Shown: piece after piece, positions 1 to 64,000 of the stretch
Position numbering within the stretch: position 1 is the first letter of the stretch
How the letters are laid out: every line of letters starts with the position of its first letter
Origin: a virus
IMG/VR virus record: IMGVR_UViG_3300045941_000233
Location: 1-64,000 of that record
Length of the DNA stretch: 64,000 nt
Direction: 5' to 3' (one strand)
Made by a program: the position numbers and the translations under genes
The notes under the pieces: model-generated
Seen by the model: the letters and a program-made list of their open reading frames with translations, nothing else
What the model was told of the DNA's origin: nothing
Databases searched by the model: none

Positions 1-56
1 ATGCCGCGCGGATTATGGCCGCCGCGGCGCCGCTGGCTGTGGTACTGTCTCAGCAT
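1..56 (-). CDS. Partial small protein, 5' end only
   Basis: Reading leftward from an ATG at 56, the frame is open to the window edge (begins MLRQYHSQRRRGG, Arg-rich). A strong ribosome site of the local type, CGAAAGGGGAAACCA, sits directly upstream, the same leader used by most genes of this block. Only about 18 residues are visible, so no function can be assigned. It would be the last visible gene of the minus-strand block 1-1790. Confidence 0.55.
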   Translation of the reverse strand, partial: MLRQYHSQRRRGGHNPRG

Positions 57-85
57 TGGTTTCCCCTTTCGATTTTTGGATCCAC

Positions 86-310
86 CTAGACCACTTTCAA
101 AAAACGCAAGTCGGCCGGCGCGAACCATTGTGTATCGTCGCCGTCAAGCCAAGCGTCTAAGCTTCCGCCGGCGATAGTGCGGCAGAGCTCATTGACCCCT
201 TGCATGCGCAGCATTGTTTCGCCGTCGAAACTTTCGACAGCAACCACTTTGCCGAGCCAGCCGGATTCAATCGACCGCGCATAGCGGCCGACATAGTTTG
301 TTGCTTGCAT
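86..310 (-). CDS. Hypothetical protein, 74 aa
   Basis: Small soluble protein (MQATNYVGRYARSIESGWLG...) ending in hydrophobic LRFLKVV. I recognise no family. It starts 3 bases after the stop of the upstream gene, so it is probably translationally coupled. It belongs to the minus-strand run of small genes read from the promoter near 1840. The Trp- and Asp-rich middle (DAWLDGDDTQWFAPADL) suggests a small folded domain, but nothing more can be said. Confidence 0.6.
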   Translation of the reverse strand: MQATNYVGRYARSIESGWLGKVVAVESFDGETMLRMQGVNELCRTIAGGSLDAWLDGDDTQWFAPADLRFLKVV

Positions 311-313
311 AGT

Positions 314-541
314 TCATCCCGGGAATGGCCGCGGCGTTAGCCAGTCGGCCAAGTCTTTAAGTTGCTTTTGATTCATAAGCTTCAGACACTTCATAACGAC
401 CGGCGACAAGTCGCGCGACTTCATTGGCGCGAGCTCTTCGACGATATCGGCCCGTATTTTTTCAACCGCGGCGCGCCGCTCTTCGGTGCGCTTGCGCAGT
501 GATTCGTTCCATTCTTCGGCCGTCGGGTAAATGCGTTTCAT
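314..541 (-). CDS. Hypothetical helical protein, 75 aa
   Basis: Charged, probably helical protein beginning MKRIYPTAEEWNESLRKRTEE. The ATG at 541 overlaps the upstream stop (ATGA), and GAAAGG lies upstream. A longer reading from 580 would ignore both signals, so 541 is preferred. The N-terminal half has heptad-like Glu/Arg spacing compatible with a coiled coil; the C-terminus (QLKDLADWLTPRPFPG) looks like a short amphipathic helix. Function unknown. Confidence 0.65.
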   Translation of the reverse strand: MKRIYPTAEEWNESLRKRTEERRAAVEKIRADIVEELAPMKSRDLSPVVMKCLKLMNQKQLKDLADWLTPRPFPG

Positions 542-822
542 TGGTTCGCGCCTTTCGCGATTGTCGGCCGCCAGTCGCAAGCGTGGCCGCCGGTTGCTGG
601 GCAGAGCTCAATCAGTCGCGCAATGGATCCATAGCCACTTGCTACAAGCCAGTCGGCCCATTGCTGGGCGAGCTCTTGCGCGACTTCATACGTATATTTT
701 GCGGCGCGACTTGGCGCGCCAGTTTGCATAGCCGGCCGCCGGCCGGTTCTATCCCAGATTTCGAGCCAGCAATGCGGCGCCTGTCGCTCGCGAATTCGAA
801 TTGTGTATAGGCCGGTTTTCAT
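538..822 (-). CDS. Hypothetical protein, 94 aa
   Basis: Begins MKTGLYTIRIRERQAPHCWLEIWDRTGRR, a beta-strand-like N-terminus followed by a helical segment with AQELAQQWADWLVASGYGS. The start at 822 is chosen over an upstream in-frame ATG at 900 because 822 lies just after the neighbour's stop at 831. The end overlaps the next start by ATGA. No family recognised; it is part of the same co-transcribed minus-strand cluster. Confidence 0.65.
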   Translation of the reverse strand: MKTGLYTIRIRERQAPHCWLEIWDRTGRRPAMQTGAPSRAAKYTYEVAQELAQQWADWLVASGYGSIARLIELCPATGGHACDWRPTIAKGANQ

Positions 823-830
823 TGGTGCAC

Positions 831-1229
831 CTAGAACGAATAGCCGGCCGCCTCGACGGCCCGCATTAGTTCCACCATTGCCGCATGCGGCACTTGCCAA
901 ACGCCACGATTGACAGTATCCGTGGCCGCAAATAGCGCGATGGCCGCCGCGGCGACAGATCCCGGCGCCGGCCCAATTGCCGGCGCCGGCGCCTCTTGTG
1001 TTTCGGTGGCCAAGCCGGCGGCAACCAACTTGCGCCAGCCGTCGGCCGACTCTGCCATATGCAGCCCCGAGCCGTATCGCATTGTCTGCCAGTGATAGTC
1101 GCGTTCTTCCATCGACACCCGCCGCACTTGCTTACCGCAAGTTTGGCCGGCATTGCCGAGCTCTTCGCGCGTGCTGAATCCGTCGTAGTCGGCCGGCGCG
1201 GTTGTGAATACAGTTATGCGATTTGACAT
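831..1229 (-). CDS. Hypothetical protein, 132 aa
   Basis: Starts MSNRITVFTTAPADYDGFSTREELG after a clear ribosome site (CGAAAGGGTAGGGCA). The middle is Ala/Pro-rich (EAPAPAIGPAPGS), linking two putative small domains; the C-terminal part (MVELMRAVEAAGYSF) looks helical. No known family. Word use is dominated by GGCC and GCCGGC, as in the whole 1-3.6 kb block. Confidence 0.65.
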   Translation of the reverse strand: MSNRITVFTTAPADYDGFSTREELGNAGQTCGKQVRRVSMEERDYHWQTMRYGSGLHMAESADGWRKLVAAGLATETQEAPAPAIGPAPGSVAAAAIALFAATDTVNRGVWQVPHAAMVELMRAVEAAGYSF

Positions 1230-1247
1230 TGCCCTACCCTTTCGGTT

Positions 1248-1790
1248 CTAAAATGTCGAGATGCCGCGCTGGTTGCGCGATATCGAACAAGATTGTTCTT
1301 TAACTTCCAAAAATTCCGCGGTCATATCTTCCGGCCGCATGCCAGCCCGAGCCGCGGCCCAAACTTTGCGGCCGACTTCCGGCGACACCCGAGCGCGTAG
1401 GATAGTGACACCCTGGCGCCGCTGTTGGCCGTTCTTCCAAACTTGGAACATTACGCTATCAACCCGGCGATCGATGCCGGCCGGCGTCTTGGGCGATATT
1501 CGCAAGTGCGCGCCACCCTCGCGGCCGTCGCGGTCGTAGTGGTGAATTGCTTCGAATTGCCAAACGAGCTCGCCGACTTGGAAGGTATGCACGCCATTTT
1601 CGGCCGTGCTGGCTTCCCCCGCCTTATGCCGGCCGCTGCCTTTGCATGCGAAGCAGACACCATTGGCGATAGAAGCGTATCGATCGATACGGCCCGAGCC
1701 GCCGCACTTCCAACAGTCGCAATATTCGCCGGCGACTGTATTGTCGGCACTTTGGATTGACTCGACTGTCATTTTGGCAGTGGCTGTCAT
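1248..1790 (-). CDS. DnaJ-type zinc finger protein
   Basis: First gene of the minus-strand block (180 aa). Residues 24-50 hold two CxxCxGxG motifs (CDCWKCGGSGRI and CFACKGSGR), the signature of the DnaJ central zinc finger, so one structural zinc site is likely. The rest (EAIHHYDRDGREGGAHLRISPK, then a Trp/Arg-rich stretch) resembles no domain I know. AAAGGG precedes the ATG at 1790, and a second ATG in the same AAAATGACAG context lies six codons later. There is no J-domain, so it is not a chaperone cofactor; nucleic acid or protein binding is an inference. The helicase at 13693 carries a similar zinc motif. Confidence 0.7.
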   Translation of the reverse strand: MTATAKMTVESIQSADNTVAGEYCDCWKCGGSGRIDRYASIANGVCFACKGSGRHKAGEASTAENGVHTFQVGELVWQFEAIHHYDRDGREGGAHLRISPKTPAGIDRRVDSVMFQVWKNGQQRRQGVTILRARVSPEVGRKVWAAARAGMRPEDMTAEFLEVKEQSCSISRNQRGISTF

Positions 1791-1813
1791 TTTGGCACCC
1801 TTTGGTTGCGTTG

Positions 1814-1842
1814 ATGCCAGTAATTCGCCGGCCGGCCGTCAA
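1814..1842 (-). promoter_or_regulatory. Sigma70-like promoter, leftward accessory block
   Basis: On the minus strand: TTGACG (1842-1837), 17-base spacer, TGGCAT (1819-1814). AATATTG overlaps the -35 box, and the downstream text CATCAACGCAA is the same as at the promoter near 31564. It faces the minus-strand gene starting at 1790. Confidence 0.6.
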
Positions 1843-1881
1843 TATTATACTGCCCCAAAATATTTTTTGGAACCAATAATA

Positions 1882-1909
1882 TTGCATCTTGGCTGGCGAA
1901 TGCTACAAT
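1882..1909 (+). promoter_or_regulatory. Sigma70-like promoter, rightward accessory block
   Basis: TTGCAT (1882-1887), 16 bases, TACAAT (1904-1909), again with AATATTG at the -35. It lies back to back with the leftward promoter, so 1791-1949 is a bidirectional control region. AT-rich text between them (AAAATATTTTTTGG) may hold a shared operator. Confidence 0.6.
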
Positions 1910-1949
1910 AACAAAGCCGGCAAAACGCAACATCGAAAGGGGAATGAAA

Positions 1950-2360
1950 ATGCTAGTTGGCTCAACAATGCCGAAAATCGATCTGACCGCGGTCGCTATG
2001 ACGGCCGAAGAGAGGCAGATTGCCGAGCGTATTTTGAACAAAGGCGCCTTACGCGCCAGCAAGCCAGCGATTGCCTATACGACCTACGTCAACGAGCGCG
2101 GCCTGAAATTGCGGCAGCCTGACGATATTGGCGGCAAAGCCGCTTATGTTTGGCGCATGGTGGCCTTTACGCTGTCGCCAGTCGCGAAACACCATTGCAT
2201 GCCGTGCACGGCCGATTTCGATTTGCCCGAGCGCGATTACCAATTGCGGCGCCAGATGGCAAAGCAGCTTGATACGCTTGTTGACCGAATTATTGCCAGT
2301 GTTCCGAAGAGCCAGCAACACGGAACTATGCGGTGGGCGCGTGCCCTGGGATATGCCTAG
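1950..2360 (+). CDS. Hypothetical protein, 136 aa
   Basis: First gene of the rightward block. The site GAAAGGGGAATGAAAATG gives a normal 7-base spacing only to the second ATG (1950), so that start is preferred over 1944. The protein begins MLVGSTMPKIDLTAVAMTAEERQIAERIL and is mixed alpha/beta with HCMPC in the middle, a possible half zinc site. A helix-rich C-terminus follows (RQMAKQLDTLVDRIIASV). No family recognised. Confidence 0.65.
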   Translation: MLVGSTMPKIDLTAVAMTAEERQIAERILNKGALRASKPAIAYTTYVNERGLKLRQPDDIGGKAAYVWRMVAFTLSPVAKHHCMPCTADFDLPERDYQLRRQMAKQLDTLVDRIIASVPKSQQHGTMRWARALGYA

Positions 2361-2464
2361 GCGATTGCCCGCGGCGCGTGCTGTCGGCCGGCCTCTAGTG
2401 CTTGCCGAGCCGCCAGCCCGCCCGCGGCCGATTTCCGGCCGGTTTAATTCGAAAGGCGCAACCA

Positions 2465-2656
2465 ATGACAGAGCAACCAATACAGCTAGTTACTGGGAAG
2501 TTCTACGTTATCGACGTCTTCGGTGAGCCGGGGCGCCAGACAATAGCCGGCCCGTTTGATACGGCCGAGCAAGCCGAGCGCGAGCGCGAGGAAATAAACA
2601 TTGCCGACGATTGCATCGTCAGGCGCTATATCGGCAAGCCGCAAGCCGCCAAGTAG
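2465..2656 (+). CDS. Hypothetical protein, 63 aa
   Basis: Small protein MTEQPIQLVTGKFYVIDVFGEPGRQ, with a beta-strand-rich start and a Glu/Arg-rich helix (TAEQAEREREE). The ATG at 2465 follows TTCGAAAGGCGCAACCA, the local ribosome motif; upstream in-frame ATGs lack one. Unknown function. It resembles the small cargo proteins that fill phage early regions. Confidence 0.65.
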   Translation: MTEQPIQLVTGKFYVIDVFGEPGRQTIAGPFDTAEQAEREREEINIADDCIVRRYIGKPQAAK

Positions 2657-2740
2657 CCGCCCGCGCCACTGCCGCCGGTTAGATCCGTCGGCAAGCCCGC
2701 GGCCGACTTTGGCCGGTTCAAAATTCGAAAGGGGAAAACA

Positions 2741-3193
2741 ATGTCTGCCTTTGTAGTTACTCGCGAAACTATCAATTGTTGCGCGCATGCATGGTACGAC
2801 GATGACCGCCGGCCGGCATGCGAAGAGCTCGACAGCATCGGCCGCCAATTGTGGCGCATGAATGCCGACGCTGTAGCCGAGCGCTATCAAGAGCCGCCCG
2901 AGCCAACAGACGATTTTCGCTATCGGCCGGCCCTGTACTCGCCGGTTCAGCAATTCAAGGCGCTGTCTTGCTTGCTGTATCAATGCAGCGAGGGGGATAT
3001 CGATCAACGGCCGCTGTATAAGCAATTGGAAGAGCGGCGCAATGCGTTTGCCCGCGCTATCGTGATGGATTCGAAAGAATACGACGGCGCTCACTGGGAT
3101 ATGCCAGACAAGGCGCCGCCGGCCGCCAAGCCGGCCGCCAAGCCAAGCAAGCCGGCGGCCCCGAGCTCGCCGGCCGTGGATCCGAATTTTTAA
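2741..3193 (+). CDS. Hypothetical protein with Pro/Lys/Ala tail
   Basis: 150 aa. A folded, probably helical N-terminal part (MSAFVVTRETINCCAHAWYDDDRR...) is followed by a low-complexity tail with repeated AAKP steps (residues ~120-150). TTCGAAAGGGGAAAACA before the ATG is a perfect example of the local ribosome motif. Similar Ala/Pro/Lys tails occur in the genes at 30952 and 32373, which suggests a shared composition pressure or tail function. No family recognised. Confidence 0.7.
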   Translation: MSAFVVTRETINCCAHAWYDDDRRPACEELDSIGRQLWRMNADAVAERYQEPPEPTDDFRYRPALYSPVQQFKALSCLLYQCSEGDIDQRPLYKQLEERRNAFARAIVMDSKEYDGAHWDMPDKAPPAAKPAAKPSKPAAPSSPAVDPNF

Positions 3194-3298
3194 CCTGTCG
3201 GCCTACCGCGGCCGACTATTTTGAGCCATTCCGGCCGGCGCGCTGGGCAGCGAAAGCTAAGGGCCTGATAGCCGGCCGGAATGGCAAGGGGGTTACAA

Positions 3299-3502
3299 AT
3301 GCGAATCAAGAGCCAACAGGCGGCCGATATGTTCCGCCGACGGTCGCGCCCGATATTTCGCTGCGCGCTGCCATTTGTCGGCGCCTCAACAATCAATGTC
3401 GAAGACGGCCGCGCGCTTATTTTTCCGGCCCGCGGCCGAGGGTGTTTGGTGGTCGATTGGTTTAGATTCTGCGCTTGGTTGCGCAAAAGGGGGATTAGGT
3501 AA
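3299..3502 (+). CDS. Small basic protein, 67 aa
   Basis: Begins MRIKSQQAADMFRRRSRP after AAGGGGGTTACAA; the earlier in-frame ATG at 3281 lies before that ribosome site and is rejected. Rich in Arg with hydrophobic stretches (CLVVDWFRFCAWLRKRG). Unknown. Last gene before the glycosyltransferases. Confidence 0.5.
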   Translation: MRIKSQQAADMFRRRSRPIFRCALPFVGASTINVEDGRALIFPARGRGCLVVDWFRFCAWLRKRGIR

Positions 3503-3568
3503 GCCGGCCCGAGCTCGCCGGCCGCGGCGCCTTGCTGATTTCCGCCGGCCCGCGATACGCTCGCCGGC

Positions 3569-4306
3569 ATGCTACCGCTTTTAGAGATTGTCGCGCATGC
3601 CTGGCGCTATGAGCGCGCGTTGACTTTCCACCTGTCGGCGCTTGTGCTGTATCCGCCCGCGCATTGCCGAGCCCTGGCCGTTATCTATTACGCGCCCGAC
3701 GATTTGCCGGTTATCGATACCCTGAATTTTTTCGCGCGACTGCCGCGGCCGAGCTCGCCGCCGGCCGTGGAATTCGATTTTCGGCCGCTGGCGCCCGAGT
3801 TACTTTGCCGGCGCGCGATTGGCCGCAATATGGCCGCCCGGGAAACGCGCGCCGACTTCGTGCTATTCTCGGATGTGGATTATCTTTACGGCCCCGGCGC
3901 GCTCGATTCCGCGGCCGAGAAGCTTGCGGAAGCGAACCAAAACGGCCCGAAGTGCTGCTACTCCATCTATCTGCAGTCGTCGATCGACCACGCCGCCGGC
4001 GATGCCGAGCTCGCCCGCGTTGACCGGCCGCAGGTTATCGCCGTCGATCCGTCCCAGTACGAGCCGCAGCGACTGGTGACAGCCATCGGCGGTTCACAGT
4101 GGATCCCCGGCAGCCTGGCCCGGGAAAAGGGCTACCTGTCCGACGGCCACCGATACTTGCGGCCGGTTGATACCTGGCAGCGCACGTTTTGCGATGCGGC
4201 AGCGCGGCGCAACTGGCTGGCGCCGATCGTCGGCCTGGAAGTCCCGAACGTATATCGTTTACGACATAGCCTCCGCGGAAGATTCGACCGTGACTGCCGC
4301 AACTAA
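3569..4306 (+). CDS. Glycosyltransferase, GT2-like
   Basis: 245 aa. Residues ~100-120 carry FVLFSDVDYLYGPGAL, a DxD-type nucleotide-sugar/metal site as in GT-A fold transferases. An acceptor-side stretch with GGSQWIPGSL and a WQRTF segment follow. It probably moves a sugar from a nucleotide donor to a surface glycan or virion protein; donor and acceptor cannot be read from sequence. The next transferase gene overlaps it (GTG at 4290). The 5' third has the GGCC/GAGCTC-rich wording of the upstream block, while the 3' part reads more like the core genes. No clear ribosome site precedes the ATG, so the start is uncertain. Confidence 0.6.
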   Translation: MLPLLEIVAHAWRYERALTFHLSALVLYPPAHCRALAVIYYAPDDLPVIDTLNFFARLPRPSSPPAVEFDFRPLAPELLCRRAIGRNMAARETRADFVLFSDVDYLYGPGALDSAAEKLAEANQNGPKCCYSIYLQSSIDHAAGDAELARVDRPQVIAVDPSQYEPQRLVTAIGGSQWIPGSLAREKGYLSDGHRYLRPVDTWQRTFCDAAARRNWLAPIVGLEVPNVYRLRHSLRGRFDRDCRN

Positions 4307-4997
4307 AATCCGCTGGGGTGTCGGAATTCTGACCGCTCCGCGCTCGCAGCTTACCGTCACGCAAGCGATAACAGCCCTCATTGCCGCCGGATGGCCGCCG
4401 GAAGAGCACACTATTTTCATCGATGCCGTTCGCTCCGGTTGCTATCGTGGCTGGAAGTCGATGGCCGCAAATCTGTTGGCCATTCATGGCAAGTCTGACT
4501 GGCTGCTGATGATCGAAGACGATTGCGTCCTGTCGGCCGGACTTCGCGAGTTCATCGAATCGACGGCCCCATACAATGCGGGTGCCTGGCATTCTCTCTA
4601 TTGCTCTTCCGGGCTTCACTCCAAAAACGAAGTCGGCTGGCGATGCGTCCAGACGCCGCGGCAGTGCTGGGGCAGCGTGGCCTATATGGTCTCGCCGGCA
4701 CTTCTCAAAAAATTCCTGGACAATGCTCCGTATCCGACGTGGCGCGACGGAACGGATCGAGCCGTCGGCCAATTCTGCCGAGCCAGCAGAGTCCCCTACG
4801 TCATTCACTCACCGTCGCTCGCGAACCATATTGGCGAGATTTCGAGTCTTGACCAGCCTGGCGGAGTCGATCAAAACCGACGATGCAGTCATTGGGTGTC
4901 GAGCATAAGGAGAGATGAAGATGGGATTGGCTGGCGTTGGAAGGTGGCTGGGCTTGAGAATCGCGAATCTGTGGAAGCCAAAGTCGTCATCCAGTGA
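4290..4997 (+). CDS. Glycosyltransferase-like protein
   Basis: The likely start is GTG at 4290, overlapping the previous gene's end by 17 bases (VTAATKIRWGVGILTAPRSQ). LLMIEDDCVLSAGL (about residues 70-83) is the EDD-type metal/nucleotide-sugar site of GT-A transferases. YGLA-free C-terminal half contains RQCWGSVAYMVSPALLKKFL and a DRAVGQFC stretch, typical of GT25/GT32-like enzymes. It is coupled to the GT2-like gene upstream. Its last 77 bases overlap the gene starting at 4921, a long overlap for this genome. Confidence 0.6.
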   Translation: MTAATKIRWGVGILTAPRSQLTVTQAITALIAAGWPPEEHTIFIDAVRSGCYRGWKSMAANLLAIHGKSDWLLMIEDDCVLSAGLREFIESTAPYNAGAWHSLYCSSGLHSKNEVGWRCVQTPRQCWGSVAYMVSPALLKKFLDNAPYPTWRDGTDRAVGQFCRASRVPYVIHSPSLANHIGEISSLDQPGGVDQNRRCSHWVSSIRRDEDGIGWRWKVAGLENRESVEAKVVIQ

Positions 4998-5232
4998 CCA
5001 AAACGGCTTCACGCTCCCGCCGGCCCCGGGAGGGTTTCAGCCGATCAAGATCCGTTCGGCGTTTCGCAATGTCGATCGCGAGGTGCGCATGATGGCAGTC
5101 CAGGGCCGCCACGTCGTTGTTCAGTCGTGCGACGACGGCCCGCAGATGATGACGCTGATTGACCGCGGAGCCGTGCATCAAGATTCGCTGGCGGCATTCG
5201 ACCGGTTTGTATCGTCGAAGCTGAAAGACTAA
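4921..5232 (+). CDS. Hypothetical protein, 103 aa
   Basis: AAGGAG followed by eight bases points to the ATG at 4921 rather than 4915. The N-terminus (MGLAGVGRWLGLRIANLWKP) is amphipathic and could be a membrane-associated helix. The rest is beta-rich (REVRMMAVQGRHVVVQS). It overlaps the transferase upstream by 77 bases and meets the convergent prepilin-like gene with a 4-base overlap of stops. Function unknown. Confidence 0.5.
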   Translation: MGLAGVGRWLGLRIANLWKPKSSSSDQNGFTLPPAPGGFQPIKIRSAFRNVDREVRMMAVQGRHVVVQSCDDGPQMMTLIDRGAVHQDSLAAFDRFVSSKLKD

Positions 5233-6284
5233 GGCGCGTCGGCCCGCTGCCGGTCAGTCGCGGACGTCCTAGTCGCAGAGATGTATTGAGAGAGCCCGGT
5301 AGGGTTGACGTTCTCGTTCGTCATGTTGTCGTTGGTCATCGGTATGCCGGTCCTGGCGCCGATCGACACCCAAAGCGCATCGCTGTCTGAAATATTGGCG
5401 ATGGTCTTGTCCACCCAGACCGGATCAATGGGAGGCACTTCCCCGACTTTTTCGATTTTCCCAAGCAGAAGATAAATCGTCCCGGTTGCCGCCAGCGGCG
5501 CGTTGTTGTCGATGTAGATTCCTTCGACGTCGGACCCTGGATTGAAAAGAATCGTGATGCTGTTTTGTGCGGCGCCGAATTGCTGGCCGGTGCGGCCCAC
5601 GCCGCTATACGTCAGATCGACCGCGATTCCGCGATTGAGCTCGATGGGACTGCCGACGCGCTCTGGCATCCGGCGAATCTGAAATAACACCCCCTGCGCC
5701 CGAGCATTCGAGAATCCTGGCGGCAGGACGCCTATTGTCGGCGGCCGTACATACGGGTACTGCGCACCCTGCCGACGGAAAGTGTGCCATTCCCCGCCGA
5801 ATCCAAATTTCACTAGGAACATGGCCCCGTCCGGAATGATGCTCGCCAGAAAGGCCATCTCGTTCGCGTCGATCTGCGGCGGATACTGCGGTCCGACGAT
5901 CACGAAATAGTGACTGTTCGAACCGGGCGGCATTTCCTGGACCTTCGCCAGCGCGCTAGTCGTGCTCCCGCTGAAGGGTGGCGGATATTCCGCAAGCGTA
6001 CATTCCGTCGCCATCCGTATCGTTGGCCCGGCGCCAATCGGCCGCACGCATTTGAAGCTGACCCCGCACGGCCTATTTATCAGGACCGCCCTGGCACGCG
6101 CCATTTCGAAGTAGGCGGTTAGCTGCCGCGAGGCTTCCCTGGCCCGTCCGCCCTCAGTTACCCGTTTCACTGCCACCAAAGACAATGCAACCAGGATGGC
6201 CATAATGGCCACAACAATCAGTAATTCAATGAGCGTGTAAGCCGTCCGCTTCAATTGAACGTCCATTCGACTATCTGATTCCAT
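5229..6284 (-). CDS. Prepilin-like (type II/IV pseudopilin) protein
   Basis: Residues ~13-40 (AYTLIELLIVVAIMAILVALS) are a classic prepilin N-terminal methylation segment with Glu at +5. The residue before the cleavage point is Ala rather than the usual Gly, which may lower processing by prepilin peptidase. 351 aa is long for a pseudopilin; the large C-terminal domain (INRPCGVSFKCVRP... and FRRQGAQYPYVRPPTIG) is of the kind common in Planctomycetes GspH/FimT-like proteins. In a phage genome it is unexpected: captured host gene, receptor mimic or chromosomal remnant are all possible. It could also start at the ATG six codons later (MDVQLKRTAY). Confidence 0.8.
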   Translation of the reverse strand: MESDSRMDVQLKRTAYTLIELLIVVAIMAILVALSLVAVKRVTEGGRAREASRQLTAYFEMARARAVLINRPCGVSFKCVRPIGAGPTIRMATECTLAEYPPPFSGSTTSALAKVQEMPPGSNSHYFVIVGPQYPPQIDANEMAFLASIIPDGAMFLVKFGFGGEWHTFRRQGAQYPYVRPPTIGVLPPGFSNARAQGVLFQIRRMPERVGSPIELNRGIAVDLTYSGVGRTGQQFGAAQNSITILFNPGSDVEGIYIDNNAPLAATGTIYLLLGKIEKVGEVPPIDPVWVDKTIANISDSDALWVSIGARTGIPMTNDNMTNENVNPTGLSQYISATRTSATDRQRADAP

Positions 6285-6403
6285 AGTCCTATGGCGGCAA
6301 AAACGCCGCCCACAATCGCCAAAGCCTGAAGCACCAACCCCTCCAATCTGCAGGGAAAGTTTTTGAAAAGCTATAGTATTATTCGCCGGCCAAGAAAAAA
6401 TAT
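6285..6403. other. AT-rich gap beside integrase; attP candidate
   Basis: 119 bases with no gene between the prepilin-like gene and the 3' end of the integrase. It holds a 6-bp hairpin GGCGGC-AAAAAC-GCCGCC (6292-6309) and AT-rich text (AGCTATAGTATTATT, AAAAAATATTTATT). Phage attachment sites often lie next to int, so this is the best attP candidate in the window, but no duplicated core is visible. Confidence 0.3.
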
Positions 6404-7234
6404 TTATTGTGCGGCGTCACGACCCCGCGGAGGCGGCAAAACCCGCGGCATAATCGGCGCCACCGCAAATTGCCGCCGGTCCCCGTAGTGGGTCTCAAAT
6501 ATCTTGCGGCTGTGGCCCAAATAGTCATGTCCGCGGCCCGGGTGTTCGGCCTCAACGGCCGTGCCTGCGGTTTTCCGCAATCTCTTGAACGTCCCAGTCA
6601 GTCCGGCATCGTCCACGATCGCCGCAAACTCTCGGCGAAAATATTCTGCCGACTTGCCCCATTCCCAAATTGGGCCTGTGTTCGGTCGCGTACAGTCGAT
6701 CAGTTCGAGCAAGTCCAGCGGGATCCACACCAGCACCCGCTTGCCCGTTTTGTGCCGATTGAACGGTATCGCACCATTCTCTTGAATGTGCCGCCGCTCA
6801 AGGCGCTGCAAATCGACACGCTCCAAGCCGGTGTAGTAGGCCGCCAGTACAAGCGACATCCAATAGTCACGTTTTTCGGCACGTAGCCGATGGCAAGCTG
6901 CTACAAGTTCGGCCATTTCTGCGGCTGTCCATGCTTGCGGTTCGAGCTCTTCGAGCTTCACCGATCGAAGCGGTGACGGCAGCGGCGTGCCCCACAGATA
7001 GCGCAGTAACGCACCAAGCACGTTGCGGAGAGAGCGTCTGTAATAACTCGATCGACCCTCTGTTTGTTTTGCCAACAGGAATCGATTCACCATCTCCACT
7101 GTGAATTCTTTCGCTGGTAAATTATCTTTCGCCCACTTGGAAAAAACATTTACGCATCTCCTGTAGTGGTCCGCAGTCTCGGCCTCCACTTCATGCGTGA
7201 GTAGATATGTATCCAAAATTCTAAACAGAGGCAT
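6404..7234 (-). CDS. Tyrosine recombinase / integrase
   Basis: 276 aa from an ATG at 7234 with a strong GGAAGGTGAGGAA site; the upstream in-frame ATG at 7402 has none. N-terminal SAM-like core-binding domain (LLTHEVEAETADHYRRCVNVFSKW), then the catalytic domain. Box II reads KRLRKTAGT (usual HxLRHT, so Lys replaces His), followed by DYLGHSRKIFETHYGD with the last His and the nucleophile Tyr. The box I region is TGLERVDL where TGLR is usual, so the first catalytic Arg is shifted or missing. It probably catalyses integration/excision. The AT-rich gap on its 3' side may hold attP. Confidence 0.85.
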   Translation of the reverse strand: MPLFRILDTYLLTHEVEAETADHYRRCVNVFSKWAKDNLPAKEFTVEMVNRFLLAKQTEGRSSYYRRSLRNVLGALLRYLWGTPLPSPLRSVKLEELEPQAWTAAEMAELVAACHRLRAEKRDYWMSLVLAAYYTGLERVDLQRLERRHIQENGAIPFNRHKTGKRVLVWIPLDLLELIDCTRPNTGPIWEWGKSAEYFRREFAAIVDDAGLTGTFKRLRKTAGTAVEAEHPGRGHDYLGHSRKIFETHYGDRRQFAVAPIMPRVLPPPRGRDAAQ

Positions 7235-7612
7235 TTCCTCACCTTCCCGCCTGAATGAAGGATCAATATAATCGTCGCGAGGACGAAATATTGCTAAGCT
7301 TGAGTTAAGGTCGCAAGTCGGAATTTGGAGGCTGTTTCGGGGAGAAGGATGCTTCAGCACGGTATTGTGCAAATAGACAGAATCGGAGTGATTCGGTGGC
7401 ATTGGTTCAGCGCCCCTCTTAGTGGCCAGGACTTTAATGGTTCAGGACTTTGGGAATGGGTCTGCGATCTTGATAGGCATCGCTGCCGCGCCGACGTCGG
7501 AATCGCGCTCACCGGTGGCGATGTTGGAGTGTGCGCTTACCGCCTCAACAAAAATATCTTTATCGCAGAGACATCTTTGCGAGTGCGGTTTTTTTGCACT
7601 TCCAACGAGGTA
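7235..7612. other. Intergenic region between int and HTH gene
   Basis: About 380 bases with no convincing gene. It must contain the promoter of the leftward integrase gene. A small hairpin AGTGC-(GGTTTTTTT)-GCACT at about 7580-7600 precedes the HTH gene. I see no strong -35/-10 pair. Confidence 0.35.
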
Positions 7613-7843
7613 ATGCCGCTACAGGCAATCGCCTATATCGTCCCCGGCATACTCTCCGTCTTGTCGCCGCGGGAGCGCGACGTCGCGAAGCTCTTGCCGT
7701 TCTATTCCAGCAAGGAAATCGGCAAGCAGTTGAAGATAGCCCCGGGCACGGCCGAGACCGTTAGACAGCGATTGTCCGCCAAGGTTGGCCTGTCTGGACA
7801 CTCGCTGGTGAGTTGGTGCGCTGAGCACCGGGAAGTCATCTGA
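7613..7843 (+). CDS. LuxR/GerE-type HTH protein, DNA-binding domain only
   Basis: 76 aa. Residues ~15-70 (LSPRERDVAKLLPFYSSKEI ... APGTAETVRQRLSAKVGL) form a complete LuxR/GerE helix-turn-helix with the usual LSPRE start and a KEIGKQL / TAETVRQ recognition pair. No receiver or ligand domain is attached, so it is a stand-alone DNA-binding module. GAGG lies close to the ATG. Its place beside int and the repressor gene suggests a role in the lysis/lysogeny or integration switch (inference). Confidence 0.7.
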   Translation: MPLQAIAYIVPGILSVLSPRERDVAKLLPFYSSKEIGKQLKIAPGTAETVRQRLSAKVGLSGHSLVSWCAEHREVI

Positions 7844-8054
7844 ACGTCGCACTTGTAGGTCTCCTTGCGGCATCCATGCGACGCGCTTAGTGGTCCCCAC
7901 TACGTTCCATCTAATCCTCTGGCTACTTCGTGTAGCGAAAAACCTGGAAGCCAAGTGTTCAGTGGTTCCGTGCCGCATCGGAGTACGGAACCACAAAACA
8001 GTGTGTTTTTCATCGAAAAACCGACGTTATCTGCACAAGCATATGTCACGTTTT

Positions 8055-8127
8055 GCGCCCGTAGCTCAATGGACAGAGCGCCGGCCTACGGAGCCGGAGG
8101 TTGCAGGTTCGAGCCCTGCCGGGCGTG
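8055..8127 (+). tRNA. tRNA-Arg (anticodon ACG)
   Basis: The cloverleaf folds by eye: acceptor GCGCCCG with CGGGCGT (G-U closing pair), D arm GCTC...GAGC, anticodon stem CCGGC/GCCGG with loop CTACGGA (anticodon ACG), five-base variable loop, T arm GCAGG-TTCGAGC-CCTGC. CCA is not encoded. It lies 650 bases from the integrase gene, so it could be a phage tRNA or mark an attachment site. Both flanks look phage-like, which favours the first. Confidence 0.93.
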
Positions 8128-8337
8128 CTATTAGCACCTATCGGAAATATCGGAAAAACCTGGATTTGACGGCAGCGCGGCGGCCCCCGGGCCGGTGGTC
8201 AATTGGCGGTTTTTGCTCGATCGCGACAGGTTCGCCAACTGTCCACAGTGACAACCGCGCTTGCCGTCTTTTCCAGATTTTCCGTTTTTGCGTGATTTGA
8301 CGGGCATTTAAGTATCAGCTAATGTGGAGGAATGCAA

Positions 8338-8592
8338 GTGACCGAACTTCAAAAATTCTGCAAAAACATTCGTTTCCTTGCTGAAATCCAGCATATTTCG
8401 CAGGAGCAATTGGCGGATTCTGCAGATATTACGACCACCCACCTGAACCGCATCCTCTGCGGCAACGTGCCGAACGTCAGTTTCAGGATTTGCTCGCAAT
8501 TGGCGTCCGCGCTGGGCCGTCAGCTAACCGATTTGCTCGTAGATCCGAGGGAGTTCATGTTGAGCTACGAGGAAACTGGGGCGGTTGCGTAA
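8338..8592 (+). CDS. XRE-family HTH regulator (repressor-like)
   Basis: 84 aa. TGGAGG spaced seven bases from GTG at 8338 favours that start; the ATG at 8332 sits too close. Residues ~5-65 form a Cro/cI-type HTH: FCKNIRFLAEIQHISQEQLAD, then ADITTTHLNRILCG and SFRICSQLASALGRQLTDLL. No dimerisation or peptidase domain. It is placed between int and the replication operon, where phage repressors usually sit. It is the best candidate regulator for the 16-base operator just downstream (8679-8694), but that link is inference. A weak TTGACG-17-TAATGT pair lies at 8298-8326. Confidence 0.8.
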   Translation: MTELQKFCKNIRFLAEIQHISQEQLADSADITTTHLNRILCGNVPNVSFRICSQLASALGRQLTDLLVDPREFMLSYEETGAVA

Positions 8593-8667
8593 AAAAATCT
8601 TTCGCTGTTTTCGCTGGGATTTTGCGGCATTTCCGTCGTTCGCCGCCAGAATTTTTCCCTAGTGGTA

Positions 8668-8695
8668 TTGACGGTACATTGTAGAGTCGTTTAAT
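8668..8695 (+). promoter_or_regulatory. Promoter with operator, csrA/replication operon
   Basis: TTGACG (8668-8673), 16 bases, TTTAAT (8690-8695). The spacer and -10 are covered by TTGTAGAGTCGTTTAA (8679-8694), which matches 13 of 16 bases of the element at 39659-39674 and sits at the same distance from the -35 as in the promoters at 39658-39685 and 43292-43319. It would give a leader of about 260 bases before csrA. Confidence 0.65.
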
Positions 8696-8903
8696 TTGCT
8701 CCCCACGCTTGAATGACATGACGGATTGTCACCCGTCGGGCATTCAGGAAAAGCCTGTCGCGTCTTTCGGTCAAGCTGACCGGCCGGCGCGATGAAATCG
8801 TTCGTGCGGTTACGCATGCGCCCTGTCGGGTCTCCGGACCCAGCAACAGGCGACGGATCGCGGTTGAAGTGGATGTAGGGCCGTGTGCTCGCAAATGGGT
8901 TTA

Positions 8904-8943
8904 GTGCGCGCCGCCACGGGCGAGTGTCGGCGCGCACGTTTTT
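8904..8943 (+). promoter_or_regulatory. Leader hairpin before csrA (attenuator-like)
   Basis: Perfect 9-bp stem GTGCGCGCC (8904-8912) / GGCGCGCAC (8929-8937) followed by GTTTTTGC, a terminator-like shape ending just before the csrA ribosome site. It could attenuate read-through into the operon or end an upstream transcript. Confidence 0.55.
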
Positions 8944-8960
8944 GCACGGAGGCTGCAAGG

Positions 8961-9152
8961 ATGCTCGTTTTGACACGGAAGGTAGGTCAGGAGCTGGTGA
9001 TTGAAGACGACATAGTCGTCAAGGTTACGCGGGTGAAAGGCAACATCGTGAAACTCGGTGTTTCCGCTCCCCGCGAGGTTAGGGTGCGGCGCGGCGAACT
9101 GCGACGTTTGCCGATTGCCGACGACGACAAGGACATAGACGAAAAACCGTAG
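8961..9152 (+). CDS. csrA: CsrA carbon storage regulator (first copy)
   Basis: 63 aa starting MLVLTRKVGQELVIEDDIVV, the canonical CsrA beginning with the RNA-contacting LVLTR strand; the VRRGEL strand near the end is the second RNA-binding edge. CsrA dimers bind GGA motifs in mRNA leaders and block or stabilise them. Its own leader has CACGGAGG and GCAAGGATG (8955-8963), the latter very close to the CsrA consensus, so autoregulation is likely. It opens the replication operon. A second, divergent csrA lies at 36724. Confidence 0.92.
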   Translation: MLVLTRKVGQELVIEDDIVVKVTRVKGNIVKLGVSAPREVRVRRGELRRLPIADDDKDIDEKP

Positions 9153-9275
9153 GCACGGAAATGCTCAGCGTGCTGCCAAGCGCAGATGGTACTCAACGCG
9201 TACCCGAGAGGGGATAGGGCAGGATTGTAGTCCCTACGTGCCTGCGGTGTTTCGTCAGCGACAAGGAGCCCGACG

Positions 9276-9788
9276 ATGGTACAGATCCCGATACGGGATG
9301 TGGCGACGACTGCGCCGGCGGCTGCTGAGGCGCCGGAAAATTTCGCGGCGGAGCTGAGCGAGATTGTTTGCCCGCTGACGGGCGAAATCGCCGACGTCAA
9401 AGACGCCGACGGATTGATCGACTTATTCGAGCGTCTGAAGGAAAAGAATGACGCTATCTATGCGGCGATGCTTCGCTGCCGGACGGCCCTGTCCGAGCTG
9501 ACGGAAGGCGACGCCGCCACCCGCCGGGTTCGCGGCAAGCGACGCGCGGCCAAGATCGAAATGCCGAAAGTCAGTTTCGAGCAGTCTGTGCTCAAGGAGT
9601 TGTGGAATTCGCACCCCGAGCTGGCTGTTGAGTATCTGAAGATCGAATCAATTGGCGTCCAAATGACGCCGTACAAGAAGCTAGTCAACACGACTGGCAC
9701 TGGCGCCGACTTCAAATATTTTCGCGATGCACTGACGGCCGCCTGTCGCGGCCGCGCCGGTACGCCGAGTGTCACGGTGGAGCAATAA
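9276..9788 (+). CDS. Replication-module protein with MVQIP N-terminus
   Basis: 170 aa. Starts MVQIPIRDV, a tag shared with the ERCC4 nuclease (17324) and the protein at 19073. A charged helix (LIDLFERLKEKNDAIYAAML, residues ~47-67) and a compact C-terminal region (ELAVEYLKIESIGVQMTPYKK) follow. The CGACAAGGAG site is the operon's recurrent ribosome motif. No family recognised. Operon position suggests a DNA metabolism role. Confidence 0.75.
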   Translation: MVQIPIRDVATTAPAAAEAPENFAAELSEIVCPLTGEIADVKDADGLIDLFERLKEKNDAIYAAMLRCRTALSELTEGDAATRRVRGKRRAAKIEMPKVSFEQSVLKELWNSHPELAVEYLKIESIGVQMTPYKKLVNTTGTGADFKYFRDALTAACRGRAGTPSVTVEQ

Positions 9789-9794
9789 GCGGCA

Positions 9795-10259
9795 ATGGAA
9801 GCTGCAGTCATTACCCGCGAGACCGCCGAGCACAACAAGCAATGCCGGCAAGACGCCGAAGAGATGATGCAATTCATCGGCGACCGGCCGCTGCGCTTTT
9901 GGGAATGTCTGGCCGGGATGATTGCAGCCAAACGATCGATGCTAGGAGGCAAGATCGAAAATGAAGATCAACCCAAACTATCGCCGGATTCGAGCCCTGG
10001 CCGCAGCGCACGAAGCGGTCGCAGCGATGCTACTGCTGGCGGCAATCAAACGGACGTCGAAGCAGCTTTGGAGCTGGTTGACGAAATCGAAGAGCTGGCC
10101 GAGCAAATGCCGTCGGCCGGCCAAGAGTTTGCCGAATCGGTGCTCGCAAACGCAAAATCGATCGCGGCCACTATTGAGCGGAGTGGTCGAGTCAGCCCTG
10201 CGCAGCGCAAAGCACTGAATAATTTCGCCGACGGCTTGGCCGCCTGGATTCACGACTGA
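9795..10259 (+). CDS. Hypothetical protein, 154 aa
   Basis: Mostly helical and acidic. A low-complexity Ser/Gly/Arg linker (SPGRSARSGRSD, ~65-80) separates an N-terminal helical part from a C-terminal one ending SPAQRKALNNFADGLAAWIHD. That ending resembles the short helical C-terminal modules found on phage recombination proteins, as in the next large gene. It starts six bases after the previous stop. Function unknown. Confidence 0.7.
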   Translation: MEAAVITRETAEHNKQCRQDAEEMMQFIGDRPLRFWECLAGMIAAKRSMLGGKIENEDQPKLSPDSSPGRSARSGRSDATAGGNQTDVEAALELVDEIEELAEQMPSAGQEFAESVLANAKSIAATIERSGRVSPAQRKALNNFADGLAAWIHD

Positions 10260-10289
10260 CAGTTTTTTCAACCAAAAGGAGTCTGCTGG

Positions 10290-10562
10290 ATGGCAAGGAT
10301 CAATTTGGGTGACACCGCCCGCGACCGGATTACAGGATTCGAGGGCGTTGTGACTGGCACGCATGACTGGCTGAACGGTTGCCGGACCATTTCAATTCAG
10401 CCGCCAAAGCTGAAGGAAGACGGCTTGCCGGTCGATCCAAAATCGTTCGATGAGCCGCAGTTGATTTTGATTTCATCGGCTGTGCGGCCGGTGCATGAAT
10501 CTCCCACGCCAGCAATCGCCGGCGGCCCAAAAGACGAACCGACGCGGCGACTGTCGCCGTAG
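10290..10562 (+). CDS. SH3/KOW-like conserved phage protein
   Basis: 90 aa. ARINLGDTARDRITGFEGVV is the beta-barrel pattern of a small KOW/SH3-like phage family (LGD, RDxxTGFxGxVT, then LNGC and IQPPKL) commonly found in phage early regions. The C-terminal 25 residues are Pro-rich and probably disordered. AAAAGGAG lies at normal spacing. The molecular role of the family is not known. Confidence 0.75.
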   Translation: MARINLGDTARDRITGFEGVVTGTHDWLNGCRTISIQPPKLKEDGLPVDPKSFDEPQLILISSAVRPVHESPTPAIAGGPKDEPTRRLSP

Positions 10563-10609
10563 CTAACCCGTTCATTTTCTGTTCCCAAGCGACAAGGAGT
10601 TTTTCGTAA

Positions 10610-12499
10610 ATGAGTACCGCGACACTAGAGCGACCGCCGACCCAGGCGGCGAACGGCCAGCAATCCAAAGCGGATTTTTTGTCGCCGCTTTGGGGCGATA
10701 TCGACATTCCGATCATCATCGGGACCGGCGACTTCGGCCAGGGAAAGACTCTCTTCGGTCTAACGATCGCGCCGGGGCCCGTAACGCTGTGCTACGACCA
10801 GGAGGGCAGCAGCCTGACTTACCGGTCGATCGACTTCGACCACGTCGATATGGCCGCCGAGTTGATGAAGCTGTATCCCGACGGCTTCACGCCGGAGCAG
10901 CGGTTTTTGTGGTGGCGCGACGACGTGATACGACGCGGCAAGGCGGGCGGCCGCCAGGGTCGTTATCGCGTGATGATGACTGACCCTATGTCCGAGATTG
11001 AAGACGGTCTGGCCGACCACGTTCGCAAAAACATCACCAAATTCGGACTGACCAGCAACCAGGCCGACAAGTCGCCAGGGCTGTTCTGGGGCGTGATGAA
11101 GCGCGAATGGAAACTGACCCTCGACCGGTTCCGGATTTACTTCGACACGATTTACGGGACGGTTCATCTTCGCAATGAATTCGTCGGCAATTCCCCGAGC
11201 GGCAAGCAGGAGCCCAAGGGCAAGGAAACGCTGTTCGAGCTGGCCAGCCTGTTTCTGTGGTTCGACCGCCCCAAGGATCCAAGCGGCGCCGTATCGGCCG
11301 TGCCGGCGGCGAACGTGCTCAAATCGCGACTTGCCCGCACGACGATGATCGACGGCGAGCTGCAGATTGCTCCGGTCCTGCCGCCGCGACTGCCGCGGGC
11401 GACGCCCAAAGCGATTCGCGACTACATCGCCACCCCTCCGGACTACTCGAAACTCAAAAAGGATGAGCGAGTCAAGGAAAAGGAATTCACCGAAGAGGAA
11501 AAGCTGCGATTGCAGGCGCAGATCGCATCGGACCAAGCGGCCGCGTCGCAAGCCGAGCTGTCACGCATCGACAGGATGCAGCAAGCGGCGGCAGCCCAAG
11601 CCGCGCGACTGGCCACGACGCAACAGCCGCCGGATGCGGCCGGCGAGCACGCCGACCGTTCCCAGCAGAAATCGGCAGCGGCCACCGGCGGATTGGTCTC
11701 CGCCGGCAAAGTCGCGCAAATCGTCAGCCTGTTCAGCCAGTGCTTTGCGACCCCTGACGATTTGGGCGCCTGGCTGCAGCCGAAGCTGTCGCAGTGGGGA
11801 GTCGGCAAGGTTTCGCAGCTTACTCAATCGCAAGGCGAGCAGCTTGAAATCGACCTGACGGAGTTGCTGGCCCGCGGCAGGGTTGCCGACGCGATGGCGA
11901 AGGGTGCGGCGCTGTTGGCCACCCAAGGGCCCGGCAACGCCATGAAGGATCCGCCTTTCGAGCCGTCGCCGGAGTCGGTTCAGCAATCAGCCGAGCCGGA
12001 AACTTCGACCGTTCCGCCGGCCGGTGTTGCTGAGCTGGCGGAGCACGTCACGCAATCGCTTTCGGCTGAAAAGCCGCCGCGGCCGGTGAGTCCGTCGCAG
12101 ATCAAGGAATTCACGATCCTATTGCCGCAGGCGTTCGCTACGGACGCCGAGCTGGCCGCCGGGGTTCCACCGCTACTTGCGCCTTACGGCGGCCAGCGTT
12201 TTTCTCAACTGACAGAACCGCAAGCCGACGTCGTGCTGGCGAATCTCAGGATTAAAGTCGGCATGCGGACTGGCGCCGCGGCCGGACCCAATGCGCCCGG
12301 TTCGATTACGGCCGAGCAAGTGCAGAGCCTGAAAGGCTTGGCGGAAAAGACCGGCTGGACCTACGACCAGCAAGCGGAGTGGCTGAAGCAATTCGGCGTC
12401 GTGAATTTCAAGGGCCTGACGTTCAATCAGGGCGCCAGCCGGATCAATGAGCTAATCAAAATCGCGGAAGGATTCGCAGGAGGTGCACCGGGAAACTAG
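10610..12499 (+). CDS. Sak4/RecA-like ATPase with three C-terminal repeats
   Basis: 629 aa. Walker A is GTGDFGQGKT (38-47) and the Walker B strand VMMTDP (121-126), in a small RecA-like core (to ~250) of the phage Sak4 / nucleotide-binding type used in single-strand annealing recombination. A charged coiled stretch (~275-340) is followed by three diverged copies of a ~60-residue helical module at about 361-419, 490-550 and 563-619 (pattern S..Q...L...L...LT..QA..L). The ribosome site is CGACAAGGAG. The gene ends GGA-AAC-TAG inside a complete -1 frameshift signal, so a longer 701-aa form is predicted. Its neighbours (12686, 13693) fit a recombination/replication complex. Confidence 0.82.
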   Translation: MSTATLERPPTQAANGQQSKADFLSPLWGDIDIPIIIGTGDFGQGKTLFGLTIAPGPVTLCYDQEGSSLTYRSIDFDHVDMAAELMKLYPDGFTPEQRFLWWRDDVIRRGKAGGRQGRYRVMMTDPMSEIEDGLADHVRKNITKFGLTSNQADKSPGLFWGVMKREWKLTLDRFRIYFDTIYGTVHLRNEFVGNSPSGKQEPKGKETLFELASLFLWFDRPKDPSGAVSAVPAANVLKSRLARTTMIDGELQIAPVLPPRLPRATPKAIRDYIATPPDYSKLKKDERVKEKEFTEEEKLRLQAQIASDQAAASQAELSRIDRMQQAAAAQAARLATTQQPPDAAGEHADRSQQKSAAATGGLVSAGKVAQIVSLFSQCFATPDDLGAWLQPKLSQWGVGKVSQLTQSQGEQLEIDLTELLARGRVADAMAKGAALLATQGPGNAMKDPPFEPSPESVQQSAEPETSTVPPAGVAELAEHVTQSLSAEKPPRPVSPSQIKEFTILLPQAFATDAELAAGVPPLLAPYGGQRFSQLTEPQADVVLANLRIKVGMRTGAAAGPNAPGSITAEQVQSLKGLAEKTGWTYDQQAEWLKQFGVVNFKGLTFNQGASRINELIKIAEGFAGGAPGN

Positions 12500-12538
12500 C
12501 GGCTGGCGCAGCCTTCTGGCCGGCGGAGCTGCGCCAGC
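12478..12538 (+). promoter_or_regulatory. -1 programmed ribosomal frameshift signal
   Basis: AGGAGG (12478-12483), slippery heptamer G_GGA_AAC (12490-12496) in the zero frame, stop TAG (12497-12499), five-base spacer, then a perfect 11-bp stem GCTGGCGCAGC (12502-12512) / GCTGCGCCAGC (12528-12538) with a 15-base loop. All three known stimulatory parts of a bacterial -1 site are present. No T-run follows the stem, so a terminator is unlikely. Confidence 0.82.
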
Positions 12539-12714
12539 TTGTAACCGCCTACGGCCCCCGCGCCGTGTGGGATGCCGGCTTTGATGTACTTGGCTATCCG
12601 CCCACTTGGGCGAGCCACAAATACGAACGCGATTCACTGATAAGGTTTCTGTTTGACAATTCCAAAAACGACAAGGAGCTAGAGCATGCCACAGATTTCG
12701 ACAGTGGGAAGTGA
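12496..12714 (+). CDS. -1 frame extension of the Sak4-like ATPase
   Basis: After slippage at AAC the ribosome reads CTA at 12496 and continues for 72 codons to TGA at 12712-12714, giving a 701-aa product. The extension reads LAAGAAFWPAELRQLVTAYG ... AVWDAGFDVLGYPPTWASHK, and its first half has normal high-GC coding choices. The open frame starts at 12451 but contains no ATG, GTG, TTG or CTG upstream of the slip site in a usable place, so independent initiation is unlikely. It overlaps the next gene by 29 bases and contains that gene's ribosome site. No known domain. A decayed gene fragment is the alternative. Confidence 0.72.
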   Translation, partial: LAAGAAFWPAELRQLVTAYGPRAVWDAGFDVLGYPPTWASHKYERDSLIRFLFDNSKNDKELEHATDFDSGK

Positions 12715-13435
12715 CCCTACCAAGGGCAGCGGTGATTGGTTGACCGAAGAATGCGACGTCATTCTATCGGTCGAAGAGTACAAGGAAGCCGGCGTCGGGA
12801 CCGAAGATTATCACTGCCTCATCACGGCGGTAGTTCACTCTTCGACCGTTCCGAGCCAAGTCGGCAAAAAGGTGAAGGACCAAAAATTCTTCTTCCTCAA
12901 GAGCCAGAACAAGATTTTCGAGTTGTCTTGCGCTCTGGGTCTCTATACCAAGCCGAAGTGGGAGCAGGATGTTGCCGCCGGGGCGGCGCCGAATATCCCG
13001 CTCGAAGGATGCGGCGGCATGATGTTCGCGACGCCGGTGCGGCATAAGAAATGGCGGGAGCCGGACGATACTCAGTATTGGTCCGAGCAGCTTCAAGTCG
13101 CGAAGCAGAACGGCGACGAAAAAAAGGCCAAGCGCTGCCAGGACGTGCTGCAAGCCAAGCGCGGCATGCTGCAGATTGGCGGCGATTCCGGCTTCACGTT
13201 CTGGGCACTTGGCGACCCGCAGTCGGACGGCATTCCGATCGATGCCGCGACGATGGCTATGCTGTCGGCCACGTTCCCGCACGGGCTGCCGACAAAGATG
13301 GGCACGCCCCGCAAGCGCGGCGAGTCGGCCGGCCCACAAATGCCGGCGAAGAAGACCGCTCCGTCTAATGGCAACGGCGGTGCAGCTCCGGCGCAGCAGC
13401 CGGCGGGGGCTGGTTTCGGCAGTCAGTTCGTTTAA
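12686..13435 (+). CDS. Putative ssDNA-binding or accessory recombination protein
   Basis: 249 aa, directly after the Sak4-like ATPase with a CGACAAGGAG site. The N-terminal ~120 residues (VILSVEEYKEAG, HCLITAVVHSS, KFFFLKSQNKIFELSCALGL) look like an OB-type or DUF669-like beta domain. A helical part follows, then a Pro/Ala/Gly/Asn-rich disordered tail ending GFGSQFV, a layout like SSB proteins. Phages often pair such a protein with Sak4 ATPases. The assignment rests on context and layout, not on a clear motif. Confidence 0.6.
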   Translation: MPQISTVGSDPTKGSGDWLTEECDVILSVEEYKEAGVGTEDYHCLITAVVHSSTVPSQVGKKVKDQKFFFLKSQNKIFELSCALGLYTKPKWEQDVAAGAAPNIPLEGCGGMMFATPVRHKKWREPDDTQYWSEQLQVAKQNGDEKKAKRCQDVLQAKRGMLQIGGDSGFTFWALGDPQSDGIPIDAATMAMLSATFPHGLPTKMGTPRKRGESAGPQMPAKKTAPSNGNGGAAPAQQPAGAGFGSQFV

Positions 13436-13473
13436 TCGACGATCGTTTTTGAAGCGAGCAAGGAGGCAACGCC

Positions 13474-13557
13474 TTGTCGCTGCCCGGCTGTCGGTATCTG
13501 TGTTTTGGCAAGCGCAAAATCCGGCAGCCGGGTTTTCTAAACCATCCGAGCCGATAA
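13474..13557 (+). CDS. Possible 27-aa ORF with TTG start
   Basis: In the 257-base gap 13436-13692, AAGGAGG (13460-13466) is spaced seven bases from a TTG that opens a 27-codon frame (LSLPGCRYLCFGKRKIRQPG...). The strong ribosome site is the only support. A GTG frame at about 13562 runs into the next gene but has no ribosome site. The rest of the gap shows nothing. Confidence 0.3.
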   Translation: MSLPGCRYLCFGKRKIRQPGFLNHPSR

Positions 13558-13692
13558 CGCCGTGGAGTCGGTGAAAGCGGCGCGCTCGATCATCTCGCTT
13601 GCCGCGAGGCAAGAACCAATTCGAGCATTTCGCGTCATAACGGGATACCCGCCGGCGGTCCCGGCCGAATCACGGCGCGCCGGCAAATTTTT

Positions 13693-16191
13693 ATGGCTAA
13701 AGCAAACGTCGAAATAACCGCTACGCTGCTATTCGAGCGGCGACCGCCAAACTGCGAGAATTTTTTTATCGCGGAGTGTCGCGTCGTCGGCGGAGAATAC
13801 GACGGCAAGACAATCAAGTTTGTCGGCAACTGCGAAGAGGGCGAGCTGCAGCCGCAACTGACGTATCGGTTTTACGGCTATTGGAAAGACGATCCGAAGT
13901 GGGGACTGCAATTCAACGTCGTTACGTTCGTGATGGCCATGCCGCACGGCCGCCAGGGGATCGTTAAGTATCTTGAAATCAATTGCGACGAAATCGGCAA
14001 GGCCAGGGCCGAACAGCTTTGGAACAAATTCAATGCGGACGCGGTTCGTGTTTGCCGTGAGCATCCGGAAATTCTGGCTGATTCGATCAAGGGGCTGTCG
14101 CTCGAACAGGCGCAGCACATCAGCGACCAGTTGAAGGCGGCCGAGTCGGTGGAGTCGGTATCGATCGAGCTGATCGATTTTTTCGCCGGCATGAATGTTC
14201 CCAAGTCGGTTTACAAGGAAGCGCTGCGGCTGTGGGGCAACAAAGCTACGGAGCTATTCAAGATAAATCCGTATCTCATGCTGGCGCTGAACGGTATCGG
14301 TTTCCTGAAAGCCGACAACATTTACTGCCAGTTGGGGCTACCGCTAGGACGGACGAAGCGGCAGATTCACTGCCTGAACTACGAAGCGAAGCAAGTCGAA
14401 GATACTTGGGTCTCTGACGGGCAAGCCACCCAGCTCCTGCAGAAAAAAATCGCCGGGACAGGTGTAAACCTGGAACGAGCCCTGGCCGTCGGCACGCGGG
14501 CGAAAATGTTCACGACCAAGCGGCACTGTGGAAAGTGCGGCGGCAGCGGCCGCGGCATGATTCCGGACCTATTCGACGGCGAGACTCTTGTTGATGGGCC
14601 ATGTATAGCATGCCGCGGCAGCGGCGGCCCGCGGTGGATTGCCCTGGCGCAGCGGGCGGCCAATGAGCAGATCGTCGCCGAGAAAGCTTCGATTCTGTTG
14701 CGGACAACGTCACAATGGCCGGACGTCGGTTTGGTGAAGGGCGTTAGCGACCATCAGCGGGCGGCACTGGCGAATTCATTCAAGGCATCGCTGGCCTGCT
14801 TCATCGGCGGTCCCGGCACCGGAAAATCGCACACAACGGCCGCCCTGGTTCGCACGTTACTACAGAAATTCGGCGCCGGCAGTGTGGCCGCGGCAGCTCC
14901 CACCAACAAAGCGGCCGTGCGGCTGACGCAAGGCTTCCGCGCGAATGATATCGGCTTGAATGCGACGTCGATCCATAGCCTGCTGGGAGTCGAAAAGGTC
15001 GAAGACGGAAACTGGGAATTCCGGCATAGTCGCCGCAATCCGTTTCCCTATCGGGCAATTATTCTCGACGAAACGTCGATGCTTTCGACGGACCTGGCGG
15101 CGTGCGTCTTCGACGCGATCATGCCTGGCACGATGGTTTTAATGATTGGCGACACCGGTCAGTTGCCCCCGATTCAGCACGGCGCCGTACTCCGCGACTT
15201 TCTGGCCGCTGGCGTGCCGGTTGGCGAGCTGACCGAACCGCAGCGAAATGCCGGCGATTTGGTTTTCGCGTGCCAGGATATCAAGCAGGGCCGCCGGTTC
15301 CGCGAGTCGGCCGAGATCGATTTGGATTCGCTCCCGCCGCGCAACTTCAAATTTATCCATGCCAGCAACCCCGACGAACAGATCGAGGAATTGCATAAGC
15401 TGTTGGATTGGGCGAAGTCGATTGGCCTGGACCCGGTCTGGGACTGCCAAGTCATGTCGGCGGTCAACAAGACGTCGAAGGTCAGCCGCGAGGTTCTGAA
15501 CAAGATCCTTCAGGAGCGTTTCAATCCAGGCGATCAAGCCAATTTCCGCGTCAAGGATAAAGTGATTTGCGATGAAAACGGTTTCTACAAAACGGCGGCT
15601 GCGCCTAGCAACCCGCCAACGGATTTTGGCGGCGATCAAGGCGGAGGCGGCGACGAAGACGAATGTTTCATCGCAAAAGGCGAATTCGGCCAAGTGCTCG
15701 GAATCAACAAAAAATTCGTCGTCGTGAAATTCGACGAGGGCCGGATTGTCAGTTTCCCGCTGGGACGCGAACGGAAATCGAGCGTACCGGCCGACGGTGG
15801 AACGACTGAAAGCAGTTGCCCGATTCAGTTGGCCTATTCGTGCACCGTCCACCGCATGCAAGGCAGCGAGTGCAAGCTGGCCATTCCAATGATCGACGAA
15901 TCGGCCGGCGCGAAGTGGCTTGGCTGCCGCGAGCTGTTTTTTACCGCGATTAGCCGTGGCAAGCTGCTGACCCGTCCGATTGGCCAGCGGAGCACGGCCG
16001 ATGCGATGTGCAAAAAAGTGTCAATCGGGAAGCGGAAGACTTTCCTGGCGGAGCTGGTCAAGCAGTACCTGGGAAGCCAGCCGAAGGCGGCCGTGATAAC
16101 CGAACAGATGGCGATGGAGGCGGTCGATAGCGCCTTCAATCAGGGCAGCGAGTTATCGACGGATTTGGCGGCCGCGGGTGTAGTGGGGTAA
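13693..16191 (+). CDS. RecD2-like superfamily 1B DNA helicase with zinc insertion
   Basis: 832 aa. C-terminal helicase core: Walker A GGPGTGKS (~372-379), motif Ia PTNKAAVRLTQ, Walker B IILDETSML, motif III GDTGQLPPI, motif VI region YSCTVHRMQGSE and FTAISRGKLL. This is the RecD/AAA_30 family that unwinds DNA 5'-3'. The N-terminal ~230 residues resemble the RecD2 N-terminal and HhH-like region (LNGIGFLKADNIYCQLGL). An insertion at ~277-311 has two CxxCxGxG motifs (CGKCGGSGRG, CIACRGSGG), a DnaJ-type zinc finger not usual in RecD2. It probably acts with the Sak4 ATPase and the ERCC4 nuclease in phage replication or recombination. Confidence 0.88.
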   Translation: MAKANVEITATLLFERRPPNCENFFIAECRVVGGEYDGKTIKFVGNCEEGELQPQLTYRFYGYWKDDPKWGLQFNVVTFVMAMPHGRQGIVKYLEINCDEIGKARAEQLWNKFNADAVRVCREHPEILADSIKGLSLEQAQHISDQLKAAESVESVSIELIDFFAGMNVPKSVYKEALRLWGNKATELFKINPYLMLALNGIGFLKADNIYCQLGLPLGRTKRQIHCLNYEAKQVEDTWVSDGQATQLLQKKIAGTGVNLERALAVGTRAKMFTTKRHCGKCGGSGRGMIPDLFDGETLVDGPCIACRGSGGPRWIALAQRAANEQIVAEKASILLRTTSQWPDVGLVKGVSDHQRAALANSFKASLACFIGGPGTGKSHTTAALVRTLLQKFGAGSVAAAAPTNKAAVRLTQGFRANDIGLNATSIHSLLGVEKVEDGNWEFRHSRRNPFPYRAIILDETSMLSTDLAACVFDAIMPGTMVLMIGDTGQLPPIQHGAVLRDFLAAGVPVGELTEPQRNAGDLVFACQDIKQGRRFRESAEIDLDSLPPRNFKFIHASNPDEQIEELHKLLDWAKSIGLDPVWDCQVMSAVNKTSKVSREVLNKILQERFNPGDQANFRVKDKVICDENGFYKTAAAPSNPPTDFGGDQGGGGDEDECFIAKGEFGQVLGINKKFVVVKFDEGRIVSFPLGRERKSSVPADGGTTESSCPIQLAYSCTVHRMQGSECKLAIPMIDESAGAKWLGCRELFFTAISRGKLLTRPIGQRSTADAMCKKVSIGKRKTFLAELVKQYLGSQPKAAVITEQMAMEAVDSAFNQGSELSTDLAAAGVVG

Positions 16192-16215
16192 ACGGAAAAC
16201 GGATGGAGCCTAAAA

Positions 16216-17043
16216 ATGGTGACGAGCAGTCCAGTTAAGAGGCACGGCGGCAAGGCATACCTGGCGCAGCGGATCCGCTCGCTAATGCCGAAGCATACGC
16301 GATATTGCGAACCGTTTTTCGGCAGCGGTGCAGTTCTGTTCGCGGGAGATGGCGAGGGAGTGGCGGAATTCGCGAACGACAAAGACGGCCAGTTAATGAA
16401 TTTCTGGTGGGTGCTTCAGAGTGAAAAGCTGTGGCCGGAGTTTTTCAGGAAATGCAATTCAGTGCCGGTAAGCGAAGGCTGCTTCGAGTGGTCGAAGCTA
16501 GTCCAACACAATGAAATCGACCGGGCTCTGGCGTTTTTTATTCGCAATCGCCAGTCCCGCCAGGCACTAGGTCGCGATTACGTGACTCCGACCAGGCGAC
16601 TGCGCCGCGGCATGAACGAACAAGTCAGCGCGTGGCTGTCGGCGGTCGATGGCTTGCCGGAATTCCACGAACGCTTACGGCGAGTCGAAATTCGTTGCGG
16701 CGACGCGCTCGACTTTATCCGCGAGCTCGATTCTCCCGAGACGTGTTTTTATTGCGATCCGCCATACGTTCACGAAACACGGTCAACGACCGGCGAATAT
16801 GGACTGCATGAGATGACCCACGACGATCACTGCGCTCTTCTGGATTGCCTCATTCAAATTAAAGGCAAGTTTTTATTGAGCGGATACCGCAATCCAACCT
16901 ACGACTTTTGGCACAAGCAAAGAGGATTCGATTGGTCCCGTGTTGACTTTGAGATTCCGAATCAAGCCAGCAGCACGAAGAAAAAAGAAATCAAAACCGA
17001 GTGTGTTTGGACTAACTTCCGGCCGCATGAGGTTGAAAGATGA
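16216..17043 (+). CDS. D12-class (Dam-type) adenine-N6 DNA methyltransferase
   Basis: 275 aa. SAM-binding motif I is EPFFGSGAVLF (~31-41) and the catalytic motif IV CDPPYVHE (~180-187), with a KRHGGKAYLAQRI start, all as in Dam/D12 enzymes. It methylates adenine at N6; the target site cannot be read from the sequence. GGAG lies seven bases before the ATG. The end overlaps the next start (ATGA). In a phage it may protect DNA from host restriction or mark replication origins. Confidence 0.9.
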   Translation: MVTSSPVKRHGGKAYLAQRIRSLMPKHTRYCEPFFGSGAVLFAGDGEGVAEFANDKDGQLMNFWWVLQSEKLWPEFFRKCNSVPVSEGCFEWSKLVQHNEIDRALAFFIRNRQSRQALGRDYVTPTRRLRRGMNEQVSAWLSAVDGLPEFHERLRRVEIRCGDALDFIRELDSPETCFYCDPPYVHETRSTTGEYGLHEMTHDDHCALLDCLIQIKGKFLLSGYRNPTYDFWHKQRGFDWSRVDFEIPNQASSTKKKEIKTECVWTNFRPHEVER

Positions 17044-17321
17044 CAGACCGCGACCAACTGGAATTGCGATACATCGCCGACCTGTTCTTTCGCGAAGCAC
17101 GCGAGACAGGCGACGGTCGTTTCGTTATCGACAGCCGCTCGATGTTCGAGCTGGTTAAGGTACTCGACAAGGCCGCCGGACACTGCGCGAAGCGAGACAA
17201 GCAATACGACAAGGCCGAAGCATTGCTGGACGTCGAACGCGACACCTACGGCCAGCAGATTGACGACTTGGAAAAAGAGCTGAAGGAATTCAGGGAATTG
17301 CCACAATTGGCGATTTTTTAA
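17040..17321 (+). CDS. Small coiled-coil protein, 93 aa
   Basis: ATGA overlap with the methylase gene. Helical throughout, with a heptad-like segment QQIDDLEKELKEFRELPQ near the C-terminus and the hydrophobic end LAIF. It probably dimerises. Unknown function. It lies two bases before the ERCC4 nuclease gene, so the two are surely co-translated. Confidence 0.7.
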   Translation: MTDRDQLELRYIADLFFREARETGDGRFVIDSRSMFELVKVLDKAAGHCAKRDKQYDKAEALLDVERDTYGQQIDDLEKELKEFRELPQLAIF

Positions 17322-17323
17322 TC

Positions 17324-17917
17324 ATGGTTCAAATTCCCATCACATCGCGACCAGCCCGCCACTTCGGCGAGCGGCCCATTCCAACAGCAACACAGAAAAC
17401 CGGCGACGTCGATCCGCTGGTCCTGCCGTTCACGATTTTCTACGACCATCGCGAGCGGGCCGGCGGCTGGCGGTTCAGTGGACTAATTGGCGGCGCGTCC
17501 GACAAATATCGGCCACTTGTTGTTCAAACCAAGGAAACTTTCATGCCGACGGCGGACTATACCGTCGAGGGCGTGCCGATTTTCATTGAGCGCAAGTCGC
17601 CGGAAGATTTCATTTCGACGATTACGCACGGCCGCGAGAATTTCAAAAAAGAACACGACCGCATGAAGATGATCGAGGACGGCGGCGGGCAGTGCTGTGT
17701 GATTATCGAAGCCGGCTACGAACAGATCATGGCCGAGCTGGAAAGCGGCAGCTCTATGCGACAAGTCCCGGCGGCAGTCGTCCGCGGCAGCGTCGCCGCC
17801 CAGATCAACGACTACGGCATTCCGTGGGTTTTTGCCGGCAGCCGAAGAGCGGCCGAAGAGATGGCATTTTGGGTGCTACGGAAGGCGTGGGAGCGAGCGC
17901 AGGAGAGGGTGAAATGA
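17324..17917 (+). CDS. ERCC4-type nuclease
   Basis: 197 aa. The core reads FYDHRERAGG (~38-47), then VEGVPIFIERKSPEDFI with the family's catalytic ERK, preceded by the conserved Asp of the first strand; QCCVIIEAGYE is the following strand. This is the XPF/ERCC4 fold, cutting branched or flap DNA. There is no HhH tail, so it may need a partner for DNA structure recognition; the HhH-like protein at 19073 shares its MVQIP N-terminus and could be that partner (inference). No clear ribosome site: it depends on coupling to the gene before it. Confidence 0.85.
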   Translation: MVQIPITSRPARHFGERPIPTATQKTGDVDPLVLPFTIFYDHRERAGGWRFSGLIGGASDKYRPLVVQTKETFMPTADYTVEGVPIFIERKSPEDFISTITHGRENFKKEHDRMKMIEDGGGQCCVIIEAGYEQIMAELESGSSMRQVPAAVVRGSVAAQINDYGIPWVFAGSRRAAEEMAFWVLRKAWERAQERVK

Positions 17918-18111
17918 CTTCCGCCAGATCACGCCGCCGCGCCCGTCGCCAGGAATTAGCGACAACGCGACTGACTGAACTTCGCAAACTGATTTGGCAA
18001 GTATGGGACCGCCGGCCGCTTGGCGCCGTCGGAATCCCAATTGTCGATTTCGTAAAACTGACTCAATTCGTCGAGGGCGGAGAAGTGGCACCATTTGAGG
18101 ACAAAAAATGA
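17914..18111 (+). CDS. Small basic protein, 65 aa
   Basis: The ATG at 17914 overlaps the nuclease stop (ATGA), with GGAGAGG upstream. The N-terminus is very basic (MTSARSRRRARRQELATTR) and the rest helical with IVDFVKLTQFVEGGE. It could contact nucleic acid. The family is unknown. Confidence 0.65.
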   Translation: MTSARSRRRARRQELATTRLTELRKLIWQVWDRRPLGAVGIPIVDFVKLTQFVEGGEVAPFEDKK

Positions 18112-18551
18112 GAAGCGTTTTGCAGGATTGGGTCATGCGATTGTCGCTGCGAGAGCAAGGGACTCTGCTAACGGCCGTTCGCGGCTGTGACTTGACCCCA
18201 AAATTTCCGCTCGATAGTCCCGAAAGGGTTATCGTGTCGTGCATCCGCGGCGCGTTTATGGTTCCAGCCGACGAACGCGAAGTTGACTCAGAGCCTGGCG
18301 CCTTCATGTCGCTGAATGTCCCCAAGCTGAAATGGTCCGCATTCGGCCAATATCCGCAGCATTGGGTCGCCCACATTTTGCACGCTATCGAAGTCCTTGG
18401 CTGGCGTCATCCTGTCCCAACGGTTCGCGATGCGTGGCACAGGCTGTACTTGGAAGGCTGCAAGTCTCTGCATGTAGGGCCGGAGACGATCGATCAATTC
18501 GAGGCCCGCATGAATGAAGATCGCGTGGCCAATGGAACGATCGTGAGCTAA
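18108..18551 (+). CDS. Conserved-type phage hypothetical protein, 147 aa
   Basis: ATGA overlap with the previous gene. It begins MRSVLQDWVMRLSLREQGTLLTAVRGCD, a start I associate with a widespread uncharacterised phage family found in early operons. VAHILHAIEVLGWRHP in the middle and YLEGCKSLHVGPETIDQF near the end complete the usual length. No catalytic motif is visible. Confidence 0.7.
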   Translation: MRSVLQDWVMRLSLREQGTLLTAVRGCDLTPKFPLDSPERVIVSCIRGAFMVPADEREVDSEPGAFMSLNVPKLKWSAFGQYPQHWVAHILHAIEVLGWRHPVPTVRDAWHRLYLEGCKSLHVGPETIDQFEARMNEDRVANGTIVS

Positions 18552-18556
18552 CGGAC

Positions 18557-18796
18557 ATGGCCGCCACAAAAATCGAATACCGCCCGCTGCCGCGATTCCA
18601 GCATCGCCAGGCAATCCGTGTTCCGCCGGAAGTCCACGACGATCAAAAGGCCGAAATTGTTGGCCATGAATGGGGCCCAGACAAAGGCTACGGCAAGCGC
18701 GGCCCGGGCTGGATTTACTACATCAAATTTCCCGACGGCGGGGAGTGGTGGATTGCAACCGAACAGGAGCTAATCGAATGGGACAGCCAGGTTTAA
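18557..18796 (+). CDS. Hypothetical protein, 79 aa
   Basis: Small, Trp/Tyr-rich and probably beta-structured (HEWGPDKGYGKRGPGWIYYI, then DGGEWWIATEQELIEW). It has an SH3-like flavour, with a Pro-rich basic start. It overlaps the next gene by 19 bases and carries that gene's ribosome site. Unknown function. Confidence 0.65.
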   Translation: MAATKIEYRPLPRFQHRQAIRVPPEVHDDQKAEIVGHEWGPDKGYGKRGPGWIYYIKFPDGGEWWIATEQELIEWDSQV

Positions 18797-19023
18797 TTCA
18801 CGAAAACGAGCCAGAATCGCCGTCGGCCGTTATCACCGTCCGCATGTATCCATCGATGCACTCGCGCATCCGAAGAGCGGCCAGAATTAAGAAAATTTCG
18901 ATCAATCGATTTTGTTTGTCGGCCATTGTCGCCGAAGTCGAAGCGGTCGAGGCGGCCGCGCTGGCTGACATGGCAAAAATAACGCCCGGCAAGGATTGCC
19001 AGCCCGAGCCGGAAGCGGCTTAA
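18778..19023 (+). CDS. Ribbon-helix-helix-like small regulator
   Basis: 81 aa from ATG 18778 (AGGAG at eight bases). SAVITVRMYPSMHSRIRRAA followed by KISINRFCLSAIVAEVEA has the strand-helix-helix spacing of Arc/CopG or HicB C-terminal RHH domains. An acidic, Pro-rich tail follows. Such proteins bind DNA as dimers; a local operator is not evident. It may control the operon or act as a nucleoid accessory. No toxin partner is visible next to it. Confidence 0.55.
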   Translation: MGQPGLIHENEPESPSAVITVRMYPSMHSRIRRAARIKKISINRFCLSAIVAEVEAVEAAALADMAKITPGKDCQPEPEAA

Positions 19024-19072
19024 CTGCCGCCTGGCAGACAGCGCAAAATTTTTCAATCAGGAGGATCGTTCG

Positions 19073-20230
19073 ATGGTGCAAATTCCAATGGTGGCTGAAT
19101 CCGCTTCCGTTGAAAGCTTTCAAATTGGTAGCTCAGAACCGGCGGCAGCGGCATTCAACGTATTTCCGCCGGCCGAGCCCGCGGCAGAGCCGATTCCGGA
19201 AGCTGTTGCCGCCGAGCCAATGGCCGAAGGATCCGGTTCGGCCAGTCCTGAATCGCCGGCAGAAATCACTACGAGCTACGACGGGCCGGCGGCCGCTGAG
19301 GCGCCGCCGCCGCTGACCGACAACAGACCGGAGGCTGACAAACCGCTGACAGCCGGCCAGCCGCCAGAGTCGCAACCAGCGGCCGCCCCACAGTCCCGCG
19401 AGGATTTGCTACGCGACGCCCAGTTTGCCGTTTGCGATATCGGGCTGGAAATCGACGAACTGCGCACGAGAATCGCCGACGATAAGAAAAAACTGAAGCA
19501 CTTGCTGGAAGACCTGGAAGAAGCGTCGGCCAAGGTTCGCGACCTACGGGACGGGAAAGACGTCCAGAAAGACTTGCCGCTGATCGACAGGACCGGCGCG
19601 CCGACGGCCGAAAATCCGACAGTTATTGAGCCGCTGCTTGTCGAAGTTCCGCTGGCGCCACCACAGCCGCCGGCTGCCAGCACCCCTTCGGCCGACACCG
19701 ACCAATCCTGGCGTAAGGTCACGATCGACCAATTGAACCTGTCCGATATCAAGGGATTCGGCAAAAAGAAGCGCGAGGCCCTAGCCGAAGTCGCGCCGAC
19801 GCTTGGCGACTTGGAAGATTTACGAGCCCAGGCCGGCGCGATGGGTCTGCAATCCGTCCTGCCGAACGGTTTCGGGCAGAAAATCTGCGACGAAATCGAA
19901 GACAAGATCATTAGCTGGCTGGCTGACAATCGCGACCGCAAGGTACTGGCGGAGACTGCCGCGGCGGCGGAAGCGGCCGACACCGACCCGGCCCACAGCG
20001 AAGACGCCGAAGTCGAGCACCTACGAGCCCGCGCCGAACAGCTTCAGGAGCTGCTATCCGGCGGCGCGCAAATGCACGTCGCCCGGCCAGATATTGCCGA
20101 GACCGGCAAGCAGATGGCCCAGAACGACGAACCGCTCGAATCGTGCAACTGGACCGCCGGCGATGAGCAGGATTCCTGGCTGATCGGCTACCTGTCGGTA
20201 AAGTCGATCGAGACCGTTGGCGCAGCATAA
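19073..20230 (+). CDS. MVQIP-tagged coiled-coil/HhH-like protein
   Basis: 385 aa with AGGAGG at good spacing. The N-terminus MVQIPMVAES is shared with genes 9276 and 17324. Then come a long Ala/Pro/Glu disordered stretch (to ~115), a coiled coil (IDELRTRIADDKKKLKHLLE, ~125-160), another Pro-rich linker, and a compact domain (~225-280) with LSDIKGFGKKKREALAEVAPTLGDLEDL, which reads as a helix-hairpin-helix DNA-binding pattern. It may be a scaffold holding nuclease or helicase on DNA. No full-length family recognised. Confidence 0.7.
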   Translation: MVQIPMVAESASVESFQIGSSEPAAAAFNVFPPAEPAAEPIPEAVAAEPMAEGSGSASPESPAEITTSYDGPAAAEAPPPLTDNRPEADKPLTAGQPPESQPAAAPQSREDLLRDAQFAVCDIGLEIDELRTRIADDKKKLKHLLEDLEEASAKVRDLRDGKDVQKDLPLIDRTGAPTAENPTVIEPLLVEVPLAPPQPPAASTPSADTDQSWRKVTIDQLNLSDIKGFGKKKREALAEVAPTLGDLEDLRAQAGAMGLQSVLPNGFGQKICDEIEDKIISWLADNRDRKVLAETAAAAEAADTDPAHSEDAEVEHLRARAEQLQELLSGGAQMHVARPDIAETGKQMAQNDEPLESCNWTAGDEQDSWLIGYLSVKSIETVGAA

Positions 20231-20248
20231 TCAAAGGGCACGGACGCC

Positions 20249-20530
20249 ATGCCAGCAACGCAAGCAAAACGGTTCCGGATGCTCGACCCGGTTTACGACC
20301 GCCGGCGTCCGGAACGTATCGGCCGATTCAACGGCTGGCAGATAATCCGCGGGGCGCCGGTCCCGATAGTCAAATTCCCTGGCATGACGCCGCGTCTTGT
20401 GGCTTTGCGCTTCCTCGAAAGGATCCGCGAGCCGCGCATAACTCGAATCTGCCGCGAGAATATCCACTTGCAATCGGTCGCAAAAAAGTTTGGACTTAGT
20501 ATTGAAGAATACTTGGACGCGATTAGCTGA
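20249..20530 (+). CDS. Hypothetical basic protein, 93 aa
   Basis: Basic, with GRFNGWQIIRGAPVPIVKFPGMTPRL and a C-terminal helix-turn pattern HLQSVAKKFGLSIEEYLDAI that could be a degenerate HTH. No family assignment. It follows 19073 by 18 bases. Confidence 0.6.
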   Translation: MPATQAKRFRMLDPVYDRRRPERIGRFNGWQIIRGAPVPIVKFPGMTPRLVALRFLERIREPRITRICRENIHLQSVAKKFGLSIEEYLDAIS

Positions 20531-20668
20531 AGGAGGAAACTAAAAAACACGCCTTGATTTAACCGCAGGGCCAAGAGCGGGCCGTGCCACCAATAGCCGC
20601 ATTTCGGCAGGATAGCCGGGGGCGATGCGGCGCCAAATCAACTTGGTAAACACGGACGGGCTGCTGCT

Positions 20669-21760
20669 ATGGCCAAGCGGGTAGATTTTGCGCTCGCAAA
20701 TGAAGAGATAATTTCGCGCCTCGATATTCTGGCGGAGTATCGGGCTCTTGGCGTTGAGTTTGTTTCTGTTGCGCCACGATCTAGCGGCATGATCGAATGC
20801 TATGCCCGCGGGCGACAGGAAAACAAACCCTCTGCGGCCGTCAACGTCACCACTGGCCGATATATAGACTCCGGCAGCGGCGAATCGCTTTCGCTGTTCG
20901 ACTTCGCGGCCAAGTACGGCGGCCAATTCACTGATTGGAAAGAGGCGCGCAAACACTATGCCGACAAGGCCGGCGTAAAGCTGACCGGCGGCAATGCTCC
21001 GGAAGATCCGGCCGAGTCGATCGAATTCCTGCCGTGGGACGTCGGGAACGAGCGACTGGCGAATACTTGGTGCTGTTGCCACAAAAAAGGAATCACGCTC
21101 GAAGCTTTGAAGCTGTGCGGCGCGAAAGTCGGCCGATACCCGCGGTACAAAAACAAAACGACCGGAGAATGGGAGACGGGCAAATTCAAAGTGATTGCCC
21201 TGCCGTGCTACGGCGAGCAGCTACTGGAAGCCGACCCGGTCGCGTGGGTGCTGTGGAACATCAGCGGCGGCATGCTGGAAGTCTTTCGCGGAAAAGGCAA
21301 TCCGCCGGATTTGGTGAAAATGAAATCCGTCGGACCCACCCGCGGGACCATGATGGGATTCTCCGCGTTGGCCAGGTTGTCGAACCCGTGCGACGTGCCG
21401 ATCGAGTGGATTATCAAAACTGGCGGGCCGTCTGACATGCTGGCCGTGCTGTCGGTCCAGCGTCCGGAGCTGCGCGACACCCATCTAGTTCTGACGAACG
21501 CCAGCAGTGAAACGGGCGACGTCCTGCCGCATCAAGCAGCGATTTTCGCTGGCCACCGTGCGATTGTGATTCACGACTGCGACGAAGCGGGCGAGATGGG
21601 CGGCCGAAAGTGGGTCCAGGCCCTGACCGGTGTCGCCGCGGAAGTGCGCCATTCCCGATTGCCCTGGCCGGTGGGCCCAAAAGGCGGGGCCGATATGAGG
21701 GACTACTTTCGCGGCCGCCCTGTCGATCAACAGGCAGCAGAAAGTGAGGCAGCGGCATGA
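20669..21760 (+). CDS. TOPRIM/primase-like protein
   Basis: 363 aa. The N-terminal ~130 residues resemble a CHC2-like primase zinc region without clear zinc ligands (FVSVAPRSSGMIECYARGRQ, GESLSLFDFAAKYGG), and HWCCCHKKG-type Cys/His (TWCCCHKKGITLEAL) lies near 130. The C-terminal half has a TOPRIM shape: IKTGGPSDMLAVLS (usual Glu replaced) and IVIHDCDEAGEMGG with the DxD-type acidic pair. It probably makes primers or is a derived primase partner of the helicase at 23076. The 138-base gap before it holds AGGAGG far upstream, so the start is uncertain. ATGA overlap at the end. Confidence 0.72.
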   Translation: MAKRVDFALANEEIISRLDILAEYRALGVEFVSVAPRSSGMIECYARGRQENKPSAAVNVTTGRYIDSGSGESLSLFDFAAKYGGQFTDWKEARKHYADKAGVKLTGGNAPEDPAESIEFLPWDVGNERLANTWCCCHKKGITLEALKLCGAKVGRYPRYKNKTTGEWETGKFKVIALPCYGEQLLEADPVAWVLWNISGGMLEVFRGKGNPPDLVKMKSVGPTRGTMMGFSALARLSNPCDVPIEWIIKTGGPSDMLAVLSVQRPELRDTHLVLTNASSETGDVLPHQAAIFAGHRAIVIHDCDEAGEMGGRKWVQALTGVAAEVRHSRLPWPVGPKGGADMRDYFRGRPVDQQAAESEAAA

Positions 21761-22038
21761 AAATTCATGGTTTGGAATGGGAAGACACGACCAACTACAG
21801 ACGCGGCGATAAAGACCGCAAGCCGTCGTGCTGGACTGCAAAATTTGGAATTTTTCGTCTGACTGTGTTGTCTGGCCACATTCACTATCCCGGCGTTTGG
21901 GTCGCTCGATCCGATCCGTTTTTCAGTACGCGGGAGCTGAATGCCAAAACCCGCGACGAAGCGATGCTTGAGGCAATGAAGCTCATTTGGGCCGATTTGT
22001 CTCAGGCGATAGGTGCGATTTGTGAGGCTGGAATATGA
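21757..22038 (+). CDS. Hypothetical protein, 93 aa
   Basis: ATGA overlap with the primase-like gene. Aromatic-rich beta N-terminal half (CWTAKFGIFRLTVLSGHIHY, WVARSDPFF) and a helical C-terminal half (DEAMLEAMKLIWADLSQAIG). It looks like a small accessory protein of the replication operon. No family recognised. Confidence 0.65.
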   Translation: MKIHGLEWEDTTNYRRGDKDRKPSCWTAKFGIFRLTVLSGHIHYPGVWVARSDPFFSTRELNAKTRDEAMLEAMKLIWADLSQAIGAICEAGI

Positions 22039-22292
22039 GCGGTGTTATGTCGATCAGTGCGCGAGACGCCGCGATCCGGTCTCTCAGATACCGCGCCAAT
22101 CTCTGCATTAAGCATCCGCGTTCCAGCTACTACCTGATCCAACTGGACAGGGCCTGGCGTGAATTCCCTGAATGCGAACGTGACGCTGTAACTCCACCCC
22201 CGTATGAAATTTTGAAGTTGTGCAATTCCTACGACCGCCAAAAGGAAGAGGCCGAGGCAATCGCCAAGCGTCTTTCCGAGTCCAAAAAATGA
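22035..22292 (+). CDS. Hypothetical protein, 85 aa
   Basis: ATGA overlaps at both ends. Helical, charged (SLRYRANLCIKHPRSSYYLIQ, DRQKEEAEAIAKRLSES). Unknown. The tight coupling on both sides suggests stoichiometric expression with its neighbours. Confidence 0.65.
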   Translation: MSGVMSISARDAAIRSLRYRANLCIKHPRSSYYLIQLDRAWREFPECERDAVTPPPYEILKLCNSYDRQKEEAEAIAKRLSESKK

Positions 22293-23026
22293 CCATCTTC
22301 ACTGCAGCCACCAATATGTTCCGCCGCATCCAGAATTTCCTATTCGATCCGGAAGACAATCCGGCGTGCCGGCCGCGGCGGACGTGTATCGCGCTCACGC
22401 CCGAACAGCGAGCCCGCCGGAAAAAACTGCGCGAGCGGCTACTGCGGCGCCAGCTTTGGATTATCCCCGACGCCAAGCCGCTGAAGAAACGCAAAAAAAT
22501 TCGCCGGCGCCGGCGGCGTGCCGATTGCCGGCTGCCGCGCCAGCCGCAAGCTCCGCGGCTGAAGCCTGACCGTGTTCTGAAACGCCAGTACAAGCCGCTG
22601 GCGTCGCCGATTTTCAATCTGCCGGCGGGGCTGATCGATTGCATGGAGAAAAATAAGCTCAATCTGAAAATGCGGAAGCATCGCCAGGCAGCGCATAAAA
22701 TCGCCGATATGGTGGCGGCCGTCGAAATCAAGCACGGCAACATGGACGCCGACGAAGTTGAGGCGATGCACGCGGCTATCGAGCAACTAGCGAAAAATCC
22801 TAAGCCGATTCCAGAGCAACTAGCCGAGATTCGCGACGAATTCGAGCGGCTATCGGCTGAGGTCCGCGACGGGATCATCGATCCGGAGACTGGCGAGAAA
22901 ACCGAAGACGGCTGGTCGCAGCATCACCGCGACAAAGTGAACAACTACTATCGGCCGCCGATGGAGGTTGCGCGAGTCTGCGACCGCGAAGACGGTACGG
23001 TGCGAACGAAGGAAACTTCCGAGTGA
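22289..23026 (+). CDS. Very basic helical protein, 245 aa
   Basis: Start ATG 22289 by ATGA overlap. Residues ~45-105 are extremely Arg/Lys-rich (RARRKKLRERLLRRQ, KKRKKIRRRRRRADC), pointing to RNA or DNA contact. A helical C-terminal half (AAHKIADMVAAVEIKHGN...) ends in an acidic tail. It precedes the replicative helicase-like gene, so a loader or DNA-binding accessory role is conceivable. No domain recognised. Confidence 0.65.
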   Translation: MTIFTAATNMFRRIQNFLFDPEDNPACRPRRTCIALTPEQRARRKKLRERLLRRQLWIIPDAKPLKKRKKIRRRRRRADCRLPRQPQAPRLKPDRVLKRQYKPLASPIFNLPAGLIDCMEKNKLNLKMRKHRQAAHKIADMVAAVEIKHGNMDADEVEAMHAAIEQLAKNPKPIPEQLAEIRDEFERLSAEVRDGIIDPETGEKTEDGWSQHHRDKVNNYYRPPMEVARVCDREDGTVRTKETSE

Positions 23027-23075
23027 CGGCTATTGTCTGATTTGTCGGTGCCAAATTCTCCTATCTGCTGCTGCA

Positions 23076-24932
23076 ATGGACTACGACTGGGAAAAAGACC
23101 CGAATCTGACCCCGCGTACATGGGATGATTTCTGGGCGATCGTCGAAGCGACGCCACCGGTCAGCCAGCAACCGGCGCTAACTCCGGTCGATCAATCGAA
23201 GCTCGACACGTTCAACGAGCAGAAAACGGTCGAAGCCATCCAGCTCGACGTGCTCGGGAAAGTCGGCTACGGCAAGGTAAAAATCTTCTCCCGCTATCAC
23301 CGCCAGGTCGAAGTCATCGGCGGCGTTAGCAAGATGAAGCTGGAAGAGCTGTTGGAAATCGCCGGGCCGCCGGCAAGGTCCGTTTTGGAGTCGGCTGGCG
23401 GGGAAGCGCTGCCGCCCGGTGTTTACAGCCTGAAAGACATTCGCCGGGCCATTTCGACGCTGGCCGGCTATCACAAGATCACCGACGAAACAGAGCTGGG
23501 GCCGGGAGTCTGGGCCGGCAAAAGCGAATCGGGCGACGATCACCCGTCGGTTTTGCTGGTGGGCAACCGCGAGGCGGCCGACTGGAACGGCGAAAAGATC
23601 CTCAAAAGGATCGATCACCCGCGCTGCCGCGGTCATCTTCTGGACTTCGAGTCGCCTTGCAAACAGTGGTACGACTTCGGCCAGCTCGGGAAATACATGC
23701 AAGCGGCCAAGGATCAATCATTTCGCGAAATCGCGATGAATGACTGCATCAACCTGTTCAAAATGTGGCGGTGGCATAGCGAATCGACTTCCCATATCGT
23801 CCTGACCGGCCTGGTTTTTTCGACCTGGGTGCAAACGCTCTGGGAATGGCGGCCGCAAGTTTCCGTCATCGGCCGAACATCAAGCGGAAAATCGATGTTT
23901 ATCAAGGCCCTGTCCGGCCTATTCGGAAATTTATGCGAGACGTGCAGCGACGCGACGGAAGCCGGCATCCGCCAGGTTATTGAAAATTCAGCGCGAATTA
24001 TTTTATTTGATGAATTCGACGTCGAAGACAAAAGGCAGGCGGAAGAGCAACAGAAAATTTTGAAGATGCTCCGCGCCAGCGGCCGCGGCGATTCGATCAT
24101 TCGCGGCACGCCAAGCCAAAAGGCGAAAAAATCGAATCTGCGGCATATCGTGTGGCTGGCTGGAATCCAGATTTCTAGCTCCCGCGAGGCGAATCGGAAC
24201 CGGTACATCAATGTCGAGCTCCTACCGCCCACGGTCGAAAAGAAAGGGAAGCTGGTCCTGCCGCCGACGGCCGACTTGAACGACCTTGGCCAGCGGATGC
24301 TGGCAACTGCCATTTTTTGCATCAATGCCGCCAAGCCGGTCGCGGTGAAGCTGAAGGATACCCGCATCCCGGGCGTTGACGATCGCGTAATCGAGTCCTA
24401 TTCGGTCCCGGCGGCAATCTTGGCAGCCATCCAGAACGACACGGAAGACGGCGCCAGGGAGCTGTTGCGCGAAATGCTGGCGGATATCGCCGAAGAGGAT
24501 CACGGGGGCCAGAGCGACGAACATACGCTGATGGTCGATATCCTCGGAGCCCAGATCCAAATCGGTCCCAACCGCTACAGCGTCGCCCAGTTGCTTGAAA
24601 TCGTCATCAAACAGTCCCCAAACTGGTCCGACGCCGAAACGGCCCTCGAAAGCCGCGGCTTGCGGCTGGACCGGTACACGATCCCCGGCACGAAAACATA
24701 CGGCGGCGAGCCCTGCCTGCTTATCGCTTACCAGCTTGTGACGGAGTATCTGATTAAAAATACGAAATGGGGCAGCCAGGCTATCGATCAAATTTTGAAG
24801 CGGCTACCTGGTTCCGTCCAAAGTCGCCGGCGGGTTGGCGGTCAGCGCGTTCAGACGGTGGCGATATCTCTCGAATTTCTCAAGTCGGAATTCCTCGGCC
24901 TTGCTGATATTCCGTTAGATCGCAGTTTCTGA
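23076..24932 (+). CDS. Replicative helicase-like ATPase (D5/SF3-type)
   Basis: 618 aa from ATG 23076 (MDYDWEKDPNLTPRTWDDFW); an upstream in-frame ATG at 22968 lies inside the previous gene. Walker A is VIGRTSSGKSMFI and Walker B RIILFDEFDVED, with the following helix KMLRASGRGDSIIRGTP and a sensor-like stretch LRHIVWLAGIQ, as in phage primase-helicase ATPases. The N-terminal ~250 residues have no clear primase motifs; the TOPRIM-like protein at 20669 may supply priming. Last gene of the replication operon. The origin-like region lies directly downstream. Confidence 0.75.
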   Translation: MDYDWEKDPNLTPRTWDDFWAIVEATPPVSQQPALTPVDQSKLDTFNEQKTVEAIQLDVLGKVGYGKVKIFSRYHRQVEVIGGVSKMKLEELLEIAGPPARSVLESAGGEALPPGVYSLKDIRRAISTLAGYHKITDETELGPGVWAGKSESGDDHPSVLLVGNREAADWNGEKILKRIDHPRCRGHLLDFESPCKQWYDFGQLGKYMQAAKDQSFREIAMNDCINLFKMWRWHSESTSHIVLTGLVFSTWVQTLWEWRPQVSVIGRTSSGKSMFIKALSGLFGNLCETCSDATEAGIRQVIENSARIILFDEFDVEDKRQAEEQQKILKMLRASGRGDSIIRGTPSQKAKKSNLRHIVWLAGIQISSSREANRNRYINVELLPPTVEKKGKLVLPPTADLNDLGQRMLATAIFCINAAKPVAVKLKDTRIPGVDDRVIESYSVPAAILAAIQNDTEDGARELLREMLADIAEEDHGGQSDEHTLMVDILGAQIQIGPNRYSVAQLLEIVIKQSPNWSDAETALESRGLRLDRYTIPGTKTYGGEPCLLIAYQLVTEYLIKNTKWGSQAIDQILKRLPGSVQSRRRVGGQRVQTVAISLEFLKSEFLGLADIPLDRSF

Positions 24933-24933
24933 C

Positions 24934-25334
24934 GGGACAGCACTGGACAGGTAACGGGACAACGTAAGTCCATGAAGAGAAGAGAGAGAATAATAGATAT
25001 AAGTGTAAGTAAGTAAGTAAGTTAAGTAAGTTGTTGTTGTTGTTGTTGTTGTATAGTTAGGTTTGGTCTGTCCCTGTTGTCCCGGGTGTCCCGATGTTTT
25101 TAATAATCCCACGGATGGTTGCTATGGGTCTCTCTCCTAAAAAATTTCTTTATAGCTCTATAAAAATTTTTGTGGTCGGGCTTGGACCCGGTAGGAGGTC
25201 TCCGCCAATGCGCCTCTCTATAGCTTTCTTTCCCGGCCGATTTCGCTGGCCAGCGGGACAGACAGCACTTAAAGCCTGTCCCTGAAACAAGTTAAACCCG
25301 TCCCGAACCTGTCCATTTTGCTGTCCTGTCCCGC
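24934..25334. other. Candidate replication origin: iteron-like and simple repeats
   Basis: About 400 bases with no supported gene and low GC for this genome. Around a dozen TGTCC/GGACA cores are clustered: GGGACA at 24934, TGGACAGG at 24943, GGGACA near 24956, three TGTCCC at 25069-25094, GGGACA at 25255, and five more TGTCC between 25276 and 25330. Between the first clusters are tandem AAGT repeats (~25001-25030) and seven TTG repeats (25031-25051). AT-rich tracts lie at 25138-25172. The position after the replicative helicase gene fits an origin; a regulatory region is the alternative. Confidence 0.5.
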
Positions 25335-25336
25335 TA

Positions 25337-26014
25337 ATGTCATCTCTCATCAACCAAATCCGCGACAGTCGGGCGTCATCCGCCGCCCAAGATGCCACTT
25401 TGCCGCAAGCCAGGGCCGCGGCCGCTCCGCTGCCGCCGAACCTTCCGCCACCTGTCGCCTGCCAGTCGCACGGCGCAGCCGGCCTATTCTGGCTGAATGC
25501 CTATGGCGCAGTGATTTGCCAGGCTTGCAGCCCGCCGCCGAGCCCGGCAATGGTCCGCCGCCTGCTATCGATCGACCCTGCCGCCGGCTGCTGGCGCGAC
25601 GCCGCCGAGCTGGCCGAAGAGCTGGCCGAGAAAAATTTCGGCGAAAAATTTCCTGAACCAAAATTATGCGAACAGTGCTCAGGAAATATTTTTTGGCTGG
25701 ACTACGACGGAAAAATTTTCTGCAACCACTGTTTTCAGCCGGCCGGCCCGCCGGCAAAATTTTTGGCGGTCTGCAGTTCGCCGGCCAGGTGGGAAGATGC
25801 CAGGCGTCCTAAATTAAAAACAGTCGCCGAAGTCTGCCAGGAATGGGAAGAAAAATATTTCGCTGAAGCAAAAAAATTCTGGCCGGAGTTTCGAGAACAC
25901 TTCCGTAAAAATTTTACATACAGTTCCAGCGAAGCACTGGAAAGCTGGAAAGGCGACACTTCCAGGGCGTCGAAGTCGAGTAAGTCCGCGGCATCCCGCG
26001 GGGCCAGGCGATAG
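25337..26014 (+). CDS. Two-zinc-ribbon hypothetical protein
   Basis: 225 aa. Cys pairs occur as CQSHGAAGLFWLNAYGAVIC..C (~42-63) and CEQCSGNIFWLDYDGKIFCNHC (~111-132): two related modules with the pattern C..[CH]xGxxFWLxxxGxxxCxxC. A basic Ser-rich tail (SRASKSSKSAASRGARR) ends the protein. It may bind nucleic acid. Codon use switches to AAAAATTT-rich in the middle. It begins right after the origin-like region, whose repeats may control it. Confidence 0.7.
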   Translation: MSSLINQIRDSRASSAAQDATLPQARAAAAPLPPNLPPPVACQSHGAAGLFWLNAYGAVICQACSPPPSPAMVRRLLSIDPAAGCWRDAAELAEELAEKNFGEKFPEPKLCEQCSGNIFWLDYDGKIFCNHCFQPAGPPAKFLAVCSSPARWEDARRPKLKTVAEVCQEWEEKYFAEAKKFWPEFREHFRKNFTYSSSEALESWKGDTSRASKSSKSAASRGARR

Positions 26015-26029
26015 CCAGCGCAAAAGAAT

Positions 26030-26061
26030 GGGCCGGCCAAGCTGCTGCACTTGGCCGGCCC
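26030..26061. terminator. Bidirectional hairpin terminator
   Basis: Perfect 12-bp stem GGGCCGGCCAAG (26030-26041) / CTTGGCCGGCCC (26050-26061) with an 8-base loop between convergent genes. No long T-run on either side, so it is a strong stem but imperfect as an intrinsic terminator. Confidence 0.6.
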
Positions 26062-26084
26062 GGGCGGTGGTGTTGCTTCGACGT

Positions 26085-26636
26085 CTATTTTTTGTGGGAC
26101 TTCCGATATTCGTCAATGGCTCTGGCTTTCGCCCGTTCGATCGCCAGCAATAGGCCCTCCTTGCTGGCCTTTGTTCGGACGATGTTGACGTACTGACGGC
26201 TGACGTCAAACATCTCCGCCACTTGGTCTTCGCCCATCGATGGGTGCTCGACAAACGCCGCTATGATCCTGAACCCGGTAACTTTTTTGGCCTGACGACC
26301 GACCCTGCCGCCGGACGGGAAGCTGACCCCCTCGTCTTTGCAGCACCGCTTCACGTATGCCAGCGTGACGTTGAAGTTTTTGGCGGCCTGTTCCGGCTGT
26401 CCGCCGTCTTTGATGAACCGGGCTATCTGCTTTCGAGTCTTGGCCCGCTCTTCGTGGCTGATTTTGATCTTGCCGCCGGCCCTCTCGACAATCTCGCGGA
26501 CCTGCCGCTCCGTTATGTCGTAAAGCTTCGACAACTGGGCGACGGTCAAGAGACCGGACTTGGCGACGATTTCTGCACGATCAACCTTCATACGCTGAAC
26601 TTCCTTGAAATTTGGCAAATCAAATGTTGCGGGCAT
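26085..26636 (-). CDS. Triple helix-turn-helix DNA-binding protein
   Basis: 183 aa from ATG 26636 (CAGGACCACA upstream); ATG 26591 (MKVDRAEIV) is an alternative. Three HTH-like segments follow each other: LTVAQLSKLYDITERQVREI, EQAAKNFNVTLAYVKRCCKD and DQVAEMFDVSRQYVNIVRTK. Such arrays suggest a DNA-organising or regulatory protein reading extended sites. It is the last gene of the leftward block 26085-30747. Confidence 0.7.
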   Translation of the reverse strand: MPATFDLPNFKEVQRMKVDRAEIVAKSGLLTVAQLSKLYDITERQVREIVERAGGKIKISHEERAKTRKQIARFIKDGGQPEQAAKNFNVTLAYVKRCCKDEGVSFPSGGRVGRQAKKVTGFRIIAAFVEHPSMGEDQVAEMFDVSRQYVNIVRTKASKEGLLLAIERAKARAIDEYRKSHKK

Positions 26637-26674
26637 TGTGGTCCTGCTAACTGGATTAAGCAAGTGCCGTGTAT

Positions 26675-26905
26675 TTAACGATCCTTTAATGGAGTGACCC
26701 GGCCGTCCTGTAATTGAGAGACGTACTTAGCCTTGGTTCGCCCCATCGCCCGGCATCTTGGGCAGAAAATTTCGCTGTATTCCGACGGAGTGAAGTGGTA
26801 GCCGTTGAAAGCCGAGTGATTACATCTTCTCGCGATTACGACCCAGGCCCGCTCGCGGACCGGCTTTTTCCTCTCGGAGCAGTGACACGAAAACGAAACG
26901 CTCAT
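26675..26905 (-). CDS. Zinc-ribbon-like small protein, 76 aa
   Basis: ATG 26905 overlaps the upstream stop (ATGA). Cys/His ligands CHC, CNH, CPRCR are spread through a basic protein (MSVSFSCHCSERKKPVRER...). One zinc site is plausible. Unknown function. Confidence 0.65.
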   Translation of the reverse strand: MSVSFSCHCSERKKPVRERAWVVIARRCNHSAFNGYHFTPSEYSEIFCPRCRAMGRTKAKYVSQLQDGRVTPLKDR

Positions 26906-27786
26906 CCGGCCCTCTTTTCCCGGCCAAGCCTGTCCCCCTTGGCCGCAATTTGGTTGAACAGATCCAGTAAATCCTTCCGCTTGAATTCCAAGTGTAGATT
27001 GTGGTTCCCGTAACACTTGAATTTGAAATATTCCGTCTCTCCACGGCCGTCGGGACTGGTCTCGATCGCCGTCGCCAGAGCCCCTTTGTACTCTTGAACC
27101 GGCCCCTTCCCGTCGAGCATATGGAAAATGTTATCCAGAGCCGTGATGTGCGCTTGATGGGAGTAGCCGCACCGGAATTTTCCGTTTTGGCTGTAGCCCG
27201 GTTCGACCATCCAGCCCTTGATTAGCTTTCGGTCAAGCTTCCAAAAATTGCGGTTGGTCTTGTATTGGGAGCGTTCGCACGGCCGCCAAAAATCGTATTC
27301 CTCGCGCACCGCCTCTTCCAAAAATTCAGTCGCCGACATGACGAACCCGTTCGCGACCGACACGATATTTTCGGGAGTGATTTCGGGGAATTCTGGCGAC
27401 TTCTCGCCGCTGCCGTAGTATCGGCCAGTACAGCTTCGCCCGAGCGCTTCGTCGAGATCGCGGATCCGCTGGGACGACATCAGCCGCCGGATATTCAGTT
27501 TTTCGATAATGCACCCCCAAGCCGCCAATTTCATTTGCTCGATTATCTTGTCGATCGCCTGCGCGTGGTGCGCGCTCGCCCCATGGCCGTACTGCAGCCC
27601 AATGCAAAAGTGAAAACGGTCGTACTTGTCGGCGCTGTGGAAAGCCGCTTGGAGCCGATCGCAAGCGTCGTGCAGCCCGGCCGCGTGGGCGCGGATAGCC
27701 GCCACCGCTTCGCGATATTCGGCCGCCATTTGTTCGGCCGTGTTGTACGGGACGAGCTCGCCGGCCCCTGGCATTGATACGCTCAT
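26902..27786 (-). CDS. DUF4942-like protein
   Basis: 294 aa from ATG 27786 (GAAAGGCGGCGCACA upstream). The C-terminal part EYFKFKCYGNHNLHLEFKRK followed by DLLDLFNQIA matches the DUF4942 ending (FK.Y.N.NLHL.F.R.DL...N) that I know from phages and plasmids. The N-terminal half is helical (EQMAAEYREAVAAIRAHAAG), and RFHFCIGLQYGHGASAHHAQ lies in the middle. The biochemical role of the family is not established. It is coupled to the zinc-ribbon gene downstream. Confidence 0.7.
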   Translation of the reverse strand: MSVSMPGAGELVPYNTAEQMAAEYREAVAAIRAHAAGLHDACDRLQAAFHSADKYDRFHFCIGLQYGHGASAHHAQAIDKIIEQMKLAAWGCIIEKLNIRRLMSSQRIRDLDEALGRSCTGRYYGSGEKSPEFPEITPENIVSVANGFVMSATEFLEEAVREEYDFWRPCERSQYKTNRNFWKLDRKLIKGWMVEPGYSQNGKFRCGYSHQAHITALDNIFHMLDGKGPVQEYKGALATAIETSPDGRGETEYFKFKCYGNHNLHLEFKRKDLLDLFNQIAAKGDRLGREKRAG

Positions 27787-27962
27787 TGTGCGCCGCCTTT
27801 CCCGCCGGCCGCGGCCGCTTTCACGGCCGCAATGGCCGCCTCTAGTTGTTCGATGTAGCAACCCATCCAGCGCGACCCTGAATCCGGCGCGCCGTCGTAT
27901 CGGTCGATCAATTCGGCCGCGATATCTTCGCAAGCCGCCAGCAATTTTTCGTAAGCCGTCAT
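27783..27962 (-). CDS. Small helical protein, 59 aa
   Basis: MTAYEKLLAACEDIAAELID, then SRWMGCYIEQLEAAIAAVKA and a Gly/Ala tail. Stop-start overlaps with both neighbours (ATGA on each side) support it despite its size. It is similar in style to the C-terminal helices of the protein at 28849 (LLAACEAALALC / LAAAIKAAKGG), which may point to a shared small fold. Confidence 0.7.
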   Translation of the reverse strand: MTAYEKLLAACEDIAAELIDRYDGAPDSGSRWMGCYIEQLEAAIAAVKAAAAGGKGGAQ

Positions 27963-28057
27963 AACATCACCGCCGCGGCCCTGGCGGCCGCGATAAGAGC
28001 CGCCGCCAGCGCGGCGCCGACGGCAATGGTAAAAATCAAGTCACGTAAATAGGTCAT
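27959..28057 (-). CDS. 32-aa single-pass membrane peptide
   Basis: MTYLRDLIFTIAVGAALAAA and on to the end is one hydrophobic helix with a positive N-terminal flank. ATGA overlaps on both sides make it a likely real gene. Small membrane peptides like this can be holin-like or modulators of host membrane proteins, but nothing specific supports either. Confidence 0.6.
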   Translation of the reverse strand: MTYLRDLIFTIAVGAALAAALIAAARAAAVML

Positions 28058-28257
28058 CGCGCGGCGCCCCTCGCTGGCTTGCTGTCGCGCCGCTTTGCGA
28101 TTTTCTCTTCGGCCGCCAGCAAATAGCTGAGAGCCGGCCCGATATAGTGGATGAGCTCGCCGGATGTATCCTGGTAAGTGTTTCCCGGCCGCTGGTTGTC
28201 GGCCTGCATAAGCGCGGCCGCCAGCATGCAAACTTTGTATGCATCGTCAGAAAACAT
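28054..28257 (-). CDS. Hypothetical protein, 67 aa
   Basis: Start at ATG 28257 behind GAAAGGGGCTGATT. Helical (MFSDDAYKVCMLAAALMQAD, YIGPALSYLLAAEEKIAKRR) with a basic end. Unknown. It is coupled to the membrane peptide gene. Confidence 0.65.
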   Translation of the reverse strand: MFSDDAYKVCMLAAALMQADNQRPGNTYQDTSGELIHYIGPALSYLLAAEEKIAKRRDSKPARGAAR

Positions 28258-28259
28258 AA

Positions 28260-28472
28260 TCAGCCCCTTTCGCTTTCGAATGTTTTGATTTCGCCCCATT
28301 GAATTTTTAGTGCGTGCTCGAAAGGCGCTTCTAACGGTTCGCAAAAGACCCCCGGCAGCCTGTCGAGCTCGCCGGCCGCCTTGCTCTTGATTTCGCTTTC
28401 GGTGGCGCCGGCCGGCAGCCTAACGGCATGCACCGGCCGGCCGCTGTGGTAGATCCAAAATGTGCGCATCAT
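28260..28472 (-). CDS. Hypothetical protein, 70 aa
   Basis: Begins MMRTFWIYHSGRPVHAVRLP; the ATG pair overlaps the stop of the upstream gene. Small alpha/beta protein with ATESEIKSKAAGEL. No family recognised. Confidence 0.65.
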   Translation of the reverse strand: MMRTFWIYHSGRPVHAVRLPAGATESEIKSKAAGELDRLPGVFCEPLEAPFEHALKIQWGEIKTFESERG

Positions 28473-28852
28473 GCGGCGCCGCCTTTCGGTATGTATTCGC
28501 GGATTTTCTCGCCGCTGGCCTTATCGACTAGCCACCACTTGCCGCCGTCGCGAACTACTTGCACCGGCGGAAAGTTTGGAAGCTTATCGGCGAATACTTC
28601 ACGGCCCGGGTTGAAAGCGTAGCGCATCAATCCCCAGCCGTCGCACTTCCACCGGCGGCCGCTGCGCGTGAATCGAAATAAGACGCCGCCGTCGCCGTTG
28701 TCGCTGTCGATATGAACGAACAACTGCCAGCGCGCCGGCAGAAATTTGCCAGTGTCGAAATATTTACAAGCCGGTTCGCGATAGTAGATCAACCGCGCAC
28801 CGGCCCGCATCAATCGCCTATGCGGATATTTTTTGTCGATAACGTAGCTCAT
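28469..28852 (-). CDS. Hypothetical protein, 127 aa
   Basis: Beta-rich and basic (HRRLMRAGARLIYYREPACK, WQLFVHIDSDNGDGGVLFRF, KWWLVDKASGEKIREYIPKG), with repeated Trp. GAAAGGCGGCGGGCA precedes the ATG, and it is coupled at both ends. Unknown function. Confidence 0.65.
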   Translation of the reverse strand: MSYVIDKKYPHRRLMRAGARLIYYREPACKYFDTGKFLPARWQLFVHIDSDNGDGGVLFRFTRSGRRWKCDGWGLMRYAFNPGREVFADKLPNFPPVQVVRDGGKWWLVDKASGEKIREYIPKGGAA

Positions 28853-29166
28853 TGCCCGCCGCCTTTCGCCGCCTTAATTGCGGCCGCCAGCTTGCCTTGC
28901 AATGGCTTGCTGTAACCGTTCCCGCGGCAAAGCGCTAAAGCCGCTTCGCAAGCCGCCAGCAAGTCGCCGTGGCTGTTAAGCATCGCGCAGATTTTCGCCG
29001 CGTCGGCCCGTTCCTCTTCCGTTTCCTGGCGGCCCGGTTCGATTTTTGTCGAGCACAGCCAGCGCGTTTGCACTTCGAAACCCGGCGGCACCGGCCGCCC
29101 TATAGTCTCTTCATAAATGCACGACCGCGAGCCGCCGCCGACTCTGTATTGCTTTCGCGTTTCCAT
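28849..29166 (-). CDS. Hypothetical protein, 105 aa
   Basis: GAAAGGGCAATGCA leads to ATG 29166. The N-terminal half holds CSTKIEPGRQETEEERADAA; the C-terminal half, ICAMLNSHGDLLAACEAALA, resembles a small helical phage module often found alone. No known role. 29167-29322 downstream of the next promoter-less gap shows nothing. Confidence 0.65.
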   Translation of the reverse strand: METRKQYRVGGGSRSCIYEETIGRPVPPGFEVQTRWLCSTKIEPGRQETEEERADAAKICAMLNSHGDLLAACEAALALCRGNGYSKPLQGKLAAAIKAAKGGGQ

Positions 29167-29322
29167 TGCATTGCCCTTTCGCTTTCGACCTATCCGCCCG
29201 CCGGCAAATTGCCAAGCGGCGCGGGCGCGGCCCGCCGCGTCAGATCCGTCGGCCCTGCCCCTTGTCGCTTTCGACTGGCAGAGCCGGCCGCAACCCGCCG
29301 CGGCAGATTTCGCCCGAGCCGA

Positions 29323-29859
29323 TTAACCTACTAGGCTTAATGGCAAGGCGCCCGCCGTGCACTTGGCAGATACACTGCCGCGCACTTTTTGCGGTATGCT
29401 CGCCCGCAACTTTGCCAGCAAGCTTTCGGCCGCTTCCGCAACCGTCGCCGGAACGTCTGGCAAGTCGCCGTCATTGGCCGCGTAAATCGCCGGCAAGTCG
29501 CGAAGCACCGCTTCCCGGGTGGCTGCATTCAGAAGCCCGAGGATATGGCCGACAATCAAGCCGACTTTCGGCAATGTCGAGCTCGCCCGCTGGCTGGCAT
29601 AGCCGGCCGTCAGATCGACCGTAAAGCCCTGGCGGAATGGCTGCGCGACCCCTTCGACTTTGGCCGCTATGCTCAATTCAATCCGGCCGGCAAAGCCGTC
29701 TGGCAGATCGTCGCGCCGGCCCTCTTGGCCGTAAAGCTTTCCTATCGATTCCCAGATGGCCGCATGCGCGGCAACTAGGTTAGGCTGGCCGGCCGGCGCG
29801 GCCGGCGCCGCTGGCTGATTGACGACGGCCGCCGCTTGCTTTAGTTTCCTGGCTGGCAT
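29323..29859 (-). CDS. Hypothetical protein, 178 aa
   Basis: CGAAAGGGGAAACTTTCAA precedes the ATG. A basic, Ala/Pro-rich start (MPARKLKQAAAVVNQPAAPA) leads into a helical/beta core with RIELSIAAKVEGVAQPFRQG and TLPKVGLIVGHILGLLNA. It contains no visible catalytic motif. Part of the leftward accessory operon. Confidence 0.65.
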   Translation of the reverse strand: MPARKLKQAAAVVNQPAAPAAPAGQPNLVAAHAAIWESIGKLYGQEGRRDDLPDGFAGRIELSIAAKVEGVAQPFRQGFTVDLTAGYASQRASSTLPKVGLIVGHILGLLNAATREAVLRDLPAIYAANDGDLPDVPATVAEAAESLLAKLRASIPQKVRGSVSAKCTAGALPLSLVG

Positions 29860-29957
29860 TTGAAAGTTTCCCCTTTCGATGCTGCCGCCGGCGGTTATCT
29901 TTGCCGAAACCCGCCGGCGGTTTATTTTTGCCCGAGCCGCAAAGCGCGGCCCGCGGC

Positions 29958-30443
29958 CTAAATGTCGATCACAAGCCGGCCGATATCGCCGGCGCCTTTG
30001 AACACTTGCACGCGATAGCCGGCCCTGGCTTTAACCTGCGCGGCAATCTCGCGAGCCGCACCGATACCGGCCAACCACTTGCCGCCGGCCGCTATCCAAA
30101 CATCAGCAGCCCCGGCCATTTGACCCGGCGCCGCCGCGTTATCACTGACGAAAAATTCAAACCATGCACAGCCCCGCGGCCGCCGGCCGCATGGAATTAC
30201 CGGCGCCGCGGCCGCTTCGCGTTGCTTGTGTTTCGCTAACGCTTTGTCACGATTCAGAACCGCTAGCGATACGTGAAACGCTCGCCGCGGGTGGCCCTCG
30301 CCGAATTGGTTCGCAATGCGGGTATGTATTAGGCTGGCTTGGAAGTACTCGCCGCTGTCGGCCGCCTGCTGCGCGGCGCCGGCAAGTAGGTTGTAGCCCT
30401 CAAATGTAATGTCGCCGTCGGTTGTCGCTGTCGTGGTCGTCAT
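29958..30443 (-). CDS. Hypothetical protein, 161 aa
   Basis: CGAAAGGGCAACACA before the ATG, identical to the leader of the gene at 30747. Thr-rich start (MTTTTATTDGDITFEGYNLL), then helices (AAQQAADSGEYFQASLIHTR), a Cys-containing basic segment (CGRRPRGCAWFEFFVSD) and a C-terminal ARAGYRVQVFKGAGDIGRLV. Unknown family. Confidence 0.65.
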   Translation of the reverse strand: MTTTTATTDGDITFEGYNLLAGAAQQAADSGEYFQASLIHTRIANQFGEGHPRRAFHVSLAVLNRDKALAKHKQREAAAAPVIPCGRRPRGCAWFEFFVSDNAAAPGQMAGAADVWIAAGGKWLAGIGAAREIAAQVKARAGYRVQVFKGAGDIGRLVIDI

Positions 30444-30528
30444 TGTGTTGCCCTTTCGGTTTGCGTGGCTGTGTTGCCCGAGCTCGCCCGAGCCGCGGCA
30501 CCCCGCGGCCCGAGCTCGCCGGCCGCGG

Positions 30529-30747
30529 TTATCTAAGCCGAATAATTTCGTCGATTTCGTCGGCCGAAAGCACCGGCCGCAAAGTGCAATCGCCGCTAAC
30601 GTGCACGGGTTGCGCCAGATTTCGCAAGCCGGCCAATGTTTCGGCCTCTATGTAATAGCGAGCCGCAATTGCCCGCATGCGGTTTGACGTGTTCGGCCAG
30701 CCGCTATCAAGAGCCGCTTTCATTTCGGTATAGGTCAGCGCTGCCAT
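30529..30747 (-). CDS. Hypothetical protein, 72 aa; first of leftward block
   Basis: ATG 30747 lies behind CCGAAAGGGCAACACA and about 50 bases from the promoter at 30803-30830. The longer frame from 30846 would begin upstream of that promoter and is rejected. MAALTYTEMKAALDSGWPNT and IEAETLAGLRNLAQ suggest a small helical fold. Unknown. Confidence 0.65.
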   Translation of the reverse strand: MAALTYTEMKAALDSGWPNTSNRMRAIAARYYIEAETLAGLRNLAQPVHVSGDCTLRPVLSADEIDEIIRLR

Positions 30748-30802
30748 TGTGTTGCCCTTTCGGTTTGCGTTGTTTCCCCGCGGCCCCTTGCCGCGTGCTT
30801 GT

Positions 30803-30830
30803 ATTGTAGTGTTCGCCGCCGCTCTGTCAA
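30803..30830 (-). promoter_or_regulatory. Sigma70-like promoter, leftward operon
   Basis: Minus strand: TTGACA (30830-30825), 16 bases, TACAAT (30808-30803), near consensus, with CAATATTG over the -35. Drives the genes 30747 to 26085. Confidence 0.72.
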
Positions 30831-30870
30831 TATTGCAAATCGTCAAAAATTATTTTCGACCATTACAATA

Positions 30871-30899
30871 TTGACCGGCGGCCGCCGAAACACTACCAT
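30871..30899 (+). promoter_or_regulatory. Sigma70-like promoter, rightward block
   Basis: TTGACC (30871-30876), 17 bases, TACCAT (30894-30899), with CAATATTG at the -35 and CATCAATGCA downstream. Back to back with the leftward promoter. The 40-base AT-rich middle (AAAAATTATTTTCG) may hold the operator. Confidence 0.65.
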
Positions 30900-30951
30900 C
30901 AATGCACGGCCGCCAGATCGACGGCCGGCCCAACAATCGAAAGGGGAATCA

Positions 30952-31521
30952 ATGACAGCCCAAACTAACTCTGCCAAAATGGCAGCCGGCCAGAAGCTTA
31001 ATCGCTGGCAAAAGCTCTTGACCGCCGAACAAGCCCGAGCCCTGCCGCCCCTCTATTCCCAAGAGGGGAAAGGGTTAAATGCCACAGCTTATGTCAAGTT
31101 TTTCGCCGGTGGCCTGACATGGTTTATTACTGAATTCGACCCGGAAGCCGAAATTGACCCGTCGGCCGGATTAGGCCCACAGCGCGGCCTATTTTTCGGC
31201 CTGGTCATCTCGCCCAGTAACCCAAATGGCGAATTCGGCTATTTCGCCGCGGCCGAGCTCTGCGCCCGCCAGACACCATCTGGCCAGCCGCTAGGCGGCA
31301 ACCGCTTCCGAATAATCCCAGTAGTCGAGCGCGATCTACACTTCACGCCCAAGCCGCTTGCGGCCGCTTTCGCCGACTTTACCGGCCGGCAACACCCTAA
31401 AGCCGCCAGCAAGCCCGCCGAGCCGGCCGACGCCGCCGAGCTCGCCGCCGTGGCTGAATTCGACGCCGCCGAGCCGAGCCGGCCGGCCCCGGCCGCCGCC
31501 CCGGTGTCAAGCGACTTTTAG
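30952..31521 (+). CDS. DUF2958-like protein
   Basis: 189 aa from ATG 30952 behind TCGAAAGGGGAATCA. LLTAEQARALPPLYSQEGKG, YVKFFAGGLTWFITEFDPEA, FGYFAAAEL and VVERDLHFTPKPL are the hallmarks of DUF2958, a family of phages and plasmids without a settled function. A low-complexity Ala/Glu/Pro tail of about 45 residues follows. It leads the rightward accessory block. Confidence 0.8.
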   Translation: MTAQTNSAKMAAGQKLNRWQKLLTAEQARALPPLYSQEGKGLNATAYVKFFAGGLTWFITEFDPEAEIDPSAGLGPQRGLFFGLVISPSNPNGEFGYFAAAELCARQTPSGQPLGGNRFRIIPVVERDLHFTPKPLAAAFADFTGRQHPKAASKPAEPADAAELAAVAEFDAAEPSRPAPAAAPVSSDF

Positions 31522-31563
31522 GAATATTTGATTTCCCGAAAATATTTTTCGGCCGCTCAAATA

Positions 31564-31592
31564 TTGACGGCCGGCAGCCGAAACACTATCAT
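31564..31592 (+). promoter_or_regulatory. Sigma70-like promoter before 31647 gene
   Basis: TTGACG (31564-31569), 17 bases, TATCAT (31587-31592). Same AATATTGAC...AAACACTAT/CCATCAA layout as the promoter at 30871, and an upstream AAAATATTTTTCGG tract like that at 1846-1868. Confidence 0.68.
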
Positions 31593-31646
31593 CAACGCAA
31601 CACGGCCGCCGCACTGGTGGCCAAAACAATTCGAAAGGGGAAAGCA

Positions 31647-32243
31647 ATGGCAAGTTTCGCAGTTAATTTTGACATGCCGTGGGTTAAGAGCCGCAAGCAA
31701 GCCGCCGCCGCGGTGGCCTATGCCGAGCCGCAGCCCGTAAAGCAGCCCGAGCCGGCCCCGGTGGCCGCCCCGGCGCCCGTTGTCGGTGAGCCGGCCAACT
31801 TGCTTGCCGACTTACTAAGCCGGCCTATTCGCTTTGTGGCCGCTGCAGATCAACCCGCCGCCCCGGCCGCTGCCCCGGCAGTCGCCCCGGCCCCGGTGGC
31901 CGCCCCGGCCGTCGTGGTCGTCGCCGCCCCGGTGGCCGCCCCGAGCTCGCCCAATTGGAAGGATCCGGCCGCCCCCTGGCGCCGCGAGCCCGCAACCCGC
32001 AAGCAACTTTGGAAGCTTCGCCACCTGCGCGACCGCGCGGCCCAGAACGGGATTAAGGTTACAGACGACGGCCGCCCGTTGAACCGCGGCGCCGCTTCCG
32101 ACTTGATTGACGCCATTAAGTCGGCCCTGGATTCAGTCGCGACCGCCGCCGGCCGCGGTGGCCCGGTGGCTGGCTGCAGTATCGGCCCGTTCCGCGGTGG
32201 CCGCTGCCTTGAATGCGGTTTGCCCCAAGCCGCCCGCCGTTAG
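31647..32243 (+). CDS. Low-complexity protein with SAP/HhH-like helical module
   Basis: 198 aa; TTCGAAAGGGGAAAGCA then ATG. The N-terminal third (FAVNFDMPWVKSRKQAAAAV) and a long Pro/Ala/Val linker lead to a helical module (~117-165: ATRKQLWKLRHLRDRAAQNG ... RGAASDLIDAIKSAL), like the small C-terminal modules on phage recombination proteins, including the three in the 10610 gene. The end CSIGPFRGGRCLECGLP could bind zinc. It may be a mobile interaction module of the replication machinery (inference). Confidence 0.65.
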   Translation: MASFAVNFDMPWVKSRKQAAAAVAYAEPQPVKQPEPAPVAAPAPVVGEPANLLADLLSRPIRFVAAADQPAAPAAAPAVAPAPVAAPAVVVVAAPVAAPSSPNWKDPAAPWRREPATRKQLWKLRHLRDRAAQNGIKVTDDGRPLNRGAASDLIDAIKSALDSVATAAGRGGPVAGCSIGPFRGGRCLECGLPQAARR

Positions 32244-32372
32244 ATCGACGTTGAGACCGCCCAATACACCGGCCGGCGGAATGGAAGCCGCCGACCGGCT
32301 ATTGGCTGGCCTTTACTTTTGCCCGCCTGCGGAATGCGGCCCGCGATACAAGCCGCGCGAAAGGGTGTTTTT

Positions 32373-33494
32373 ATGTTGGTTCCGAAGTCGGTTTTCGCCG
32401 CCCGCAAGATATGCGACCGCGAGCAATCGCGCTACGCGCTTGGGGGGATGGAATTCAGCCGCGACAAAGCCGGCGCCCCGCTGGCCTGCGCGACCGACGG
32501 CCGCCGCCTAGTCGCATTGACTTGGCAAGAGCCAGACGCCGCCGAATATCCGGCGCCGCCCAACTTGACCGCCGGCCGCCGCGATGGCGCGCAGCCCTTT
32601 ATTCTGCCCTATGCCGCTTGCGATCAAGCGTCGAAAGTAAAGCTAGGCGCCAAGTGTAAGCCGATACTGCAGCACGTCGTACTACAAGAGCCGGCCGAGG
32701 GTGAGAACGATATCACCATTTTCGCGACCGACTTGGAAAATCGGCACCAAAACACCGCCCGCAAAATGGATGGCCGTTTCCCGCGGTGGCCTGACTGTAT
32801 TCCGAACTATGCGACTGATTCGATATCGATCGACGTTGACGCAAAATTCCTGGCGGAATGCGCCGAAACGCTGGCGGCCCATATGGCCAACAGTGGCGCC
32901 ACTAACGACCGCGCTGTCACGTTGACAATTCGCCGGCCCGTCGCCGATGAGAAGCACCACCACCTAGCCCCGGTTTTGCTGTCGGCCGCGGCGCCAGACG
33001 GCCGCAAAGCGCTGGCCGTTATCATGCCGCTTGGCCGCGGCAATGACGATGAAGCACCCCGGCCGCGGTGGGATTTCCACGCCAAGCCGGCCCCGGCCCC
33101 CGAGCCGGCCGCCGCTGTCGATCAACCGCCGGAAGAGCCGAGCGACTTGGAAGCCGAGCCGCAAGCCGGCATAGATACGGATATTGAGCCGGCGCCCGTT
33201 CCGACCGCGGCCCAGATCGTCGCCGCTTCGCCCGTGGTTGTCGAGCCGTCGCCGGCCGAAGAGCCGGCCGCGAGCTCGCCGGCCGCCCCGGCCAAGCCGC
33301 GGCGCCGCAAGTCGGCCCGGGTGGCCCCGGTGGCCGCCCCGGAAGCCGAGCCGGCCGCCGAGCCGGCCCCCGAGCCGGTTATCGTCGCCGAGCTCGCCGA
33401 GCCCGAGCCGCACCGGCCCGAGCTCACCGAAGAGCCGGCCGCCGATGGCTGGCGCGCCGCGGCCCGCCGTATCGCCGCTATGGCCTTTGTCTAA
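32373..33494 (+). CDS. DNA sliding clamp-like (DnaN-like) protein
   Basis: 373 aa from ATG 32373 (GAAAGGGTGTTTTT). The first ~245 residues fit a beta-clamp-like fold: FAARKICDREQSRYALGGME, CATDGRRLVALTW (the usual ATDGHRLA strand) and KMDGRFPRWPDCIP (the usual EGRFPDY strand). That is shorter than the three-domain bacterial clamp (~366), so perhaps two domains, followed by a ~130-residue Pro/Ala/Glu tail with a basic patch (AKPRRRKSARVAPVA). It could tether phage polymerase or nuclease to DNA. No DNA polymerase gene is visible in the window, so it may recruit the host's. Confidence 0.72.
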   Translation: MLVPKSVFAARKICDREQSRYALGGMEFSRDKAGAPLACATDGRRLVALTWQEPDAAEYPAPPNLTAGRRDGAQPFILPYAACDQASKVKLGAKCKPILQHVVLQEPAEGENDITIFATDLENRHQNTARKMDGRFPRWPDCIPNYATDSISIDVDAKFLAECAETLAAHMANSGATNDRAVTLTIRRPVADEKHHHLAPVLLSAAAPDGRKALAVIMPLGRGNDDEAPRPRWDFHAKPAPAPEPAAAVDQPPEEPSDLEAEPQAGIDTDIEPAPVPTAAQIVAASPVVVEPSPAEEPAASSPAAPAKPRRRKSARVAPVAAPEAEPAAEPAPEPVIVAELAEPEPHRPELTEEPAADGWRAAARRIAAMAFV

Positions 33495-33558
33495 TCCCAA
33501 AATTGCGTTGACCGGCGGCCCGTAGTCGCCGGCCCTTTCGGCCGCGGGGCTTGGCGCG

Positions 33559-33690
33559 ATGGAAGCGCACCCCGCGGCATTTTGGCAACCGCCCAGCGCA
33601 GCCCCAGCAGCCCTGGCGGCACTGACCGCCCGCCGGCAGCCCTTGCCGTGGCCTGTCGCTTGGCTGTTGCCAAAATGGAAGCCGCCCTGA
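33559..33690 (+). CDS. Possible 43-aa Pro/Ala/Trp-rich ORF
   Basis: In the 241-base gap 33495-33735 a short frame MEAHPAAFWQPPSAAPAALA... ends just before the next gene's leader. No good ribosome site. The frame is spanned by an 11-base inverted repeat (ATTTTGGCAAC at 33579-33589, GTTGCCAAAAT at 33666-33676), so the region may be structural RNA rather than a gene. Confidence 0.25.
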   Translation: MEAHPAAFWQPPSAAPAALAALTARRQPLPWPVAWLLPKWKPP

Positions 33691-33735
33691 TAATTTTGAC
33701 GCGCGGCACTTAACCGAAAGGATTACAGCCCCACC

Positions 33736-34491
33736 ATGCCAAGCACAAGCAAGCCGGCAAGCAAGCCGGCGCCGCCGATTATCACGCGCGGCATATCGAT
33801 TAACGAGCCGTGGGCTTGGGCGATCGTCGCCGGCCCAGATCCGGCCGCCGGCCGTGGCTGGAAGCCGATAGAAAATCGCACCTGGCCGACGGCCTACCGC
33901 GGCCCGGTGGCCATCCATGCATCGACCGCCAAGCGACACCTAACCGAAGAGACAATCGCTTTCATTTACGGCGCCGACTCGCGAATTATTCCGCGCATCG
34001 ACTCGCCCAACATCGATAAAGACAATCAGATTTTCCACTTGGGCGCGATTATCGGAACCGCCGATATTGTTGGCTGTATTGAATTCAAGCCGACTGGCAA
34101 CAATGAGCGCGATTGGCGCAACTTTGAACGAGCCGCCCGAGCCGCCGGCCTTGACTGGTGGCTAAACAAGTATCAAGGCGACTGGGAAGCCGCCGGCCGC
34201 GGCCCTGAATTTTTCGAAGACGGGGAAGGTAAAACGTGGTCAACCGACGCATTCTATTGGGCCGACGGCCCGTATTGTTTCCTGTTGGATAACGCGCGGC
34301 AATTCACGCAACCCATTGCCGCCCGCGGCCGCCTGAATATTTACAATTTGGCGCCAGAGGAAATAGCCGCCGTTGGCCGAGCTCTTCGCGCGCCGCTTGG
34401 CTGCCCGGTTGAATACCGCGCGAAACTAAAAACAGCCAAGCAAGGCGCCGCCGCGGCTATTGCTAAAAGCCGGCCGCCCGCGGTAGCCTAG
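33736..34491 (+). CDS. ASCH-domain protein
   Basis: 251 aa. ITRGISINEPWAWAIVAG, then KPIENRTWPTAYRGPVAIHA is the typical ASCH beginning (PUA-like RNA-binding beta barrel; G.KR/ENR and HAS). GCIEFKPTG and FYWADGPYCFLLDNARQF give the later strands, and a basic tail follows. ASCH proteins bind RNA or modified nucleosides, and some act in RNA modification or phage defence. ACCGAAAGG lies upstream. Confidence 0.8.
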   Translation: MPSTSKPASKPAPPIITRGISINEPWAWAIVAGPDPAAGRGWKPIENRTWPTAYRGPVAIHASTAKRHLTEETIAFIYGADSRIIPRIDSPNIDKDNQIFHLGAIIGTADIVGCIEFKPTGNNERDWRNFERAARAAGLDWWLNKYQGDWEAAGRGPEFFEDGEGKTWSTDAFYWADGPYCFLLDNARQFTQPIAARGRLNIYNLAPEEIAAVGRALRAPLGCPVEYRAKLKTAKQGAAAAIAKSRPPAVA

Positions 34492-34566
34492 TTCTTACTG
34501 GCGACTTGGCGGCCCGCAATTCTAACCCGTGGGCGATTGTCGCCCCTGCCATAAGGATTAACCCTA

Positions 34567-34932
34567 ATGGCAAGAGCTCGCACCGCCCGAGTGGGCGCCC
34601 GAGCCGGCCGCGCGATTTTCCGAGCCGGCGCCGACCCCGAGAAAGCTATCGGCCAAGCCGGTAATGCCGTCGGCCGCACCGCCCGCCGGCAATTCGGCCG
34701 AGCCGGCCGCCGCGTTGTTGGCGCCGCCCGCCGCACAGTCGCCAATGTCGGCCGTAGCATCGCGAACACCGGCCGAGCCGCCGCCCGCGCTGTCGGCCGC
34801 GGCGCCCGAGCCGTCGGCCGTGGTGCGCTTCGACTGGCCGCCAGCGCGGCCCGTGGCCTGCGCGCGATTTTCGGATTTGGCCGCGGCACCGGCGCCCGCA
34901 ACCGCTTGGCACTTGGTGGCGCCGGCGGGTAA
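34567..34932 (+). CDS. Arg/Ala/Gly-rich basic protein (histone H1-like)
   Basis: 121 aa, almost entirely Arg, Ala, Gly and Val, with no acidic residue beyond the first third. Degenerate repeats of the type ARAVGRGARAVGRGALRLA look like the basic tails of bacterial and phage nucleoid proteins. AAGGATTAACCCTA precedes the ATG. It probably binds DNA, perhaps compacting it or travelling in the capsid. A frame overlapping in +1 (34664-34945) is a shadow of its composition. Confidence 0.6.
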   Translation: MARARTARVGARAGRAIFRAGADPEKAIGQAGNAVGRTARRQFGRAGRRVVGAARRTVANVGRSIANTGRAAARAVGRGARAVGRGALRLAASAARGLRAIFGFGRGTGARNRLALGGAGG

Positions 34933-34941
34933 TCTCGCCGG

Positions 34942-35742
34942 ATGAGCTCGCCGGCCAAAAAGCCGCCGCCGAAAATCCCGCCGCATCCGCTGGCCGTCAT
35001 CCGCCGCGCCCGCGACGAATTCGGCGTCCGCGAGGCAATCGTCGGCATATCGTGCGGCAAAGACTCCATCGCCGCGGCCGAAGTCTGCCGCGAACATCTC
35101 GACCGCATCGAGGGCTATTTTCTTTACATCGTGCCCGGCCTGTCCTTTCAGGAAAACTACCTGGCGTACTTGGAACGGCGCTACTCGATCCACATTCACC
35201 GGCTGCCGCACTTCCAACTGGCCGCCATGCTCCGCGGTGGCACGCTGCGATTCAATCGCCGCGATTCGCTGGCCGCCGCCAATATCAAGCCGCGGCACAT
35301 CGACGCGCATCTCCGCAAAATCACCGGCATTCAGTGGATTGCGACCGGCGAAAAGGCGATCGACTCCGTGGAACGCAACGCCATGATCCGGAACGTCGCC
35401 GGCATCTCTTTACCCCGGCGCCGCATCTGGCCGCTGGCCTATTGGTCCCACTCGACCGTTTACAACTACCTGAAGACTCGACAGATCGCGCTCGCACCCG
35501 AATACTCGCTGTCGGTCACTTCGAGCTCGCCGGCGGACCGGAAAACGCGCTCGTTCGGCGGACTCCAATACCGCGACGTCTGCTGGATCGAAGAGAAGTA
35601 CCCCGACGACTACAAAAAAATTACGACGATGTTTCCCATGTTGCCGGCTCAGATTCTCCGCTACCGGCAGCGTGAAGAGCTCGAACAGCAACCACCACCA
35701 GAACAACCAGAACAACCAGAACCAGAGCAGGCCAATGGCTAA
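34942..35742 (+). CDS. PAPS reductase-like PP-loop ATPase
   Basis: 266 aa. The PP-loop is GISCGKDSIAAAE (~35-47), as in phosphoadenosine phosphosulfate reductase/DndC-type ATP pyrophosphatases. NIKPRHIDAHLRK, WIATGEKAIDSVERN and RRRIWPLAYWSHSTVYNYLK follow the family. The tail is Gln/Pro/Glu-rich (EEQEP repeats). In phages such proteins often sit beside a ParB-like protein, as here, recalling the IbrA/IbrB pair. Role unknown; nucleotide or tRNA/DNA modification is the usual guess. Confidence 0.82.
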   Translation: MSSPAKKPPPKIPPHPLAVIRRARDEFGVREAIVGISCGKDSIAAAEVCREHLDRIEGYFLYIVPGLSFQENYLAYLERRYSIHIHRLPHFQLAAMLRGGTLRFNRRDSLAAANIKPRHIDAHLRKITGIQWIATGEKAIDSVERNAMIRNVAGISLPRRRIWPLAYWSHSTVYNYLKTRQIALAPEYSLSVTSSSPADRKTRSFGGLQYRDVCWIEEKYPDDYKKITTMFPMLPAQILRYRQREELEQQPPPEQPEQPEPEQANG

Positions 35743-36724
35743 GAAAAAGCAAGAAGTCCCGGCAGGAAATCCAGTCGCCGCGCCGCCCACTCCACCCGCG
35801 GATCATCCGCTCACAGAATCCACTGTTTCTGTTCAAAAGACGCGAAAATTCCAGGCTTTTGAGCGTATGATCGTCAGGCGGTCTGCGCTCCGCCTGCATG
35901 AAACAAATCCGCGCACGATCGACCCGCACGCTTTCCGCAAGCTCCGCGAATTCCTGCGCAAGCGCAAGCTGCTGGGAGCCCTGCAAGTCAACCGCCGGCG
36001 CGCTGCCAACGGATTCGACCAATCACAAGACGGCCAGCTTGTTGTCATCGGTGGCCATCAGCGCATCAAAGCCATGGACGATATTTCAGGATTCCCCGAC
36101 GCGGAGAATTCTGATTACGAAGTGCCGATCGACGTCGCCGAGCTCACGCCGGCCCAAGAGCGCGAAACGCTGGTCGCGCTCAATAACCCCGGCCTGCAAG
36201 GCGCTTGGGACTGGGACATGCTGTCGGAAGTCCTGACCGCCCCGGGCGTGGATCCGCTCGCCACCGGTTTTGATCGCGCCGAGCTCGCGTCGTTCATCGA
36301 CGCCGGCATTCTCGACCAAATCATCGGCGGGGGAGCCAGCGCGCAAGTAGCCGCCGAAACGCCCATCCTGGCCGATATCTCCGCTATCGCTGAAACAGGC
36401 CGAGCAGCCGACGCGGCCGATCGCGCTGCGCGCGCAACCGTGCAAACCACTGTATCCATCCCGCAATCGTCACCCGACGCGGCGCTCGCCGCCCAGCAAG
36501 CGGCTGTTGACGGAATGAAAGCCCGCCGCCAAGAGTATCAGCAGTCAGTGAACGCGGACACAAACACGGCCAATTTTATGATTGCCCTGTTCGCGGACAC
36601 TGAAGATGAAAAAGTGAACCTACTCACGCACCTTGGTCTCGATCCTGGACAGGATTTCTTTTCGCTCTCTCAATTCATGGAACATCTGGCCAATTCCGAG
36701 CCAGCAGAACAGCAGGAAGCCTAA
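35735..36724 (+). CDS. ParB/Srx-like nuclease-fold protein
   Basis: 329 aa from ATG 35735, overlapping the PAPS reductase-like gene by 8 bases. RRSALRLHETNPRTIDPHAFRKL and LVVIGGHQRIKAM (~100-112, the GGHxR phosphate motif) define a ParB/sulfiredoxin-fold domain. LTPAQERETLVALNN follows, then a helical, less conserved C-terminal half (FMIALFADTEDEKVNLLTHL). It pairs with the upstream PP-loop protein. It may have nucleotide-binding, DNase or regulatory activity. Confidence 0.8.
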   Translation: MAKKKQEVPAGNPVAAPPTPPADHPLTESTVSVQKTRKFQAFERMIVRRSALRLHETNPRTIDPHAFRKLREFLRKRKLLGALQVNRRRAANGFDQSQDGQLVVIGGHQRIKAMDDISGFPDAENSDYEVPIDVAELTPAQERETLVALNNPGLQGAWDWDMLSEVLTAPGVDPLATGFDRAELASFIDAGILDQIIGGGASAQVAAETPILADISAIAETGRAADAADRAARATVQTTVSIPQSSPDAALAAQQAAVDGMKARRQEYQQSVNADTNTANFMIALFADTEDEKVNLLTHLGLDPGQDFFSLSQFMEHLANSEPAEQQEA

Positions 36725-36978
36725 TGATGCTAGTCCTATCCCGATACCGCGATGAGCAGATTGTTATCGGCGACGAAATTGTCCTAACCGTCGTCGATAT
36801 CCGCGGCGACAAAGTGCGAATCGGAATCGACGCGCCGACTTCCGTTCCTGTCCACCGCCGCGAAGTTTACGACGCGATCAAACGCAAAGCCAAAGCCGAA
36901 GCCCAAACCCAAGCCGAATCTCAGCCGCCAGCCGCCGCGGCAGCCACTGACGTCGGTCCGGCGCCGTCGCTGAAGTAG
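36724..36978 (+). CDS. csrA: CsrA carbon storage regulator (second copy)
   Basis: 84 aa. (M)MLVLSRYRDEQIVIGDEIVL and PVHRREVYDAI are CsrA strands. It differs strongly from the copy at 8961 and has a disordered tail (KAEAQTQAESQPPAAAAATD). It could start at 36724 or 36727; the ParB-like gene's stop overlaps the first. Two csrA paralogues in one phage suggest separate targets or timing, for instance host mRNAs versus phage leaders. Confidence 0.9.
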   Translation: MMLVLSRYRDEQIVIGDEIVLTVVDIRGDKVRIGIDAPTSVPVHRREVYDAIKRKAKAEAQTQAESQPPAAAAATDVGPAPSLK

Positions 36979-37039
36979 GCAGCCGCGAAAAATTTTTGCG
37001 GTCCAGTGGTCTCTAGGAAATTTTTAATACCATTTGGAA

Positions 37040-37909
37040 ATGGTCGAAAATTCTGAAAATTCTAAAAAACCTGAGAGAATTCAAAAAACGACCGGCAGTG
37101 AGCAGCCGATTCCCGGCCGTTGCGGCGCAAAATTAAAGAGAACCGATCCGCCTCGATACTGCATGAAGTATCCAGTCCAGGGGCGGAATCGATGCGAGCG
37201 CTGCGGTGGCAAATCTCCGCCCGCCGGCCCCACTCATCCGCGATTTGTTCACGGCCGAACGTCCAAGCTCATCCCGAAGGGCGTTGTCGGTGATCGTCTC
37301 CGCGAGCTCCTACAAGATCCGGACTTATGCAAGATCGATCGCGACGTTGCCGTCGTGCAATATCGCTGGTCGATGCTGCTTGAACGCTTAACCAGCGGAG
37401 AATCGACGAAACACTGGGACCGCCTGGTCAGAGCGAAGGACAATTTCCAGAAAGCCAACAAAAGGATTCAGGAAGCCAACCGCGAGCAGCAGGAAGAGCT
37501 CGCCAAGCCGGTCGATCAACAGTCCGCGACGAAACTGAACCGCATCGATGAGCGCGTGATCGCGGCCCGCAAGCAAGTGTCCGAGTCGCTTAGCGAAATC
37601 GTGCAGATGATTACCGAAGGCGCCGCCCAGCAAGAGCAATGGCGCGAGCTCGTTGACGTGACGCATCAGGTGGCGGCCCTGAAGAAAGCCGAGTCGGACC
37701 GCCTGACACAAGAGGGCATGACGCTCAACGCGCAAGAGGCAGTTATTTTAATGACCGCGACACTGGCGGCCATCGCGAAGCACGTCACCAGCGAGCAGGA
37801 GAAACAGTCGATCGCGGTCGAGCTCGCGCGAATCTGGCAGCAGCCCGGCTTGCCGCCGGCAATCCAGCAAACGATTGACGGGCATGTGAGCATAGCCGAC
37901 GCCGATTGA
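37040..37909 (+). CDS. terS: Putative terminase small subunit
   Basis: 289 aa. The Cys-rich start CGAKLKRTDPPRYCMKYP, CERCGGKSP (one zinc site) and PTHPRFVHGRTSKLIPKG match a TerS-like group beginning with a zinc ribbon and HGRxSK. The middle and C-terminal parts are helical (DRAKDNFQKANKRIQEANRE), as in terminase small subunits that ring-assemble and recognise DNA. It could also begin at TTG 37034. No strong ribosome site. A hairpin terminator follows. The large subunit lies 3.3 kb downstream, separated by a minus-strand block. Confidence 0.6.
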   Translation: MVENSENSKKPERIQKTTGSEQPIPGRCGAKLKRTDPPRYCMKYPVQGRNRCERCGGKSPPAGPTHPRFVHGRTSKLIPKGVVGDRLRELLQDPDLCKIDRDVAVVQYRWSMLLERLTSGESTKHWDRLVRAKDNFQKANKRIQEANREQQEELAKPVDQQSATKLNRIDERVIAARKQVSESLSEIVQMITEGAAQQEQWRELVDVTHQVAALKKAESDRLTQEGMTLNAQEAVILMTATLAAIAKHVTSEQEKQSIAVELARIWQQPGLPPAIQQTIDGHVSIADAD

Positions 37910-38010
37910 CGCAATTCGTCCGCCGGCCGGATATTGGGAATCGTTCCGATCGTTCCACTTAGCTTCGCTGCGGTGGGACTTCGCTGTGTTGACTCTGGGG
38001 TTTAGGCGCG

Positions 38011-38050
38011 AAGCCGGCCGGGGATGACGACTCCGGCCGGCTTTCTTTGT
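38011..38050 (+). terminator. Rho-independent terminator
   Basis: Perfect 11-bp stem AAGCCGGCCGG (38011-38021) / CCGGCCGGCTT (38033-38043) followed by TCTTTGT. Ends the terS operon. The rest of 37910-38136 shows no gene. Confidence 0.75.
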
Positions 38051-38136
38051 AAAACCGGCTTCACCCACCGGCCTTGAAGAGCGCCCTACTATTCGGCCTG
38101 CCGCAACAGCATTTGGCCGACGCTCTAGGTTTTGTC

Positions 38137-38409
38137 TCACTCCCCCTCCAATATCCGCAGGATTTCGCTGGCCAAGTCGCATCGGCCTTTTGCGTATGCC
38201 TCTGGTCGGAAGCGCTGCGCTTGGCACAATTCCCTCACCGCCTCCAATCGCCGCGCGTATTCAGGGGAGTAAATCTCATGTACCGCATCAACCGTGTCCT
38301 CAATGGCGCGTTCGCGGGTCGGGAAAATGAAATGAGGATCGTTCGGTAGTCGGTCCCTTAACCAATCTCGAAACTTCTCGTCGCACTTCAGCAGTTCGTC
38401 GGGTGTCAT
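38137..38409 (-). CDS. Hypothetical protein, 90 aa (tandem paralogue A)
   Basis: MTPDELLKCDEKFRDWLRDR... start at 38409 behind GGAGGGGGAGTGACC. It is a diverged copy of the next gene: both have a TP.DELL start, then SPEYARRLEAVRELC or CPEYVRRLEAVRAYC, and an ending DLA..ILR.LEGE. A small helical fold. Unknown function. Confidence 0.72.
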   Translation of the reverse strand: MTPDELLKCDEKFRDWLRDRLPNDPHFIFPTRERAIEDTVDAVHEIYSPEYARRLEAVRELCQAQRFRPEAYAKGRCDLASEILRILEGE

Positions 38410-38411
38410 GG

Positions 38412-38699
38412 TCACTCCCCCTCCAATAGCCGCAGGATTACACCAGCCAAATCCCATCGGCCAAAGTCGTACTGTGTCCGGTGATCGTTCCCTCGCTCAG
38501 CACGGCAGTACGCCCGCACCGCCTCCAATCGCCGCACGTATTCGGGGCATGAGTTGCAGGCGGCTTCTACGTACTCGGAAATTTCCGTGCTGCGTGGAAT
38601 GTCTCCCCCCGCAATCTTTCCGAGTGTCATCAAGTCGAGTTTGTCTAGCTTTTTTCTGGCCTTATCAGCCAGCGCCAGCAGTTCATCGGGTGGGGTCAT
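38412..38699 (-). CDS. Hypothetical protein, 95 aa (tandem paralogue B)
   Basis: MTPPDELLALADKARKKLDK..., with AAGGAG eight bases before ATG 38699. Local duplicate of the gene at 38137; the middle differs more than the ends. Extra Cys (ACNSC) compared with its partner. Unknown function. 38700-38761 contains no gene. Confidence 0.72.
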   Translation of the reverse strand: MTPPDELLALADKARKKLDKLDLMTLGKIAGGDIPRSTEISEYVEAACNSCPEYVRRLEAVRAYCRAERGNDHRTQYDFGRWDLAGVILRLLEGE

Positions 38700-38761
38700 G
38701 GGTGGTTCTCCTTTGAAAACAACTGTCGTCCGCCGACGAGGGGGAGGTTGTCAGTCATCAC

Positions 38762-39208
38762 TCACGCTCCTTTCCTGTTAATCACTTTGCGCACTGTATC
38801 AATCGCATAATTAAGATCGCGTTGGTCGCGTGGCCCAGGAAATGTCGCGCGGCATAGGGCTTCATGCGCCACATCGCACGCTTTCGCGAGTTGCTCAACC
38901 TGCTTCCGCAGTTCGTCACGCTCGGCTTTCAAGTCCTGCGCCCAGCGAATGAACGCCACCGAGATTTCGCAGGCGGTGTTTAGCGGGTCGAGGCTGCTAC
39001 TGATTTGCTGCCTCAATCGCTTTACATCGTCCTCAGCGCCTATGCGACCGTCCAGGGCTACGCTTGTGGCGTCGATAATTGTGTGATCGAGGCTGGTAGC
39101 GTTAGCGCCGGGGCTAGGTGTCTTGTTTTGCATCGCTTCTCCAAAATCCGCCACGACTCTTCCTGCTCTTGGGTCGTGGTATATCACCGGCTGGATCCTG
39201 TCGGCCAT
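38762..39208 (-). CDS. Hypothetical coiled-coil protein, 148 aa
   Basis: GGAGAGCAACCC precedes the ATG. N-terminal part beta (RIQPVIYHDPRAGRVVADFG), then helices with a coiled-coil stretch (DLKAERDELRKQVEQLAKAC) and a C-terminal CRATFPGPRDQRDLNYAIDT, a small motif common in phage helical proteins. It overlaps the membrane protein gene upstream by 25 bases. Unknown. Confidence 0.65.
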   Translation of the reverse strand: MADRIQPVIYHDPRAGRVVADFGEAMQNKTPSPGANATSLDHTIIDATSVALDGRIGAEDDVKRLRQQISSSLDPLNTACEISVAFIRWAQDLKAERDELRKQVEQLAKACDVAHEALCRATFPGPRDQRDLNYAIDTVRKVINRKGA

Positions 39209-39417
39209 GGGTTGCTCTCCGCTTGCTCGACTCTCTTCGGCTGGACAAATTCAAACTGGCCGCTATGCGGGTTGTATTGGCCGTAGCCGTTTGTGATGAC
39301 AGACTTTTTCCAGCCGGCGTCCACAGTGCACCCGCCAATGAGTATTCCAAAAATCATCGACATTACGGCCAGAATAACCATAAAGGCAGTATCTTCGTCG
39401 TCCTTGGTCATAATCAC
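39184..39417 (-). CDS. Small membrane protein, 77 aa
   Basis: Start at GTG 39417, overlapping the upstream stop (GTGA); a reading from ATG 39411 is possible. A hydrophobic helix VILAVMSMIFGILIGGC ends in a Cys that could be lipidated (GGC). A short polar tail with GYGQYNPHSGQFEFVQPKR follows. It could be a superinfection-exclusion-type lipoprotein, but that is speculative. Confidence 0.6.
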   Translation of the reverse strand: MIMTKDDEDTAFMVILAVMSMIFGILIGGCTVDAGWKKSVITNGYGQYNPHSGQFEFVQPKRVEQAESNPWPTGSSR

Positions 39418-39641
39418 GAAATTACCTCGGGCTTGTGCGGTGTCTGAATAACCAGCCGGGCGCCGCAGGGGAGTAGCGGCTCACCGTCGGGCTTGTAGAT
39501 AATCTCGCCCTCGGTGAACTTCACGCGCTTAGCGTAGGTCGGCTTCCCGTGGCGTCCTTTTTGGAACCGCACGGCCGGATTGTTCGTTCCGTGCTTGCGA
39601 TTCGATGCGATTACGTTTTTGTTGACGTGGATGTAATACAT
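39414..39641 (-). CDS. Hypothetical protein, 75 aa; first of leftward block
   Basis: MYYIHVNKNVIASNRKHG, then VRFQKGRHGKPTYAKRVKFT and a C-terminal EIIYKPDGEPLLPCGARLVI: basic and beta-rich. The promoter at 39658-39685 would start transcription near 39652, which excludes the two ATGs further upstream (39674, 39659) and fixes ATG 39641 as the start. Unknown role, but it leads the operator-controlled block. Confidence 0.65.
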   Translation of the reverse strand: MYYIHVNKNVIASNRKHGTNNPAVRFQKGRHGKPTYAKRVKFTEGEIIYKPDGEPLLPCGARLVIQTPHKPEVIS

Positions 39642-39657
39642 TCCGCGGCATCCTGGC

Positions 39658-39685
39658 ATTGTAGAATCGTACAACAGATCGTCAA
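39658..39685 (-). promoter_or_regulatory. Promoter with 16-base operator (leftward)
   Basis: Minus strand: TTGACG (39685-39680), 16 bases, TACAAT (39663-39658). The near-palindrome TTGTACGATTCTACAA (39674-39659) covers spacer and -10. Same layout and distance as at 43292-43319 and 8668-8695. Confidence 0.75.
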
Positions 39686-39745
39686 CGGCATTTTCGAGCT
39701 CAGCACAATTGACGCTTTGATTGCTCCGCGGCTATTCATGCCCGC

Positions 39746-40813
39746 ATGGCACAGAAAACCGCATTGATAACCGGAATCACCGGCCAGATTGGATCTTATC
39801 TGGCCGAATTGCTTCTATCACTCGATTACCGGCGCGTCCATGGTCTAGTTCGGCCGTCGTCGGACGTGGTGGCCAGCCGCGAGCGGATTGAGTCTTTCGC
39901 GAACAACCCGCGCGTCGAGCTCCACTACGGCGATTTGTCAGATCAAGCTGGCCTGACGCGATTGCTCCGCCAGATCAAGCCGGACGAAATTTACAACCTG
40001 GCCGCGCAGTCGCATGTCGCTATCAGTTTTTCCCTGCCCTGCGCAACTGGGGACGTAACCGGGCTTGGCTGTCTGCGATTACTGGAAGCCATGCGTGAGG
40101 CTTCGCCCGAGTCCAGGTTCTATCAAGCGTCGTCTAGCGAGCTCTTCGGCAATTCGCCGGCGCCGCAGTCGGAAAAGACGCCATTTAGGCCCCGCAGTCC
40201 CTATGCGGCCGCCAAACTTTTTGCCTATACGGTATGTGTAAATTACCGCGAGGCTTACGGGCTGCACGTCAGCAACGGGATTCTGTTCAATTCCGAGTCT
40301 CCGCGCCGCGGCCCGGGCTTTGTCACCCGCAAGATCACCCGCGGCGTGGCCCGCATCGCAAATACTGTCGGCCGGCCGGCGGACAGAATCATCAGGCTTG
40401 GCAACCTGAACGCCCGCCGGGATTGGATGCACGCCAAGGATGCTGTGCGCGGCATGCATGCCATGCTACAGCAGGACGGTCCAGGCGATTACGTGCTGGC
40501 CAGCGGCCGCAGCGAGTCCGTGAAGACGTTTTGCGAGATGGCGTTTCAGCGCGTCAAGATTCCGCTGTTTTGGGTTACAGAGAAAATTCCTGGACTGATC
40601 GACCGCGAGTATGCTGCCTACTTCACGGAATTTGTGGAAATGGGGCGGGTGCGGGTGATTGAAGTCGATCCGGCCTATATTCGTCCGACTGAAGTTCCGC
40701 ACCTATGCGGCGATGCGGGCAAGGCCTGGCGCGTGCTAGGATGGCGGCCGGAGATTTCGCTTGAGTCGCTGATCGACGAAATGGTCGAAGCGGACTTGAA
40801 TAGAGAATCGTAG
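39746..40813 (+). CDS. gmd: GDP-mannose 4,6-dehydratase
   Basis: 355 aa, full family length. NAD(P) site ITGITGQIGSYLAE (~8-21), then the VHGLVRPSS loop, LHYGDLSDQAGL and YNLAAQSHVAISF. The catalytic region is YQASSSELFG with SPYAAAKLFAY (the Tyr and Lys of YxxxK). NSESPRRGPGFVTRKI and RDWMHAKD are strong GMD marks. It makes GDP-4-keto-6-deoxymannose, precursor of fucose or rhamnose-type sugars. With kdsB and three glycosyltransferases in the window, it points to remodelling of surface glycans or decoration of virions. It starts divergently from the minus-strand block. Confidence 0.93.
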   Translation: MAQKTALITGITGQIGSYLAELLLSLDYRRVHGLVRPSSDVVASRERIESFANNPRVELHYGDLSDQAGLTRLLRQIKPDEIYNLAAQSHVAISFSLPCATGDVTGLGCLRLLEAMREASPESRFYQASSSELFGNSPAPQSEKTPFRPRSPYAAAKLFAYTVCVNYREAYGLHVSNGILFNSESPRRGPGFVTRKITRGVARIANTVGRPADRIIRLGNLNARRDWMHAKDAVRGMHAMLQQDGPGDYVLASGRSESVKTFCEMAFQRVKIPLFWVTEKIPGLIDREYAAYFTEFVEMGRVRVIEVDPAYIRPTEVPHLCGDAGKAWRVLGWRPEISLESLIDEMVEADLNRES

Positions 40814-40822
40814 CGATCAACG

Positions 40823-41221
40823 ATGTTGAACAAGCTGGATTTTTCGTTTGGCTTATCTAACTCCACCTGGATCAAGGCCGAGCGAGAGTCTTTTATTTCT
40901 CGTTCCATCGGAAAGCTGATGGAGTATGTAAACATCGAAGTGCCGCCCAAAAGTGAAGCGATTACCGAAATTGAGGCCGGCGATGCCGTCATGCGGACGG
41001 CTTTATGGATGATAAACGCCGGCCTGGCTGGCGAATCTGATTTCGTGATGCTGGGAGCCGATAAATCCGCCGTTGCGATGATGAGCGGAATGCGCGTCTA
41101 TCGCAGCTTCAGGAATATCCTGTCCGACTCGTTCATTTCTCATCGCGCCGATGGCTCTTGCGTGATGCATTACGCCGGCGGAAAAAAAGTTCGCTGTCTG
41201 CCTGACGCTAAAATGGACTGA
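40823..41221 (+). CDS. Hypothetical protein, 132 aa
   Basis: Between gmd and terL. MLNKLDFSFGLSNSTWIKAE, then an acidic helix and a C-terminal RVYRSFRNILSDSFISHRAD. The terL start is directly after its stop. No family recognised; a packaging accessory is possible from the position only. Confidence 0.6.
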   Translation: MLNKLDFSFGLSNSTWIKAERESFISRSIGKLMEYVNIEVPPKSEAITEIEAGDAVMRTALWMINAGLAGESDFVMLGADKSAVAMMSGMRVYRSFRNILSDSFISHRADGSCVMHYAGGKKVRCLPDAKMD

Positions 41222-43282
41222 ATGCCCAGCCGCGCGTCGTATCTACTCGACAAGCCCGCCAGCGTTCCGATGGTGAACCACTGCGCCGGCATTATGATCC
41301 GCGGACTGTTCGGCCAAGACGTGATCGAACCGCCGACTAGCCGCCGGCTGGAATCTCTTCGCAAAAAATGCCGCGATGGCAACCCGTTCCCGCTGGTGGC
41401 CTATCAGTGGCCGGAGTTTGTCGTCAAAGATCCGGCGGAAGCGAAATATTTTCAGGGCCAGATCGAAAACCCGGAAGATCCATGTCTCCGGCTAGACCCC
41501 TGGCAGCGCGAAATTATCGCGGCGTTTTTTGACGATACGATCGTCGAAATCTTCATCAAAGGCGCGACGAAATGCGGCAAGGGCATGTCCGTCTCCATCG
41601 GCACCAATCTGTGGTTTGACGTATGGCGCGAATGCAAGGTCATTCTGACGTCGGCCGACTACGAGCACGCTTGCAAAAATATTTACGGAGAAGTGCGTAT
41701 GTGGCGGGACCGGATGGGCGAGCCCGGCCCCGGCCGCATCGGCGCCGAAGGCATTTCTGATTTGCCAGAGCATTACGTCGTCGTCCGCAACCCGCTGAAG
41801 GACGAAGGCTTTTCCGGCCAGCACGGCCCGCGGACCCTGTTCGTATTCGATGAGAGCTCCGGCGTGCGCGACGGCCTATATGAAAACTCGCAGAAGCAAT
41901 TCCGGAAAATCGTTTCACTCTCCAACCCGCGTACTTTGTTTGGCTGGTTCCGGAACGGCTTCAAAAAGTGCACCGACGAAAACAAGACCCAGGTTGTCAA
42001 CGGAGATTTCGGCCGGCGGCTATGCGTGACTGTCGGCGGCCTGGATTGCCTGAACGTCCGCGAGAAACGATTAGAAAAACCGATCGCACCGCCCGGCGGC
42101 GTGGAAATTGACGGCCGCAAGTTCGAACCTGGCGACACTATCCCCAAGGAGTTTTTCGACAAAGCCAAGCCGCTCATCCCGAATCAGGTCGATTTCGGCC
42201 GCTACATGGGCATTTGCCAGCATGCGGACTCGCGGCATATCGACGTTTACGCGCACGGCAAATTCCCGACGGAAGACCCGCAAAAGCAGGTCATCCTTCA
42301 GTCCTGGATGGAATTTCACGAAAAGGCATGGTCAGCGGCCTCGCCGCCAGCGGTGGAAGCTTTCGGCCTGGACGTGGCCCGTTCGCTCGACGGCGACTCG
42401 ACTTGCCTTGCCGCCGGCGGCCAGACCGGGCTCCGCGGCACCCACAAATGGAAATATGCCGACACAACTTTTCATGTGGCGCAAGTGCTGGCCATTGCCC
42501 GCGAGCAGTACGGTATCGATCTGACGCTGGGCCGCGTGCCGGTGACGGTCGATATGGACGGACTGGGCGTCGGCGTCGGCGATCAACTGCGACAGAAAAA
42601 TGTGTGGGTGATTGATTTCAAAGGCAACGCAACCAGCCAAGTTGACCCGCGAACCTACGTCAATCTCCGCGCGGAAGCTTACGCCACCCTCGGCCGCCGA
42701 CTGAATCCAGACGACCGCTGGCATGGCATTCCGTGGGCCATACCAGCCAGTGAATCACTGCGACAGGAGCTCTGCGCCCCAGAGAAGATTTACGGCACCG
42801 ACGGATTGCGGTTTGGATTGACACCCAAGACTCGCGGTCCGGACCGTGAAGATATCGTCACCGTCAAGGAGAAATTGGGCCGCTCGCCCGACGAAGCCGA
42901 CTCGGTGGTCTATCTGTGGCATGCGGTCCGGATCCTGTTCAATCTGAACGAGCTATTTCAGCAAGTCTCGGCGCCGCTGGTGATGTACCCCCAGCCCGGC
43001 GATTCCAGCCGCGAGCTCCCCGGCAACGGCCACGCGGCGGCCAAGGAAAACGAAAATCTGGCTTGGCTCCGCCAGCAGTACGGCAGCCTGATTGGCGCCA
43101 GCCCGGCGCCGCCAGATCACGTTCAAGAAAAAATAGACCGATTCAAAAAGGAATCTGACAAAAAGGCCAGGGAGGCGGCCGAAGCGGCAGCCAAAGCGAA
43201 CGGGAATGGGAATGGAAACGGTCATGCTGGCAAGCCGGCGGAATCGTGGCTAGACCATGTGCAGTGGGGAGACGAGAAATAA
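41222..43282 (+). CDS. terL: Phage terminase large subunit
   Basis: 686 aa. Packaging ATPase: Walker A-like KGATKCGKGMS (~113-123) and Walker B TLFVFDESSG with catalytic Glu (~205-214). RNase H-like nuclease: FGLDVARSLDGDST (~380), VTVDMDGLGVG (~443) and the late Asp in SPDEADSVVYLW (~557). The C-terminal ~70 residues are a charged helix then GNGNGNGHAG and are extra. It translocates DNA into the prohead through the portal (51137). Between terL and the portal lies 8 kb of accessory genes, an unusual separation. Confidence 0.92.
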   Translation: MPSRASYLLDKPASVPMVNHCAGIMIRGLFGQDVIEPPTSRRLESLRKKCRDGNPFPLVAYQWPEFVVKDPAEAKYFQGQIENPEDPCLRLDPWQREIIAAFFDDTIVEIFIKGATKCGKGMSVSIGTNLWFDVWRECKVILTSADYEHACKNIYGEVRMWRDRMGEPGPGRIGAEGISDLPEHYVVVRNPLKDEGFSGQHGPRTLFVFDESSGVRDGLYENSQKQFRKIVSLSNPRTLFGWFRNGFKKCTDENKTQVVNGDFGRRLCVTVGGLDCLNVREKRLEKPIAPPGGVEIDGRKFEPGDTIPKEFFDKAKPLIPNQVDFGRYMGICQHADSRHIDVYAHGKFPTEDPQKQVILQSWMEFHEKAWSAASPPAVEAFGLDVARSLDGDSTCLAAGGQTGLRGTHKWKYADTTFHVAQVLAIAREQYGIDLTLGRVPVTVDMDGLGVGVGDQLRQKNVWVIDFKGNATSQVDPRTYVNLRAEAYATLGRRLNPDDRWHGIPWAIPASESLRQELCAPEKIYGTDGLRFGLTPKTRGPDREDIVTVKEKLGRSPDEADSVVYLWHAVRILFNLNELFQQVSAPLVMYPQPGDSSRELPGNGHAAAKENENLAWLRQQYGSLIGASPAPPDHVQEKIDRFKKESDKKAREAAEAAAKANGNGNGNGHAGKPAESWLDHVQWGDEK

Positions 43283-43291
43283 AAAAGGCTA

Positions 43292-43319
43292 TTGACGGCT
43301 TTTTGTACGATCGTACAAT
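43292..43319 (+). promoter_or_regulatory. Promoter with perfect 16-base palindromic operator
   Basis: TTGACG (43292-43297), 16 bases, TACAAT (43314-43319). TTGTACGATCGTACAA (43303-43318) is a perfect palindrome overlapping spacer and -10, so a bound repressor would block RNA polymerase. Drives the gene at 43402 and probably the repeat array and tas-like gene. Confidence 0.78.
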
Positions 43320-43401
43320 GACAGCCGCCGACATAGGATGATTCGGGCTGTGAAATCGTGGAACCAATTTTTCCGTGCCGGCAAAAACACAGGAGTCTTT
43401 T

Positions 43402-44001
43402 ATGTTGCTTGGATCGCAAGAGCAGGAAGTCTTTAAGGGCATCATCGACAAATCTGGCGACGATGCAAGGAAGGCGGCTGTCGCAATGGCCAAAATCTTG
43501 TGGAGCGACAAGATGCACAAGGCCGCGCTGGAAGAGCTCGTTGTTTCGCGGCTTGAAATAATGGCCAATCAAATCATTGCCGGCCGCCCTAATCGCAAGA
43601 TGCGAGAGGCGGCGGGAGCGTATGGCCGCGGAAAGGTCATCCCCCTTCCGAAAATCAAAAAACTTCCCGAAGAGCTCGCCGGCGTCCATCGCGAAGCCCG
43701 GGCCAAGTCGAAGATCCAAGAGAGCATTTGGGAATACCGCCTTGGCGGCGACATTGTTGGCAAAATTCCATGGTCCGACCTGCCTGGAATCATCGAAAGC
43801 AATCTGTCTCGCGGCGACGGCCATTATCGCAATGCAGAAATAGCCCGGCAGTTACTGAAGCTCGCCCCAGCGAACCGAAAGGGACGTATCGGCGACAGCG
43901 TGAGCGAGCGGGCTTTCCGAAAGATTTTCGAAAAAGTCTCGCGCGAATTCAGGACGGCCGCCAACAGCCGCACGGCTGCGAGGCGAAGGAAAGCGTCTTA
44001 G
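43402..44001 (+). CDS. Hypothetical protein upstream of the hairpin array
   Basis: 199 aa from ATG 43402 (AGGAG six bases upstream). MLLGSQEQEVFKGIIDKSGD, helices with VSRLEIMANQIIAGRPNRKM, and a basic C-terminus (SREFRTAANSRTAARRRKAS). The middle WEYRLGGDIVGKIPWSDLP is distinctive. No family recognised. The gene ends nine bases before the first arm of the array, under the same promoter, so it may be a third component or only a neighbour. Confidence 0.65.
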   Translation: MLLGSQEQEVFKGIIDKSGDDARKAAVAMAKILWSDKMHKAALEELVVSRLEIMANQIIAGRPNRKMREAAGAYGRGKVIPLPKIKKLPEELAGVHREARAKSKIQESIWEYRLGGDIVGKIPWSDLPGIIESNLSRGDGHYRNAEIARQLLKLAPANRKGRIGDSVSERAFRKIFEKVSREFRTAANSRTAARRRKAS

Positions 44002-44009
44002 GGAAATAT

Positions 44010-44422
44010 CTGCCGACACGGGAAAACGAGTGCAACCGAGCGAAGACGTCCCGTCGGCAGTGAAACAAAGTCCGTCATGGGTGACATAAGCCGTGAAACC
44101 GAGTCCACGATTCTCCTGTGACGGCAAATACAAGTCCAGCAGCAGACCCACTAACTGAAATCGAATGGGCCAGTTGCCGCTGGCAGCCACAAGTCCGCCA
44201 GGAGTAGAAGCTAATGAAATCGACACGGCCCGCCCCAGGCGGCAAATCCAAAGTCCCAAGGCAGGATTCACGCTTGAAATCGCGTACCGCGATCGCCTTG
44301 GGCAAACCCAAAGTCCGCCGGCAGGATGGCGATATGAAACCGGGGTCAACAATTGCCGGCGGCAAACCCAAAGCCCATCGGCAGAGCCGCGATATGAAAC
44401 CGACTGCGGAATTCGCCGATGG
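44010..44422 (+). repeat. Tandem array of seven covarying hairpin units (TIGR-like)
   Basis: Units of 59-64 bases, exactly 60 in the last four: arm (8), 12 bases, TGAAAYCG (8), 12 bases, complementary arm (8), linker CAAAYCCAAAGT (11-12). Arm pairs: 44010/44053 CTGCCGAC-GTCGGCAG; 44072/44117 CCGTCATG-TGTGACGG (6 of 8 pair); 44136/44176 CCAGCAGC-GCCGCTGG (7); 44195/44235 CCGCCAGG-CCAGGCGG (7); 44255/44295 CCCAAGGC-GCCTTGGG; 44315/44355 CCGCCGGC-GCCGGCGG; 44375/44415 CCATCGGC-GCCGATGG. The arms change from unit to unit while staying complementary, so pairing is what is conserved. Stops and frame changes in the first units exclude a simple coding repeat. Confidence 0.88.
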
Positions 44423-45230
44423 CACCCACTCCGTTTGTCAATCTATCGCCAGCGCTCACCGCGAGCGGTCGATTGCGATCAAGTCTGGCATCATGTTAGG
44501 CAATCGCCTTGTCGCGACGATTGCCCAAGTGATCGGCTACCACGCTGGCCGGGACAAGAAGTCGCGCGACAAGCTTTTTTCGGATGCCAGAAAAATCGTC
44601 AAGTCGCTTTCCAGTCTTTCAGAAGCCCCGGCGTCCGTCGGAAAGATAACGCCCGGCATGCGCGAACAGACTCATTCCCTGTCGTCGGCCGTCGATAAAT
44701 TTTCTGATTTGGCAGACGGTCTAGGCAAGGAGATGGTTCGGCTGGCAAAGGAGCTTCCGGTTGCCGAATGGGTTGGCGACAAAAATCAGCGCGGCTTCGG
44801 GCTTCTGTCTTTGGCTCAAGTGATCGGCGAGACCGGCGACTTGTCGCTATACTCCGCCCCCGGCAAGGCATGGAAGCGGCTTGGGTTGATGCCGTTCAAT
44901 GGCAAGATGCCGTCAACTTGGCGCAAACACAAAGGACAAGGCGGCCTGACAGCTAAGCAGTGGACCGAGATTGGCTACAACCCGCGACGTCGATCGATCT
45001 GTTACGTGCTGGGCGAAAATCTCGTCAAGCTGAACGGCAAAGGTCCGTATCGCAAGCGATACGACGAAGCAAAGAAATCAGGCAAAAAGGATCATCCGGA
45101 CTGGACGGACGGCCACGCCCACAAACACGGCATGCTATTGGCCGTTAAGCTCCTGATTCGCGATCTTTGGATCGAATGGAATCGCATAACAGGCGCAAAC
45201 CTAATTCGCGATCCATCGATCAAGCCATGA
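44394..45230 (+). CDS. IS110/Nop-like Tas-type protein without nuclease domain
   Basis: 278 aa from ATG 44394 inside the last unit; ATG 44493 (MLGNRLVATI) is an alternative, and the frame stays open back to 44214. Order: HRERSIAIKSGIMLGN start, helical coiled-coil region (KKSRDKLFSDARKIVKSLSS ... LGKEMVRLAKELP), then a C-terminal domain like Transposase_20 of IS110 enzymes: LLSLAQVIGETGDLSLYSAP, KRLGLMPFN, a GGLTAKQW stretch, and HAHKHGMLLAVKLLIRDLW. The DEDD catalytic domain of true IS110 transposases is absent, and no terminal Ser domain is seen. A Nop-like RNA-binding fold next to a hairpin array is the TasA-type layout of TIGR-Tas systems. Confidence 0.8.
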   Translation: MKPTAEFADGTHSVCQSIASAHRERSIAIKSGIMLGNRLVATIAQVIGYHAGRDKKSRDKLFSDARKIVKSLSSLSEAPASVGKITPGMREQTHSLSSAVDKFSDLADGLGKEMVRLAKELPVAEWVGDKNQRGFGLLSLAQVIGETGDLSLYSAPGKAWKRLGLMPFNGKMPSTWRKHKGQGGLTAKQWTEIGYNPRRRSICYVLGENLVKLNGKGPYRKRYDEAKKSGKKDHPDWTDGHAHKHGMLLAVKLLIRDLWIEWNRITGANLIRDPSIKP

Positions 45231-45406
45231 ACGACCCCTGTCCCAACTGTCAGAATTTCGACGCCACCGAAATAATTCCGGTTGCCACCTATACAGTCAC
45301 GATTGACTGGCCGCCGGCCGGCTTTGCATGCCCGGAAATGATCGACCAATTTGTTGCGGACTGCTTTAGCCGCGGGCTGTTTGTTTATATGCCGAGGGCT
45401 ATTTGA
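45227..45406 (+). CDS. Small zinc-type protein, 59 aa
   Basis: ATGA overlap with the tas-like gene. MNDPCPNCQNFDATEIIPVA has one CxxC, with single Cys later (FACPEM, ADCFSRG). Beta-rich. It could be co-expressed with the array protein. Unknown. 45407-45581 downstream has no supported gene. Confidence 0.65.
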   Translation: MNDPCPNCQNFDATEIIPVATYTVTIDWPPAGFACPEMIDQFVADCFSRGLFVYMPRAI

Positions 45407-45581
45407 AAACTGTCCGGTTTCAATTCGTTTGGCTTGTTCGATCAGCCTGTTTTTCCGTTTATTGGGCCGGCCGAGATTGCCTGTTGAAAGGCTTATGGAT
45501 TCAGATTCGGTCGCGAGGCTGGACTTGCGTTAGAGTTCTGCCGGCAAATCGGTTTCGGTTTTGGGTTACAGGATGCGAGCC

Positions 45582-45941
45582 ATGAGCGACAGCGGACGAG
45601 CGATTAGTGACGGACACGAATCTTGGCAGGAGAAGTCCGAGCGACTAGCCGCCGAGTGTGATTCGCTTCGCACAAAACTCGACATTGATGCGGCGGTGCA
45701 TCGGGCGGTCCTCCGGCAGCTAGACGCCGAGAGGCAGGAAACAAATCGGCAATGCGCCTTGAAGATGCAAGCCATAAGGCAGCTTTCCGCCCTGAAATCT
45801 GCCGCGTGCGACATCTACATTGCCGGCCGCTGGACCTGCGACGTCCCCCCGGATGTGCAATCGCGGCTATGGGAAGCACTGCGAGATGCGGCGGGCATAG
45901 CAAAGGGGACGGCAACGAAGATTGGCATGGGGGGGCCATAA
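45582..45941 (+). CDS. Hypothetical coiled-coil protein, 119 aa
   Basis: AGGA at eight bases selects ATG 45582. Coiled coil (SWQEKSERLAAECDSLRTKL, LRQLDAERQETNRQ) followed by CDIYIAGRWTCDVPPDVQ and a short helix. Typical small phage coiled-coil protein with no known function. Confidence 0.65.
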   Translation: MSDSGRAISDGHESWQEKSERLAAECDSLRTKLDIDAAVHRAVLRQLDAERQETNRQCALKMQAIRQLSALKSAACDIYIAGRWTCDVPPDVQSRLWEALRDAAGIAKGTATKIGMGGP

Positions 45942-45950
45942 AGGCGACTA

Positions 45951-46739
45951 ATGCGAACCATCATCATCATTCCGGCCCGGCTCAACTCCACGCGACTGCC
46001 CCGCAAGCTGCTGCTGGCGGAGACGGGAGTGTCGTTGATCGAGCATGTCGCCAGACAGTGCTACCACTGCCATGCTCCTGACGAAATGATCCTGGCTGCG
46101 CCAAATGACGACGCGACGGAGATTTCCAATGCCGTGCGGCGGCAAGTGTTCACTACCAGCAGTTGGCCCAAGGTTGCCCATACCGCCAGCCACCATCCAA
46201 ACGGGACCAGCCGCGCGGCGCAGGTAATGTTGTTCGCCGACCAGATTTGCCAGCGGCCCGACGGCTGGTGGGAAGCGTATTGCATCGTCCAGGCCGACTA
46301 TCCTGAGATTCCGCCAGAGCTCATCGACGAAGTGGTCAACCAGCTTGAGCAGCATCCCGACTGGGACTGTGCGACGGCATGCGGCCCGCTTGGCGGAAGC
46401 ATAACGTGGGAAGAGTGTTTTGACGGAAATCGGGTAAAGGTTTTTTTGGGAGATGACAATTGTGCTGTTGACTTCAGTCGCGATTCTCGCGGACTAAATC
46501 CGCTCAATTACGATCGGCTAGGCATTCACATCGGCATTTACTGCTACCGCCGCGCCGCCCTACTCCGCTACTCGGCCGCCGGCCCGTGCGAGCGCGAGCA
46601 AGCCGAATCACTCGAACAACTGCGAGCTCTGCACATCGGCCTGAAAATGGGTGTCGTGCCGTGGGACAAGCCAGTCGCCGGAATTGACACCCGCGAGGAT
46701 TACGACCTATTTGTCAAACGATGGAAGAGCAAAGCATGA
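45951..46739 (+). CDS. kdsB: CMP-KDO synthetase-like cytidylyltransferase
   Basis: 262 aa. IIIIPARLNSTRLPRKLLL is the KdsB/NeuA nucleotide-binding signature. CIVQADYPEIPPELIDEVV is the metal/acceptor region, HIGIYCYRRAALLRYS and ESLEQLRAL are the typical KdsB end, and KPVAGIDTREDYDLF completes it. The substrate could be KDO or a related acidic sugar; it activates the sugar as CMP derivative. The KdsB ending motif is convincing, the exact sugar is inference. Its presence beside gmd in the same accessory island hints at glycan mimicry. Confidence 0.82.
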   Translation: MRTIIIIPARLNSTRLPRKLLLAETGVSLIEHVARQCYHCHAPDEMILAAPNDDATEISNAVRRQVFTTSSWPKVAHTASHHPNGTSRAAQVMLFADQICQRPDGWWEAYCIVQADYPEIPPELIDEVVNQLEQHPDWDCATACGPLGGSITWEECFDGNRVKVFLGDDNCAVDFSRDSRGLNPLNYDRLGIHIGIYCYRRAALLRYSAAGPCEREQAESLEQLRALHIGLKMGVVPWDKPVAGIDTREDYDLFVKRWKSKA

Positions 46740-47248
46740 GCGCGGTCGCGGAAGCCAGGGTCATATCTCCGTTGGCCGTCCAAATCCGTTGGATGATCCG
46801 GCGCGACATGCCGGAAGTGCTGGCGATCGAAAAGCACTGCTTTGAATTTCCTTGGTACGAAGAGGATTTTATTCGCTGTCTCCGCTTCCGGAATTGCATC
46901 GGCATGGTGTCGGAAGTCGGCGAACGGGTTGTGGGCTTCATGCTGTACGAGCTCCACCGGCACCGGCTGCATGTACTCAATTTCGCCGTGCATGAGCAAT
47001 TTCGCCGCCGGACCGTCGGAACCACGATGGCCAAAAAATTGACCAGCAAGCTATCCCCTGACCGCCGCACCCGGATTGTGCTGGAAGTCCGCGAAACGAA
47101 CCTGTCGGCCCAGCTATTTTTGAAAGCGATTGGTTTTCGGGCTGTGAAGATTTTGCCGAGGCATTACGAGGAAACGCCCGAAGATGCCTACCAATTCAGC
47201 TACCGATACCAGCCTCCCGAGTGCGACGGCAAATTTGCCCCGTTTTGA
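46736..47248 (+). CDS. GNAT acetyltransferase (RimI-like)
   Basis: 170 aa, ATGA overlap with kdsB. IRRDMPEVLAIEKHCFEFPW start, MLYELHRHRLHVLNFAVHEQ beta strand and RRRTVGTTMAKKL (Q/RxxGxG/A acetyl-CoA loop variant), then LEVRETNLSAQLFLKAIGF, the usual RimI N-in-LF-GF pattern. Transfers acetyl from acetyl-CoA; target unknown (ribosomal protein or sugar amine). Confidence 0.82.
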   Translation: MSAVAEARVISPLAVQIRWMIRRDMPEVLAIEKHCFEFPWYEEDFIRCLRFRNCIGMVSEVGERVVGFMLYELHRHRLHVLNFAVHEQFRRRTVGTTMAKKLTSKLSPDRRTRIVLEVRETNLSAQLFLKAIGFRAVKILPRHYEETPEDAYQFSYRYQPPECDGKFAPF

Positions 47249-47254
47249 GCCGAA

Positions 47255-47488
47255 TCATTTCCGGTACAGAGAGAAGTAATTCGCCCCGTTTTGGGCCGGA
47301 GCAACCTGCGCGGTCTCGCGCATTAGCCTTGAAATGCCATTCTCCGCGGCGCCGACCCTGACGATCCGAATTTCGTCAAATTCTCGCGGATTGCTGAGCA
47401 GCACGCCCAGGCAGCCTTCGACGGTGAATCCGCTGGCGTGCTCTGTCCACGATTCGCCGGTCCTGGTTAGCAATTTATAGGTGCTCAT
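47255..47488 (-). CDS. Hypothetical protein, 77 aa
   Basis: MSTYKLLTRTGESWTEHASG from ATG 47488, the only minus-strand gene in this island; a longer reading to 47530 has no ribosome support. Beta-rich with EIRIVRVGAAE. Unknown. It lies convergent with the GNAT gene. Confidence 0.55.
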   Translation of the reverse strand: MSTYKLLTRTGESWTEHASGFTVEGCLGVLLSNPREFDEIRIVRVGAAENGISRLMRETAQVAPAQNGANYFSLYRK

Positions 47489-47625
47489 GCCGCCAGTGTA
47501 GTTCGCGGCCCGCCGGCGACTAGGTGACAACTATTCACGAATTCTTTCATTGACAGTCCGGCAGTGAATACAGCAGCTTGAAAGTGTGCTTATGCGGGGG
47601 CGCTGAGGCACGGGCTGTATCGTCA

Positions 47626-47931
47626 ATGGCCGGCAAGCGTCACAGAGAGCGCCACCGCATCGTTGAGATTCTAGGACGCCGGTGGCGTCTGGAATTTTCT
47701 AATCCTGGCCCGAAAGCCGACGGCGATTGTTCGGATCCGGGCGACACCGACAAGCGAATCAGGGTCCGTTCCTCGCTTCGCGGTATCACCAAACTGGAAA
47801 CGATCATCCACGAAGTTTTGCACGCGGCCGACTGGCACAAGTCCGAAGAGTGGGTCGAGCAGGTGGCCGGCGACTTGGCCAAGATTCTCCACAAACTCGG
47901 ATACCGGGAGATAAGCAATGAGCCTGATTGA
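47626..47931 (+). CDS. HExxH small metallopeptidase-like protein
   Basis: 101 aa from ATG 47626 (alternative TTG 47578). IIHEVLHAADWHKSEEWVEQ has an HExxH zinc site with a helix afterwards carrying Glu ligands, as in small phage metallopeptidase-like proteins. No signal peptide. Substrate unknown. Confidence 0.65.
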   Translation: MAGKRHRERHRIVEILGRRWRLEFSNPGPKADGDCSDPGDTDKRIRVRSSLRGITKLETIIHEVLHAADWHKSEEWVEQVAGDLAKILHKLGYREISNEPD

Positions 47932-48232
47932 TAAGGCAAAAGCAATGCGCCAGCCAGACGCAATCCCGAAGTGGTTGCGTGGAATGGCGTCAGACAAACG
48001 AAAGGAGGTTGACGATTTATGTCGCGCCTACCTGAACGGCGAATTGCCGCCGCACGTCACCGTCTCAAGCCTATGGCGGGAAGTCATCGCTCCGGCCGGA
48101 ATTGCCGCCAGCCTTCAATCGTTCGGTGACTACATACGAAAGATTCGCCATGAAAAAATGCCCGACGGACGACCTGCTGTCAAAGGCCAAGCAGATAGAC
48201 GGAACAGAGGAAAACAAAAGCCAAAAGATTAG
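47918..48232 (+). CDS. Hypothetical protein, 104 aa
   Basis: GGGAGATAAGCA before the ATG; overlaps the previous gene by 14 bases. Helical (MSLIDKAKAMRQPDAIPKWL, RKEVDDLCRAYLNGELPPHV) with a basic Lys/Arg tail. It could be a small DNA-binding regulator. The last 83 bases overlap the phosphoesterase gene. Confidence 0.65.
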   Translation: MSLIDKAKAMRQPDAIPKWLRGMASDKRKEVDDLCRAYLNGELPPHVTVSSLWREVIAPAGIAASLQSFGDYIRKIRHEKMPDGRPAVKGQADRRNRGKQKPKD

Positions 48233-49193
48233 ACGGATTGAATCCGAGCTCGCCAAGATTCGCCGTGAGAGAGACGCATGGAAGAAACAGGAGCAGGATC
48301 TTGAGCATGTTATCGGAATCATGCAGCAGCGGATCGAACGGCAGTCCAGGAAAATGTTCAAGCTGCCGCGCGGCCAGTCGCCGGCGGTAAAGGGCGGCCA
48401 TTGGCATCGGGTAATCATTCCGGACACTCACGGCAGCCTGATTCATAAGGCAGCCGCCGGCGCCTTCCTGCGCGACTTGGAATATCTGCGGCCCCGCGAG
48501 GTTGTTTTACTGGGGGACCATTTGGAGTGTGGTGGATTCCTGGCCGAACATCACACTTGGGGCTATATCGCGCAGTCGGAATACACGTTTGTTGACGACG
48601 AGCACGCCGCCAACGGCTTCCTCGACTCCGTGCAGGCGGCCTGCCCGCAAGTTGTCGAAGGCGACTGGCACTACATCGAAGGAAATCACGAACGGCGCAT
48701 TGAAACATGGTGCATAACCAAGGCTCTCCGTAGCGGCCGCGATGCGCAGTGGTTGCTCAGCAGGCTTGGCACCGAAGCCACGTTGTCGCTCCCCCGCCGC
48801 GGCATCAAATATTACCGCCAAGCCGAAATGTACTGCGGGCTCCCCGTCCGCGGGACGATCAAGCTGGGGCATTGCCTGTTCACTCACGGCAGCAGCACGG
48901 CCGACGACGCCCCGGCGAAGATGCTGGCGAAGTTTGCCACCAATCTAATTTTCGGACATATCCACCGAATCCGCTCGCTCACGAAACACTTTGTCGGCAC
49001 CGGAGACTTGACGGCTCACTCGGACGGTTGCTTATCTGAGAAAGTTCCGCTGTGGCGCCACACTGATCCGACCACTTGGAGTCATGGCTATGGCGTCCAG
49101 GTTGTGCGGCCCGACGGCTGCTTTTTGCATATCACCGTGCCGATTCTGGAAGGCAAAAGTTTACTAGGTCCGTTACTGGGGGCTGTGAAATGA
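48150..49193 (+). CDS. Calcineurin-like metallophosphoesterase
   Basis: 347 aa from ATG 48150. An N-terminal coiled coil (KIRRIESELAKIRRERDAWK), then all family motifs: IPDTHG (D/H), LLGDHLEC (GDxxD/E), GNHERRIE (GNHE), FTHGSS and FGHIHR. Two-metal phosphodiesterase; phage members are usually of the lambda-like or DUF group acting on DNA or nucleotides. ATGA overlap with the next gene and a long overlap with the previous one. Confidence 0.85.
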   Translation: MKKCPTDDLLSKAKQIDGTEENKSQKIRRIESELAKIRRERDAWKKQEQDLEHVIGIMQQRIERQSRKMFKLPRGQSPAVKGGHWHRVIIPDTHGSLIHKAAAGAFLRDLEYLRPREVVLLGDHLECGGFLAEHHTWGYIAQSEYTFVDDEHAANGFLDSVQAACPQVVEGDWHYIEGNHERRIETWCITKALRSGRDAQWLLSRLGTEATLSLPRRGIKYYRQAEMYCGLPVRGTIKLGHCLFTHGSSTADDAPAKMLAKFATNLIFGHIHRIRSLTKHFVGTGDLTAHSDGCLSEKVPLWRHTDPTTWSHGYGVQVVRPDGCFLHITVPILEGKSLLGPLLGAVK

Positions 49194-49846
49194 GTTTTTG
49201 GTATCTGGCGACTCCGTATTCCAAGTACAAGGGCGGAATCGTGGCGGCATTCAATGAGGCCGCCAGGCAAGCGGCCGTCTTGTTGCGTGCCGGAGTGCCG
49301 GTCTTTTGTCCAATCACGCATTCGCATCCGATTGCCATCTACGGCGAAATAGATCCGTTAGATCACTCGATTTGGCTTGAGTCCGATGGATATTTCATGG
49401 AAGCGGCCCGCGGGCTAATCGTTTGCGAGCTCGACGGCTGGAAAGAGAGCTACGGCGTCAATCACGAAATCAAGTGCTTTGAAAAGCAAGGCAAGCCGAT
49501 AGTCCAGATGACGCCGGGCGTTGTGCCAGACTTTTTCAATCTGAAATCGCCTGCCGCCAACATATTGAAAATCGCCGACTCGCTGGTTCATGGCGATCGT
49601 GGCGTCAGCTACGGACATCCCGAAGACGATTTTTCGTGTGTTGCGGCTATCGCCACGGCCATGCTCCGCCGTCAGGGCAAGCTTGCCGGCAACGAAGTGA
49701 TATCGGCCGAAGATTGGGCGCTGTTCATGGTGGCGTGCAAGATCACGCGCGAGTGCTATCAGCACAAGATCGATAACCTTGTGGACGGCGCCGGCTACTT
49801 CGAAACTCTACAGATGATCCACGAACGACGCGCCGGGAGAAGTTAA
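49190..49846 (+). CDS. DUF1937-like plus C-terminal phage domain
   Basis: 218 aa. The N-terminal half MSFWYLATPYSKYKGGIVAA, VPVFCPITHSHPIAIYG, DPLDHSIWLESDGYFMEAAR and LIVCELDGWKESYGVNHEIK is a textbook DUF1937/nucleoside deoxyribosyltransferase-like fold. The C-terminal half (RGVSYGHPEDDFSCVAAIAT ... WALFMVACKITRECY) is the phage DUF6378-type helical domain. It may hydrolyse or exchange nucleoside bonds, unproven. ATGA overlap upstream. Confidence 0.8.
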   Translation: MSFWYLATPYSKYKGGIVAAFNEAARQAAVLLRAGVPVFCPITHSHPIAIYGEIDPLDHSIWLESDGYFMEAARGLIVCELDGWKESYGVNHEIKCFEKQGKPIVQMTPGVVPDFFNLKSPAANILKIADSLVHGDRGVSYGHPEDDFSCVAAIATAMLRRQGKLAGNEVISAEDWALFMVACKITRECYQHKIDNLVDGAGYFETLQMIHERRAGRS

Positions 49847-49927
49847 GTGGCGAATTGGTTCTACCTGGCCGGCAGCGTGATGTTTTTAATCGGCACGATT
49901 ATCAACATGCTCTCCGCGAGGCATTGA
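49847..49927 (+). CDS. 26-aa membrane peptide
   Basis: GTG 49847 directly after the previous stop, GGGAG seven bases before it. VANWFYLAGSVMFLIGTIIN is a single transmembrane helix ending MLSARH. The next gene starts at its stop. Role unknown. Confidence 0.5.
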   Translation: MANWFYLAGSVMFLIGTIINMLSARH

Positions 49928-50284
49928 ATGGATTTGCCGGTTTGCGGCCATCGCACAAGCGCCACCGATTCGTCCGGCCGCAATCAATACACTTGCGACC
50001 ATCCGCAAGTCGCCCGCCCGCACGCTTCCGCTGTCGTGTCCGAACAGTTTTGCAGAGAGTGCGGACTTGTTGAATTCGGGCCGGCGGCTGTCGCGTATCA
50101 ACCATCTTGCCCAGAGCAGCCGACGTTGATCGAGTATTATTCTCGCGCCATGACTTGCATGTCCTGCCGCTCGCGCGACGGCAACCATTGCGTATTGTCT
50201 GGCGGCTCATGTAGTCTCGCGCAGAAGCTGGCGCGGCCGGACTTCGCCTGTCCGCTAGGCAATTTCGGGACAATCAAAAGATGA
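49928..50284 (+). CDS. Cys/His-rich zinc protein, 118 aa
   Basis: Cys/His clusters: MDLPVCGHRTS, YTCDH, FCRECG, MTCMSCRSRDGNHC and SCSL...FACPLG, enough for two or three zinc sites. The first half resembles a small zinc ribbon. ATGA overlap with the membrane protein downstream. No family recognised. Confidence 0.65.
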   Translation: MDLPVCGHRTSATDSSGRNQYTCDHPQVARPHASAVVSEQFCRECGLVEFGPAAVAYQPSCPEQPTLIEYYSRAMTCMSCRSRDGNHCVLSGGSCSLAQKLARPDFACPLGNFGTIKR

Positions 50285-50499
50285 TCTATGTCTTACTGTT
50301 TGTGACCGGGGTTTTTTGCGGCGTTTCAATCGGATTCATTGCCGGAACTTTGTTCGGCGCCGCGCTGTGGAGGTCAGCCTGGAACGGGTACGGCGATTCG
50401 GTCGATTACACAGTGACGATGGAGTCGGCCAAAACCGAAGAGCAGGAAGAATCCGACTGGTGGAAAAAGGGGGCAAGCGACAGGAATGAGCGAGACTGA
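50281..50499 (+). CDS. Single-pass membrane protein, 72 aa
   Basis: IYVLLFVTGVFCGVSIGFIA and on gives one long N-terminal membrane helix with an acidic, Lys-containing cytoplasmic tail (SAKTEEQEESDWWKKGAS), like the small DUF3789-type phage membrane proteins. Placed just before the coiled-coil genes and portal. Role unknown. Confidence 0.65.
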   Translation: MIYVLLFVTGVFCGVSIGFIAGTLFGAALWRSAWNGYGDSVDYTVTMESAKTEEQEESDWWKKGASDRNERD

Positions 50500-50821
50500 G
50501 CAGGCCAATCGGCTGAAGGACTTCGAACGAGTCTCGGAATTGCTTTGGCCGGCGGTTCGTTTCTTTGGTCTATGCGGCGCCGACCCGCGGTACGTTGCCG
50601 CGGTCGCGGAGCTCGGGGTGCTGCTTGGCAAGGCGAAGTCGCTTGGCGAAGCGGAAGGTCCGACCGGCGATACGATCGCGAAGGCCCGCGCCGAACAGCG
50701 CCGGGCGGATTTTGCGGAAATCGCCAATTACATCGAGCAGACCGGAGAGATACGGTCGCGAATTGGCCGCGGTAATTCCGCGGATATCGCTGAAATAGTT
50801 AGGGGGCTGGCAAGCAAGTGA
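50486..50821 (+). CDS. Hypothetical protein, 111 aa
   Basis: Helical, charged (SETEQANRLKDFERVSELLW ... DTIAKARAEQRRADFAEIAN). CAGGA near the ATG; overlaps the previous gene by 14 bases and the next by GTGA. Possibly a head-completion or packaging accessory from its position only. Confidence 0.6.
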   Translation: MSETEQANRLKDFERVSELLWPAVRFFGLCGADPRYVAAVAELGVLLGKAKSLGEAEGPTGDTIAKARAEQRRADFAEIANYIEQTGEIRSRIGRGNSADIAEIVRGLASK

Positions 50822-51126
50822 TACGCCGATTTTTTCGCTGGTTGATCGATCACTGGCACGCCCGCCGCGCTTACGAAGCCAATCGCCGCGACATCATCGG
50901 CCGATACGTCGTCCGGGAAGAAGAAATCACGGAGCGACACCGCCGGGAAATCGAGTCGAAGGATTCGACCATTGCGCTGCAGCAGCTTGAGCAAAAAGTG
51001 CTGCTTTCGATGATCGAAACACTGCAAGCCAAGCTATCCAGCGTCCAGGCCGCACTTGCACTACAGCAGGCCCAGTCTGAAAATGCAGTGAGACGACCGC
51101 CACAAGCCGGGGGCACGGCGAATTAG
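50818..51126 (+). CDS. Basic coiled-coil protein, 102 aa
   Basis: GTG start at 50818 overlapping the previous stop (GTGA). Basic start (IRRFFRWLIDHWHARRAY), then a long coiled coil (EEITERHRREIESKDSTIAL QQ onwards). Directly upstream of the portal gene. Function unknown. Confidence 0.65.
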   Translation: MIRRFFRWLIDHWHARRAYEANRRDIIGRYVVREEEITERHRREIESKDSTIALQQLEQKVLLSMIETLQAKLSSVQAALALQQAQSENAVRRPPQAGGTAN

Positions 51127-51136
51127 GTGAGCGTCC

Positions 51137-52636
51137 ATGTCGATCCAGGACTTGATTACAGAGGCAAAAGACCGTCGCGTCGGATTTTATAAGGCGGCGA
51201 CGGCATCTCTATCACGCGGCCCGTCCGGAGGCAGCGCGGCCGGCGGCCCGTACATGCAAGGCGAAGCGAGCATTGCGTCCGCTTTCGGCGACCAAGTGAC
51301 GGCCGGCGCCGAACGGCAATATCGCGCGGCCCGCGGGGGCTGGCAGTGGGCGGCCATGCGGCCGGTTGCCGTCCGGGTAGCCGATCAACCGTTCCGGTGC
51401 GGCAACAAGCAGATCCGCAAAGACTCCGGCCAAAACGCCCCCAGCAAGTTTCGCCGCAAGGTTTTCGAGTGCGCGCCGCTGTTCGTTCAGAAGCAGATGA
51501 GCGAGGGGATGGATCAGGACGACAGCCATCCGCTGCTTGAACTGTTCGAGTCCCCGAATCCGTTTATGACTGGCTGGGCGAACGTGTATTGCACGGCCCT
51601 GTCGATGCAGATCACCGGCAAAGCGTTTTGGTGGCTGGAAAATTTACAGTCGGATCCGAACAGTCCATCCAGCGCTCAACAAATGCGGCTGTGGTATTTG
51701 CCCGTGTCTTGGGTCCGAGAAATCAGCACCGAAACAGAGCCATTGGCCCAATTCAAGGTTATTCCGCCGGGTGTCACGGAAGACCGGGCGGTAATAGTCC
51801 CTGGCGCGGACATGTTGCGGTTTACCTATCCCGACCCGGCCGACCCTCTCGGGCAATTGAGCCCGATGCAGACCCAAGCCCGGGCGATCAATACCGACGA
51901 CGAAATTCAAAAGTCCCAGTTTGCGTCGATGATGAACGGCGCGCGGCCCGGAATGATTCTCACCGCCGGCCGACTGGAAATGCCGGCTGGAATGGGCGGC
52001 GGACTGGGACCGCGGCCCATTTTGACGCCCGAGCAGCGAGCGCAGCTTACATCCGCTTGCCGGCTGGCTTACGCGGGCGCCATGCATCACATGGAGCCGT
52101 TTATCATCGACGGCATGATCGAAAACGTGCAGCCGTGGACCCTCAACCCGGTCGATCTGGACTTTCCCAACGGTTCGAGCCTGACCAAAGAGCGGATTTT
52201 CCAGGGCTTCGGCATGAATCCGATCGTGGCCGGACAGATCGAGGGAGCCAACCGCGCTTCGGCCTACGTGGCGCAGGCGAACGTCGATGCGAATGTCGTT
52301 AATCCCCTGATTACACAGATTTCGCAGACCATGACGATGAAGCTGAGTCCGCGATTTTCAGGCGACGGCGCCGGTCGCAAGTTGTATGTCTGGATTGACC
52401 GGGCTGTCGCGCACGACGAAGAGATTGAAATCCAGAAAACGGCCCAGCTTTTAGAGGGACACGCCATCACAAAGAACGAGCTCCGCGAGCGAAACGGAAT
52501 GGCGCCCATGGAAACCGGCGGCGACGAAATAGCCGCCCCGCCAGAGCCGCCGCTGGCCCCGCCAGGATCCACCGGCCCACAGCGCCCCGGTAGTGGTGGC
52601 CAGCGTCCGCCGGCCCGCGGCAAGCCCAAGCGCTGA
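51137..52636 (+). CDS. Phage portal protein, HK97 family
   Basis: 499 aa. WQWAAMRPVAVRVADQPF, HPLLELFESPNPFMTGW, SMQITGKAFWWLENL, LRFTYPDPADPLGQLSPM, KSQFASMMNGARPGMILT and FGMNPIVAGQIEGANRASAY follow the HK97-type portal order (DNA entry ring, one vertex of the head). A Pro/Gly-rich tail of ~40 residues ends the protein. The prohead protease and capsid genes lie 1.6 kb downstream, interrupted by a glycosyltransferase and two other genes. Confidence 0.92.
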   Translation: MSIQDLITEAKDRRVGFYKAATASLSRGPSGGSAAGGPYMQGEASIASAFGDQVTAGAERQYRAARGGWQWAAMRPVAVRVADQPFRCGNKQIRKDSGQNAPSKFRRKVFECAPLFVQKQMSEGMDQDDSHPLLELFESPNPFMTGWANVYCTALSMQITGKAFWWLENLQSDPNSPSSAQQMRLWYLPVSWVREISTETEPLAQFKVIPPGVTEDRAVIVPGADMLRFTYPDPADPLGQLSPMQTQARAINTDDEIQKSQFASMMNGARPGMILTAGRLEMPAGMGGGLGPRPILTPEQRAQLTSACRLAYAGAMHHMEPFIIDGMIENVQPWTLNPVDLDFPNGSSLTKERIFQGFGMNPIVAGQIEGANRASAYVAQANVDANVVNPLITQISQTMTMKLSPRFSGDGAGRKLYVWIDRAVAHDEEIEIQKTAQLLEGHAITKNELRERNGMAPMETGGDEIAAPPEPPLAPPGSTGPQRPGSGGQRPPARGKPKR

Positions 52637-53301
52637 TGGTCAGCGCCAGCGACTTAACCGTGATGGTCGTAATGGTTGGCGGGACGGATTATTGGCCAAA
52701 AACACGGCCGTTTATTGAAGAATACTGTCAGCGGCACGGCTATCAATTTCGAGTCTTCACCGAAGACTGCCTGCCGGCTGAAGCGCATCCGTCCTGGAAC
52801 AAGCTGGCGATAGCATCGTTTGCAAAAACGCCGCACGTCGTCACCTGGGACGCCGACTTAGTTCCATTGCCGCAAGCCGGCCCGATCCATGTCGAGCTCG
52901 ACCCCGATCGTCTTGGCATGGTCAAAATCCCTCCGTCACACGGCGGCTATTCGAAGCTGAGATATCGCTACGGCCGCCGGGCTGCGCCGCACATGCAATT
53001 CAACTGTGGCCTGATTTCCATTCCGGACGCCTGGAAGCCGTTCCTGCGCGACTTGTTTTTCGCTTCCGACTATGGGCGGTCGATCTTTTGGGAGCAGGGC
53101 GCGCTAAATTACGCGATCTATCGCCAGTCGATCGATGTCTGCGAGCTCGACAGCCGCTGGAATTACTGGGTTTCTGGCGTCCTGCGCCGCCGGCATCTGG
53201 TCGAAGCCAACTGCCTGCACTTTGCCAGTCGATCGTGGCTCCGGCGCCGCAACGTCGATCTGCTGTACCGGCTACTTCGCCGGCCACTCCCGGCAGCCTG
53301 A
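52636..53301 (+). CDS. GT-A glycosyltransferase-like protein
   Basis: 221 aa, stop-start overlap with the portal (TGATG). MVVMVGGTDYWPKTRPFIEE, then HVVTWDADLVPLPQ (DxD), MQFNCGLISIPD and WEQGALNYAI are the pattern of GT8 or GMA12/MNN10-like enzymes. Inserted in the head operon right after the portal, so it may glycosylate capsid or tail proteins (inference). Third transferase in the window. Confidence 0.75.
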   Translation: MVSASDLTVMVVMVGGTDYWPKTRPFIEEYCQRHGYQFRVFTEDCLPAEAHPSWNKLAIASFAKTPHVVTWDADLVPLPQAGPIHVELDPDRLGMVKIPPSHGGYSKLRYRYGRRAAPHMQFNCGLISIPDAWKPFLRDLFFASDYGRSIFWEQGALNYAIYRQSIDVCELDSRWNYWVSGVLRRRHLVEANCLHFASRSWLRRRNVDLLYRLLRRPLPAA

Positions 53302-53321
53302 AATATTTTCGTTTTTGCCTG

Positions 53322-53351
53322 TTGACGTTTTCCGCGGTTTGTTTCTAAGTT
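53322..53351 (+). promoter_or_regulatory. Weak promoter, possibly leaderless transcript
   Basis: TTGACG (53322-53327), 18 bases, TAAGTT (53346-53351). A transcript would start at about 53358, exactly the ATG of the next gene, so it could be leaderless. Confidence 0.4.
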
Positions 53352-53357
53352 CGGGCT

Positions 53358-53555
53358 ATGGCGGCTGACGAAGTGGATTTGGAGTCACCGCAAGAGAAGT
53401 CAGCGAGGCTTGAAAGGTCGATCTATTCGCTGGTTGCTGAAGCCGTAAGGCACAAAGCCGCCTCGAAGTCCTTCGGTCACTTTCAAATCAAGCTGGTCTT
53501 CAAGCACGGCCTAATCGACATGATTGAGGCCGGCGACAACGTAACGCACAAGTAA
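53358..53555 (+). CDS. Hypothetical protein, 65 aa
   Basis: Helical/acidic (DEVDLESPQEKSARLERSIY SLV) followed by HFQIKLVFKHGLIDMIEAG. Small protein between GT and the head genes, with a strong terminator after it. No ribosome site, consistent with leaderless start. Unknown. Confidence 0.55.
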   Translation: MAADEVDLESPQEKSARLERSIYSLVAEAVRHKAASKSFGHFQIKLVFKHGLIDMIEAGDNVTHK

Positions 53556-53577
53556 TTTTTTAGTCAGAGCACCAAAG

Positions 53578-53620
53578 AAGGGCCTGGCAAGCGAGTCCGC
53601 TCGCTTTCCAGGCCCTTTTT
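53578..53620 (+). terminator. Strong rho-independent terminator
   Basis: AAGGGCCTGG (53578-53587) pairs with CCAGGCCCTT (53608-53617); inside, AAGCGAG pairs with CTCGCTT. It is followed by TTT and CGTTTTT. Separates the small gene from the head-protein operon. Confidence 0.85.
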
Positions 53621-53646
53621 CGTTTTTACACACAAAGGCCATCGAA

Positions 53647-54177
53647 ATGAACGCTCAAGGTTTTGGCGGTTTGTATGTCACTGGCAATACAACGAACGTC
53701 CATGCCTTGAGCACGGGCACGGAGCTTTCCGGCGTGTTGCTTACGTGGGTGGCGCTTTCCGGCGTCACTGCCGCGCATGGCGATGTTTCCGTTACTCCCA
53801 GCACTTCAACGGGCCGGCTGACCCTGAAGCCGGGCGCTTACGAAGTCGTTTTCGAGTGCAGCGTCGAAAACAACATCGTTTCCGGCCTGTCGTCTGAAGA
53901 CGTGACAGTCCAAGACATCCTGCAAGCGGACATCCGCCAGGGCAATTCGTCCGGCACGATGACCGCCATCACCGGCACCAAGAGCAAGGTGGCCTTGCTG
54001 GAAGGCTTGCCGACCATGCTCCGCATCACGGCGCTGGTGGAAATCGCGCACGCCGCGGCCGCTGCGACCACGCCCTACAACTACATCTCCGTTTGGCTCA
54101 CGACGGCGATCACTGGCGGAACACTGAGCGACGTGCTCATCAGCGAAGCCCGGTTCTACGCAAAGCGGCTGTACTAA
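53647..54177 (+). CDS. Putative head decoration or virion beta protein
   Basis: 176 aa. Beta-rich, Thr/Ser/Gly-rich: GLYVTGNTTNVHALSTGTEL, KPGAYEVVFECSVENNIVSG, SVWLTTAITGGTLSDVLISE. This looks like a jelly-roll or C1q/TNF-like virion domain. It starts the head operon just before the protease. Role as decoration protein is inference. Confidence 0.55.
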   Translation: MNAQGFGGLYVTGNTTNVHALSTGTELSGVLLTWVALSGVTAAHGDVSVTPSTSTGRLTLKPGAYEVVFECSVENNIVSGLSSEDVTVQDILQADIRQGNSSGTMTAITGTKSKVALLEGLPTMLRITALVEIAHAAAAATTPYNYISVWLTTAITGGTLSDVLISEARFYAKRLY

Positions 54178-54229
54178 TTCCGCCGCTCGACCCGCGCCCG
54201 CTGTCCGCTGGATCGAAAGGTTTTGGCTG

Positions 54230-55774
54230 ATGACGCTTGAACAACTCATTGAGTCGATCAACTCCCGAAAGGCATTTTCGCCTTTCGGCATCAGCACGGC
54301 CGCGGCTTACGTCGGCGGCATCGCTCCATGTCTGACCGGTGGCGATCTATGCCCGGTCAAGATTTTCAAGTTGGCGTCGGCCGACTTGTGGGAAAAGGAA
54401 ATCAAGGAGGCGGCCAACCGCCTGACGTATTGCGATAACGCCATGGCGGACCCCGACTTGCTTTCCAAGTCGATTCGCGACGGCGCCGGCATCACCAAGG
54501 ATGCTGTGCTCGAATACGACTGCGTTTTGTCGTCGTGCATGAAGGACCGCGACGGCGATATCGTCCGGCAAAAGGGCGGCCTGGAAGTCGATCTGAAAAT
54601 GCCGCTGCTGTGGCAGCATATTCAGGTGAGCCCCATCGGCAAGCATGTCGCCCTGCTTGAACAGGACGACACGATCACCAAGTCGCGTTTCGCCATCGCT
54701 GACACCGAGCTTGGCCGCGATGCGGCCGTGCTGGTGAAATTCGGCGCTCTCCGCAAGTCCATTGGCTTCAAGCCTTTCGAGTTTTCGCCCATCGAAATCG
54801 TCAAAGGTTCCGACGGCAAGGATCATGTCCGCGGCTGGGACGTGAAGAAATCGGCCTGCATGGAAGGTTCGCTGGTTTCGATTCCCGCCAATCCGGCCGC
54901 CGGCATCCTGTCCTACTACGAAAAGGAATTCGACGGGCTGTGCACGGCCCACGGCCGCGGGCTGCTGAAGCACCCGATGGTAAAGCATTGGTCGAAGGGC
55001 ATTTACGATTTGCGGCCGGTCCAAGTCCCGGGTGTCGATCTGAGCACCAAAGCGGCCGAATCCGAGACGACCGCCAAGCTGACGATTGGCGGCGCGGTTG
55101 TCGAGCTCTCCACCAAATCAACGGCCGCCGCAGAGAAATCCGGCCAAGCGCAGGGCCAAGAGAAGCGGAAATGCCCGAAGTGCGGCGTCGGCCGCCTGGC
55201 GTCCAACGGCGAATGCCCGAATTGCTTCCACATCGAAGTGGATAACAAACCCGGCAGCGCCCCCAAGTCCACGGAGCCGACCGCCGACAAAGCCGTCACC
55301 GATGACCTGTCAACGAAAATGATGGGCAATGAGTACATCGACGGCAGCTACGAAAAAGTCCAGTCGATGCTCCGCGCCACCGCGCGAAGCTACTTGCGCG
55401 GCAAGGGCCTGACGGCCAACGAAAACGGCTATACGGATCTGGTTGCGACGTTCGGCGATTCGGCCGTCGTTTGCCTGTACTCCTACGGCGATGTTAAGTC
55501 GCCTTGCTACCGAATCGATTACTCGGTGGACAAGAGCGGCGCCGCCACCTGGACCGGCGAACCGAAGTCGGTCGAAGTCAAGCAGCAAATCATCGACAAG
55601 CGCTTCGCGGCCGAGTCGATCGACGCACTCTCCCGCAAGCTGGCCGCCAAGATGCTCAACGCTGACGGCGCCAACGAGCAAGTGCGAGCCGCGCACGACA
55701 CGATTTCCAAGGCTTTCGCGACCCTCAAACAGTCCAGCGAGAGCTTTGATTTTGAGGAATTGTTCAGTAACTAA
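54230..55774 (+). CDS. HK97-type prohead protease with zinc ribbon and extra C-domain
   Basis: 514 aa, far longer than a usual protease (~200). Residues ~93-235 are the HK97 protease domain: VLSSCMKDRDGDIVRQKGGL, PLLWQHIQVSPIGK (catalytic His), RFAIADTELGRDAAVL and CMEGSLVSIPANPAA (catalytic Ser). Then a zinc ribbon CPKCGVGRLASNGECPNC (~315-332) and a helical C-terminal domain (to 514) which may be a scaffold removed during maturation. CGAAAGG precedes the ATG. It cleaves scaffold and capsid delta domain. Confidence 0.85.
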   Translation: MTLEQLIESINSRKAFSPFGISTAAAYVGGIAPCLTGGDLCPVKIFKLASADLWEKEIKEAANRLTYCDNAMADPDLLSKSIRDGAGITKDAVLEYDCVLSSCMKDRDGDIVRQKGGLEVDLKMPLLWQHIQVSPIGKHVALLEQDDTITKSRFAIADTELGRDAAVLVKFGALRKSIGFKPFEFSPIEIVKGSDGKDHVRGWDVKKSACMEGSLVSIPANPAAGILSYYEKEFDGLCTAHGRGLLKHPMVKHWSKGIYDLRPVQVPGVDLSTKAAESETTAKLTIGGAVVELSTKSTAAAEKSGQAQGQEKRKCPKCGVGRLASNGECPNCFHIEVDNKPGSAPKSTEPTADKAVTDDLSTKMMGNEYIDGSYEKVQSMLRATARSYLRGKGLTANENGYTDLVATFGDSAVVCLYSYGDVKSPCYRIDYSVDKSGAATWTGEPKSVEVKQQIIDKRFAAESIDALSRKLAAKMLNADGANEQVRAAHDTISKAFATLKQSSESFDFEELFSN

Positions 55775-55811
55775 CGCCGGCGCAAGCCGGAATTTGTAAA
55801 GGGCCGACCCA

Positions 55812-57482
55812 ATGTGGAAGATCACCACCGAACTGAAGAAGCACCTTCAGGAGAAATTCAGCCTCGCGGCCGATGCGACGGATGAAGTTGTTCGCAAGAT
55901 GGTTGGCGAGAAAATCGCCAGCGGCGAACTGTCGATGGACGACTTCGCCCGCCTCACGACTGCAAAGGCCACCGAGGCCGAGCAGAAAGTCCAGGCGATG
56001 ATCGACAAGTCCATCGCCCCCGTGCTCGACGCCATCAAGGCGCTCAAGCCCGAGACGCCGGCCCCCGCGGCTCCCGCGGCCCCCGCCGAATCGAAGGCCC
56101 TCAACCTGACCGCCCCGCCGGCCGCGCCGGCAACTCCGCCCGCGTCGGAAGGCCAGAAGCTTTACGCTTTGGCCGGTTCGGCTGTGGCGAGCGACCTGGA
56201 CGAACCCACCCGTATTCGCGTGAAGTCGGCCATTGAACGGTTCGACGACACCCGCACGGCCGCGACCTGGGACAAGTGCACAAGCACTATGGTCAAGGCG
56301 CTTGGCAGCGGTAACGTCGGATCGCACACCAGCGGCCACTATTCGCCCAGTTATGACATGCCGACGGAGCGCAGCAAGGCCATCTCCGGCGTGTGGCTGA
56401 AGAACATGGCCATCAAGCGCATGCGTTCGCGCGGCGTGCATGTCGCCGACCACATCCAACTGAAGGAGTGGGAGCGCGACATCCTCATGTATGCCGCCCA
56501 CAACTGCAAATTTGTTGGTCCGATTGGCTGGACCGGCAGCGGCGACAGCAATGAAGGCGACGCGCTGCACTGGTACACGGGCGAGAAGCTGATGAGCGAC
56601 TTGCACCGCAAGGCCGTGTTGGACGATTCGACGTCGGGCGGCCTGGAAGCCGTGCCTATCGAATTCGACGCCAACGTCATCCTGACTCCGCTTCTCAATG
56701 GCGAACTGTTCCCGTTTGTGAACATCGTCAACGTCGGACGCCGACGGATCGAGGCCACGAAAATCAGCAATCCCACCATGGCGTGGGGTGTTGCTGAAGG
56801 CACCGCGATTTCGCTGTTCAATACGGACAGCTTCATTTCGGCTTTCGACAATTCGATCTATCCGATCACCGGCGCCATGGAGCTCGGCCTGGACTTCCTG
56901 GCCGACTCGCCGCTGGCCGTCACCCAGACGGTTGTGCAGCGGTACGGCGAGCGGTTCCGGACGGAAATGGACAACGTGATTGCGACCGGCAACGGCACCG
57001 ACCGGCCCGAGGGCGTGTTTACCACGTCCGGCGTGACTTCGGTCACTCCTTCCGGTGGCGCTGGCGCCGCCCAGACCGTCGGCGATTACGAAGGCTTGCG
57101 GTTCGGCGTGGCGAAGGAATTCCGCCAGGAAGCCGGCCTGCGTGCCATGTACGTCGGGACCGACACTTCCTACAGCCGCGCCCGCGGCATTGCGGTTGGC
57201 GCGTCGGATCAACGCCGAGTGTTCGGCATCGACGACCAGGAGAGCTACACGCTGTTCCAGCGGCGTTATGCGGTCAACGGTTCGCTGACGAATGCCCAAA
57301 TCGGGTATTTCTGCTTCAACCGATACCGCATGTATCGCCGGCTTGGCTTGGAAGTCCGGATGGTCACTGAAGACTGGACCTTGGCCCGCCAGAGCAAGGA
57401 AGGCATCATCGTCCGCGCCCGCTTCGGTGGTGCGCTCGAACTGGCCGCGGCCGGAACAAAGATCACTAACGGCCAAGCCTAA
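55812..57482 (+). CDS. HK97-fold major capsid protein
   Basis: 556 aa. A helical N-terminal delta region with a Pro/Ala linker (to ~115; LKPETPAPAAPAAPAESKAL), then the capsid fold: FDANVILTPLLNGELFPFVN, GVAEGTAISLFNTDSF, ELGLDFLADSPLAVTQTVVQ and RYGERFRTEMDNVIATGNG (E-loop and spine pattern), ending with GIIVRARFGGAL. The delta region is probably removed by the upstream protease. Followed by a strong terminator. Confidence 0.92.
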   Translation: MWKITTELKKHLQEKFSLAADATDEVVRKMVGEKIASGELSMDDFARLTTAKATEAEQKVQAMIDKSIAPVLDAIKALKPETPAPAAPAAPAESKALNLTAPPAAPATPPASEGQKLYALAGSAVASDLDEPTRIRVKSAIERFDDTRTAATWDKCTSTMVKALGSGNVGSHTSGHYSPSYDMPTERSKAISGVWLKNMAIKRMRSRGVHVADHIQLKEWERDILMYAAHNCKFVGPIGWTGSGDSNEGDALHWYTGEKLMSDLHRKAVLDDSTSGGLEAVPIEFDANVILTPLLNGELFPFVNIVNVGRRRIEATKISNPTMAWGVAEGTAISLFNTDSFISAFDNSIYPITGAMELGLDFLADSPLAVTQTVVQRYGERFRTEMDNVIATGNGTDRPEGVFTTSGVTSVTPSGGAGAAQTVGDYEGLRFGVAKEFRQEAGLRAMYVGTDTSYSRARGIAVGASDQRRVFGIDDQESYTLFQRRYAVNGSLTNAQIGYFCFNRYRMYRRLGLEVRMVTEDWTLARQSKEGIIVRARFGGALELAAAGTKITNGQA

Positions 57483-57503
57483 CCTGGCTTGACTGACTGA
57501 ACT

Positions 57504-57548
57504 CCCGGCGGCTGCAACATCGCCCGCGGCCGCCGGGTTGATTTTTTT
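57504..57548 (+). terminator. Rho-independent terminator after capsid gene
   Basis: CCCGGCGGC (57504-57512) / GCCGCCGGG (57529-57537), a 9-bp stem with a 16-base loop, then TTGATTTTTTT. Good intrinsic terminator. Confidence 0.8.
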
Positions 57549-57571
57549 CCGAAGGGCGAGCCGGGGGTTAC

Positions 57572-58237
57572 ATGCCACGCTACACGATCGAGATAGCGGG
57601 ACCGCGCAACGAAGGCGCGATTTTCCCGCCGATTGGAAATGAACGGCTGAGAGGCCGTTGGTCGAATGCGAAAGTTGCTCACCGCAACAAAACCAATGAT
57701 GAGTCCGGGCTGGCGCTCAAGCAGTTGTCGCTCGCCGTCGAGACGATTCCTGGGTTGTTTATTTCGCTCGACACGACTGCCGGCGGTCGCGGAGAGGGGT
57801 CAATTGTTGACCCGCTCGGTGAGTCGCCGGCGGGACGCGAGATTCAGGCGAAGATCAAGGATGTCCTGAGCCGTTTTTCGCCGAACGCTCTTGATTGCGG
57901 TTCGGATCCACGGCCGCGATCGACTTTCCCGAATTTGGGCGCCGACGGCATCAAGGAATGGGCGTTTTTCATGCGAACGATGCTTGACTCCGGTCAGGCG
58001 GCGGAAGTTGGCACCGAAAAACTGCCGGATATCGAAACGATTCGAAAGATGCCAGGCAAGCGGCGCCGCGATCCGCTCAACACCGGCCGCCAGGACGCCG
58101 AGAGCGAAGCCGAAGCCCGCAAGGGCCACGGAGTTTACCGATACGCCGACGAAGTGCCAGAGAATGCCGAGCTCGTCGGCGCCGGCCCCTCGACTGGCAA
58201 TGGACCCAAGGGCGGCAGTAAGCCGCCGACACCGTAA
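57572..58237 (+). CDS. Virion-region hypothetical protein, 221 aa
   Basis: MPRYTIEIAGPRNEGAIFPP, then a helix-poor region and a Lys/Glu-rich end with Gly/Pro (GNGPKGGSKPPTP). WAFFMRTMLDSGQAAEVGTE in the middle. Probably a head-tail or minor capsid protein from its position. No family recognised. Confidence 0.55.
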   Translation: MPRYTIEIAGPRNEGAIFPPIGNERLRGRWSNAKVAHRNKTNDESGLALKQLSLAVETIPGLFISLDTTAGGRGEGSIVDPLGESPAGREIQAKIKDVLSRFSPNALDCGSDPRPRSTFPNLGADGIKEWAFFMRTMLDSGQAAEVGTEKLPDIETIRKMPGKRRRDPLNTGRQDAESEAEARKGHGVYRYADEVPENAELVGAGPSTGNGPKGGSKPPTP

Positions 58238-58266
58238 AACAGCGCTGGCCCCCGGCGCGTTCCACT

Positions 58267-58304
58267 CCCGGCATAGGTCGTCCCTATGCCGGGCAGTGGT
58301 TTTT
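58267..58304 (+). terminator. Hairpin terminator
   Basis: Perfect 11-bp stem CCCGGCATAGG (58267-58277) / CCTATGCCGGG (58283-58293), 5-base loop, then CAGTGGTTTTTATC. Ends the 57572 transcript before the tandem pair. Confidence 0.75.
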
Positions 58305-58319
58305 ATCTGGCCCGTCACA

Positions 58320-58595
58320 ATGGCGAATCGTGTTACTGGATTCGAGCAGATCACCGGACTAAATGTCGTCAAGCAATTGACGGTTCCGGCCGGATCCAGC
58401 TTCGCCTCGATTCGCGCTGTGACCCAAAACGTCCGCTACCGGCTTGATGGGACCGACCCAGAGGCCGGCATCGGCGAACAGATCAAGGCCGGCGCCGACC
58501 AGCCGACCATTTTGGTTATCCAAAACGGAATGATTGCCGCCAAATTCATTCAAGAGGCATCGTCTGCCGTCCTGAATGTCCATTACTTCGCATAG
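58320..58595 (+). CDS. Tandem beta protein A, 91 aa
   Basis: ANRVTGFEQITGLNVVKQLT, NVRYRLDGTDPEAGIGEQIK, FIQEASSAVLNVHYFA. Nearly the same plan as the next gene (VPAG.xFASIR...QNVRYRLDG....GEQ.KA.ADQP......KFI.E..SA.LNVHYF). Probably a virion beta-sandwich, such as a spike or decoration protein. Confidence 0.7.
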   Translation: MANRVTGFEQITGLNVVKQLTVPAGSSFASIRAVTQNVRYRLDGTDPEAGIGEQIKAGADQPTILVIQNGMIAAKFIQEASSAVLNVHYFA

Positions 58596-58598
58596 ACC

Positions 58599-58865
58599 AT
58601 GGTACTCGGATTTCAACAGATCACGTCGCTATCGACGGCCATCGGCCTAACGGTCCCGGCCGGAACTCGATTCGCCTCGATTCGGGTTGAGTCCCAGAAC
58701 GTGCGTTACAGGCTGGACGGATCAAACCCGACAGCATCCGTCGGCGAGCAGCTAAAGGCCGCCGCGGACCAGCCGATCCAATTGTCGATCGACGAAGGCT
58801 TGCACGTCGTCAAATTCATCGAAGAAACGACGTCCGCAAAGCTTAACGTCCACTATTTCAGCTAG
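58599..58865 (+). CDS. Tandem beta protein B, 88 aa
   Basis: Diverged copy of the previous gene (about half the residues the same), two codons after its stop. Duplication of a small virion protein suggests a heteromeric or gene-dosage role. Its last base overlaps the start of the next gene (TAGTG). Confidence 0.7.
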   Translation: MVLGFQQITSLSTAIGLTVPAGTRFASIRVESQNVRYRLDGSNPTASVGEQLKAAADQPIQLSIDEGLHVVKFIEETTSAKLNVHYFS

Positions 58866-59035
58866 TGCGCGAGCTCATCACCAAACCGATCGACTCACGG
58901 CCACGCGCCTCTTGCGTTTTTTGCGCGGACGCGGGGACAGTGACAGTCGAGAAAGACGGCCGGCAGACGAAAGTCGCCTGCCCGCACTGCACCAAAAAAC
59001 CAGACACTTCAAATCTTGTCACTAAGGGGGTTTAG
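58865..59035 (+). CDS. Small zinc-ribbon protein, 56 aa
   Basis: GTG at 58865 in the TAGTG overlap. RELITKPIDSRPRASCVFCA then VACPHCTKKPDTSNLV: CVFC and CPHC form one zinc ribbon. No ribosome site, so translation depends on the upstream gene. Too short for wider comparison. Confidence 0.6.
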   Translation: MRELITKPIDSRPRASCVFCADAGTVTVEKDGRQTKVACPHCTKKPDTSNLVTKGV

Positions 59036-59037
59036 TC

Positions 59038-59343
59038 ATGGCCGAAAGCACAATCAGGATCGCACTGAAGAAAGTCCGCGACTTCCTTTCCTACGTCGCG
59101 CCGATCACTCCCATCAAGACCGACGATGCGCTGGTGGTCGTAATCGATGCGCTCCTGGCCGACGTTTTGCTTTTCGGGTGGTTCACCGTGAAGGTTGCCG
59201 AAGATCAAGCCGGCAAGCTGTCACTGGAAGCGGCCGAACCGCCGCAAGAGCTCCGCGGCCCGCTGGCCGATCGCCGGATCGAATGGAAGAAACTCATCGA
59301 AATGGCGCCGACGATTATTAGCCTTGTGAAGCTGTTTCTGTAG
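59038..59343 (+). CDS. Hypothetical protein with hydrophobic helix, 101 aa
   Basis: AAGGGGGTTTAGTC before the ATG. DALVVVIDALLADVLLFGWF is a membrane-like helix, then IEMAPTIISLVKLFL, a second hydrophobic end. It may be a small membrane protein of the lysis or entry machinery. No hallmark of a known holin. Confidence 0.5.
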   Translation: MAESTIRIALKKVRDFLSYVAPITPIKTDDALVVVIDALLADVLLFGWFTVKVAEDQAGKLSLEAAEPPQELRGPLADRRIEWKKLIEMAPTIISLVKLFL

Positions 59344-59388
59344 TCCAGCGTCGATCGACGCTATCTCTGCAGATCGAAAGAGGGGCCA

Positions 59389-60057
59389 ATGCCTGGCGAG
59401 TTACAACCGGTCGAAGAGCAGATCCTTTTCTGTCGCAATCCCGAGCAGTTTGGCGACGGGACGGCCCTGAACATCCTTCGAACCAATCGTCCCAAATGGT
59501 GGATCGTCAGAACTCCATCCTGGCTGACAGTCGATCAACTGAATCAGATTTTCGAAGCTGGCGTGAATCGTTGGTCGAAGGTGGCGAACGTCTATGCCAC
59601 CCGCGCGGACTCCATGGAGCTCGCGGACTGGATCATCGACGCGCAGAGCATCGACGGCCCGGGAAAGATTTTGGCCGACGCCGAGCTACCCGGCTTTTCC
59701 CGCCAGCAGAAAGTCCGGATCGACATTGCCGAGTCGGCGCTGCGCGATCGAATGTCTGACATTTTGGGCCATGAGGGCGGCCACCTATACGGCCTGCATC
59801 ACTTTTCGTCGGCGCCGCCGCCGGAGTGGATGGAACCGACGCTGGGCGTTGTGAACACGCCACAGCAGGCGGAAGCATCGCTGATGGCGCAGCTTTATGG
59901 CCTGCCGCAGTCAACTCCGCCGGGCTCCGGACCGAGCATTCCGCCGGTCGTCAGCACTTGCCGGATCGAGGTTGTTGACGGCATCGCGAAAGCGTCAATC
60001 AGTGTTCAGCAAGCCAACAAAAAGGCGATGCTGGACGGCAACAAGCAAATGGTTTAA
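59389..60057 (+). CDS. Metzincin-like zinc peptidase of the virion region
   Basis: 222 aa; CGAAAGAGGGG before the ATG. ILGHEGGHLYGLHHFSSA (~125-142) is the metzincin/matrixin signature HExxHxxGxxH with the third His, then a Pro-rich linker and a small beta end. It starts MPGELQPVEEQILFCRNPEQ and has no signal peptide. Such peptidases can act in cell-wall or surface-protein degradation at infection or release; substrate unknown. Confidence 0.72.
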   Translation: MPGELQPVEEQILFCRNPEQFGDGTALNILRTNRPKWWIVRTPSWLTVDQLNQIFEAGVNRWSKVANVYATRADSMELADWIIDAQSIDGPGKILADAELPGFSRQQKVRIDIAESALRDRMSDILGHEGGHLYGLHHFSSAPPPEWMEPTLGVVNTPQQAEASLMAQLYGLPQSTPPGSGPSIPPVVSTCRIEVVDGIAKASISVQQANKKAMLDGNKQMV

Positions 60058-60076
60058 CGAAAACCCCGGGGGCGGG

Positions 60077-61783
60077 ATGTTTGGAGTTCTGTTTGTGCTG
60101 GCCACTATGGGCCAGATCGATATTCCACCGCTGCCCGGCTACTTGCCGGCGGCCGTCGCTCCTGCGCCGCAGCAAGTCGCGCCAATTGTCGAAGCGGTTC
60201 GCGTTCCGGACACCACGGATTATGTGGCATGGGCTGTGCAGGATCTAATGCTCCGCCAGCCGACGGACCGGCCATTCATGCGATACCTGGCCGTTCCCGC
60301 GTGGGGCGACATTAGCTGGCATCACGTCAATTCGTACATGGTCAATTCGGCCATCAGCCAGTCGAGCGTTACCGTGCGTCCGGAAGGAACCGCCGGCGGC
60401 TGGATGATCGTTTGGGATTTGCGGCGACTGGCGCCGAAAGAACATGATCTAAAGCGATTGCTGGCCGTCTGGGACGCTTTAGCGCACGGAGAGCCCTATT
60501 TCCATGTCGAGCTACCGCAAGGAAAACAAGTCGCCTGTCGGCAATACACCCATCTCGACGGCAAAATCTACACCCAGCGGCGATTTGTCCCCGCTCCGCA
60601 TGTTGCCGAAGGTTATGGCATCTTGGAGCGCGAGACTGCGGCTTTCGCGCCGCTTCTCCGGGCGGACTATTTTCTGAGGCGAGTCGCCAGCACGGTTGAT
60701 GGCGGTCTGTATTACCACTTCATCGGCTTCATCAGTGGCGGTAAGCGGCTGACCGAAACCGAGATTTTCAAGCTGGTTGGCCTGGACGTGGCACTTTCCC
60801 GCGGGGTCGAAGGCGACGACCGGGCGGCCGTGTTCCAGTCGGCAGTGACTGGCAAGCCGCGCACGGTCGAACAAGTCCAGGGCGCCATTGGTAAAGCGCG
60901 GATTACCTACGATCTATTCGACGAAGACGTCGAAGCCGGCCGGCATCCGATTTACGAATTGCTCGACTTTGTGAAGCGAGCTCGCGGCAAGGAATTGATT
61001 TACGAGCGGCAGAACGGGACTCTCGGCTATTTCCTGGCTGACGGCGAAGGGAAATTGGTCGATGTTGCCCCGCCAAATCTCGCCAGCGACCACAACACTC
61101 CGGCGCCGGTGACGAAGCAGCTTTTCCCGCCGCTTAGCTGCATTCGCTGCCACGGCCCGCATAGTGGCGTCCAGATCGTCCGAAACGACGTGCAGACGCT
61201 GTTAAGCGGCGGCAGCGGCGAAGTCGATTTGTTCGATGACCTGACCAGCAAGGACAACCGCTTCGCTACCGTCGATCGACTGGCTGGCCTGTATGCCGCG
61301 GCCGACGCTTTCAATTTCGACGCTGAACTGTCCCGCTCGCGGCATGCCGACGCCATTTTTCGGGCAACCCGCGGGATGGGTGTTCGCGAGCGCGAAAACG
61401 TAGCCTCCAAAGCCGCGGCCAAGCTGTCCGAGCAATTCGCCGACTATTGGTATCCCCGATCGCCGACCGAAGCGAACGTGAACGCCGACCGGGCTTGTCT
61501 GGAACTTGGCTGGCGAGTGCCGCCGGGAGATGGCTCCGCATTCTTGAATCAGACACTGCGGCCGCATCGCGTGGACTTTTCGGTCCAGGGCGTGCCTGTC
61601 GAGTCGGCCGATCCGGCCCTGGCTGCATTGCGGCGACTGAAAACGAACCCCGATGGGACGCTGTTCCTCCAAAACGGAAAGCCGGTTAGCGCCGGCCTGA
61701 CGATCCGGCGACAGGACTTGGATCGAATCTATCCATACGCCGCCGGCCAGATGATCGAAGCTCGAAAGAACCCAAAACCTTAA
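60077..61783 (+). CDS. CxxCH (cytochrome c-like) protein
   Basis: 568 aa from ATG 60077. A hydrophobic start (MFGVLFVLATMGQIDIPPLP) could be a weak signal. The heme motif CIRCH (C355, C358, H359) sits in LSCIRCHGPHSGVQIV. The rest (PEGTAGGWMIVWDLRRLAPK, RYLAVPAWGDISWHHVNSYM) resembles large cytochrome c-domain proteins of Planctomycetes. It needs export and host heme ligation if it is a cytochrome. Only one CxxCH is seen, so the second axial ligand is uncertain. Confidence 0.65.
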   Translation: MFGVLFVLATMGQIDIPPLPGYLPAAVAPAPQQVAPIVEAVRVPDTTDYVAWAVQDLMLRQPTDRPFMRYLAVPAWGDISWHHVNSYMVNSAISQSSVTVRPEGTAGGWMIVWDLRRLAPKEHDLKRLLAVWDALAHGEPYFHVELPQGKQVACRQYTHLDGKIYTQRRFVPAPHVAEGYGILERETAAFAPLLRADYFLRRVASTVDGGLYYHFIGFISGGKRLTETEIFKLVGLDVALSRGVEGDDRAAVFQSAVTGKPRTVEQVQGAIGKARITYDLFDEDVEAGRHPIYELLDFVKRARGKELIYERQNGTLGYFLADGEGKLVDVAPPNLASDHNTPAPVTKQLFPPLSCIRCHGPHSGVQIVRNDVQTLLSGGSGEVDLFDDLTSKDNRFATVDRLAGLYAAADAFNFDAELSRSRHADAIFRATRGMGVRERENVASKAAAKLSEQFADYWYPRSPTEANVNADRACLELGWRVPPGDGSAFLNQTLRPHRVDFSVQGVPVESADPALAALRRLKTNPDGTLFLQNGKPVSAGLTIRRQDLDRIYPYAAGQMIEARKNPKP

Positions 61784-61800
61784 TCCGAAAGGATCAAAAA

Positions 61801-62661
61801 ATGAAACGGTTACTGGCTTTGCTTGTATTGCTTGCTGTCTGGCTTACTGCAACTCCGGCCGATGCCTGCCACCGGTGCGGGATTTTCGGCCGTGGCTGCC
61901 GGTTTAATCACGTTCCGGCGGTCATTCACGCGGCGCCTTACGTCGCTCCGGCCTACGGCAACCAGACTTTTAATTTCATCAACAGCTACCCCCTGAACCT
62001 TATTCCTGGCGGCAATTCGGTGTACGGCTACAACCTAGCCGCCCAGCCGCTGGCTCTCGACGTTCCGCTGGTGCTCGATCGCTCCGCCCGACTGGCCGAA
62101 GCGTTTTCCGTCGGCGCCGTGCAGGCCCTGAACGGCCACAATGCCAACGTCCAAGGCGCTTTATCGCTGGTGGACGGCATCGATCGCCGATCGAAAAACA
62201 TTCAGGCATTTACGGCGACACTGCAGGCCAACAATGGAGCTCAGCCGGTCCAGTCCCCGCCGTCGCTGTCTTTTCGCGTGACTGTCGGCGCCGACGGCCA
62301 GCCGAAAGTTGAGCGATTGGAAGCCGGCAAACCATGCCCCGACGGCAATTGTCCAGATCCGGCAATCCCGCCGCCGTCGCCCATCCAGGCCCCCGAGCAG
62401 CCGCTGACGCCCAAGCAAACCGGATTGCAGTACCGCGGCCAGTCGCTGGGAGTGCTTTCGGCCGTTTGCGGTAAATGCCACGACGGGCTTGGCACAAAAG
62501 ACACTCCGCTTGGATTGGTCATTGACGATCGCGCCGTACTTACGCCAGATCAAAGGAAGCTGGCCTTGAAAAAAGTCGAGGCAGGAAAAATGCCGCCCCC
62601 GGGCTCGATAGCCGTCAGCATCGACGTCTTGAATAGCGTCCGGGCGGCCCTGGCAAACTGA
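61801..62661 (+). CDS. Exported CxxCH (cytochrome c-like) protein
   Basis: 286 aa. A clear signal peptide MKRLLALLVLLAVWLTATPA with cleavage near ADA-CH. The C-terminal domain (~205-286) holds LSAVCGKCHDGLG (C223, C226, H227) and EAGKMPPPGSIAVS, a Met likely to be the second ligand, as in small c-type cytochromes. The middle is a helical, Asn/Pro-rich region (LAAQPLALDVPLVL). CCGAAAGG lies before the ATG. It is the best supported cytochrome c candidate in the pair. Confidence 0.78.
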   Translation: MKRLLALLVLLAVWLTATPADACHRCGIFGRGCRFNHVPAVIHAAPYVAPAYGNQTFNFINSYPLNLIPGGNSVYGYNLAAQPLALDVPLVLDRSARLAEAFSVGAVQALNGHNANVQGALSLVDGIDRRSKNIQAFTATLQANNGAQPVQSPPSLSFRVTVGADGQPKVERLEAGKPCPDGNCPDPAIPPPSPIQAPEQPLTPKQTGLQYRGQSLGVLSAVCGKCHDGLGTKDTPLGLVIDDRAVLTPDQRKLALKKVEAGKMPPPGSIAVSIDVLNSVRAALAN

Positions 62662-62708
62662 ATCGTTCCGTTTGATTAACCAAAAACCTTAACCGAAAGG
62701 AAAGTTTT

Positions 62709-62957
62709 ATGAAGTTCGTTCTCTCCGTCGCCGCGGCCGTCGCCTTGCTGGCTGCTACCGCCGGCACCGCGAATGCGTTCCACGGTCCCGCCGCTCAGGC
62801 ATTTCGGAATGCCGGCAATCGGCAAGCCTTCCGTCAGGCGCAGCGGCTGAACAACCACCACCACGGCCGCCAGGCAATTTTACTTGTCCCGGTGGCTCCG
62901 CCAGTGCAGACATTTGTCGCCCCCAGCGGCGCCATTCTGCAGTTTCGGTCGTACTAG
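62709..62957 (+). CDS. Small exported protein, 82 aa
   Basis: Signal peptide MKFVLSVAAAVALLAATAGT-ANAFHG with cleavage near ANA. The mature part is Gln/Arg/His-rich (AFRQAQRLNNHHHGRQAIL) with a beta ending. AACCGAAAGG before the ATG. His cluster could bind metal or heme. Placed after two CxxCH genes, so it may belong to the same cargo. Confidence 0.65.
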   Translation: MKFVLSVAAAVALLAATAGTANAFHGPAAQAFRNAGNRQAFRQAQRLNNHHHGRQAILLVPVAPPVQTFVAPSGAILQFRSY

Positions 62958-62971
62958 GCCCGTATCGTCCA

Positions 62972-63307
62972 ATGCGTTTCGACATTTACCACCATCACGA
63001 ACACGATTCAGCGCTTCGAAAGTCACTTTCTGACATTTCGATGGCGATGGCATCGATACTTGGAAAGGTACTTCGCATGTCCGCATCCCTTGATCGCCTC
63101 ACCCGCGAGGTAGGCGAGATGAAAGAGCAGGTCAATTCCGCCGCGGAGAAGTTTGGAAAACTGGCAGAGCAAATCCGCCAGTTGAAAGACGACCCCGCGA
63201 AATTGGAGGCATTGGCCGACGACCTTGATGCCCAGCAGGCCACCTTGAAGTCGGCCGGCGATGCAGCTAGTCCGCCGGACGAACCGCCGGCAGAGCCGCC
63301 CGCATAG
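62972..63307 (+). CDS. Small coiled-coil virion-type protein, 111 aa
   Basis: MRFDIYHHHEHDSALRKSLS followed by a long coiled coil (SLDRLTREVGEMKEQVNSAA EKF...) and a Pro-rich tail. The start and layout match a common phage family of small coiled-coil proteins found near lysis or tail genes. It overlaps no neighbour; a terminator follows. Confidence 0.65.
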   Translation: MRFDIYHHHEHDSALRKSLSDISMAMASILGKVLRMSASLDRLTREVGEMKEQVNSAAEKFGKLAEQIRQLKDDPAKLEALADDLDAQQATLKSAGDAASPPDEPPAEPPA

Positions 63308-63336
63308 TTTTGCGCGTCTCCGCACCGCAAACCCTT

Positions 63337-63369
63337 ACAGCCGACGGCTTAACTGCCGCCGGCTGTTTT
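63337..63369 (+). terminator. Rho-independent terminator
   Basis: ACAGCCGACGGC (63337-63348) / GCCGCCGGCTGT (63355-63366), 12 bp with one mismatch and a 6-base loop, then TTTC. It ends the cargo transcript. 63370-63480 contains no gene. Confidence 0.75.
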
Positions 63370-63480
63370 CGTTTGCCAGTCCAAGCTATTGCCGGTTTTT
63401 GCGCCTTTCCAGCAATATCTAGCTAGGCTCCGGGGGCGTGGCCGAGGCTTTCGTATTGTCCTCGTTGGTCGTCCAAAACC

Positions 63481-63864
63481 ATGCCCCAAGATCAAATCGA
63501 ATGGTTGCTGAAGACCGGCAGCATTTACGGGCTCGGATTTGCGGCCCTTGCTGTCGGCGTGTCGATGGCCTTTTATTTTTTGTGGCGGATTGGTCTGGGA
63601 GTGGCCAACTTCGTTGACGACGTGCGGACGAAATGGTTTCCGAATGTCGTCACCGGGCATTTGGCGTTTCTGTCGCGAACACAGGAGTCAAATGACGCCA
63701 CCCTGGCCGCGGTCGAAAAGATGACAGCCGGCCATGCCGTTTCCAGCGACAGCCACGAAAAAACTCACCGCGCTTTGGAATACATCGCCAGAGCACAGGC
63801 CGAGGGAGACGTTTGCGAAGACGCGCGAGCGTTTCTGGTCGAAGCCGTGAAGATTTTGAAGTAA
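63481..63864 (+). CDS. Single-pass membrane protein, 127 aa
   Basis: Membrane helix at ~15-37 (IYGLGFAALAVGVSMAFYFL), then an amphipathic tail (DVRTKWFPNVVTGHLAFLSR, TAGHAVSSDSHEKTHRALEY). Resembles small holin/anti-holin-like phage proteins by topology only; no lysis enzyme is seen next to it in the window. Confidence 0.6.
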   Translation: MPQDQIEWLLKTGSIYGLGFAALAVGVSMAFYFLWRIGLGVANFVDDVRTKWFPNVVTGHLAFLSRTQESNDATLAAVEKMTAGHAVSSDSHEKTHRALEYIARAQAEGDVCEDARAFLVEAVKILK

Positions 63865-63889
63865 CCGCCATCAAGGAGAGCCATAAAGC

Positions 63890-64000
63890 ATGTCATTGAC
63901 GCTTGCCCAAAAACAGGCCCTGAAAACTCATGCTCTGAATAATCAAACCCAACTGGCATTTCCGGCCGGGCAGGCAACTATTGCCAGCAAGTTTGCTGCG
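63890..64000 (+). CDS. Partial phage protein, N-terminus
   Basis: AAGGAGAGCCATAAAGC then ATG 63890. Visible part: MSLTLAQKQALKTHALNNQT QLAFPAGQATIASKFAA, open to the window edge. Only 37 residues, no family can be given; it resembles start regions of short phage proteins. Confidence 0.5.
   Translation, partial: MSLTLAQKQALKTHALNNQTQLAFPAGQATIASKFAA

Follow-up and report, generated by a model that had tools for sequence, protein, structure and literature searches.

The programmed frameshifts that we found described in phages occur in tail, capsid and transposase genes, where they serve virion assembly or transposons. In the lambda G/GT system, which produces a tail chaperone and lies by the tape-measure gene, a gene ends in a conserved site and yields both a short and an extended product from a single start, with a heptamer that varies between phages and a shift that is mostly -1 but in some cases +1. 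In the dnaX system (tau/gamma), the frameshift yields the shorter form of a nucleotide-binding DNA-replication protein, and the signals consist of an SD-like site upstream, a heptamer, a stop and a hairpin. In IS3-family transposases, enzymes of DNA transactions, two domains are joined by -1 slippage to give OrfAB, with the catalytic domain encoded by the second ORF. The G-T tail genes of Burkholderia phage KL1 contain a predicted GGGAAAC directly 5' of TGA (PMC3483164). According to a 2016 frameshifting review, Listeria phage PSA uses +1 shifting on a proline codon adjoining a stop, and such phages are apparently indifferent to whether the shift is +1 or -1 (PMC5009743).

Here we describe a phage recombinase gene, the 3' end of which is very probably a programmed -1 frameshift cassette that would supply a minority of adaptor-bearing subunits; the slippage, the ratio and the adaptor function are inferred. 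The gene lies within a stretch of 64,000 nt (hereafter the window), which comprises positions 1-64,000 of the 104,285-base IMG/VR virus record IMGVR_UViG_3300045941_000233. Comparison with the described systems shows that the locus and its relatives share with G/GT the conserved site at a gene end, the variable heptamer, the two predicted forms from one start and the mostly -1, sometimes +1, shift. However, the protein is a recombination protein encoded next to SSB-like and RecD2 genes rather than a tail chaperone next to the tape-measure gene, and the G/GT extension is unrelated to the three-helix domain found here. An identity as a G/GT-type tail chaperone was considered and, given these neighbors, rejected. 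The dnaX likeness lies in the protein class and in the arrangement of the signals, but here the frameshift would yield the longer form by adding a domain, and there is no homology. As in IS3 elements, two domains would be fused by -1 slippage, but here the zero frame encodes a complete recombinase and the second ORF only a small accessory domain. Finally, the window protein resembles the Sak4-like/AAA_24 phage recombinases in its Walker A motif, AAA_24 match, SSB-like gene order and C-terminal module, although its AAA_24 score falls below the cut-off.

Our search of the open-licence literature, which leaves earlier reports elsewhere possible, found no frameshift in a phage recombinase or annealing gene, including Sak4, RecT and ERF, and the available part of the 2016 review mentions no recombinase, RecT or annealing protein (PMC5009743). 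The suggestion in the initial annotation that frameshifting in a recombination ATPase would be new is thus without a contrary precedent in that literature. The mechanism is of a known kind; what is new within the literature searched is the class of gene involved, the adaptor common to the loci and the passage of that adaptor from one recombinase to another, unrelated one. The locus very likely represents a real, previously unreported control device in a large group of bacterial viruses, most of them uncultured.

Signals at the 3' end of the window recombinase gene

Table 1. Coordinates in the window of the putative frameshift cassette and of the two genes that follow it
Feature	Position	Strand	Basis or remark
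Zero-frame recombinase ORF, 629 aa	10610..12499	+	Ends CCG GGA AAC TAG
SD-like AGGAGG, possible stimulator	12479..12484	+	Six bases 5' of the heptamer; not clearly conserved
Slippery heptamer G_GGA_AAC	12490..12496	+	X_XXY_YYZ in zero-frame phase; abuts the stop
Zero-frame stop TAG	12497..12499	+	Sequence
Hairpin, 11 Watson-Crick pairs and one G-U	12501..12539	+	12501-12512 with 12528-12539; 15-base loop
-1 frame extension, 72 codons and TGA	12496..12714	+	Conserved three-helix domain, ~12517-12660
Next gene, SSB-like (DUF669 / phrog_378) position	12686..13435	+	Position matches phrog_378 in L002 and L027
RecD2-like helicase	13693..16191	+	phrog_4412, E=8e-78; HHH_RecD2, E=1e-14

The initial annotation had identified the AGGAGG, the in-frame heptamer and the adjoining TAG, and all three are confirmed base for base, as are the five-base spacer, the perfect 11-bp stem with its 15-base loop and the -1 frame, which stays open for 72 codons but offers no usable start codon (Table 1). 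Perfect pairing joins 12502-12512 to 12528-12538, and one further pair, G12501-U12539, can be added, which shortens the spacer between heptamer and stem to 4 bases if it is counted. A downstream hairpin ~5-8 nt from the site, as required of a -1 cassette, is therefore present. After a slip, the ribosome would read CTA GCG and onward to the TGA at 12712-12714, generating a 701-aa product with the predicted junction peptide GAPGN-LAAGAAFWPAELR. The -1 frame is open only from 12451 and contains no ATG, GTG or TTG 5' of the conserved domain; its first GTG, at 12565, already lies within that domain. The window stem is better than those of 200 of 200 shuffles, but the local fold gives z values of -2.2 (55 nt) and -1.6 (71 nt), which makes the energy alone only moderately unusual. 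Because of this, conservation was examined.

The extension encodes a domain with the conserved pattern WP..L..LV..YG...V...GL..LGYPPTW (alignment A3), and AlphaFold produced a confident three-helix model with a mean pLDDT of 85 and a core of ~95. No significant match to this domain was found in Pfam, PHROGs, PDB or BFVD. The possibility that it is a further copy of the module that terminates the recombinase was ruled out (hhalign probability 0.5%).

Relatives of the extension and turnover of the slip site

Neither the window recombinase nor the extension alone retrieved relatives when used as a query against IMG/VR or GenBank phages, because both sequences are too divergent, and a Walker-A DNA pattern scan returned only unrelated loci. 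Relatives were reached via the RecD2-like helicase, which is encoded two genes downstream of the window recombinase. Among the loci obtained in this way, extension homologues sit directly 3' of the recombinase gene. An extension HMM, built from six loci and then from 35, detected the domain at E < 1e-6 in 39 loci, the window among them, and in each case immediately 3' of a recombinase gene; 37 of the 38 other loci are environmental virus contigs. The gene order common to them is recombinase gene, extension, SSB-like gene and RecD2 helicase, although the RecD2 linkage is partly built into the search strategy, since the relatives were collected through RecD2. A search with extension alignment A5 recovered six known RecD2 loci and two new ones, of which L114 also contains RecD2 and L111 runs off the end of its contig. 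Planctomycetota genomes contributed one real locus (G001, the same as L031, from a Planctomycetaceae MAG lineage); two weak matches there, L106 and L107, were discarded as lying inside an ORF that, by our own reading, resembles the rRNA methyltransferase RsmB. The extension is absent from at least five RecD2-type loci (L002, L036, L050, L053 and L070) and from the cultured phages P8625 and B22, which carry RecT-like relatives.

Of the 39 loci, 27 (the window among them) have the extension in the -1 frame and 12 have it in the +1 frame. The initial annotation had proposed conservation of the heptamer and of the stem as checks. An in-phase X_XXY_YYZ heptamer is present in the last three codons in 17 of the 27 -1 loci but in only 6 of 527 other ORFs from the same loci (Fisher p = 8e-21), while the other two phases contain one and no heptamers at the same junctions. 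GGGAAAC is found in the window and, at the same position, in L024, L040 and L061, and in L066 and L049 it sits one codon further 5'. The remaining heptamers are AAAAAAC (L028, L041, L042 and L056), AAAAAAG (L037), CCCTTTT/C/G (L033, L064 and L055) and AAACCCT (L031, L032 and L059). In the other ten of the 27 loci, no strict heptamer falls within the last three codons. One of them, L026, has AAAAAAC ~ten codons 5' of the stop, outside this limit, and three have near-motifs: GGACCCT in L035 and AATCCCT in L067, both with strong stems, and GGTTTTT in L046, which is similar to the T7 gene 10 site. The others (L027, L039, L047, L054, L062 and L068) are unexplained or have possible starts. A T_TTT_TTT in L025 and L027 was also considered as a slip site but was left uncounted, as L025 has no extension homologue.

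On the RecD2 tree, heptamer identity changes at least 10 times with place and phase kept, and the direction of the shift changes at least 5 times. Because the heptamer changes while its place and phase stay, slippage appears to have been selected, as opposed to a motif inherited by chance. The sister loci L055 (CCCTTTG) and L056 (AAAAAAC) illustrate this turnover, and their extensions differ with a dN of 0.18 and a dS of 0.77 (dN/dS ~0.23), a ratio that shows purifying selection on the extension. Collectively, these data establish the cassette and its conservation from sequence and evolution. They also indicate that the window signal is not chance, conservation being the decisive evidence.

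The hairpins follow the heptamers. Mean hairpin z is -2.6 in the 17 heptamer loci, compared with -0.5 in the 12 +1-frame loci and -0.3 at control gene ends (heptamer versus +1-frame loci, Mann-Whitney p = 4e-4), so that the +1 loci show no hairpin excess; the stems mostly start 4-10 bases 3' of the slip site. The SD-like site, in contrast, is not clearly conserved, being present in 4 of the 17 heptamer loci versus 13.7% of control gene ends, and the AGGAGG of the window may therefore be incidental. In the +1 loci, CCC_N sites are found at or near the zero-frame stop in L038 (CCC_TTT_TGA), L111 (CCC_TTT), L048 (CCC_TAC_TAA) and L063 (CCC_CAG_TAG). This arrangement is like that of phage PSA, in which, however, the +1 frameshifts extend capsid and tail proteins.

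Recombinases upstream and genes downstream of the extension

The initial annotation called the window protein a Sak4/RecA-like ATPase. It contains a probable RecA-like ATPase domain (~aa 30-280) with the Walker A sequence GTGDFGQGKT, followed at the C-terminal end by three repeated ~60-aa modules (window ~11690-12480). This C-terminal module is common to AAA_24/Sak4-like proteins (hhalign 95.9%) and also terminates other, unrelated phage recombinases. The protein is 38% identical to that of L026. Its match to Pfam AAA_24 (E=1.2e-4) falls short of the curated cut-off, and it has no PHROG match. Confidence in the full-length model is low (pLDDT 55), and the top Foldseek hits are RAD51/RecA filaments (E ~3e-3, prob 0.99). 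Because AAA_24 is below the cut-off and a low-confidence model ranks RAD51/RecA first, the RecA-like part of that description is likely to hold, while the Sak4 assignment is unproven.

The recombinases of other loci differ. L024 and L048 clear the AAA_24 threshold, and L048 also matches the Sak4-like phrog_124; an ERF protein precedes the extension in L027 and L046, and a RecT-like protein does so in L066 and L035 (phrog_561), with a weak RecT match in L062. The window recombinase forms its own divergent group among them. Because the recombinases encoded 5' of the extension come from unrelated families, it is the extension that the frameshift accompanies, and not any one recombinase. The proposal of a frameshift in a recombination ATPase is thus supported, but the arrangement is not confined to ATPases and extends to RecT-like and ERF annealing proteins. 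Taken together, it is likely that a large group of environmental phages keeps one frameshift-encoded adaptor on at least three unrelated recombinase families, through slip-site turnover and switches between -1 and +1, and that this sets a minority of adaptor subunits.

The RecD2 helicase genes of three loci contain long insertions (L069:1599-5090, L031:5830-8503 and L050:5956-8650). A LAGLIDADG domain lies just 5' of the helicase core in L069, and the split in L031 and L050 comes after Cys-Leu-Ser, suggesting inteins or intein remnants.

Alternative explanations and proposed mechanism

A single reading frame that lost one base, by sequencing or assembly error or through decay, would also leave an extension in another frame, and the window does come from a single metagenomic virus record. 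However, the same architecture recurs in 38 further loci, which come from many samples and show varied heptamers and both shift directions, and the extension is under purifying selection (L055/L056). This explanation was already refuted once relatives were seen to share the architecture, and we regard it as practically eliminated. The fusion might instead arise by RNA polymerase stuttering on a homopolymer, which is conceivable on the A6 runs of those relatives with AAAAAAC. GGGAAAC and CCCTTTN contain short runs only, though, and 17 heptamers stand in the X_XXY_YYZ phase that two-tRNA slippage requires, against 1 out of phase, which disfavors transcriptional slippage. The downstream hairpins also speak against it, and we consider it highly improbable. 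Neither explanation displaces ribosomal -1 frameshifting into 629- and 701-aa forms, which remains the best explanation, as the initial annotation had proposed, and now has the support of 38 related loci.

It is also possible that the extension is a small gene of its own, translated by termination-reinitiation or from its own start, with the heptamers incidental. Candidate starts do exist: in L057 (2933-4187) and L058 (2918-4178) the extension has a good SD and its own GTG (GGAGGCGAGTC-GTG), L062 has an ATG after the SD-like GGGGCGAG, and L031 has a TGATG overlap. The extension may therefore be a separate protein in some lineages, and in that of L057/L058 it seems now to be a separate gene. 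A separate start in related phages had been named at the outset as grounds for refutation, and these few relatives meet it, but the main pattern stands. No ATG, GTG or TTG precedes the domain in the extension frame in 13 of the 21 slip-motif loci (the window and 12 others), and reinitiation is disfavored in the window for lack of a start codon. A separate gene would moreover leave the in-phase heptamer enrichment, the heptamer turnover and the hairpins unexplained, and we judge it very unlikely as a general account. More room, if still little, must be left for a frameshift that is real but serves regulation, for example by ribosome pausing or by coupling with the gene that follows, with no adaptor role for the extension. 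In the window, the extension overlaps the next gene by 29 bases, such that frameshifted ribosomes would stop just beyond its ATG. Such an overlap is not general among the loci, however, and the extension is conserved as a protein and models as a folded domain.

The -1 frameshift cassette is thus strongly supported by evolution, in the absence of experimental data. In the mechanism that we propose, most ribosomes would read GGA-AAC and stop at the TAG, releasing the 629-aa recombinase, while a minority would be delayed at the hairpin, possibly with a contribution from pairing of the AGGAGG with 16S rRNA. Both tRNAs would then re-pair on GGG-AAA after a one-base back-slip, producing the 701-aa form, in which the C-terminal three-helix domain may act as an adaptor. 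That the two forms are made in a fixed ratio, as initially suggested, is an inference, and no efficiency can be computed. As such recombinases act as oligomers on single-stranded DNA, we infer that each assembly would be seeded with a minority of adaptor-carrying subunits. Downstream, the conserved neighbors encode the SSB-like protein and the RecD2 helicase, and it is probably with these that the adaptor makes contact, an inference based on the retention of the adaptor when the recombinase is swapped for one of an unrelated type.

If this mechanism is correct, phages set the composition of a recombination complex at the ribosome, which would be the equivalent in recombination of the G/GT rule for tail chaperones. 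The loci also offer a new conserved small domain, the partner of which (RecD2 or SSB) is directly testable, and natural -1 and +1 slippery sequences at one homologous site. They further provide a warning for annotation, in that a C-terminal domain of these recombinases has been overlooked.

Several other features of the genomes were noted. In the window, an in-phase CCCAAAA at 61771 lies near the end of an ORF (59885-61783) and is followed by a long open -1 frame, which is probably merely the next gene (61801-62661), as this has its own ATG. GNAT (RimI-like) acetyltransferase genes are present in the window (46721-47248) and in L002 (1576-2112). The window also encodes a 355-aa protein (39746-40813) that matches phrog_540, "nucleotide-sugar epimerase," with E=9e-79.

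What the first reader, a model, noticed from the sequence alone, without database searches (positions are those of the whole stretch)
44010..45230. Tandem covarying hairpin array feeding into a nuclease-less IS110/Nop-like protein: probable TIGR-Tas type RNA-guided system
Seen: seven units, 60-base period in the last four, built as 8-base arm, 12, TGAAAYCG, 12, complementary 8-base arm, CAAAYCCAAAGT linker. Arms differ in every unit but pair in 8, 6, 7, 7, 8, 8 and 8 of 8 positions, so complementarity, not sequence, is conserved. The adjacent gene encodes a helical coiled-coil plus a Transposase_20/Nop-like domain and lacks the IS110 DEDD domain. Known: TIGR arrays (tandem interspaced guide RNAs) sit beside Tas proteins, which have a Nop domain related to IS110 and box C/D proteins, in phages and parasitic bacteria; paired spacers read opposite strands. 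Inference: the paired arms are the two spacers of a guide RNA. The 32-base interval between arms is longer than I would expect for a 36-nt guide, so this may be a distinct subtype, or the guides may be cut differently.
Basis: partly seen in the sequence, partly recalled or inferred. Interest (0 to 1): 0.96.

Follow-up and report, generated by a model that had tools for sequence, protein, structure and literature searches.

The report
Phage stem-loop TIGR-TasA guide system
A virus carries seven small hairpin guide-RNA units next to a nuclease-free Tas protein, a known but little-understood kind of RNA-guided DNA-binding system, and a third, previously unremarked gene sits beside such systems in 23 of 25 loci examined.

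Summary
Seven tandem hairpins (44010-44422) run into a helical ORF (44394-45230). Arms pair in 52 of 56 positions; no other matching of arms does as well. The protein is a Tas protein: NCBIfam TIGR-Tas model 3e-22 (below its curated cut-off); its family profile matches only TasR and TasH in the PDB; AlphaFold pLDDT 89 with TasR/TasH the only significant fold hits. Related loci show stem-loop arrays around the gene, with strong covariation. This is a stem-loop TIGR-TasA system, a subtype already described by Faure et al. 2025 (PMC12045711). Beyond the known: (1) a ~170-210-aa gene directly upstream (window 43375-44001) is conserved in 23 of 25 tas loci, is the only such neighbour, and has no known function or fold; (2) about 75 cultured mycobacteriophages carry this system, with stems and flanks 93-100% identical but spacers only 34-39%, switching as A+B cassettes. 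No natural target was identified. Guide processing, DNA binding and the partner's role are inferred.

The parts
43375..44001 (+). Partner gene (208 aa, GTG start): member of a family found directly upstream of the array/tas in 23 of 25 distinct loci; function unknown
   Evidence: Iterative profile recruits one ORF per locus, always this position; leave-one-out E 1e-12 for the window member; only non-tas family recurring across loci; no PADLOC, NCBIfam, Pfam or fold match for the window protein
44010..44060 (+). Guide unit 1 (degenerate, loop TGCAACCG, 8-bp stem)
44072..44124 (+). Guide unit 2 (irregular spacing, stem with two G-T pairs)
44136..44183 (+). Guide unit 3: spacer A 44147-44155, loop TGAAATCG 44156-44163, spacer B 44165-44173 (boundaries +-1)
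44195..44242 (+). Guide unit 4: spacer A 44206-44214, loop 44215-44222, spacer B 44224-44232
44255..44302 (+). Guide unit 5: spacer A 44266-44274, loop 44275-44282, spacer B 44284-44292
44315..44362 (+). Guide unit 6: spacer A 44326-44334, loop 44335-44342, spacer B 44344-44352
44375..44422 (+). Guide unit 7: spacer A 44386-44394, loop 44395-44402, spacer B 44404-44412; overlaps the tas start codon
44394..45230 (+). tasA gene: 278-aa all-helical Nop/coiled-coil protein without nuclease domain (ORF open from 44214)
   Evidence: NCBIfam NF052498 E 3e-22; PDB profile hits only TasR 1.1e-18 and TasH 3.1e-9; AlphaFold pLDDT 89.3; Foldseek TasR/TasH top; start supported by MKPT/MKPK starts of L025 and L026 and by conserved RERSI block

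Best explanation
It is a phage-borne stem-loop TIGR-TasA system: a partner gene, an array of seven dual-spacer guide hairpins, and the TasA gene, in that order on one strand. Each unit is 5'-stem, box C, spacer A, loop repeat TG-AAAY-CG (box D + box C), spacer B, box D, complementary stem-3'. Inferred: the array is transcribed, cut by a host RNase in the unpaired A-rich linkers, and each ~48-51-nt hairpin is bound by a TasA dimer, one protomer at the stem-base C/D pair and one at the loop C/D pair. Spacers A and B then pair with opposite strands of an adjacent 18-20-bp DNA target of the form A + reverse complement of B. Having no nuclease, the complex acts by occupying and bending DNA, most likely to silence or block a rival mobile element or a host locus, perhaps through the conserved upstream partner protein. 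Shown here: gene order, architecture, covariation, family membership and fold. Not shown: expression, processing, targeting, and the partner's role.
For: Array beyond chance and unique in the genome. Protein is Tas: NF052498 TIGR_Tas_endo 3e-22 versus IS110 model 1.5e-4; single-sequence PDB hit 9mty TasR 3.5e-5; profile hits only TasR 1.1e-18 and TasH 3.1e-9; pLDDT 89.3, Foldseek 9mty E 1.2e-5 and TasH 9w02 E 5.7e-4, all prob 1.00. Relatives carry stem-loop arrays on either or both sides of tas. In 33 units of L019 and L025-L028, 95.1% of stem cells pair, covariation 0.770 versus 0.181 shuffled and 0.192 at best when slid; units found by the loop motif alone also pair above permutation. Invariant CGA and TG boxes flank two 9-nt variable blocks, matching box C/D and 9-nt spacers of TIGR. 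In 12 mycobacteriophages only spacer positions vary: identity 0.34-0.39 versus stems 0.93-1.00, gp75 3' end 0.990, tas 5' end 0.963; A and B always change together, 9 of 9 pairs. Partner gene.
Against: No transcript or processing data. No natural target found. The NF052498 score (79.7 bits) is below the curated cut-off (100), which was set for the endonucleases. The edge box of the window units is atypical: relatives have C-G directly at the stem base followed by GA, the window has an extra A opposite T/C, so spacer length is 9 or 10. Two of seven units are irregular. Nothing shows that the partner protein acts with TasA.
Confidence: 0.88

Rival explanations
1. The hairpin array is regulatory RNA or a set of protein-binding operator sites controlling the downstream gene (for example autoregulation by a Nop-like RNA-binding protein), not a set of guides.
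For: The last units overlap the tas ORF and start codon; similar overlap occurs in phages Rich, Morrissey and LonelyBoi; no targets were found.
Against: Units also lie downstream of tas (L019, L026, L028, L007). In mycobacteriophages the spacer positions are hypervariable while stems and boxes are constant, the reverse of operator sites. Faure et al. showed that such an array is processed and bound by TasA.
Confidence: 0.07
2. The in-frame 60-base repeats encode a repetitive N-terminal protein tail, and the apparent stems are a by-product of a 20-aa coding repeat.
For: ORF 44214-45230 stays open through the last four units, whose period is a multiple of three.
Against: Units 1-3 are out of that frame with 59-63-base spacing; arms covary; relatives have arrays with spacings that are not multiples of three in intergenic DNA; homology begins only near ATG 44394.
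Confidence: 0.01
3. The gene is a decayed IS110 transposase with a relic bridge RNA.
For: Weak IS110 model hit (1.5e-4); PHROG 4285 'transposase'; Transposase_20 in 4 of 17 relatives.
Against: The fold is complete without a DEDD domain; TIGR-Tas model and PDB Tas hits are far stronger; the array has seven units rather than one two-loop bridge RNA; the same kind of protein plus array recurs in most relatives examined.
Confidence: 0.02
4. The upstream gene is simply a conserved phage neighbour with no functional link to the TIGR system.
For: No experimental link; in the window it also lies just after a terminase-like gene.
Against: It is the only non-tas family recurring widely among 26 loci from diverse viruses; in the phage collection it occurs in 75 mycobacteriophages versus 76 with tas.
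Confidence: 0.25

Closest known systems
Stem-loop-array TIGR-TasA (Faure et al. 2025, PMC12045711; Peromyscus gut locus)
   Same: Nuclease-less coiled-coil + Nop-type protein; tandem hairpins with variable palindromic stems, box C/D motifs and two 8-12-nt spacers; viral context.
   Different: Here the loop repeat is constant (TGAAAYCG), the 'intermediate' form mentioned in that paper; one extra A/Y position lies between stem and boxes; a conserved partner gene lies upstream, which the main text does not mention.
Dual-repeat TIGR-TasR/TasH/TasA (PDB 9mty, 9w02, 21kl)
   Same: Tas fold, box C/D logic, two ~9-nt spacers per unit.
   Different: No edge repeat and no nuclease here. A cousin in Microcystis phage Mvi-JY20 (L003) does have a dual-repeat array, and lacks the partner gene.
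TasParB-TasA operons (Faure et al. 2025, fig. S14)
   Same: A second gene operonic with tasA.
   Different: Those have dual-repeat arrays and a ParB-like partner. The partner here is a divergent family without detectable match to ParB or any solved fold, so identity with TasParB is not supported, but the model's N-terminal half is of low confidence.
IS110 transposases with bridge RNA; box C/D snoRNPs (Nop5)
   Same: Related RNA-binding domain, paired spacers by analogy.
   Different: No DEDD domain, no fibrillarin-type partner, multi-unit array.

Membership tests
TIGR-Tas (TasA type) | Nop/coiled-coil Tas protein | tested here: met
   NF052498 3e-22 (below curated cut-off), PDB profile hits only TasR and TasH, Foldseek TasR/TasH top
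TIGR-Tas (TasA type) | No RuvC or HNH nuclease domain (TasA) | tested here: met
   278 aa, almost all helical from residue 11; no nuclease domain family found
TIGR stem-loop array | Tandem units with variable but palindromic stems | tested here: met
[quoted passage not shown]
   register in the window +-1 nt
TIGR-Tas | Array transcribed and processed into unit RNAs bound by Tas | not testable with these tools
   needs small RNA-seq / pull-down
TIGR-Tas | Spacers direct binding to opposite DNA strands of one site | tested here: inconclusive
   no composite target found in own genome, phages, or sampled IMG/VR scans
Dual-repeat TIGR array | Alternating conserved edge and loop repeats | tested here: not met
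   edge position is a variable stem
IS110 transposase | N-terminal DEDD RuvC-like domain | tested here: not met
   absent from ORF and model
TasParB operon | ParB-like partner protein | tested here: inconclusive
   no ParB match by sequence profile or fold for the partner, but the model has low confidence in its N-terminal half

The most novel reading that the evidence does not exclude
Stem-loop TIGR-TasA systems are at least two-protein systems: the conserved upstream protein is a dedicated functional component (adaptor, effector or guide-turnover factor) that explains what a nuclease-less TasA does. Its loci in cultured mycobacteriophages exchange A+B spacer cassettes rapidly, which would make TIGR biology testable in Mycobacterium smegmatis.
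Probability: 0.55. Interest if true: 0.88.

Novelty: new variant of a known kind. Interest (0 to 1): 0.72.

Why it matters
TIGR-Tas systems are one of few RNA-guided DNA-targeting families, and the role of nuclease-less TasA and its natural targets are open questions in the founding paper. This locus adds a clear stem-loop member. More importantly, its relatives reveal a conserved partner gene that a 50%-identity neighbour clustering (the method in Faure et al.) would be expected to miss, since its members share only 12-26% identity with the window's. They also show that about 75 culturable phages of one laboratory host carry the system, with hypervariable spacers in the 12 compared. Both make function and targets directly testable.

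Tried and rejected
Arms as spacers: rejected. Targets: composite A+rc(B) with gaps 0-2 gave no excess over shuffled spacers in the virus's own 104 kb. Three IMG/VR scans in a register one base too long found nothing. Two 9+9 scans found one independent site for unit 5 and five independent sites for unit 6. The unit 6 sites lie in unrelated contexts and look like chance matches to a string that can encode DGDIVD. Phage-collection BLAST gave only chance-level hits, including an exact 19-nt match in five E. coli phages that spans two of the concatenated queries. Mycobacteriophage composite targets: none in the phage collection and none above re-paired controls in two sister genomes; exact 18-nt matches are near the E-value limit of those BLAST runs, so this is a weak negative. 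Rfam: only a tRNA in the window. Alignment A1 was too divergent to scan with. Whole-array fold energy is uninformative. Promoter and terminator scans were at chance level. Terminase search for host or virus kin found no phage match.

Full report
What is there. The window is part of a 104,285-bp virus record. On the plus strand, after a terminase-like large-subunit gene (41222-43282, PHROG 2) and a 208-aa gene (43375-44001), lie seven tandem hairpins (44010-44422) that run into a helical ORF (44394-45230). Arm pairing is 8, 6, 7, 7, 8, 8, 8 Watson-Crick pairs of 8; of all 5,040 ways to match arms, only the real one reaches 52 of 56; shuffled sequence gives at most 2 well-paired stems at these positions against 6 observed. 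The array is unique in the genome.

The protein. The 278-aa product has no Pfam hit above threshold, but it matches the curated NCBIfam model for TIGR-Tas endonucleases at 3e-22 (79.7 bits, below the 100-bit cut-off) and the IS110 model only at 1.5e-4. Its best solved sequence relative is TasR (9mty, 3.5e-5). A profile from 17 relatives finds exactly two PDB families, TasR (1.1e-18) and TasH (3.1e-9). AlphaFold gives pLDDT 89.3; Foldseek puts TasR and TasH first with probability 1.00. It is a Nop/coiled-coil protein without a nuclease domain, i.e. TasA in the nomenclature of Faure et al. 2025 (PMC12045711). The start at ATG 44394, inside the last unit's ATGAAACCG loop, is supported by homologs that begin MKPK/MKPT at the same place (L025, L026) and by the conserved RERSI block just after it.

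The guides. Relatives fetched from IMG/VR and GTDB and from phage records have stem-loop arrays upstream, downstream or overlapping tas in most cases. In 33 units from the five closest loci, aligned without gaps, the invariant letters are C7 G8, T19 G20, A23 C24 C25 G26, and T37 G38. These are box C (CGA) after the 5' stem and after the loop, and box D (TG) before the loop repeat and before the 3' stem; between them lie two 9-nt variable blocks, the spacers. The stem pairs in 95.1% of cells with covariation 0.770, against 0.181 shuffled and at most 0.192 when the partners are slid. These units were chosen in part for pairing, so the percentage is biased upward; units found by the loop motif alone still pair above permuted arms in all five loci. 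The window's units follow the same plan, with one extra A (5') and T/C (3') between stem and boxes, so the spacers are 9 or 10 nt. Faure et al. [quoted passage not shown]

Independent support that the blocks are guides. About 75 cultured mycobacteriophages (Fromanvirus, e.g. BPBiebs31 gp74, annotated 'transposase') carry a TasA homolog with stem-loop units in the ~340 bp upstream. Across 12 of them the stems are 93-100% identical, the flanking genes 96-99%, and the spacers only 34-39%; whenever two phages share spacer A of a unit they also share spacer B (9 of 9). That is what rapidly exchanged guide cassettes look like, and not what operators or structural RNA look like.

A partner gene. An iterative profile seeded with the upstream genes of six loci recruited one ORF in each of 22 distinct loci out of 722 ORFs, always the one just upstream of the array/tas; a further locus (L005) joined in leave-one-out runs. 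That is 23 of 25 distinct loci; leave-one-out E-values run from 1e-33 to 8e-6 with no hit elsewhere. Apart from tas and ORFs antisense to it, no other family recurs this way: the partner genes hit up to seven other loci in single-sequence comparison, the rest at most two. In the phage collection it is matched in 75 mycobacteriophages, against 76 with tas. It was not found in L003, which has a dual-repeat array, or in L034. Caveat: with all five actinophage members left out, only two of five are recovered; the actinophage group is PHROG 4604, of unknown function, which a proteobacterial-type member also hits weakly (0.013). The window's member matches nothing in Pfam, NCBIfam or PADLOC. The family has no significant PDB profile match (best E 0.029), and the model (pLDDT 74, confident only for the last ~90 residues) has no fold match. 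Faure et al. state that TasA lacks clear associations with other proteins apart from occasional TasParB in dual-repeat loci. Their neighbour search clustered at 50% identity, so a family this divergent would be expected to escape it. I could not read their supplementary tables.

Mechanism. Most likely: transcription of the operon, cutting in the unpaired A-rich linkers by a host RNase, one hairpin per TasA dimer, spacers A and B pairing with opposite strands of an adjacent ~18-20-bp site (geometry taken from the TasR work), and occupation and bending of DNA without cutting. The outcome would be silencing, replication blocking or inheritance bias of another element, possibly through the partner protein. 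Only architecture, covariation, homology and fold are shown; the rest is inferred.

Targets. None were convincing. The virus's own genome, the phage collection, and sampled IMG/VR scans gave chance-level matches; mycobacteriophage cassettes gave none either. This agrees with the founding paper's statement that natural targets are hard to find.

Verdict. The array and Tas protein are a new member of the described stem-loop TIGR-TasA subtype; the conserved partner gene and the small box change make the locus a variant. The surprise lies in the partner gene and in the mycobacteriophage cassettes that this locus led to.

Noticed in passing
L037:2146-2482 (BPBiebs31) and L038, L041-L050: About 75 cultured mycobacteriophages carry a stem-loop TIGR array upstream of a TasA homolog annotated 'transposase'; in the 12 compared, spacers are hypervariable and swap as A+B cassettes between near-identical phages.
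   Followed up: yes
L003:4084-4410 (Microcystis phage Mvi-JY20): A dual-repeat TIGR array (ATGCGAGCC / ACGAAACCC with ~9-nt spacers), followed by a terminator-like sequence, lies downstream of an unannotated TasA homolog; the partner gene was not found there.
   Followed up: partly
L006, L007, L039, L004: In Mycobacterium phage Rich, Gordonia phages Morrissey and LonelyBoi, and Rhizobium phage RHph_X2_25, guide hairpins lie inside the 5' or 3' coding region of tas, so guide and protein sequence overlap.
   Followed up: partly
window 44394, L025 (tas start), L026:2886: The loop repeat ATGAAACCG of the last guide unit seems to provide the start codon of tas (MKP...).
   Followed up: partly
L053, L055-L060: Spacer composites of units 5 and 6 have exact matches in IMG/VR; the unit 6 matches all have gap 0 but lie in unrelated contexts whose shared string can encode DGDIVD, so they are judged chance.
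   Followed up: partly
spacer list (U1/U3): Some mycobacteriophage spacers are near-variants of each other at different units (AAACCCTCG/GCACCGCCC, AAACCCTCG/GCTCCGCCC, AGACCTTCG/GCTCCGCCC), as if tracking alleles of one target.
   Followed up: no
window 8055-8128: Phage-encoded tRNA-Arg (ACG anticodon).
   Followed up: no
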